Positions 1 through 24,854 of a stretch of 24,854 nt of DNA are shown here, piece by piece. The stretch comes from a virus. Within the stretch, counting starts at the first letter, position 1. Every line of letters starts with the position of its first letter. The notes under the pieces are model-generated. The model saw only the letters and a program-made list of their open reading frames with translations, did not search any database and was not told the DNA's origin. A program made the translations under genes and the position numbers. Location: positions 1-24,854 of IMG/VR virus record IMGVR_UViG_3300034980_000140. One strand, 5' to 3'.

Positions 1-6
1 GTGTAG

Positions 7-29
7 GGGCCCCACCGCCGGGGCCCTTT
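7..29 (+). terminator. GC-rich stem-loop, possible intrinsic terminator
   Basis: The arms GGGCCCC (7-13) and GGGGCCC (20-26) form a perfect 7-bp stem around the 6-nt loop ACCGCC, followed by only three T residues. It would end transcription coming from a gene to the left of the window. The short T tract makes it weaker than the terminator at 4836. Confidence 0.45.
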
Positions 30-39
30 CCCGGACCGG

Positions 40-59
40 AGGTATTTTTAAAAACACCT
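40..59. promoter_or_regulatory. 20-bp palindrome upstream of the first gene
   Basis: The arms AGGTATTTTT (40-49) and AAAAACACCT (50-59) are reverse complements apart from one mismatched pair, with no spacer. The run of five T then five A at the centre resembles a protein-binding operator more than an RNA hairpin. It lies 56 bp before the start codon of the first gene. No good -35/-10 pair was seen around it, so the role is inferred only from position and symmetry. Confidence 0.3.
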
Positions 60-115
60 TACCACAGCGGCATACCCTAAGATGGGTTATGCTACATGCG
101 ACTACAGGAGAGCGT

Positions 116-706
116 ATGTCAAAAGACGGAACACTCCGCATGAATCTCGAGCCTGAGCTTCTTGCGAGAATAGATGAGTTGATAGGGCCGGTATCTAAAT
201 CGGTAGCTGTTCAGGAGCTGGGTACACGTGTAAGCAGGCACTTAGTGTCGAGGATTGCTTTACTTCGCGGTATTCGGTTGATGGAGCAGCAGTATAGTGA
301 GGGTACAGAGATTGTAGCCCACGAGGAGCCTAAGCCGGTGCCGGTCGCGAAGTCTACACCAGTTAAGGAGGAGCCTACGGTGGTGGCGGAGACGCCTGAC
401 CTGGACGTCGTGTACGACGGTGACGGTTGTATCAAGAAGCCTGATGGGTGGGACTTATGGACATCCGCGTCTGTCCCTCCGGGACACGAGGAGATGCACG
501 ATCATTACCTCAAGCAGGGTTGGAGTCGTTACACGGGCAAGGCTGGTAAAGAGGTCATCTCGTTCTACTGGTGTTCAGATCCGGGGTTACACGACGCTGA
601 CGCCTATTTGAGCGCCGACAAGGCGGGGAAGACGATACTTGTACAAGACACGCCATATGGCCCAGGCCACATGATTCCACACGGTTACCTCGGCACTGCC
701 GCATAG
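116..706 (+). CDS. Unknown protein with possible N-terminal ribbon-helix-helix segment
   Basis: This is a 196-aa protein. The ATG at 116 is preferred over the in-frame ATG at 89 because AGGAG lies at 106-110, five bases upstream of 116, and nothing comparable precedes 89. Residues 5-58 read as a beta strand (TLRMNLEPELLARID) followed by helices ending in SRIALLRGIRLMEQQY, which resembles the ribbon-helix-helix fold of small DNA-binding repressors. A Pro/Glu/Lys-rich linker follows (about 67-92). The C-terminal half (about 95-196) is rich in Trp, Tyr, Gly and Asp and matches no family I recognise. It is the first gene of a rightward operon, and its stop lies 8 bp before the next start. A regulator with an unusual sensor or binding domain is possible; a virion accessory protein is an alternative. 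Confidence 0.75.
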   Translation: MSKDGTLRMNLEPELLARIDELIGPVSKSVAVQELGTRVSRHLVSRIALLRGIRLMEQQYSEGTEIVAHEEPKPVPVAKSTPVKEEPTVVAETPDLDVVYDGDGCIKKPDGWDLWTSASVPPGHEEMHDHYLKQGWSRYTGKAGKEVISFYWCSDPGLHDADAYLSADKAGKTILVQDTPYGPGHMIPHGYLGTAA

Positions 707-714
707 GATGAGAC

Positions 715-1071
715 ATGAATGAACCCACGATCCGGGGCGCTACGCACCCCGACCAGATTAAAGCTTGGATACAGTCTTGGAACTCTGAGGCTTTGCTAAT
801 GGATGGCTTTGATGACGCCTTAGTTGGCGCTGTCTCCCGCACTGACTTTGGCATGGTTGCTGTTTATGACCGTGACCTTTGCATTGCTGTTCTTGAAGCT
901 CAGGGGATGACGGAGGATGAAGCTATCGAGTACTTTGATTTTAACTGTGAGGGCGCCTACGTTGGCCCTGGCACTCCCGTTGTGGGCTGCTTTAACTTTG
1001 AGGATATTAGCCTTGAAGAGGCTCGTACATTTCTCTCTGACGCTCGCGAAGAACGAGCGGTGGAGGAGTAA
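715..1071 (+). CDS. Conserved-looking small phage protein, function unknown
   Basis: This is a 118-aa acidic protein. The start is supported by AGGATGAG just upstream; the AGGA overlaps the stop of the preceding gene. The sequence has the pattern LLMDGFDDALVGAVSR near residues 28-43, then VAVYDRDLCIAVLEAQGM, then a short acidic helix and a Gly-rich segment around residues 80-93. I recall this pattern from small conserved hypothetical proteins scattered through phage and plasmid genomes. No catalytic motif is visible. It is cotranscribed with its neighbours (9 bp from the previous stop, 2 bp to the next start). No function can be assigned from sequence alone. Confidence 0.8.
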   Translation: MNEPTIRGATHPDQIKAWIQSWNSEALLMDGFDDALVGAVSRTDFGMVAVYDRDLCIAVLEAQGMTEDEAIEYFDFNCEGAYVGPGTPVVGCFNFEDISLEEARTFLSDAREERAVEE

Positions 1072-1073
1072 TC

Positions 1074-1259
1074 ATGCCGTTGTACGTGTATAAATGCGAA
1101 GTCTGCGAAGAGACGGTGGAGAAACTGCAGCCTTTTGATGCTGAGTACCCCGACTGTGAGAAGTGCGCTAAGCAGATGAAGCGTCAGATTGCTGCGACAA
1201 ACTTCAGCTTGAAGGGTCCGGGTTGGGCAAGAGACAACTATGGATTAAAGGGCAGTTAG
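1074..1259 (+). CDS. FmdB-type zinc-ribbon small protein
   Basis: This 61-aa protein begins MPLYVYKCEVCEETVE, the standard opening of the FmdB / putative regulatory protein family. Cys8-x2-Cys11 and Cys28-x2-Cys31 make a four-cysteine zinc knuckle. The tail (IAATNFSLKGPGWARDNYG) keeps the FxLKGxGW pattern typical of the family. Family members are described as possible regulators, but their biochemical role is not established. The start is strongly supported by GGAGGAG 7 bases upstream and lies 2 bp past the preceding stop. A second FmdB-like protein is encoded on the other strand at 6766-7221. Confidence 0.85.
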   Translation: MPLYVYKCEVCEETVEKLQPFDAEYPDCEKCAKQMKRQIAATNFSLKGPGWARDNYGLKGS

Positions 1260-1290
1260 GCACGTTACTACACACGTGCTATAGTTGGCT
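1260..1290 (+). promoter_or_regulatory. Candidate phage promoter with inverted repeat
   Basis: GCACGT (1260-1265) and ACGTGC (1274-1279) form a perfect 6-bp inverted repeat with an 8-nt spacer, immediately followed by TATAGT (1280-1285). TG at 1277-1278 makes an extended -10 (TGCTATAGT). The string ACGTGCTATAGTTG recurs as ACGTGATATAGTTG at 13906-13919, again before a rightward gene. No convincing -35 is present. It could be an extended -10 host promoter or a promoter for a phage RNA polymerase of the single-subunit type. It sits about 16-20 bp before the ATG at 1306. Confidence 0.45.
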
Positions 1291-1305
1291 AACTAAGAGG
1301 TACTC

Positions 1306-1836
1306 ATGGGCAAATACGATCCTGTTGAAGATGATCCTGGGATGATGATTCATAATATGAAGATCGCGGCCCAGGGTGAGAACGCGTTTCCTTACTTTGT
1401 GGGTAGGGGTCACGACAAGCCTGAGCCTGAGCCTGAGCCTACGGCGGCCCCTACAGTTGCTGAAGGTCAGTATGAGGGTGCTGGTGGTTATCAGTATGAA
1501 GTCATGGCTGACGGTGGGATCAAGATCGTAGGTGCTCCTAAGGATCGTGGCTTGGGCGTCACGTTGAAGTCGGGTCATCCTGCGCATGAGGCAATCATGG
1601 CAGAGCTGATGGAGTCTCAGCCCGTTGATGATCTTCGCTCAGAAGAGTCGGATACGCTTGATACGGTGCTTGCTGATCAAGAAACCCGCGCAGAAGAGGA
1701 TCGTATGATGGCCGGCGGTGTCCGCGAGGGCGAAGGCCGCAGCGGCGAAGAGCTGGCTAAGAAGGGTAACCAGGTAAAGATGGGCGCTGGTGCTCAAGCC
1801 GCATTTGATCGCGTAAAGAGCAAGAACGAAGCGTAG
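1306..1836 (+). CDS. Unknown acidic phage protein with PEPEPEP linker
   Basis: This is a 176-aa hydrophilic protein. The start has AGAGG 8 bases upstream. An N-terminal segment (1-36) is followed by a Pro-Glu repeat (about 39-45, the DNA repeat cctgag at 1422-1440). Then comes a short Gly/Tyr-rich beta-like region (about 52-88) and a long charged, probably helical C-terminal part with many Glu, Arg and Met (about 93-176). There is no signal peptide or membrane segment. It follows a candidate promoter at 1260-1290, so transcription may restart here. A minor virion protein is a guess based only on the low-complexity linker and its setting among phage genes. Confidence 0.7.
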   Translation: MGKYDPVEDDPGMMIHNMKIAAQGENAFPYFVGRGHDKPEPEPEPTAAPTVAEGQYEGAGGYQYEVMADGGIKIVGAPKDRGLGVTLKSGHPAHEAIMAELMESQPVDDLRSEESDTLDTVLADQETRAEEDRMMAGGVREGEGRSGEELAKKGNQVKMGAGAQAAFDRVKSKNEA

Positions 1837-1849
1837 AGGGTTTTAGATC

Positions 1850-2317
1850 ATGGGTGATGACACTCCACAACAAATAATCGACGCTGAGAAACGTAAACTG
1901 CAGACACAAGCCTACGTGGGCAGGGACTATATGGAGCCCATCGAGGTAGTCCAGGGTGTAGAGGGCGGTGAGACACCCGTGCAGGCTGCGTCAAAGCTAG
2001 ATGACATGGCGAGAGAAACACGCATATCGCAGAAATCCGTTGTCGATCGCTTTACGGATTTAACAGGCCTTAACGAGTTCGATGGAGCTAATGTCGTCCG
2101 ATTAGTGGGTGAGGGCCAGATTACCCTATCTGACTCAGACACTCAGGCTGCTGCTATGGATGTGTTTAAGCTTAAAGACGATAATCCCTACACCTCCATG
2201 CATAAACTTATCAGGAATCCTGAGTCATCAGTGGGAGCGTCAGTCATGGAGGATGCCGCAGATAAGATTGGAGAAGAGTTCCCTGAGGCGCGTAGGGCCG
2301 GGCCTGCGGAAAAGTAG
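1850..2317 (+). CDS. Unknown hydrophilic phage protein
   Basis: This 155-aa protein is mostly helical and charged, with no cysteine clusters, membrane segment or recognised motif. Residues 55-95 (RETRISQKSVVDRFTDL and following) look like a compact helical region; the C-terminus is Ala/Glu/Pro rich. The start lies 13 bp after the preceding stop with a GAGGG element about 9 bases upstream, so it is in the same transcript as the gene before it. The gene ends 12 bp before the stop of a gene on the opposite strand, so the two converge here. I do not recognise the family. Confidence 0.7.
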   Translation: MGDDTPQQIIDAEKRKLQTQAYVGRDYMEPIEVVQGVEGGETPVQAASKLDDMARETRISQKSVVDRFTDLTGLNEFDGANVVRLVGEGQITLSDSDTQAAAMDVFKLKDDNPYTSMHKLIRNPESSVGASVMEDAADKIGEEFPEARRAGPAEK

Positions 2318-2329
2318 TATCGCAATGAC

Positions 2330-2635
2330 TCATCTCATTGAGTCTATCTTAAGTTTTAGTACTTCGTTCTCACGGCGCATGAAGTCAACTTCTACCCTGA
2401 CTGCAGCCATATCCGTCATCAAGTCCATGATCTGAGTTAGGTGCTCATCCCGTTCCTGCTCTAACTTCTCGACTCGTTTGATAAGGTCGTCGCGATACAA
2501 GGCCTGCTCGGCCTTTTCTTCCTGTTGAACCTCTCTTTTTTGCCGTGCCATAAACTCATAGAACTTAAACGCACCCGCACTGAACACGCCTGTAACGACA
2601 GCGACGATTGCAGCAGTGGTGGTTGGCTTATCCAC
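2330..2635 (-). CDS. Single-pass membrane protein with coiled-coil tail
   Basis: This 101-aa protein starts at a GTG (complement of 2633-2635) with AAGGA four bases upstream on the minus strand. Residues 7-28 form one hydrophobic membrane segment rich in Ala, Val, Gly and Thr. Residues 31-35 are basic (RQKRE) and residues 40-100 are a strongly charged heptad-like coiled coil. Basic residues after the segment suggest the coil is cytoplasmic, which argues against a classic inner-membrane spanin; topology is inferred from charge only. Its start overlaps the stop of the 139-aa membrane protein gene by 8 bp, so the two are translationally coupled. It lies antisense inside a rightward operon. Possible roles are lysis accessory, membrane anchor or superinfection protein; none is shown. 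Confidence 0.75.
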   Translation of the reverse strand: MDKPTTTAAIVAVVTGVFSAGAFKFYEFMARQKREVQQEEKAEQALYRDDLIKRVEKLEQERDEHLTQIMDLMTDMAAVRVEVDFMRRENEVLKLKIDSMR

Positions 2636-3047
2636 GAAGATCCTTATGCACTATTTCCACACGCATTTTAACGTATATCCAAACCCACAGGGCAAAGTAC
2701 ACGCCAGTGACCACAAGGCTGCGGCCAACTTCGCCAACAGCGAACTCAGGGTCAGCCATCACGCTCAGGACGAACTTGGTGGTCGAGAAGATGTACAGCA
2801 TCAGATACACACCAACGAAGCGGGAGCAGGAGCGGATGTTGGGGAGGCTAAACAGCATGCCAAGAGCAACCACAAAGTACAGTGCGTACTGAAAGTAGGC
2901 CCACTCGTTGCCCCCATCCACGGCTTCACCATAGCTCATCCAAAGTACGCGATTGTTGGCCAGGTCAGCGATGTTCCAGAACAGAAGCAGGGGTCCATAG
3001 TCGTGGTAGACCAGGATGTCCTTATACGCCTTGAAGAAACTTCGCAT
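2628..3047 (-). CDS. Polytopic (about four-pass) membrane protein, unknown
   Basis: From the ATG at 3047 the protein is 139 aa. Hydrophobic segments lie near residues 17-36, 52-71, 78-97 and 112-130, separated by short loops, with a basic C-terminus. The reading frame stays open far upstream to 3428, but that part overlaps the well-supported rightward gene at 3085 and looks like non-coding shadow, so it is left out. No Shine-Dalgarno is clear at 3047; alternatives are an in-frame GTG near 3062 and an ATG at 3086, which would abut the divergent gene. It is coupled to the coiled-coil membrane protein downstream (8-bp overlap). A holin-like or membrane-modifying role is possible but not demonstrated. 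Confidence 0.65.
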   Translation of the reverse strand: MRSFFKAYKDILVYHDYGPLLLFWNIADLANNRVLWMSYGEAVDGGNEWAYFQYALYFVVALGMLFSLPNIRSCSRFVGVYLMLYIFSTTKFVLSVMADPEFAVGEVGRSLVVTGVYFALWVWIYVKMRVEIVHKDLRG

Positions 3048-3084
3048 TGAGAGTACCGTCACCCAATCATAACTCGGAGAACGC

Positions 3085-3576
3085 ATGGCTGAGCATTCAT
3101 TAGACGACATCGTCCATTCGATACAGTCGGCTGTCTTAGCAGCGACTGACATAGCCGAGAGGCATGAGCTTGACTCAATCATGAAGCAGGAGTTCTGGGA
3201 GCTCAAGGTGGACGACAAGGGGGACCCAGTCAAGGATGAAGCGGGTAGAGACGTGTACTCCCCCCGCATGGTGACGATGCGGATACCTAAATGGGTAGAC
3301 GGTAAGCTTGTTGACGTGGATGTTCCGGTTCCGATGCAGTCACTGACTACGGGCCAAAGCCTCACGGTAGACCGGCTCGAGGTTGAGATGTCGGTAGAGA
3401 TCTCAGGTCTTGAGCCGGGGAAAACCAAGGGTAAACTTATGATACGGCCCGGTGGTAACTCTTCTTGGTTTCACAAGCAGAGCAACACTGCTAAACTCAA
3501 GCTGGTCTTCAAGGGCAGCGCGCCCCCAGAAGGTTATGCTCGCATAGATGATCAGCTAGTCAAGCTACTTCCATAG
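3085..3576 (+). CDS. DUF2589-like protein, paralogue 1
   Basis: This 163-aa protein has GGAG six bases before its ATG. An N-terminal helix (about 1-35, SLDDIVHSIQSAVLAATDIAE) is followed by beta-rich sequence. The central block VDVPVPMQSLTTGQSLTVDRLEVEM (about 76-100, beginning at VDVPVPMQSL) and the end SAPPEGYARIDDQLVKLLP line up by eye with the next gene, which has the same layout and a PPEG motif near its end. I read both as members of the DUF2589 family, a bacterial family of unknown function often found as adjacent paralogues. No enzyme motif is seen. The gene starts divergently from the membrane-protein gene. Its transcription must come from within that gene or by read-through from the left. 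Confidence 0.8.
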   Translation: MAEHSLDDIVHSIQSAVLAATDIAERHELDSIMKQEFWELKVDDKGDPVKDEAGRDVYSPRMVTMRIPKWVDGKLVDVDVPVPMQSLTTGQSLTVDRLEVEMSVEISGLEPGKTKGKLMIRPGGNSSWFHKQSNTAKLKLVFKGSAPPEGYARIDDQLVKLLP

Positions 3577-3585
3577 GAGGCCACC

Positions 3586-4191
3586 GTGCCAGATTCACTC
3601 GTAAACATGTCCGACCAGTTTGGCGGTCTTCCAATGGACCAACTTATCGGGGGGCCCCTGAAGGCTGCTTGTAGTGCTCAGGTGCTACTGGCTAAGGCAT
3701 CAGCCGACTTCATTAAGGATGTCGGACTTGATACCGCCGCAACAGGCGGGGCTATGTCTGCCCGCACCGTGGACTTCAGCTTCAACAAGCCAGTCCAGGC
3801 CGCTGACGGTACCACGACGCTGGAGAAGGTGGACTTGCAGGTTCCTCTGCTCGCCATCATCAACACACCCAGCTTGTCTGTGAAGGAAGCGGAGGTACGT
3901 TTCACCATGGAAGTGAAGTCGTCTACCTCAAGCAAGCAGACTTCCGATAGCAAGGCTGACCTCACAGCGCACGCCAAGTACAACGCAGGGCTCTTTAGCT
4001 GCGATGTCACCATTCACGGCTCTGTGGCCAACCACAGCGAGAACAGCCGCAAGAGTGACAACAGCGCCAAGTACGACGTGAAGGTCATTGCTCGTGACGA
4101 CGGGCCCCCAGAAGGGCTTATGAAGGTACTGGACATGCTTAACGATGCGATTGCACCTACCCAGGGTGTACCTGCTCCAGCCAAGAAGTAG
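3586..4191 (+). CDS. DUF2589 family protein, paralogue 2
   Basis: This 201-aa protein starts at GTG (3586) with AGGAGG about 5-7 bases upstream, just after the stop of its paralogue. Residues 18-47 read LIGGPLKAACSAQ...ADFIKDVG, the N-terminal hallmark I associate with DUF2589. A beta-rich region follows with VDLQVPLLAIINTPSLSVKE (about 84-103) and VRFTMEVKSS, then an Asn/Ser/Lys/His-rich section and the terminal PPEG motif. The fold is probably a beta sandwich that may assemble into oligomers; that is inference. A DUF2589 pair within a phage virion-type operon is unusual in my experience. Function is unknown in the family. Confidence 0.85.
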   Translation: MPDSLVNMSDQFGGLPMDQLIGGPLKAACSAQVLLAKASADFIKDVGLDTAATGGAMSARTVDFSFNKPVQAADGTTTLEKVDLQVPLLAIINTPSLSVKEAEVRFTMEVKSSTSSKQTSDSKADLTAHAKYNAGLFSCDVTIHGSVANHSENSRKSDNSAKYDVKVIARDDGPPEGLMKVLDMLNDAIAPTQGVPAPAKK

Positions 4192-4193
4192 TT

Positions 4194-4751
4194 ATGGCGC
4201 AAGACAACAAGCCGGTGTCATCTCTTGAGCGTATGCATCAGAACGTGAGAAACGTTGTGGAGCAACGGAATCAGATGGCAGTTGAAGCTGCTCGACAAAG
4301 GCGAGCTCAGAACGAGTTGCTGAGCCAAACGATTGAAGACACAGCTGAAAAAGATGCTGAGGCTGAGTACAACGAGCGTCTGCAGAGACAAATGCAGACT
4401 CTTGCTCAAGGTTCTGGGGCCAGCAGGGAGCCTAAGTCGAGTACTTCCGGAGGTATGGTCGATGCCTTGTCGCAGGCATTTATGTCGGTACCCGCAGGGA
4501 AGCCTATGTCAAACGCTGAGCGCCGAGCTAGGAAGCAGGATCGTCTAGCTACGGAACAGATACTGCTAGACCTGGAGCAAAAACGAACGGCGAAGAAAAC
4601 GGAGTTAGCTGCCCAGGGATTTAAGAACCCAGAAGCAGCTCTTAGTACGTTTGAATCGACATCAGGGGGCTCTCTGACGGGCGAAGACGTAGCTGCAGAT
4701 GCTGCTCGCGCGTCTGCGGGCACTCCTGGGAAGCCGCCTAAGAAGGTCTAA
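4194..4751 (+). CDS. Charged helical protein, last gene of the left operon
   Basis: This is a 185-aa protein. Residues 8-75 are a long amphipathic, Gln/Arg/Glu-rich helix with coiled-coil character. A short Ser/Gly-rich hinge (about 75-88) follows, then a second charged helix (about 103-145) and a Ser/Gly/Pro/Lys-rich disordered tail. The start lies 2 bp after the stop of the DUF2589 gene; only a weak AAGAAG precedes it, so it is probably translated by coupling. The strong terminator at 4836-4876 ends this transcript. Close coupling suggests that it works with the DUF2589 pair; it could equally be a minor virion or assembly factor. I do not recognise the family. Confidence 0.7.
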   Translation: MAQDNKPVSSLERMHQNVRNVVEQRNQMAVEAARQRRAQNELLSQTIEDTAEKDAEAEYNERLQRQMQTLAQGSGASREPKSSTSGGMVDALSQAFMSVPAGKPMSNAERRARKQDRLATEQILLDLEQKRTAKKTELAAQGFKNPEAALSTFESTSGGSLTGEDVAADAARASAGTPGKPPKKV

Positions 4752-4793
4752 GCCCTCATAGGTGTTACTGGTACATCAGCCCCACAGTTGCAT

Positions 4794-4831
4794 TTTGTAG
4801 GGTTGGTTCACCCAACGCTCTCTCCTACAAA
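4794..4831 (+). ncRNA. Nested stem-loop in the 3' end of the left operon
   Basis: TTTGTAGG (4794-4801) pairs perfectly with CCTACAAA (4824-4831). Enclosed in it, GTTGG (4802-4806) pairs with CCAAC (4812-4816) around loop TTCAC. With the terminator hairpin 4 bp further on, this would give a compact two-hairpin 3' RNA of about 85 nt. It may be a 3'-UTR stabiliser, a processed small RNA or simply part of the termination region. It was checked as a tRNA T-arm and rejected. Confidence 0.4.
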
Positions 4832-4835
4832 GTGC

Positions 4836-4876
4836 GGCCCCACTTGGTATGGGTGTACCAGGTGGGGCCATTTTTT
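4836..4876 (+). terminator. Strong intrinsic terminator of the left operon
   Basis: GGCCCCACTTGGTA (4836-4849) pairs with TACCAGGTGGGGCC (4856-4869) in a 14-bp stem with a single G-T wobble and a 6-nt loop (TGGGTG), followed by A and six T residues (4871-4876). The T run is on the plus strand only, so it stops rightward transcription before the leftward genes. The wobble also fits a plus-strand RNA. Confidence 0.9.
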
Positions 4877-4900
4877 ACGGCTACAGAAGGAGTAGTCGTA

Positions 4901-5884
4901 TCAACCTTTAACACCCATGACGGTAGTTGCATCAAGTTGTGCAGCACGTCTCATCTGATCCATGATGTCTTCCAAGGATCGGTGTTCACCAGCCTCGGTC
5001 CCGCTGCTGCCTGACCCCATGTTCATCATGTCCATACTATCTGGTACGGGTTCTGGCTCGGGTTCTGGCTCGGGTGCGGGGGCGGGCTCTGCTGGTGGTG
5101 GAGTAGGTGAGTACTCTGACTTGACCATGTTGAGTGCTTTATGCGGGTCAATCTCAGCGATACAGAGTGCACAGAGTGCGTCGAAGGCCTTAGTGTTTTC
5201 GTAGATCTCGGGTGCGGATGTCTTTACCCAGGTCTCAAACTCTTCGACGGCGTTATCGAGCTCAACTTTTTCTGCTTGGACCTTAGCGTCTTCGATCTGC
5301 TGGAATTGTTGACGCAGCTCCTCGCGCTCTTTGATGATCTCTTGGAGCTCAGACTGAGAAGCGGTTGAGGCTTTCTCGGTAGTGTCTGCGTACTCTTGCC
5401 TGAGCGTATCGAGTGTTGCCTGGTGCTTTACCTTAAGCTCATCGATTTCTTTCTGCTTCTCCACCATTGGATCGACATCGCCATTCAGCCAGCGTTGTAC
5501 GCGAGCTTCTTGCTCTCTGACGTCTTTCTCCCGCATGTCGAGCTTCTTGCGAGTCTGCGACATCTCTGAGAACTTGTCGGTGTAACCACGCTGCCAGTTA
5601 TTGTATTTGGTCTCGAACCCCTTGAGCAGTGACTGCTTCAGGTTGTCTTCAAGGCCATTAAACCAATCGCTGTCTTTGAGTCCGTTGACTTCCCCATTCC
5701 AGTCGAAGACTTCAGGTATCGACTCTTCAGGTGTTTCTTCTGCGGCTGCTTCTACAGGCTCGGCTACTTCTGCTGCTTCTACAGGTTCTTCAGCTGCAGC
5801 CGAGTCATCGACCTCAACATCTACAGGAGCGACGTTGGTGTCGGTGGTCTCGGTTGCTTCTGAGTCTTCGTGACTGTTGTACAT
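4901..5884 (-). CDS. Capsid scaffolding-like protein
   Basis: This 327-aa protein starts at an ATG with AGGAGAG four bases upstream. Residues 1-58 are acidic and Ala/Glu/Pro rich. Residues 59-100 are a Trp/Asn-containing helical segment. Residues 100-215 form a long highly charged coiled coil (Lys, Glu, Gln, Arg). Residues 262-281 are a Pro/Glu/Ala tract, and residues 302-318 form a C-terminal amphipathic helix with RRAAQ. A coiled coil followed by a flexible linker and a basic terminal helix is the usual design of phage scaffolding proteins, whose C-terminal helix binds the coat protein during procapsid assembly. Position at the end of the terminase-portal operon fits. It has no visible protease motif. 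Unusually, the capsid gene is not next to it but about 7 kb away on the other strand. Confidence 0.7.
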   Translation of the reverse strand: MYNSHEDSEATETTDTNVAPVDVEVDDSAAAEEPVEAAEVAEPVEAAAEETPEESIPEVFDWNGEVNGLKDSDWFNGLEDNLKQSLLKGFETKYNNWQRGYTDKFSEMSQTRKKLDMREKDVREQEARVQRWLNGDVDPMVEKQKEIDELKVKHQATLDTLRQEYADTTEKASTASQSELQEIIKEREELRQQFQQIEDAKVQAEKVELDNAVEEFETWVKTSAPEIYENTKAFDALCALCIAEIDPHKALNMVKSEYSPTPPPAEPAPAPEPEPEPEPVPDSMDMMNMGSGSSGTEAGEHRSLEDIMDQMRRAAQLDATTVMGVKG

Positions 5885-5910
5885 GTGCTCTCCTACATGA
5901 GTAGTCGTGA

Positions 5911-6501
5911 TTAAGCCATTGGGGCTTCGGGTTCCATCATTGCGTCTTCAGGCATTTCAGGCTTCGATAACTCAGCCGCTGCGCGCTCAAGTTCCATAAG
6001 AACTTGGAAGTCACGAGACAACAAGTCTGCGAGTTCTTCTGCGCTCATCTCAGCGTACTGAGGAATAGCTTGAGCAGCTGCCATCATTTCTTCAGCTCGC
6101 TCTTGCGACATTCCAAGAGTTTCCATGAGGGGTCCGACATCAGCAGCTTCGCCTTCTACGGCTTCATCTTCTGCGGGCTCTTCTTCTGGGCTCTCTTCGC
6201 CTTCAGCAGCTTCTACGTCTTCTGCAGCTATCATCTCATCGGCTTTATCCATCAGAGGCTTGAGGTCACGCTCAGGGATGATTTCATCCGGCATCTCAGG
6301 GGGCGTGCCTGCCTCTTCCTCGGCTTCTTCCTCGACCTCTTCTTCCGCTTCGACATCAGTAGGGCCCTCGTCGCCGGGCAGTTCTTCCTCATCTCCACCT
6401 TCTTCCGCTGCGTAGAGATCAGGGAACTTCTTCTTCGCTTCTTCGTATCCAGGTTCACCCTCATAGGGCAGGCGGTTACCGGTGTCAGGATCTACGGGCA
6501 T
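5911..6501 (-). CDS. Very acidic, Glu-rich phage protein
   Basis: This 196-aa protein starts with AAGGAG seven bases upstream of its ATG. The opening MPVDPDTGNRLPYEGEPGYEEA is ordinary, but residues 31-120 are almost entirely Glu, Asp, Ala, Pro and Gly with runs such as EEEVEEEAEEEAG. A short helix-rich C-terminal part (about 123-178) contains MSQERAEEMMAAA and ELADLLSRDFQVLMELERAA. It lies between the scaffold-like gene (26-bp gap) and an 84-aa gene. It may be a head-assembly factor or DNA-mimic-type protein; similar acidic Pro-containing proteins occur beside portals and scaffolds in phages. No motif proves either role. Confidence 0.7.
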   Translation of the reverse strand: MPVDPDTGNRLPYEGEPGYEEAKKKFPDLYAAEEGGDEEELPGDEGPTDVEAEEEVEEEAEEEAGTPPEMPDEIIPERDLKPLMDKADEMIAAEDVEAAEGEESPEEEPAEDEAVEGEAADVGPLMETLGMSQERAEEMMAAAQAIPQYAEMSAEELADLLSRDFQVLMELERAAAELSKPEMPEDAMMEPEAPMA

Positions 6502-6518
6502 GGGAGTCTCCTTAGCGA

Positions 6519-6773
6519 CTATTTAGTTGAGGGAATGAGTTCATTGGGGTCAAGTGCCGCCAGTTCAAATGCGGCCTCGAGACCTATAGAGTTGATAAAC
6601 TTCTTGGGTACGCACTGACGTTCTCCAGAAGACGTATCTTCGTAGAAAGAGCCATCAGTTCTGCCGTCATCTTTTACGTATCTGAGTATGCGATTAGAGG
6701 TTTGTGCGAGCTTATCGGCGTACTCGACCAGCTCAATATCGCTGATTTTGTTCTTCATCGATGGGTCAGGCAT
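6519..6773 (-). CDS. Small protein of the packaging operon, unknown
   Basis: This is an 84-aa protein. AAGG lies about eight bases before the ATG. The N-terminal half is helical (DIELVEYADKLAQTSNRILRYV) and the C-terminal half contains a short helix IGLEAAFELAALDPNELI. There is one cysteine, no membrane segment and no recognised motif. Its start overlaps the stop region of the upstream zinc-ribbon gene by 8 bp, so translation is probably coupled. It has the size of a small head-completion or regulatory protein, but nothing in the sequence decides between them. Confidence 0.7.
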   Translation of the reverse strand: MPDPSMKNKISDIELVEYADKLAQTSNRILRYVKDDGRTDGSFYEDTSSGERQCVPKKFINSIGLEAAFELAALDPNELIPSTK

Positions 6774-7221
6774 TCTTTACCTTCTTAGGTTGAGGTGCTT
6801 TAGGTTGCTTAGCCTTCTCATGGCGAACGCGCCTGCGCTCAGTGGCGATCTCATCCACCATCTTCGCGTCATTGCCTCGCGCCTTGCGGCGCTCCCATTG
6901 CTTATGAAGCCTCTCGTCCGTACGCTGCTGCCACTTCTGCGTATTCTCGCCCTCAATCTGCACTCGATGGCCGGGGAATCTTTTCTCGATCGTTTTAATA
7001 CAACGGTCATAGTCCTCTCGCGTCTCAGCTTTACCCAGAGTACCGAAGTCAACGGGAACGAATGACCCGTGACCTTGGCCGTGAATAGCATAGCGTAACC
7101 CCTTGAAGCTCATCTTCCGCTCGCTTCCACAGTCAGGACAATCGGGTGGTCCATCAGATCGGCGGTAGAAGACTTCTACATCAAAGAGGTCACATCCTGT
7201 GCACTCTAAGTTGTTGATCAT
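6766..7221 (-). CDS. FmdB-like zinc-ribbon protein with basic tail
   Basis: This is a 151-aa protein from the ATG at 7221. The same frame opens earlier with a GTG at 7254, but that would overlap the upstream gene by 28 bp, and family members start just before the first cysteine pair, so 7221 is preferred. Cys7-x2-Cys10 and Cys28-x2-Cys31 (CPDC) form a zinc ribbon followed by KMSFKG, as in FmdB proteins. The rest (about 60-151) is charged, rich in Lys, Arg, Glu and Gln, ending in a Lys/Pro tract that could bind nucleic acid. It sits in the leftward packaging operon, whereas the short FmdB protein at 1074 is in the left operon. Function is unknown. Confidence 0.75.
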   Translation of the reverse strand: MINNLECTGCDLFDVEVFYRRSDGPPDCPDCGSERKMSFKGLRYAIHGQGHGSFVPVDFGTLGKAETREDYDRCIKTIEKRFPGHRVQIEGENTQKWQQRTDERLHKQWERRKARGNDAKMVDEIATERRRVRHEKAKQPKAPQPKKVKNA

Positions 7222-7226
7222 GAAGC

Positions 7227-7574
7227 TCACTTGGCGAGTACCCGCTTGCGCCACTTCTCAGCGCGCAGTGTAGGTGCCGGTCCAGCTGCATCAAACAGAG
7301 ATACGGGGCAATCGACGAACGGCGCCATCCCTTCTTCGTACTCCGTGTAGCCCCAGGTGTCGTCACCCTTCTCCATACGGAAGCAGATGATGCGTGCCTG
7401 GTTTTCTGCCATACGTGGATTTGGGTTCTCTGGGCGTGTAGCTACCCACAAGGTCTTGCCGAAGTCGGAGCTCTTGCTTTCTATGATCTCGAGCCTGCTT
7501 TCTGCTACGTCTTCGAGTAGCCAGTCCTTGAGCTCTTTACGGGTGCTTACGCCTTCGGGGAATTGTAGTGCCAT
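7227..7574 (-). CDS. Conserved-looking phage protein, unknown
   Basis: This 115-aa protein has GAGAGG six bases before its ATG. It has an alpha/beta pattern with strands around residues 27-65, the segment DDTWGYTEYEEGMAPFVDCP (about 71-90), and a C-terminal WRKRVLAK. A Trp-Gly-Tyr element followed by Glu, a Pro-containing loop and a Cys-Pro pair is a pattern I associate with small phage hypothetical proteins, but I cannot name the family with certainty. It follows the 230-aa gene by 85 bp and runs directly into the zinc-ribbon gene (5-bp gap). It has no membrane segment. Confidence 0.75.
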   Translation of the reverse strand: MALQFPEGVSTRKELKDWLLEDVAESRLEIIESKSSDFGKTLWVATRPENPNPRMAENQARIICFRMEKGDDTWGYTEYEEGMAPFVDCPVSLFDAAGPAPTLRAEKWRKRVLAK

Positions 7575-7659
7575 GATGTACCTCTCTTTTTGGTCGTGGC
7601 TTTGTTTTTGTCTGCGCTACTTATGATAACGTTTTTGATTAAGTTGTTGCGGCTTAGGG

Positions 7660-8352
7660 CTACGACTTTTTCTTGGGGGGCGTTAAACGAAGGATATCTC
7701 CTGGCGATAGGTCCCCTCCAGTCGCATCTGTTTCTTGGTAATACTCAGACCCATCAGGAAACTTAACTACTTCGATTTCTTCTCCACTTGGAAGAGTTCT
7801 CATCTCAGTTTCGTGGTCCATCGTGTCAGCTTTTTTAAGGTAAGACTTCAGCGCGGCGCTTTGCCCGAAGCTAGTTTGTGCCTCTTCATTCTGCGTAAAG
7901 TCTTGGTAGGAGTCTTCGGGTATGACATTCTCTGCGATAGAGTAGTACTCGTCAGTCTGCTTCGTTTGGTAGTCGTTTAAACTTTTCGGTCCTCTTGATG
8001 TCGGAGTGCTCGAGCTCGTCTTTTTCTTCCTGCCGGTAGGCGCGTAGTTGCTACGTTTATGCGTAGTCGCGGTAGTCTCGGTAGTCTCGGGCGGGACCGC
8101 TACAGACTTCTTTTTATCTTTCGCTGAGTCAGAGTCGACTGCAAACTTCTTCAGTGCTTCCAGCTGCTTGTTTTCTTTGTCCGTGAGCCGCGTTGACTGA
8201 GGGTACGCGACTCCTTCCAGCTCAGACACACCAGTCTCGGGGTCAGACTCAGGATAGGCGACTGACGACTCGATGTTCTTCAATAAAGGATCATCGCTAC
8301 CTTGAGGCAGTGATTGACGCAGTTTCAGCATTTTGTCATCGTAGTCAGCCAT
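7660..8352 (-). CDS. Unknown protein with disordered Ser/Thr/Lys middle
   Basis: From the ATG at 8352 the protein is 230 aa. The frame extends to 8412, but GGAAGAAG lies just before 8352 and the extra 20 residues overlap the small basic gene at 8345-8458, so the inner start is chosen. Residues 30-52 hold two short similar segments, SSVAYPES and EGVAYPQS. Residues 75-125 are low-complexity Ser/Thr/Lys/Pro. The C-terminal part is acidic with PSGEEIEVVKFPDGSEYYQE (about 183-203) and a Lys-rich end. It lies two genes downstream of the portal, overlapping the small basic gene by 8 bp. Function is unknown. Confidence 0.7.
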   Translation of the reverse strand: MADYDDKMLKLRQSLPQGSDDPLLKNIESSVAYPESDPETGVSELEGVAYPQSTRLTDKENKQLEALKKFAVDSDSAKDKKKSVAVPPETTETTATTHKRSNYAPTGRKKKTSSSTPTSRGPKSLNDYQTKQTDEYYSIAENVIPEDSYQDFTQNEEAQTSFGQSAALKSYLKKADTMDHETEMRTLPSGEEIEVVKFPDGSEYYQETDATGGDLSPGDILRLTPPKKKS

Positions 8353-8458
8353 TTTTCTTCTTCCACTTGCTGTAGGCGATGGCGGCAGCTTGTTTAGAGG
8401 GCTTACCTGCACGCTTCTCTTTAGCGATGGTCTCTGAGATGTACGTGCTTTTCTTCAC
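8345..8458 (-). CDS. 37-aa basic peptide nested between portal and next gene
   Basis: This gene begins with a GTG that shares its first G with the portal stop (TAGTG) and ends with TGA overlapping the next ATG by 8 bp. The peptide is very basic and includes KRAGKPSKQAAAIAYSKWKK (residues 15-34). The pattern GKPxKQAxAIAxS recurs in tiny proteins and protein tails in phage structural operons, which makes this a real gene rather than a gap. No start other than GTG is available; coupling from the portal would explain the missing Shine-Dalgarno. Its role is unknown; nucleic-acid or acidic-protein binding is suggested by charge only. Confidence 0.65.
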   Translation of the reverse strand: MKKSTYISETIAKEKRAGKPSKQAAAIAYSKWKKKNG

Positions 8459-10200
8459 TACGCTTGACCTTCTCTGATGGGCGCGCCTCCGCCAGCTGCG
8501 AGTGCTTCTTCAGGTGCGGTACCCTCTCCGCCCATCATCGCAGCGAGTAGCTCAGGCGGGAGTTCAGCCATAGCGGCCTCTGCCTCGGCTTGTTCTTGTG
8601 CTTCCATGGCGGGCTGACCTGCAGCCGCGCCACCGAGAGACTGTGACTGTGCAGCCATCATGGCTTCTTGTTGTGCGGCAGCGACATCTTCTTCTGGCAT
8701 CAAGATACGTGCTGGAAGACCGAGGCCTGAAAGGACCTCCTCGGTCAGCCGGCGTGTATCGACATTCGGGTCTTGGGAGAGGAATGGCAGTAGCTGCATC
8801 AGCGTCTCAGCAAGAACACTTGGGTTCTGACGGATCGGGTTGTAGCTGACCATCTTGAATCCAATCTCGAGGTCTTGGATGCTCTTAAGATCAACTTGTG
8901 TCCACTTACGATCACCAGCGATACGAACCATCTTCTCTTTCTTCATGTACTTCTGGCACAGGTAGAAAGACTTAGAGGCCACATCTTCAAGCGCATCGTG
9001 TACGTGACCTTCACGGGTAGCGAGTCGTGTACGCATCTGGGCATCGATAATAGCCATCTCAGTAGCTGTACGAGCTCCGGTGACTTGGCCTCGAGCTGCT
9101 TCAGCCAGGGCCGAGATAAACGCTGCGTCGTCTTCTTCTCGTGCGATGAACTCTTTGATGCCGACGGGAGTATCGGGCATAGGCATCTCGTAGAAGAGAC
9201 TACCCAGTGACCGAAGTGCTTCACTGTTCTGAGGGCTGATTCCGACAAACGAGCCCGCCGATGCTTCGACGGCCTTATTGAGGTCTTCTTCAGTCACTCG
9301 TCCAGAGTCGTACATAATGCGAGGGATCATCAAGTAGACGATCTGCTTCATGTGTGTCAGCAAGTCGTTGACTGTTTCTTGCTGGTCGAGAACGAGCTGA
9401 ACCTCACTGAGACCCAGGCAATCCACTCCAGAATGGTTCAGGCTGAACATGCTGTAGGGGATGTAGTCGATCTTATCTTCAAATAAGACGGCATCCGCTT
9501 GTGCGTTGTAGTGCTGTACTTTACCGCTTTCGCGATCGTAATATTCCCAGATAGTGACCCACTGGAACGCGTCTTTAACGCCAGCCCCCTTGTCGTTCTG
9601 CATCCCTGTAGACAACCACTTGGGGTACCTGTCAGGGGTAATCTGAGAGACGTTGTTACCTTTATATCGGCCTTGTTTGACTCGCGCCTGGAACTCAGTC
9701 CAGGGAACCACAGTAGCTTCGAGCCAGTAGCGGATGTCTTCTACATCACGCACGGTCATATCGAAGAATACGGCAGAAGGATCGATTACTCGGGTAACGG
9801 GCCGATCTTCGGCTGCGTTCCATCCAGTCTTGAAGATGCCGCGTTTACACAAGACGGCATCGATAAGGGCGGTAGCAGCACGGCGCCGCATCCGGTTCTT
9901 CTCGAAGATGTACTCAAGCAGCCCTGTGACGGATGGAGATGCCTCATCCGATTGAGGTGTTCTTGGCATCGCAGCTACTTGCGGGTGCGGACCAATAAGT
10001 GCGGAGATAGCTGTGTCTGCGATTGCGTAGATGAGATTCTTGCTGCACAGGTAGTGACGAGACGCCCCGCCCAGGTCTGAGTCGGAGAAGCGGAAGAAGT
10101 CACCACGGTAAAACCGACGTGCCTTCTCGAACTGCTTCCGTTCGCTTTGATCGTAAAACGCACGGTGGCGTTTGATTAGCGCATTGAGCTTAGGTGCCAT
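8458..10200 (-). CDS. Portal protein
   Basis: This 580-aa protein fits the portal of short-tailed phages, the dodecameric ring at the capsid vertex through which DNA is packaged and ejected. Residues 10-45 are a charged N-terminal region with FYRGDFF. DPSAVFFDMTVRDVEDIRYW lies at about 140-159, a region typical of P22-like and related portals. The stem-helix region includes LDQQETVNDLLTHMKQ (about 271-286) and is followed by a helical clip/wing segment near 355-415. From about 500 the tail is Ala/Glu/Gln/Met rich and probably disordered. A GGAG element lies upstream of the ATG. It follows the terminase and the 56-aa gene in one leftward operon, the expected terminase-portal order. Confidence 0.88.
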   Translation of the reverse strand: MAPKLNALIKRHRAFYDQSERKQFEKARRFYRGDFFRFSDSDLGGASRHYLCSKNLIYAIADTAISALIGPHPQVAAMPRTPQSDEASPSVTGLLEYIFEKNRMRRRAATALIDAVLCKRGIFKTGWNAAEDRPVTRVIDPSAVFFDMTVRDVEDIRYWLEATVVPWTEFQARVKQGRYKGNNVSQITPDRYPKWLSTGMQNDKGAGVKDAFQWVTIWEYYDRESGKVQHYNAQADAVLFEDKIDYIPYSMFSLNHSGVDCLGLSEVQLVLDQQETVNDLLTHMKQIVYLMIPRIMYDSGRVTEEDLNKAVEASAGSFVGISPQNSEALRSLGSLFYEMPMPDTPVGIKEFIAREEDDAAFISALAEAARGQVTGARTATEMAIIDAQMRTRLATREGHVHDALEDVASKSFYLCQKYMKKEKMVRIAGDRKWTQVDLKSIQDLEIGFKMVSYNPIRQNPSVLAETLMQLLPFLSQDPNVDTRRLTEEVLSGLGLPARILMPEEDVAAAQQEAMMAAQSQSLGGAAAGQPAMEAQEQAEAEAAMAELPPELLAAMMGGEGTAPEEALAAGGGAPIREGQA

Positions 10201-10226
10201 GCCGCTATCTCCGGGTGTGAGCTATT

Positions 10227-10397
10227 TTATTGTGTGGTGCCGGACTTAATGACGGCCTCAATGGCTTTCGCGTCTTTCGCGTCTTTCTCGGCCTGATTCG
10301 CAGCGTCAAGCTTTGCGCCTTCTATCTTCATCTCGCGGATCAGTTTCTCTGTCGAGGTCTCTTTCTTTTTCGGTGTCTCTTTCTTTTCTGTGGTCAT
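10227..10397 (-). CDS. 56-aa Lys/Glu-rich protein between terminase and portal
   Basis: The ATG (complement of 10395-10397) shares its A with the terminase TAA stop (TAATG), and AGGAGC lies about six bases upstream. The peptide begins MTTEKKETPKKKE and contains a helix EKLIREMKIEGAKLDAANQAE, then repeats of KDAK. There is no cysteine or hydrophobic core, so it is likely a single charged helix. The overlap means its translation is probably coupled to terminase. It could be a packaging or portal cofactor; nothing beyond position and composition supports this. Confidence 0.7.
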   Translation of the reverse strand: MTTEKKETPKKKETSTEKLIREMKIEGAKLDAANQAEKDAKDAKAIEAVIKSGTTQ

Positions 10398-12049
10398 TAC
10401 CAGCTCCTGTCTCGGGGTATAGGGTTGAACGGACTTTTTGCGACTTGCTTTTTATAGCTCTTATGCCTGTCTAAGTCACCGATTGTGACTTGTCCCGGTG
10501 TCCGTGGTGACTGTATCTCGGTTACGCCCTTAACGAAATGCCGGCGCGATAGAATGTCAGCTGCCATTACGGCTGTTCGAGCACGGTCGAAGTGATGAGT
10601 GGCGCCATCGAGGCCCTTTGTTCTCTTCTTTCGCGTACCGTCATAGTTGAGCAATTGATGTAGAAGGCCCCGACTACGCAGCGTTATTTCTTCGTGCCTG
10701 AGCATCCGCACGAGCAGCGCTTCTGCCTCTTGCAGTCTCTTGTTGGTCGCGTACCAACCTGGATGGTTGTGACTTGTCCACAGGAGATTCTGTGCTCCGT
10801 TCTCTTTAAGGATAGCGATGCAAGCGGTAGCGTTTGACTCGACTGCGAGTAGTCCCATGTTGTATCGCTTCTGAGCTCGCTGTAGTCGTTTAGAGAAGCG
10901 GTCAGGTGCTTCACGTCCTTCCCAGAAGGCAACTTCTTTACGCTCGAGCGCATCCCACACAGTGAGGGCCGATTTATCACCGGTAGACCCGAATCCTGCG
11001 GGGTCAGCTGTAATGAGGTACTTCGTGTCAGGTATAGGTGCGTCTATTTCAAAGACATTAAACATACCCATAGGCGGGTCAGGCTTAGCTGCTGCCAATG
11101 CGGGTTTGAGAAGATCAGCAGGCATGACGGGGTTGGTAGAGCCCAGCCAGCCATCGTACGGATCAGACGGGTACTTAGAGGAAAAGAGGCGAGCGTCTCC
11201 GACAAACTCAGTGCCCAGAGCTCTCTGCCTGAAGGTAAGGCTACCCAGTCCCATGTCGGCGTGCCGCTGTTGATACTCTATTTCGTCGGGCTTAAAGTCA
11301 ATGCCCTTCGCTTTGATGCGGCAACTGTCATCTCTCCACCACTCGAGAAACACGGGGGTAAACCTGCTGTTTCCTTCTAACGCTGACTGCCACATTTGTT
11401 CGTGGTGGGAGCCTGCGCGTCCTGGTGTTGACTCTAATACGACCTTGGCGTTTGGCCTTTTGTTAACGGTAGGGAAGATGTTGATGGCTGCTTTCTTTTG
11501 CCATTGTGCTTCACCGAACTCTGTGATGACGAGGCGATCGATGGACCTACCAATAGCAGGAGAACGCCCGCCTGCTGTTAAGACTTTGATGCCGCCGCCA
11601 TGGATGAACTGCATTTGAGTTGCACCTGCCTTTCGCCCCGGCGCGAGAGGCATCCTTACGTCATCCGGAAGTCTTTGATAAGCAAATAAAATGCGCTCAA
11701 AGATATCTTCAGCAGTGTCCTGACGTTCTGCAATCAGCAGCCCCTTGACGCCTTCTAAGAACATACAGTCTCTTAGTAAGAGCATGACGGAGACGGTGGT
11801 TATTTTAGCCTGGCGGAACTTGTTTACCATTATCCATTGGTTGTTCTCGTATGCCTCAAGTACTTTACGCTGAGTGAACGTAGGCTCCATGTACCCTATT
11901 GTTTCGTCTTCCCTGACGATCTGACACATCGAGACAAAAGCATCTGGTGTGGAGAACAGTGCACGGACTTTGCCTGCATGTATTCCTGGTATGTCAGCAT
12001 ACCGGGCACCGGAGTCTCTTTTAGTCGTCTTGCGTTTAGCGTTTGCCAT
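10397..12049 (-). CDS. terL: Terminase large subunit (packaging ATPase and nuclease)
   Basis: This 550-aa protein is the DNA-packaging motor. The ATPase domain shows a degenerate Walker A, FRQAKITT (78-85), like the RQxx(I/F)TT form in many terminases. Walker B is LVITEFGE (173-180) with catalytic Glu177, and a coupling motif LESTPG is at 205-210. The nuclease domain of RNase H type has Asp349 in ITADPAGFG, Glu404 in AVESN and a likely third acid, Asp488, in HHFDRA. Length and motif spacing fit full-length TerL. No Shine-Dalgarno is evident before the ATG at 12049, so it may be leaderless or start differently. It is the first gene of the leftward operon and diverges from the capsid gene. No small terminase gene is seen adjacent. 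Confidence 0.95.
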   Translation of the reverse strand: MANAKRKTTKRDSGARYADIPGIHAGKVRALFSTPDAFVSMCQIVREDETIGYMEPTFTQRKVLEAYENNQWIMVNKFRQAKITTVSVMLLLRDCMFLEGVKGLLIAERQDTAEDIFERILFAYQRLPDDVRMPLAPGRKAGATQMQFIHGGGIKVLTAGGRSPAIGRSIDRLVITEFGEAQWQKKAAINIFPTVNKRPNAKVVLESTPGRAGSHHEQMWQSALEGNSRFTPVFLEWWRDDSCRIKAKGIDFKPDEIEYQQRHADMGLGSLTFRQRALGTEFVGDARLFSSKYPSDPYDGWLGSTNPVMPADLLKPALAAAKPDPPMGMFNVFEIDAPIPDTKYLITADPAGFGSTGDKSALTVWDALERKEVAFWEGREAPDRFSKRLQRAQKRYNMGLLAVESNATACIAILKENGAQNLLWTSHNHPGWYATNKRLQEAEALLVRMLRHEEITLRSRGLLHQLLNYDGTRKKRTKGLDGATHHFDRARTAVMAADILSRRHFVKGVTEIQSPRTPGQVTIGDLDRHKSYKKQVAKSPFNPIPRDRSW

Positions 12050-12100
12050 ATTTAAGAGGGTATCATGTTTAACGGTAAATGGTATGGTAGAGGCTTAAGC

Positions 12101-12129
12101 TTGCACGGTTAGACTTTGTGTTGTATACG
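12101..12129 (+). promoter_or_regulatory. Weak candidate promoter for the capsid operon
   Basis: TTGCAC and TATACG are separated by exactly 17 bp; each hexamer matches the sigma70 consensus at only 3-4 of 6 positions. Initiation would fall around 12136, inside the 5' arm of the RNA element, which argues against it being the promoter for an intact element. It is recorded as a candidate only. Confidence 0.25.
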
Positions 12130-12216
12130 TAGATTACGCACCCAATTAGTGTGTCGGGCAGCCGAAAGGTCCGACGAGGTCACTCCGGGCAGGCGAGACG
12201 CAAATCCCTAATCTAT
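12129..12216 (+). ncRNA. Cloverleaf-like structured RNA upstream of the capsid gene
   Basis: TAGATTA (12130-12136) pairs with TAATCTA (12209-12215), extended by a G-U pair at 12129/12216, and encloses several helices. CGCAC (12137-12141) pairs with GTGTG (12149-12153). TCGG (12154-12157) pairs with CCGA (12171-12174), topped by GCC/GGT with a GAAA tetraloop and a 3-nt bulge GCA. GAG/CTC (12176-12178/12183-12185) forms a GTCA loop. GGG (12187-12189) pairs with CCC (12206-12208) around an inner GCG/CGC hairpin. All three wobble pairs are G-U only when the plus strand is transcribed. A downstream AGATTA (12231-12236) could compete for the closing arm. It is not a normal tRNA. A capsid mRNA leader element is most likely; a free RNA is possible. 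Confidence 0.5.
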
Positions 12217-12264
12217 ATTATCTCGGTTGCAGATTAAGTATAGTCTCGCAGCCAAAGGCATAAA

Positions 12265-13359
12265 ATGTCCATTAGTACCGAACTATTGAACACTACGTTT
12301 GCGGATCTCCGTGGACCTCTGGTGAACTCGTTTGTTCGTAGCAATGAGCTGTTTGAGGCCCTGACAACAAAAGCACGTATGCCCATGGAGGGAGGAACTC
12401 GTATTGAGCGTTCCTTCGCCGGTGGTGCTCCTGCTCGTGGTGTCGGTGTCTACGTCGGTGATGAGCTACTGAACATGACACGTCGTCAACAAATCAACCG
12501 GTTCCAAGTTGAGCCTCACCGTGTTGTTGTCGCTGTTAACATTCCTAAGCGTGAGATGAACCAGAACAGCGGTAAGCTGGCTGTCATTCGTCTTATCGAA
12601 GAGTACCCACAAACCACTATGGAAGCGGTGAAGGCAGACTTGAACAAGTACTTCCTCACTGGTGTCAGCCGTGGTCTTGTGTTCACTACTTCTGAGCTCA
12701 AGGGATTCCTGACTCTTAATGGTGCTGTTTCTGACGGTATCGGAACCGGTGTGACCCATGGTCTCATTGACTTCCGTACAATCGCAGAGCAGACATCAGA
12801 TGCACAAGAAGTTCAGGGCGTAGAAAAGAGCAGCACGATTTCTCACTTCAACCAGTTTGAAGATGTGACATCGACTTCAGGATTCTCTGCTAACGGTCTT
12901 CACCCCCTCCGTCGGATCTACCGTAAGTGTGCTCACTACGCGGGCGGTCCTGGTAAGGGTCCTGACCTTGTGATCATGGACGACGATACATACACTCTGT
13001 ATGATCAGAACCGTCTGCAAAACAACGTGCGCATCAGTCTTGTAGACGACAAGACGGACAAGACCAACACCATGGCTCTCGAGCTTGGTTTGGCTAAGGT
13101 CCACTCGTCGATCGATCTCGACAAGGATGACTCGGCGTTTACAGGTACCGCTGCAGCTGACGGAGTTTCTTACTTCCTCAACACTGACTACATTGAATTC
13201 CCGATGCTCGAAGCTCCGAACATCTCTGAGTTCAAGGAACGTGTCGGTGACCAGGACGTGGTTACTGCTCTGTTTGCTATGCAAGGAAACATGATCTGCA
13301 CCAAGCTCCCCGCACAGGGCGCTGTCACCGGTACCGCTGGTACCACAGCTACTTCGTAA
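12265..13359 (+). CDS. Major capsid protein
   Basis: This 364-aa protein is read as the main shell protein, probably of HK97 fold. It begins MSISTELLNTTFADLRGPLV, then an N-arm with NELFEALTTK and a beta-rich region with RRQQINRFQVEPHRVVVAVNIPKRE (about 74-98, starting at RRQQINRFQV). A long spine-like helix region follows (LIEEYPQTTMEAVKADLNKYF, about 111-131). The later part includes the LVIMDDDTYTLYDQ segment and an ending of Gly/Thr/Ala. This segment order, with DDxTY after a Gly-rich loop, is common in capsid proteins of podoviruses and siphoviruses. Weak AAAGG precedes the ATG. It is the first gene of the rightward virion operon and is followed by a decoration-like protein. The fold is inferred; the family was not searched. 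Confidence 0.8.
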   Translation: MSISTELLNTTFADLRGPLVNSFVRSNELFEALTTKARMPMEGGTRIERSFAGGAPARGVGVYVGDELLNMTRRQQINRFQVEPHRVVVAVNIPKREMNQNSGKLAVIRLIEEYPQTTMEAVKADLNKYFLTGVSRGLVFTTSELKGFLTLNGAVSDGIGTGVTHGLIDFRTIAEQTSDAQEVQGVEKSSTISHFNQFEDVTSTSGFSANGLHPLRRIYRKCAHYAGGPGKGPDLVIMDDDTYTLYDQNRLQNNVRISLVDDKTDKTNTMALELGLAKVHSSIDLDKDDSAFTGTAAADGVSYFLNTDYIEFPMLEAPNISEFKERVGDQDVVTALFAMQGNMICTKLPAQGAVTGTAGTTATS

Positions 13360-13371
13360 GGGAGGTAAATC

Positions 13372-13896
13372 ATGGGAACTGTTAAAACAGACGCTCTATC
13401 AACTACTTACACTTCTGAGGTATACCCTGTGGGTACTCGGTATGTGCAATCTGCTGACGAGGTAAACGCTGCCAACTCGACTCACTACGGTGACCGGGAA
13501 TGGATCTTCGTTTACAACGATGAAGCATCAACCGCGTTTGCGGAAGGTAACGTAATCATGCTGGATAACAGCGATTACGCGTCCTTCCACGGGCTGCTCT
13601 CCACCGCGACACTTCATGTGTATCGGATTCTTGGGGTGGCAGGCCACGCAATCGCAGCTGGTTCTTACGGTTGGATTATCGCAAAGGGTGCGGGTGAGGT
13701 TCAGTGTGACGGTGGTGTTGCTCAAGGTGATCGTTTGGTCGCTCACGCAAGCACTGCTGGTGTCGCTGACACAATCGTACTCAACGCTGATGCCACTACC
13801 GACAATCTTGAATGTGTCTTTGCAATGGCTCTTGAAGCCGATGCAGGTTCTTCTTCGGGAGACAAGGCAACATGTTGGATTAACGGCGTGTGGTAG
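13372..13896 (+). CDS. Capsid decoration-like protein
   Basis: This 174-aa protein has GGGAGG about eight bases before its ATG, 13 bp after the capsid stop. It is beta rich. The segment AIAAGSYGWIIAKGAGEVQCDGGVAQGDRLVAHASTAGVAD (about 93-133) has the Gly-Tyr-Gly-Trp, then Gly-Asp-Arg-Leu-Val and Gly-Val-Ala pattern of phage cement or decoration proteins that sit on the capsid surface. It ends with a short Cys/Trp segment. Position directly after the major capsid gene agrees. It could instead be a head-fibre base or a minor capsid subunit. Confidence 0.6.
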   Translation: MGTVKTDALSTTYTSEVYPVGTRYVQSADEVNAANSTHYGDREWIFVYNDEASTAFAEGNVIMLDNSDYASFHGLLSTATLHVYRILGVAGHAIAAGSYGWIIAKGAGEVQCDGGVAQGDRLVAHASTAGVADTIVLNADATTDNLECVFAMALEADAGSSSGDKATCWINGVW

Positions 13897-13905
13897 TTAG
13901 CTACT

Positions 13906-13919
13906 ACGTGATATAGTTG
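13906..13919 (+). promoter_or_regulatory. Second copy of the candidate phage promoter motif
   Basis: ACGTGATATAGTTG matches the motif at 1274-1287 at 13 of 14 positions (A for C at the sixth). TG at 13909-13910 precedes TATAGT (13912-13917), giving an extended -10. If a promoter, initiation would fall near 13916-13924, inside or just before the 5' arm of the stem-loop at 13919-13950. It lies upstream of the adaptor-like gene at 13967. Confidence 0.4.
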
Positions 13920-13950
13920 AGGGGCGTAGCTTTCGGGTTACGCCCCTCTC
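13919..13950 (+). terminator. Stem-loop after the decoration gene, possible partial terminator
   Basis: GAGGGGCGTAGC pairs with GTTACGCCCCTC in a 12-bp stem with one G-U wobble and a 6-nt TTTCGG loop. The following bases (TCGTATTTAGG) are only moderately T-rich, so it may reduce rather than end transcription of the tail genes. That would allow more capsid and decoration protein than tail protein. It could alternatively be a 5' stabilising hairpin for a transcript begun at 13912-13924. The wobble supports a plus-strand RNA. Confidence 0.6.
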
Positions 13951-13966
13951 GTATTTAGGAGGTCTT

Positions 13967-15820
13967 GTGGACGTATCTCTCGGCGCACTTCGTCAACGAT
14001 TGCTGAACTTCAGGTCATGGGACAGTACGGGTAAGACTCTCGATGATCGTATTCGTGAGGTACTCAACACCTCGTTAGACAGACTCGCTGGGGATGTACC
14101 CCAGGCTCTGATTCCTGATGAGGAGCACATCGCTCTTCGACCTGATGTAAAAGGCGCCACTGTAAACGCGGCTGTTTTAGGCACGAGCGATCAAAGAGTC
14201 CTTCAATTCTATGATACGGGAGGTGCATTTTTAGGTAAGGTTCCCTCTCCGGGTATATCGAGCTGGTTACCTACGGTTGACGGTACGTGGGATGGGGTCA
14301 TGCACATAGAGTTTACGGACTCGACATCTGTAGTACATCGTCGTCAATGCCTTGAGTTCTTTACGATCGTGATCCCCGCCGGAGAAGAGCCCGAGATGTT
14401 ACAGTATTATGTAACGATTGATAGACCCTGGTCAGATCCTTCTGGCACTAACTCTGTGGGTAATCGAATGGACTTCAGGCTCCACCAGCCTGAGTTCTTC
14501 TTGCGCGACGATGTCATGCAGATGCTTGAGCCGGCAAAGGTGTTTGATTCTACACGTCAGCAGGTGTGGGCTGTTGATACTGCGGGTGCGTATCGTCAGG
14601 ATATGATCGATCATCGCGGAACTAGTACAGGTCGTCCTTATCGTTTATGGAGGGGACGTCACTTCCAGCTACCGGCACCGACAGAGGCACCTGAGGTCAA
14701 GGAGCTCCTCGTTAGCAATGATATCCTAATGGGTATGTTTACAGATAAACCGGCGGAGGAATCTCAGTTGTGGGGTCATTCGACGCAGCAGACGGCGTAC
14801 TCCACGGGCGAATGGGGTGTCTGCTACACGTACGTTATGGGCCGCAGAGATAAAGAGTGGCAGCAGTCACCACTGATTAAGCCTGATGCGACTGAAGTTG
14901 TGAATGACAGTTCATATAAGCTCAACTGGGCGTTTGAGTCTTATAATGGAGCACTCTCAACGGGTGTTAATGCTCGTTCAGGCATAAACGACCCATTGTG
15001 GGAAAGTGCGCCGTCTCCAATCACTGCGATTAAAAACGTTGTCGCGGTTGGCCTGCAGGGGCACCGACCAAGCTCAGATGAAGCCAAGACGGTTGAAGCT
15101 GGGGATCCATTGCCGCCTGGCGCGATGTATCACCGCGCCTTGGTGTTTGCAGCGACTAACATTGGTGCTCAGTTAGGCTTTGCGGGTAAGGTGCCTGCTT
15201 TCCCCGATAAGCTTTATGCCCCCGCATTAAGGGAAGGCCGAAGCGGCTATCGCATTCGTTATTACATTGCGCACTTGGGTAGTAACAACGACTCCCCGTC
15301 TTATGACACTGAGACGACACCTCGCTATTACTTTTTATGCGAGGTCGAGCCTACTTTTGACCAACTGACACTGTCACCATTTGGTTCAGCTGATCACAGA
15401 AGATCGACTCAGAAGACGGGAGCGCGTATCGTTTGGAACGGTGACCAACTGTATGATTACCATCGCCCGCTGCGTCACTCGACTGGGTACTACGCCTACA
15501 AGGTTTATCCGCATCAAGATGATCGCTACGAGCTTGACTTCCGGGTATTACGACTTCCGCGCAAATATGTTGACGATCAAGATACGGCACCGATCCAGAG
15601 AGACGCAGTGCCTGCATTGATTGAGTTGTCTCTTTACTACCTGTGTTTGATCGATGGAGTTGACCAGCAAGGAGCGCAGCTTCACTTAGATCGGTATACT
15701 GAGCTCGCCCGGCGGTATCGAGAGAGATACGCTAATCCTGGTCGAGTGGTGGAACCCGTACCTATGTCCGGATACTCTGCTCGGCATCGCTACGGGACGT
15801 TTGGCTCAACTAGCGAATAA
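13967..15820 (+). CDS. Large adaptor-like head-tail or tail protein
   Basis: This is a 617-aa protein with a GTG start, set by AGGAGG five bases upstream. The N-terminal helices (about 4-43, ALRQRLLNFRSW and IREVLNTSLDRLAG) and the C-terminal helices (about 555-600, PALIELSLYYLCLIDG and HLDRYTELARRYRERY) resemble the helical bundle of podovirus head-tail adaptors. Between them lies about 500 residues of beta-rich sequence, far longer than the roughly 200 aa of T7- or P22-type adaptors. Trp/Tyr-rich stretches near 258-345 suggest surface or carbohydrate-binding lobes. It comes directly before the nozzle-like protein with one gene between. I cannot name the family with confidence; a tail structural protein is more secure than the adaptor reading. 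Confidence 0.6.
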   Translation: MDVSLGALRQRLLNFRSWDSTGKTLDDRIREVLNTSLDRLAGDVPQALIPDEEHIALRPDVKGATVNAAVLGTSDQRVLQFYDTGGAFLGKVPSPGISSWLPTVDGTWDGVMHIEFTDSTSVVHRRQCLEFFTIVIPAGEEPEMLQYYVTIDRPWSDPSGTNSVGNRMDFRLHQPEFFLRDDVMQMLEPAKVFDSTRQQVWAVDTAGAYRQDMIDHRGTSTGRPYRLWRGRHFQLPAPTEAPEVKELLVSNDILMGMFTDKPAEESQLWGHSTQQTAYSTGEWGVCYTYVMGRRDKEWQQSPLIKPDATEVVNDSSYKLNWAFESYNGALSTGVNARSGINDPLWESAPSPITAIKNVVAVGLQGHRPSSDEAKTVEAGDPLPPGAMYHRALVFAATNIGAQLGFAGKVPAFPDKLYAPALREGRSGYRIRYYIAHLGSNNDSPSYDTETTPRYYFLCEVEPTFDQLTLSPFGSADHRRSTQKTGARIVWNGDQLYDYHRPLRHSTGYYAYKVYPHQDDRYELDFRVLRLPRKYVDDQDTAPIQRDAVPALIELSLYYLCLIDGVDQQGAQLHLDRYTELARRYRERYANPGRVVEPVPMSGYSARHRYGTFGSTSE

Positions 15821-15841
15821 ACACCCACCCACGAGGTTACC

Positions 15842-16348
15842 GTGAAGAAACTAAAGAATCTAACTCAATACAAGTCGCCACTGGCGCTCCCCAGACCTGA
15901 GCTCGGATCTCACATGTCTCGGATTAGCTTGAACGGACGATATGAAGAAGCAGTTGTATTGAGCGTCACTTGTGCTGAAAGAGACAGTACGAAGAGTTGG
16001 TCGGCTACTGTTATCGCTAAGAACGGAATCGAGTTTATTTCAGGTGACACTGAATCTAGAGGCAAGTCAGATTGGATGCCTAAGGACTGGATCTTTCATC
16101 CTGAAACTACTTCTTGGTACGGTCCTACTCTACCTGAAGTGGTAGAAGAAGAAGTGGCTACAGCTCCTGAGGATACAAATCCTGACGTCATCGTCGAGGT
16201 GCCCGAGCCTTGGGAGAATGAGAAGTACTTCTCTTGGCGATCACGAGTCCTTAAGTCAGACGTGCGCTTGAAGGCGCTACCTGATGTACAGACCGTCTTA
16301 TCTCAAGTGTGGAAGAACAAGTCATTTGATCAAGGCATCCAGCTGTAA
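15842..16348 (+). CDS. Small phage protein, unknown
   Basis: This 168-aa protein starts at GTG (15842), with GAGG about seven bases upstream. The first half is beta-like with conserved-looking LSVTCAERDSTKSWSATVIAK (about 40-60). A Glu/Pro-rich acidic linker spans about 98-125 (VVEEEVATAPEDTNPDVIVE). The C-terminal part is basic and helical (WENEKYFSWRSRVLKSDVRL). It sits between the adaptor-like and nozzle-like genes with gaps of 21 and 19 bp, a position where small tail-connector or head-completion factors are often found, but sequence alone does not reveal its function. Confidence 0.65.
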   Translation: MKKLKNLTQYKSPLALPRPELGSHMSRISLNGRYEEAVVLSVTCAERDSTKSWSATVIAKNGIEFISGDTESRGKSDWMPKDWIFHPETTSWYGPTLPEVVEEEVATAPEDTNPDVIVEVPEPWENEKYFSWRSRVLKSDVRLKALPDVQTVLSQVWKNKSFDQGIQL

Positions 16349-16367
16349 CAGTGTCTGAGGTGCGAAT

Positions 16368-18638
16368 ATGTCGGGGCCGACCCAGCAAGAACTAGACTTT
16401 TTTGTCATCCCTCCAGGTGAATCGCTTCGGCAGTATTCTCCGAGTTCGTTGGCGCAGAAAGTACAGAATCTTGAGCTTACTCCTGAGGGTACGCTTAAGT
16501 CGCTGGTCGGCCCTTGCGCATATGCGCGTGGGGTCCAGTCGGGCAGGTTTAATCAGTTTAATCCTTACTCAGTGTTTCACGCATCGTTGCTTAGTGGCGC
16601 TGCTCCTTGCATCTATGCCCGTACAGGTACACGCATCTTTCGTTACGAAGGGTGGCACGGGGAGAGCACGAATCCCTACCCGTACTGGCGAGGTGCGCAG
16701 TGGCAGACCCATGTCAATTATCTATCAGACAACCCAAACCCACGATTTCCTGATCAGTGGGCTGTTCTCAATGACAAGGTAATCTGGGCTAACGGAACTG
16801 ACCGCGCTCGCGTGTTTACGTATGACGGTATGGTTACGCCATTAGGTTTCGATCGTCAGCCCAGTGCGCCTTCTGCGTTTGGTCCGTCACCTGCAGGGTA
16901 CTCTCAGTCAGCGACGAGCTACCCCAACACGTATGGATACTCATGGCAGGGTAATATCGGAACAGCTGCTGACTCTCTTGACGGGGAGAACGGCGCTGTG
17001 CGTGCGGGTATTTGGTACTACCGCGTTCAATATGAGGACATTCACGGGGATCTTTCTGAGTTCTCTGTGCCGAGTAATCCAGTAGAGACGAGTGCCGCTA
17101 ATGCCGATCCTTTTAGGCCCGGGGGAGACTCAAGAGAGACTGGAGTTGAGCTGAGCAATCTCATGCGGCAGTTTCATGTGTCTCTCAGCAGCGAAGCGCC
17201 AGATCATTGTGTGGCTGTTCGCATCTATCGAACACCAGATACTCGCAGTGTCGGTGTAGAGCCTCAGTTACTTGTCCGTCTACCTGGTCGAGGCGATGCT
17301 GAGTTTGCTGACAACACACCTGACTCAGGGCTGGGTAGCTTCTGGGAAGAGACCATCAGAGTGCCTATATTTAAGCTGATGTGTACGCATCAAGGCCGCC
17401 TGGTGATTGCGAACACAGATGGGGAGCCCGGTGTTGTACGTCGGTCTCAAGTAGGGTTTCCAGGTACCTTTAATAAGCTGGACTACATCTTTCCTGATAG
17501 CGGTGGCAGCGAGGTTACAGGAATTACTTCTCATGCTGGCGTACTTCTCGCGTTTACTGAGAGTAGCGTCTATTCTCTGGAAGACTTCGGCATGCCTCGC
17601 CCACTGTCTCAGGGTATTGGCTGCGTCGCTCCAAACAGCATTAAAGCTTTACCGAATGGACTTCTCGTATGGCTTGGTCGAGATGGCTTCTACGGAATGG
17701 GTCCTGACGGCCAGATCGCTCGAGTCAGCAGGCCTATTGATCGGTTGATGAGAAACGAACTTAATCGCGGTCGGCTTGCTTTGGCGACGGCAGAAGTAGA
17801 TGCGCGTACAAACGAGTATCGTTGCGCTGTATCACGTGCGGGGGCGCCGTTTAATACCTTGATGCTCTGTTTCGATGGCCAGCACTGGAGGAGGCAAGAG
17901 CTCAACTTGCATATCGCTGATATGTGTAAGACCGACGACTTTAGTCAACACTTGTTGGCGCTATGCTTAGACTACACAGCTCACGCGTCATCTGATTCCG
18001 CTTACAAAGGGGCAATAGGCCTCCCAGGAACACGAGACACGGCAATTGACAGCACGTACGGGCGCATCAACGCAGGCAACTTTTCGAGGGATCCGGACGC
18101 TTGGGGCGCCATGTTTGATGAGCCATTGACGCATTTGCTGGTACTTGACCGAGAAACAGGCGACCCTTTATATACGCCGCCTCCTCGCACAGTAACTTAC
18201 CGATCGACGTGGTTTAGAGCCGACGAGGCAGGTCTTACTCCTGTTCATGTACGCTCATTGTTTATCGGGATGGTAGATGCCTGGGAAGGTACGGCGACAA
18301 TCCGTTTCTTCAAGAACGGCTCAGAGAAAGTTGTCTACGAGATGGATGACCTACGCCTGATTGGTGTAGATGACGGGTCTGGTGTTGTTGACGACGTGGT
18401 CGGTTCGGCGCTGAATGGCTCGTCTCAATTTCACACTCCGCGTTTATTCTGGCGTCAAGTCCCCGTAGGCCTTGAGAATGTCAGTACCTGGTGCTTTGAA
18501 ATTGAAGTGGATCAGATCCCCACTTTTGTTGATACCGACGATGTACCCCGATTAGAGATTGTTTCTTTTGCGTTCGAGACCAGTGTGGCTTCTTCAGGTA
18601 GTCCACGAGGCCGAATCCCGCTCCGAGCAGATAAGTAG
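16368..18638 (+). CDS. Tail nozzle-like beta-propeller protein
   Basis: This is a 756-aa protein. It is rich in beta strands with repeated aromatic, Gly and Arg segments: RTGTRIFRYEGW (about 84-95), VYSLEDFGMPRPLSQGIGC (about 397-415) and LVWLGRDGFYGMGPDGQIARVS (about 428-449, beginning at LVWLGRDG). Phrases such as QGIGCVAPNSI, GLLVWLGRDGFY and FPGTFNK are ones I associate with tail proteins of short-tailed phages (T7 gp12/P22 gp10 type), which form a hexameric nozzle below the portal. A Pro-rich linker is seen near 162-172. A GAGGTG element precedes the ATG. Adaptor, small gene, nozzle and fibre order supports the assignment. Family identity is by recall, not search. Confidence 0.65.
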   Translation: MSGPTQQELDFFVIPPGESLRQYSPSSLAQKVQNLELTPEGTLKSLVGPCAYARGVQSGRFNQFNPYSVFHASLLSGAAPCIYARTGTRIFRYEGWHGESTNPYPYWRGAQWQTHVNYLSDNPNPRFPDQWAVLNDKVIWANGTDRARVFTYDGMVTPLGFDRQPSAPSAFGPSPAGYSQSATSYPNTYGYSWQGNIGTAADSLDGENGAVRAGIWYYRVQYEDIHGDLSEFSVPSNPVETSAANADPFRPGGDSRETGVELSNLMRQFHVSLSSEAPDHCVAVRIYRTPDTRSVGVEPQLLVRLPGRGDAEFADNTPDSGLGSFWEETIRVPIFKLMCTHQGRLVIANTDGEPGVVRRSQVGFPGTFNKLDYIFPDSGGSEVTGITSHAGVLLAFTESSVYSLEDFGMPRPLSQGIGCVAPNSIKALPNGLLVWLGRDGFYGMGPDGQIARVSRPIDRLMRNELNRGRLALATAEVDARTNEYRCAVSRAGAPFNTLMLCFDGQHWRRQELNLHIADMCKTDDFSQHLLALCLDYTAHASSDSAYKGAIGLPGTRDTAIDSTYGRINAGNFSRDPDAWGAMFDEPLTHLLVLDRETGDPLYTPPPRTVTYRSTWFRADEAGLTPVHVRSLFIGMVDAWEGTATIRFFKNGSEKVVYEMDDLRLIGVDDGSGVVDDVVGSALNGSSQFHTPRLFWRQVPVGLENVSTWCFEIEVDQIPTFVDTDDVPRLEIVSFAFETSVASSGSPRGRIPLRADK

Positions 18639-18644
18639 GACACG

Positions 18645-20942
18645 ATGCCATCAGTTTTTCGTAAGCGGTTTCTGCGTACAGGTGACGTCCTTGACCCCGT
18701 AGAGATGAACCAAGACTTCCAGCCTTATATGGAACTCCTGGCGGGTAACATCGATGCGCACAATCTAAACGCAGCTGAGTTTGTTGCTAACGCTAAGACA
18801 CATAAAGACGCGCACATCGATCATCACTATACGGAGATTATCTCGGCACCTTACTTGATGCCGTATCGTGAGGCATTCCCGGTATCGATGCAGCCTAACT
18901 TCTTGAATAAAATCGTTGGCGACGAGGAGGGGGTTGGTACGGATGCCAGCATAGATGCGGCTTACTCACTAAAAGAGCGGGGGACTATTGAGGAAGTAAA
19001 TATGCCAGACTACGTACCCGAGAATGTAAGAATCATCGGTAAGGGTGGTGGATGGGTACCCCTAGGCGATGGTGTCAAGCTTAATACCAGCGGCACTGGT
19101 AGTACTGCGGTTATAGGTCACATTGAGACATCATCTGTCGGTGAAGTGGACCTATGGATCAACGCGTTTGTCCAGTACTTCAGAAATGGGTTTGGGTTTA
19201 CAATGGATGAGTTTGTTGACCCGGCAATGATGCCGACAAGTTTGGACCTTAGCGATAACCCGGTGCTCGACCCAGAAGCAATAGGGTCGGCTACCCACGG
19301 CAACAACGAAGTACGGTTTGTCCCACCTATAGGGATGGAAGTACGTGACCCGAATAGAGCTGCTCATCACCATGTATCAATGGGCTACAGCCCCGCTGAT
19401 ATTCAATTTGCGCTCAGAGTAGACGGTCAGATACTCGAAGACACTATTACGGGTAAGAGAAACACACACTCGCGCACTCCTTTAGGCGCAAGGCATATTA
19501 GAACGAGGCTAATGGACGAAAACGCTGTGCATCAAGATGACATTGAAAAGGGCTACTCGACGGCAAACACCAGTGCGATGAACCTGAAGATGCCTGGTAC
19601 CCGTCAGCCTGATGTTCGTGCTGCTGGCATTGGCCCTGAAGTTTTTGGCACACGCCTTAACACTGTGGTTCGCGCAGGCGCGGGCACACACAAAGTAGAG
19701 ATTATTGCTCGGAGGCTAAACGCCGCTGAATCTGACCTTGATTTACCGAATGATGTTGTTGCTGTTTTTGGTAGACAGCTTTCTGTAGTGGAGATTCCTC
19801 GTGATCAGTCTTCTGAACAATCACTGAGCCCATTGTCGATGCCTACTTTCTCTTCGGAAGACTCGCTTGATCTTGCGCCTGCGACTGAGACACTGAATAC
19901 GTTTTGTAACGATATTCCCTCCATTGCGATCAAGCCTAACTCGCTTCGACAAGAGCATTTAACTAGTATCGTTGCAGAGTATGCACGCAAGACGGTGTCT
20001 GACCCGAACAGGACGATAACCACAGCACTGCCCTTTTACGATGATCACAGAGCATGGCATACCTATGAGAAGCTTCACGGTAAGGATTTTGGTGGGATCG
20101 ATCCGTTAGACTCCCCCGCATTGGCGTCGGGAGTAGGGTGGAGGATGATTCAAAACGAGGTCGACGAGGACTACCTTATGGTGTCTAATGGAGACTCCGT
20201 TAATCAAATCATAGATTCTTCAAGCTTGTTAATGGTATTTGCTGATGTAGAGCTTAAGAACATACGCCAGTCAGGGGATGTGCCTCTTAAAGCGCGTCTC
20301 TTAGACGCATTCGCTCATATTTGTATCGGTCATCGGGAATATAACACCAAGATTGGTGACCCGACTAGCAGTAAAACATGGCGATTTGACCGAGCTGCTC
20401 GTGCCCACTTCAATGTGAATAACTGGTCGGGTCGAAACCTTGGCTATAATCTCAGCAGCGTGGGTACAGGGGACCTTGAGATGGATTCTTGGAGTATAGG
20501 CTCAGATGAGTCCGATGAGGAGGCCTGGTTAAGGCACCAGCAAGGAGCAAAAGACAGACGCAACATTTACGACGGCGCTCAAAAGTGGAATGACAACATT
20601 CATGTAAGTCTGATGTTTGTCTTAGACGGAGCCACGATGCGGGCTCCTCCGAGAGATGACCCAACACCCAGTCCGGACTCGTCCTACACCACTTATGGAG
20701 GCCTTGATGGTAACGAGTGGAGAGTTGGGGATATCGGTGTCTTCGCGGCGTCTTCGGCATGTACTTGGACTGGTCGATCTGGGACGGTGTGGAGAGACTG
20801 GTTCTGGAGCAATAGTTATTATAAGGAGCCAGTGACTGGCTTGAGATTCGGCCAGACGACACCATACACTATAGGCCCACCTATACTCGAGTTTGGTATA
20901 AGTAGTATGTCGATGATTCATCTTAAGCGACAGAAGGATTAA
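18645..20942 (+). CDS. Large virion / tail-fibre-like protein
   Basis: This 765-aa protein starts just after the nozzle-like gene (6-bp gap). Near the N-terminus, FLRTGDVLDPVEMNQDFQPY (about 8-27) and an Asn/His-rich segment resemble the start of fibre or virion attachment proteins. Residues about 327-400 contain VFGTRLNTVVRAGAGTHKVEI and VFGRQLSVVEIPRDQ, with a beta-sandwich look typical of virion surface domains. Later Trp/Arg/Asp/Asn-rich segments could bind ligands. No catalytic motif, chaperone or intramolecular protease tail is apparent. It is followed directly by a shorter fibre-like gene. Host-binding or head-fibre roles are possible. Confidence 0.6.
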   Translation: MPSVFRKRFLRTGDVLDPVEMNQDFQPYMELLAGNIDAHNLNAAEFVANAKTHKDAHIDHHYTEIISAPYLMPYREAFPVSMQPNFLNKIVGDEEGVGTDASIDAAYSLKERGTIEEVNMPDYVPENVRIIGKGGGWVPLGDGVKLNTSGTGSTAVIGHIETSSVGEVDLWINAFVQYFRNGFGFTMDEFVDPAMMPTSLDLSDNPVLDPEAIGSATHGNNEVRFVPPIGMEVRDPNRAAHHHVSMGYSPADIQFALRVDGQILEDTITGKRNTHSRTPLGARHIRTRLMDENAVHQDDIEKGYSTANTSAMNLKMPGTRQPDVRAAGIGPEVFGTRLNTVVRAGAGTHKVEIIARRLNAAESDLDLPNDVVAVFGRQLSVVEIPRDQSSEQSLSPLSMPTFSSEDSLDLAPATETLNTFCNDIPSIAIKPNSLRQEHLTSIVAEYARKTVSDPNRTITTALPFYDDHRAWHTYEKLHGKDFGGIDPLDSPALASGVGWRMIQNEVDEDYLMVSNGDSVNQIIDSSSLLMVFADVELKNIRQSGDVPLKARLLDAFAHICIGHREYNTKIGDPTSSKTWRFDRAARAHFNVNNWSGRNLGYNLSSVGTGDLEMDSWSIGSDESDEEAWLRHQQGAKDRRNIYDGAQKWNDNIHVSLMFVLDGATMRAPPRDDPTPSPDSSYTTYGGLDGNEWRVGDIGVFAASSACTWTGRSGTVWRDWFWSNSYYKEPVTGLRFGQTTPYTIGPPILEFGISSMSMIHLKRQKD

Positions 20943-20947
20943 GTAGT

Positions 20948-21823
20948 ATGCCCGTCGAGCTTGACTATAGCTACCCCGATGGTAGGCCCTTTGCCTCGAG
21001 TACACATAATAGAAACATGCTAAGTGTACAAAACGGTCTCAATGCCGGAGCAATCACAACTGATCGTTTAAGTGGCGCGTCTGTTGGGTCTGATTTCGAG
21101 ATTAAGCGGCATATGATTATGCCGGATCAAGCTGTGCTTACTCGAGGAGAGACGTGTCTTGAGCCTACAGCTTTTTATGGCGACGCGATTGGTGGTAACG
21201 CGAAAGAGTGGACCACGGCAAAAATCCGTAAGTCTCAATTTAAGTCTGTTGGTGGTGCAGGTATCCGATGGTACCAACCTTATGACGCAACTTTAGGTAT
21301 GCTTCAGTGGTCGTTCTTTATGTCCCATAATGCGTGGTTTGTGGCTGAGGGCCACAATAAGATTTGGAGAGACGAGGACGTTACATCTAATCTTCACGTT
21401 GTGACTCAGGCATATTATGACGGTCACGCAATTAACAACACGTGGAGAGAGGCGTCAGCGAATTGTGCCTGGCCCGCGTGCAACATTGCGGGCGCGCCCC
21501 ACGAAGACGGGGGCTGGACGCCTTACTACAGGTACCAGAAGCCATATCGTCGATGGGTTCAGACTGAAGCGCACTCTGCGATGCAGAGAAATCATCACCT
21601 ACTTTTGTCGCCGGGACTCAGTTACACCGGTGAAACACACGGCGTTGAGCGAGGGTGGCATGAGCTGACGCTTAAGGTGTTTTTGTCTCGATCTAATCCG
21701 TACGAGCACCAAACTCGATACACTTACTTAAAGTACTCGAAGTCTCTACGTAAACATCATATGATGTTAAACGCGAAGGCTGATTTTGGGGTACGTGGTG
21801 CTCGTATCGTAACGTTCTTATAG
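20948..21823 (+). CDS. Fibre-like virion protein, short
   Basis: This is a 291-aa protein. Its start is 5 bp after the preceding stop, with weak Shine-Dalgarno AAGGATT further upstream. The opening has a coil-like helix MLSVQNGLNAGAITTDRLSG (about 24-43), often seen at fibre N-termini. The centre and C-terminus are rich in Trp, Tyr, His and Arg (for example WTPYYRYQKPYRRWVQTEAH), ending in GVRGARIVTFL. The shape fits a trimeric surface appendage or tip protein. It may act with the 765-aa gene upstream as a two-part fibre. The exact role is not established. Confidence 0.6.
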   Translation: MPVELDYSYPDGRPFASSTHNRNMLSVQNGLNAGAITTDRLSGASVGSDFEIKRHMIMPDQAVLTRGETCLEPTAFYGDAIGGNAKEWTTAKIRKSQFKSVGGAGIRWYQPYDATLGMLQWSFFMSHNAWFVAEGHNKIWRDEDVTSNLHVVTQAYYDGHAINNTWREASANCAWPACNIAGAPHEDGGWTPYYRYQKPYRRWVQTEAHSAMQRNHHLLLSPGLSYTGETHGVERGWHELTLKVFLSRSNPYEHQTRYTYLKYSKSLRKHHMMLNAKADFGVRGARIVTFL

Positions 21824-21852
21824 CTGACTACGATTGCAGGAGGGAAGAAACT

Positions 21853-22446
21853 ATGGACTTCGGGAGTTTGTTTGGCGGCGGCGGTGGCGGCGGAAACCTG
21901 GGGATGAAGGTCGCAGGTAAAGGTGTAAAGATGGGGTTCGGTCTAGCCGGTGACCTCAAAAAAGCTGCCGCGCAGAAAAAAGCCTACGAGGAAGAAAAGC
22001 GATTTCAGCAGGTTGGCCGTGGCAAGATGGTGGATCCTCAAGGGATTCATCGTGGCGAAGCTGAGGCGCATCGCGCAGCCGCCGGGCAGATGCAGTTTGG
22101 CGCGACTAGATCCCTCGATGCTGATGTACGCAGAGGTATGGCTGGCGGCCCTCGTGGGGGTGCTAAGCTCGCGACACTTAAGATACTTGCGGGTCAACGT
22201 CATAAGGGACTGCAGGGTGTAGAAGACGCCATTTCCAAGGCAAACATCGATCGGCAGAAGTTCGACTTCCTGCAGGGTCAAGCGATCAATCAAGCTGCAG
22301 ATCCTATCACTCCTACAATGACTAAGGGTAAGGCATGGGGGAGATTTGCAGGTGAGGCCTTTGGTGCTGGGAGTGAGTTTTCACAGCAGAAACAGGATGC
22401 TTCTAAGAAGAAGGCGGCGGACGTCGCTAAAGCAGGAGTTGAGTAA
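21853..22446 (+). CDS. Ejection-type internal virion protein, Gly/Ala/Lys rich
   Basis: This 197-aa protein has AGGAGGG 7-8 bases before its ATG. A Gly run (FGGGGGGGNLG, about 7-17) and a short amphipathic stretch (MKVAGKGVKMGFGLAGDL, 18-35) precede Lys/Ala/Gln-rich helices. This resembles the small internal virion proteins that leave the capsid ahead of DNA in podoviruses (T7 gp14 type), which form part of the channel across the cell envelope. No lytic or protease motif is visible. It sits directly before a giant virion gene, as gp14 precedes gp15/gp16. The resemblance is by composition and position, not by alignment. Confidence 0.5.
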   Translation: MDFGSLFGGGGGGGNLGMKVAGKGVKMGFGLAGDLKKAAAQKKAYEEEKRFQQVGRGKMVDPQGIHRGEAEAHRAAAGQMQFGATRSLDADVRRGMAGGPRGGAKLATLKILAGQRHKGLQGVEDAISKANIDRQKFDFLQGQAINQAADPITPTMTKGKAWGRFAGEAFGAGSEFSQQKQDASKKKAADVAKAGVE

Positions 22447-22448
22447 TA

Positions 22449-24854
22449 ATGTCACTTTACGACGACAGTCTAGAGAGCTCATGGGCTCAATTTGAAGCTC
22501 TAAACGCACCCGCTCTACCCGGTGGCATGTCACAACTCGATGAGCGGGCAGAGACACGTCAGGTGCTGAACGTCTACATGGACTTCGTTTATGCGGAGAA
22601 GAATTCTAAGCGTAGGGAGCTAAATAAGACGCGCATTGCGAGCATGAAGCAGAATAACAAGCGTGCGCTAGGTCTTCTTAAGTACAAGACTGAAGCAGAT
22701 AAGCTTGCGGGAAAGGTTGAGACAGAAAAGCTCAAGGGAATGTTCAAGCTTACAGGTGACGCACTTAAGAGCTGGACTGGGTACTTCGAGGATACAAACA
22801 CATCCTACTCTAAAGTACTGAGTGGCTTTAGGTACGCAAACACTCACGGTACCCCGTCATCCGCATGGGGCACTGTCGCCGGGTCTATCCAAAATGAACC
22901 TATGGGTGTCAACCTGAGATCGCCTCGGTTTACTCAGACCTTTGCTGTGATGAATAAGACTGCGCCAATCGTCGAAGTGGATGAGCGGGGTAACGTCAAG
23001 TACGACAACGGTAAACCTATCCTCACAGCGTTGGGTGCGACGCTACCCGAGTCAACAAAAAAGATGGTGCTGGGGCCTAATGGGTGGATTGCCAATTATG
23101 ACGAGGGCGTAAGTGGGAAGCTTGTATCGCTTGGTCAGTTTACCGCAGTCGAAGATCTCCTTCAGCAGAGTAGGGATAGTCTTACATCCGATCCTAAGAC
23201 GTCGAATGAAAGGTTCCAGGAAGCCCTTAAGCTGTTCAAAGAGACTAACATCGGCCTTGGGGATAAGGTTGACTTCGATCCCGCGGCTTTAGCGGCAGAA
23301 GAAGCGGCTCTCATGGAAGAAGACGCGCTTGTCAAGAAGACGGAAGCCGAAATTGGCCGGCTGCAGACTAAGCTGGGCGGAGAGGAGGAGGGCTGGAAGG
23401 ACTTTGTAAAGACGGAGCAGTTTCAGCAATGGGCTAAAGATCGCGGGATAGCCGTTGGCTACAAGACGGAGAGCGGCGGATACATGCCGGGCCCGTATGA
23501 TGAGCGGGCGGTAAATCAGTGGCACACCGAGTCGCTTAAGCGCCCTGGTAACTACGGACTAATGCTCAACCAGACTACGGATGAGATCGTCCAGATTACC
23601 GACAAAGAGGGCAACGTTATTGGCCGAGGCTTCCGCCAGCCTTTTCACGCGAGTGACCGACCGGGGCAGATTCGTATCTTGCCTCTCAGTGGCGGAACTC
23701 AAGTGTTCGACAAGGATCAGATTGGCGTTGTCGATGTCGTGATGAAGCTACCTGGTGGCCGTACTGTGATGGGCTCACCGGTACGTAGGCGTAAGATGGC
23801 GGATGCTTTTAAGCAGCTGGAAGCCACTGGTGACCTGACCGCAACTAAAGCGGCCGAAGAAGTCGCTGAGGGTCTGTACGCTACTCGTAGCCTTGATGGA
23901 GACGAAGGCTACATGAGCAAGGCGGACTACGATAGAGCCGCTGCTCAGGCTGATGTAGAAGTCGGGCGCTTCGTTATCGATAAAGAAGGACGGCAAGCTT
24001 ATGTGCGGTTTGGGGACGCTGTCTTTGCCTTCGACTACGAGGCCGAAGTTCTGACTAAGGTAGATGACCCGGAAGTCATTGGTAAGGTAATGGGCCTTCC
24101 TGCGGAAATCGCGCAGAAGTCTGACGGCAGCACTCTGCTATACAGCGACGTGAAAGATGGGGCTAAGATTGGCGCGTTAAAATACTCGCAGGGTGAAGAA
24201 GAAGCTTCGAAGTTCCTCGAGAAGGGGCGTACGCAGTTTCTTTCTAGCCAAGGCGTCACGACTACCGATAAGCCTCGAGAGCTTATTAAGGGCCGTACGT
24301 ATACGTCTATGGGCATTACGTTCCGAGACTCTGAGATCCCTGAGCGGTACAGGGGCGGTTACCCCGACCCTAAACCAGGACAGGGTATAGACACTAAGCG
24401 GGCTCCCAGCGGAGCTCTACCTGTAGCTGCAGTCACTACCAAGGAGGAACGCGAGAAGACTCACTACCCTGGCGGTGAGAAGCGAGCCGTCCCGAAAGGC
24501 ATCACCGAAGCATTTGTAGGGGATCGTCTTCCTGACTACAGAGTACAGGAGGGTGACGCGCAGTTTATTCGTGAGATGCTTGCTCAAGAAGCGAAGGACG
24601 CAGGTGAGCCTAAGCCTCCTGCTAAAGCAGCTAAGGCAGCTGCAGCCGTAAGGGATAGGTCGGCAGAACCTTTACCCGGAGAGTTTAGCTCCGAAGAGCG
24701 TGGTGTGCATGATGTGACCACGGGCCCAGGAGGTACGCCATCTTATGGCCGGAGTGCACCTCCCGCTAAATCCGCCGCCGCAGCTGCAGCCGTAAAGAAG
24801 AAAAGCGAAGCACCGTCCCCCACACCTGAGACCGCTAACGGAAAGACGGATCTC
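22449..24854 (+). CDS. Giant virion protein, truncated at the window edge
   Basis: An open frame runs without a stop from ATG 22449 for 802 codons to the last base, so the gene is incomplete at its 3' end. It starts 2 bp after the preceding stop. Residues 30-105 are a charged, helical region (KNSKRRELNKTR, KLAGKVETEKLKGM). Residues 110-660 are mixed alpha/beta with Asp/Gly-rich loops. From about 690 the sequence is Ala/Lys/Pro/Glu-rich and disordered, with two similar patches, AKAAKAAAAV (about 726-735) and AKSAAAAAAV (about 774-783). No lysozyme, transglycosylase or protease motif is visible. A large internal or ejection-type virion protein (T7 gp15/gp16-like in position) is the best guess. 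Confidence 0.75.
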   Translation, partial: MSLYDDSLESSWAQFEALNAPALPGGMSQLDERAETRQVLNVYMDFVYAEKNSKRRELNKTRIASMKQNNKRALGLLKYKTEADKLAGKVETEKLKGMFKLTGDALKSWTGYFEDTNTSYSKVLSGFRYANTHGTPSSAWGTVAGSIQNEPMGVNLRSPRFTQTFAVMNKTAPIVEVDERGNVKYDNGKPILTALGATLPESTKKMVLGPNGWIANYDEGVSGKLVSLGQFTAVEDLLQQSRDSLTSDPKTSNERFQEALKLFKETNIGLGDKVDFDPAALAAEEAALMEEDALVKKTEAEIGRLQTKLGGEEEGWKDFVKTEQFQQWAKDRGIAVGYKTESGGYMPGPYDERAVNQWHTESLKRPGNYGLMLNQTTDEIVQITDKEGNVIGRGFRQPFHASDRPGQIRILPLSGGTQVFDKDQIGVVDVVMKLPGGRTVMGSPVRRRKMADAFKQLEATGDLTATKAAEEVAEGLYATRSLDGDEGYMSKADYDRAAAQADVEVGRFVIDKEGRQAYVRFGDAVFAFDYEAEVLTKVDDPEVIGKVMGLPAEIAQKSDGSTLLYSDVKDGAKIGALKYSQGEEEASKFLEKGRTQFLSSQGVTTTDKPRELIKGRTYTSMGITFRDSEIPERYRGGYPDPKPGQGIDTKRAPSGALPVAAVTTKEEREKTHYPGGEKRAVPKGITEAFVGDRLPDYRVQEGDAQFIREMLAQEAKDAGEPKPPAKAAKAAAAVRDRSAEPLPGEFSSEERGVHDVTTGPGGTPSYGRSAPPAKSAAAAAAVKKKSEAPSPTPETANGKTDL

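Follow-up and report, generated by a model that had tools for sequence, protein, structure and literature searches.

A previously undescribed, structured leader RNA heads the capsid operon in a lineage of uncultivated phages

The capsid operon carried by a 24,854-nt stretch of viral DNA (IMG/VR record IMGVR_UViG_3300034980_000140; this whole stretch is called the window below) is close to certain to begin with a structured, cis-acting 5'-terminal leader RNA. The RNA constitutes a previously undescribed family, and the lineage that carries it consists of uncultivated phages. The best explanation of its function, to which we assign a probability of about 0.4, would be that of a late-operon leader that acts co-transcriptionally on RNA polymerase, by analogy with the put RNAs of phage HK022.

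The window is a fragment of a phage contig. Its minus strand encodes the portal and terminase, its plus strand the capsid and other virion proteins. Between the terminase gene (10397-12049, -) and the capsid gene, which diverge, lie 215 bases, and the leader RNA occupies the capsid end of this region (Table 1). In relatives in which an extra co-directional gene intervenes upstream, the RNA remains adjacent to the capsid gene. The same-strand array that opens with the capsid gene has small gaps; it spans about 32.6 kb in G004 and no less than 24.5 kb in G001, a near-identical genome. The window showed no DNA similarity to cultivated phages; the nearest cultivated capsids, those of Mx9 and ppBjS10J-1, are about 25% identical, and both phages lack the leader RNA and differ in gene layout. 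One virion operon (L239:2134-10788, -) encodes a 2,884-aa protein that carries an ART-PolyVal domain (polyvalent protein ADP-ribosyltransferase) and has weak matches to acetyltransferases, and genes of about 2,870-3,576 aa occupy the equivalent position in G004 and G013.

Table 1. Features of the capsid leader and its surroundings in the window.
Feature	Position	Strand	Remark
Promoter-like element: -35 TTGCAC (12101-12106), 17-nt spacer, -10 TATACG (12124-12129)	12101-12129	+	same layout in 98 leaders
Predicted transcription start (+1)	12136-12137	+	inferred from promoter spacing
Conserved structured RNA core (GCACCC...GGGCAGGC), 57 nt	12138-12194	+	about 99 of 100 distinct capsid leaders; covariance-model E 7e-17 (rough)
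5' strand of terminal stem: GC (P0), A, CCC (P1)	12138-12143	+	partner 12187-12194
P0, GC/GC	12138-12139 / 12193-12194	+	invariant
Internal loop, A opposite CAG	12140 / 12190-12192	+	
P1, CCC/GGG	12141-12143 / 12187-12189	+	98.3% of cells paired
Middle stem P3, AGUG/CACU	12148-12151 / 12181-12184	+	many pair types in all four pairs
Apical stem: P2a, bulge, P2b, loop	12153-12175	+	four significantly covarying pairs
P2a, GUCGG/CCGAC	12153-12157 / 12171-12175	+	
Bulge GCA	12158-12160	+	GUA in most relatives
P2b, GCC/GGU	12161-12163 / 12168-12170	+	
GAAA loop	12164-12167	+	
3' strand of terminal stem, GGG-CAG-GC	12187-12194	+	in longer leaders can alternatively pair with the downstream leader
P4 5' strand, GCGAGAC	12193-12199	+	competes with terminal stem
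P4 3' strand, GUCUCGC	12243-12249	+	p = 0.03 for the window alone
Major capsid protein gene, headed by the leader RNA	12265-13359	+	phrog_9953 major head protein, E 1e-26
Second gene of the capsid transcript, virion structural protein	13372-13896	+	phrog_29386, E 4e-5
Terminator-like hairpin between genes 2 and 3, 13-bp stem and U-rich tail	13919-13948	+	conserved in most lineages

A search with the capsid protein yielded 46 viral loci, and every locus with an intact upstream region has one short motif ahead of the capsid gene. A DNA pattern was then built from the RNA alone, without reference to the capsid, and searched against all IMG/VR contigs. All matches to the complete motif, including GCACC, were followed at a distance of 34-85 nt by a capsid homologue, with 42-94% identity to the window capsid, except L134, a chance match in coding sequence; capsid homologues were recovered independently through the RNA pattern. 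Matches without the 5' GCACC were almost all chance matches in coding DNA, and the chance matches tested were negative with the second covariance model described below, but three of the matches without GCACC, L119, L131, and L148, are capsid loci with divergent 5' ends. The capsid alignment widened the set to 190 capsid loci with 100 distinct upstream regions, of which 99 carry the motif, some in divergent form, on the same strand and upstream of the orthologous gene. Among the capsid relatives collected, only L101, whose capsid is very distant and which has a coding gene directly upstream, lacks any trace of the RNA.

A covariance model was built from 77 sequences. Its only match in the window was at positions 12134-12202 (68.5 bits, E 7e-17, covariance-model E-values being rough by construction), and it detected the element in 95 of 96 sources, the divergent L131 being the sole miss. 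At that locus (L131:6994-7071) the capsid is 67% identical, and the leader retains only the apical stem and GGGCAGGC, the 5' GCACC part having been replaced; it could be a degenerate or recombined copy. Whole records (contigs of 42-76 kb) contained one significant copy in 19 of 20 cases, always directly upstream of the major capsid gene, and the twentieth, G015, had come from a chance pattern match. No further strong copies were found in the scan of these 20 records. A second model, from which the clade with about 40% capsid identity had been withheld, still detected that clade (L142, E 7e-10; also L086, L238, L148, L102, and L119), with E-values of 7e-10 to 1e-3 for the held-out members and nothing in the chance-match controls. 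GCACC, GUAGC, GGUCC, and GGCAGGC are nearly invariant while capsid identity drops to about 40%. The main exception to the 3' strand consensus is a group of four loci (L168, L183, L189, and L190, each at 2859-2929) in which the near-invariant GGGCAGGC is replaced by GGACAAGC. The only match in a bacterial genome, L238, is a 73-kb contig in a Planctomycetota MAG with a 38%-identical capsid and the RNA leader, and is probably a phage contig co-binned with the bacterium.

With Rfam 15 at the gathering threshold, no family (riboswitches, ribozymes, pRNA, and phage RNAs included) was found in the window and 16 relatives, permissive Rfam searches gave chance-level matches only, and no tRNA or tmRNA was detected at the locus, in agreement with the initial annotation, which had called the RNA unclassified. 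No prior description of the RNA was found in the literature searched, in which the coverage of subscription papers was incomplete.

The consensus derived from 98-99 distinct capsid leaders is a single long hairpin. Its 5'-terminal stem (GC-A-CCC / GGG-CAG-GC) is followed by a variable stem in the middle and, at the apex, by a stem that carries a conserved bulge, GUA or GCA. Covariation was assessed with a purpose-written, R-scape-like test in which substitutions are redistributed along the inferred tree, the relatedness among many of the sequences being handled by clustering and by this tree-based null. Of the 2,415 column pairs in the covariance-model alignment, five were significant, and every one of them falls in the hairpin, the long-range P1 included; in the MAFFT alignment, four were significant, again all in the hairpin. 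In the latter alignment, 85.4% of the cells are paired, compared with 77.1% in shuffles and at most 47% when the structure is slid, and 151 cells are changed on both sides, compared with 60 ± 8 in shuffles; RNAalifold, run unaided on it, returned the apical stem only. The third pair of P1 changes from CG to UA in 14 sequences and covaries significantly (E 0.017 in the tree-based test). P0 is invariant, so covariation cannot test it, and P3 is the variable and least secure helix, with 51-63% of cells paired in the sequence alignment and rank 9 in the tree-based test. At the P2b wobble G12161-U12170, 76 of 77 sequences have G-U; read from the opposite strand, the pair would become an A-C mismatch, which identifies the plus strand as that of the RNA. 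The fold is supported by phylogeny-aware covariation among the sequences, and the RNA combines a conserved core with covarying helices, a combination also expected of a riboswitch aptamer.

The cloverleaf proposed in the initial annotation can form, given that the minimum free energy fold of 12129-12216 contains its closing stem, hairpins, and GGG/CCC arm, but most of it is not what the relatives preserve. Its 7-bp closing stem is already damaged in L001, whose capsid is 98.6% identical, other relatives lack the 3' strand of this stem, and half of it would lie outside the transcript because the 5' strand (12129-12135) precedes the predicted transcription start. The 5-bp CGCAC/GUGUG hairpin is paired in 50.7% of cells, compared with 50.0% in shuffles, and the GGG of the GGG/CCC arm pairs instead with the CCC at 12141-12143. 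The one helix of that drawing with evolutionary support is the bulged, GAAA-looped helix GUCGG[GCA]GCC-GAAA-GGU-CCGAC (12153-12175). The plus-strand orientation, argued there from G-U pairs, is borne out by the conserved wobble; reading of the RNA with the plus-strand capsid mRNA is supported, and the suggested role as a capsid mRNA control element is probably correct. The two observations named there as refuting the RNA give a divided result: the covariation is significant, the folding energy is unremarkable (-27.3 kcal/mol, z = -1.5, with 16 of 200 shuffles folding equally well), and the window sequence by itself would have been weak evidence.

Upstream of the RNA, the 98 leaders share a consensus resembling TTGC-n17-TATACA/TAAACC, with a spacer of exactly 17 nt in 77 and a distance of 6-9 nt from the end of the -10 element to GCACC in 95. 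The promoter score was 10.08, compared with 7.74 in shuffled upstream DNA, and the shuffles gave no preferred spacing. A strict consensus promoter scan of the window does not list this element because its -10 lacks the final T; since the final T is often missing, an activator may be involved. Given the fixed spacing between the -10 element and the RNA, the RNA would start at about +1, with transcription initiated no more than about 2 nt from the terminal stem, and we infer that the promoter is the one in use. A simple, weak scan of three genomes for similar promoters at other positions gave no informative pattern.

Spacing between the RNA and the capsid start codon ranges from 34 to 110 nt; one large group has 38-45 nt, the rest 46-110 nt. 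In the longer leaders, GGGCAGGC and its variable extension have a complementary segment downstream, with which they would form an alternative helix, P4; examples are GGCGUA/UACGCC in L114, GGCAUCA/UGAUGUC in L167, and GGCAGGCGCAG/CUGCGCCUGCC in L039. In 26 clustered leaders of middle and long length, the mean energy was -16.0 kcal/mol for a leader's own pairing and -13.5 kcal/mol for swapped pairing (0 of 5000 permutations), and the advantage held when the extension was tested by itself. The alternative helix is missing from short leaders (p = 0.14 in the extension test). P4 and the terminal stem are mutually exclusive, and P4 is predicted to be about 8 kcal/mol more stable in long leaders; since it should outcompete the core there, the core would have to act while nascent. 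Predicted access to the ribosome-binding site does not differ between the two states (mean difference 0.009), which speaks against a Shine-Dalgarno sequestration switch, and no terminator follows P4 or is formed by the leader itself. As modeled, the behavior of P4 fits co-transcriptional action followed by refolding better than it fits a classical riboswitch platform.

The other end of the capsid-gene 2 unit is also marked by structure. In most lineages the gap between genes 2 and 3 contains a hairpin of 12-16 bp with a U-rich tail (z of -2 to -5 in most of them), in which the stem sequences are entirely different yet compensated. This candidate terminator is absent from a clade in which this gap measures 28-43 nt, and the leader RNA is kept there. 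Just upstream of the hairpin, at 13907-13916, lies CGTGATAYA, which is conserved in many lineages and might be an extended -10-like element or a processing site.

That unpaired and bulged bases stay nearly invariant among capsids of only 40% identity hints at a partner under stronger conservation than the capsid, for example RNA polymerase, and the fixed +1 register, the long operon, the hairpin within it, and the refolding leader point to RNA polymerase as well. If the promoter is used, the fold would be the first RNA to leave the polymerase. It would fold while emerging, and its invariant unpaired and bulged bases would bind the transcribing host RNA polymerase or a factor on it. The resulting change in elongation would carry the polymerase past the gene 2 hairpin and through the rest of the long late operon, an effect that HK022 put RNA exerts on early genes; in longer leaders, the more stable downstream helix would later take the place of the nascent fold. 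Proteins usually switch on the late operons of phages, namely Q-type antiterminators, sigma factors, or phage polymerases. An RNA that holds one register to the promoter of the capsid gene across capsids down to 40% identity would constitute a control element dedicated to late genes and acting via a conserved partner. It may even represent a distinct class of RNA-only antiterminator for a phage late operon, a promoter-fused nascent RNA that modifies host RNA polymerase to pass the terminator after the head genes and is unrelated to put, a proposal that we hold tentatively and regard as possible at best. If the RNA does act in the manner of put, antitermination by RNA alone would gain an independent example, and how general the mechanism is could be tested; the promoter, the 57-nt RNA, the capsid gene, and the downstream hairpin are small enough for a one-plasmid reporter in E. 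coli. Against this polymerase-directed role stand the occurrence of the RNA at the capsid operon and never at other operons, its retention in the clade that lacks the gene 2 hairpin, and the missing alternative helix in short leaders; moreover, a terminator after the head genes could simply be leaky, as in T7, with no need for antitermination.

Other explanations were weighed against the same evidence. A chance fold of the intergenic region would suit the ordinary folding energy of the window, but it is contradicted by the covariation, the deep conservation, and the detection of held-out sequences; the comparative evidence excludes it, and we regard its probability as practically negligible. 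The initial annotation also raised, more speculatively, a packaging RNA, and its position between the terminase and capsid genes recalls phi29 pRNA, likewise a structured phage RNA near packaging and head genes. The element, however, is probably no separate transcript unit: no terminator follows it, for which reason it is read as a leader, and it is continuous with the capsid mRNA at 34-110 nt, stays with the capsid gene, shows neither sequence nor Rfam similarity to phi29 pRNA, and matches no Rfam ribozyme family, so that a packaging or other trans-acting small RNA is very improbable. Binding of the leader by a virion protein, most simply the capsid, that represses or times its own synthesis would account for the strict capsid linkage, which persists where an extra co-directional gene sits upstream. 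This linkage cannot separate a capsid-specific from an operon-level role because the capsid gene is always the first of the operon, and the near-invariance of the core against capsids down to 40% identity, together with the lack of a detectable RNA-binding domain in the capsid protein, makes such an autoregulatory or assembly signal unlikely.

We consider it equally unlikely that the core is a metabolite or ion aptamer whose expression platform is the downstream segment competing for GGGCAGGC. Riboswitch leaders do share with this RNA a highly conserved core and a 3' strand that, in longer leaders, re-pairs with downstream sequence in a mutually exclusive, co-evolving helix, but here that helix is linked to neither a terminator nor Shine-Dalgarno sequestration and is absent from short leaders, and no Rfam aptamer matches. 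A stabilizing or translational leader is less easily set aside, though still rather doubtful. The ompA leader is a 5'-terminal stabilizing stem-loop, and the capsid leader likewise opens an mRNA for an abundant structural protein with a stem, which starts about 2 nt or less from the predicted +1. The stem would bury the 5' end of the capsid mRNA against 5'-end-dependent decay and the gene 2 hairpin would guard the 3' end, so that the capsid-gene 2 message, which encodes the most abundant virion proteins, would be long-lived; the capsid specificity of the RNA and the conserved 3' hairpin bounding the bicistron are in keeping with this. End protection, however, needs no invariant bulge, loop, or flanks, whereas the sequence of the capsid leader is nearly invariant, beyond such needs, and long leaders are predicted to exchange the terminal stem for P4.

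The closest functional parallel to the polymerase-directed role that we favor is found in HK022. Its put elements are structured phage RNAs of about 60-70 nt that precede long operons with terminators and for which no trans-acting phage protein is known, and putL, which is compact and immediately follows its promoter, needs no proteins for its action (PMC9378689). A covariance-model search of HK022 positions 25,000-40,751 gave no match (best 9.6 bits, E 0.9), and the two families are unlike in sequence. The leader RNA is also compact and would lie just downstream of the promoter of a long operon; put, however, consists of two stem-loops and serves two early operons, whereas the leader RNA is one long hairpin with a conserved internal loop and bulge, present once per genome at a late operon headed by the capsid gene.
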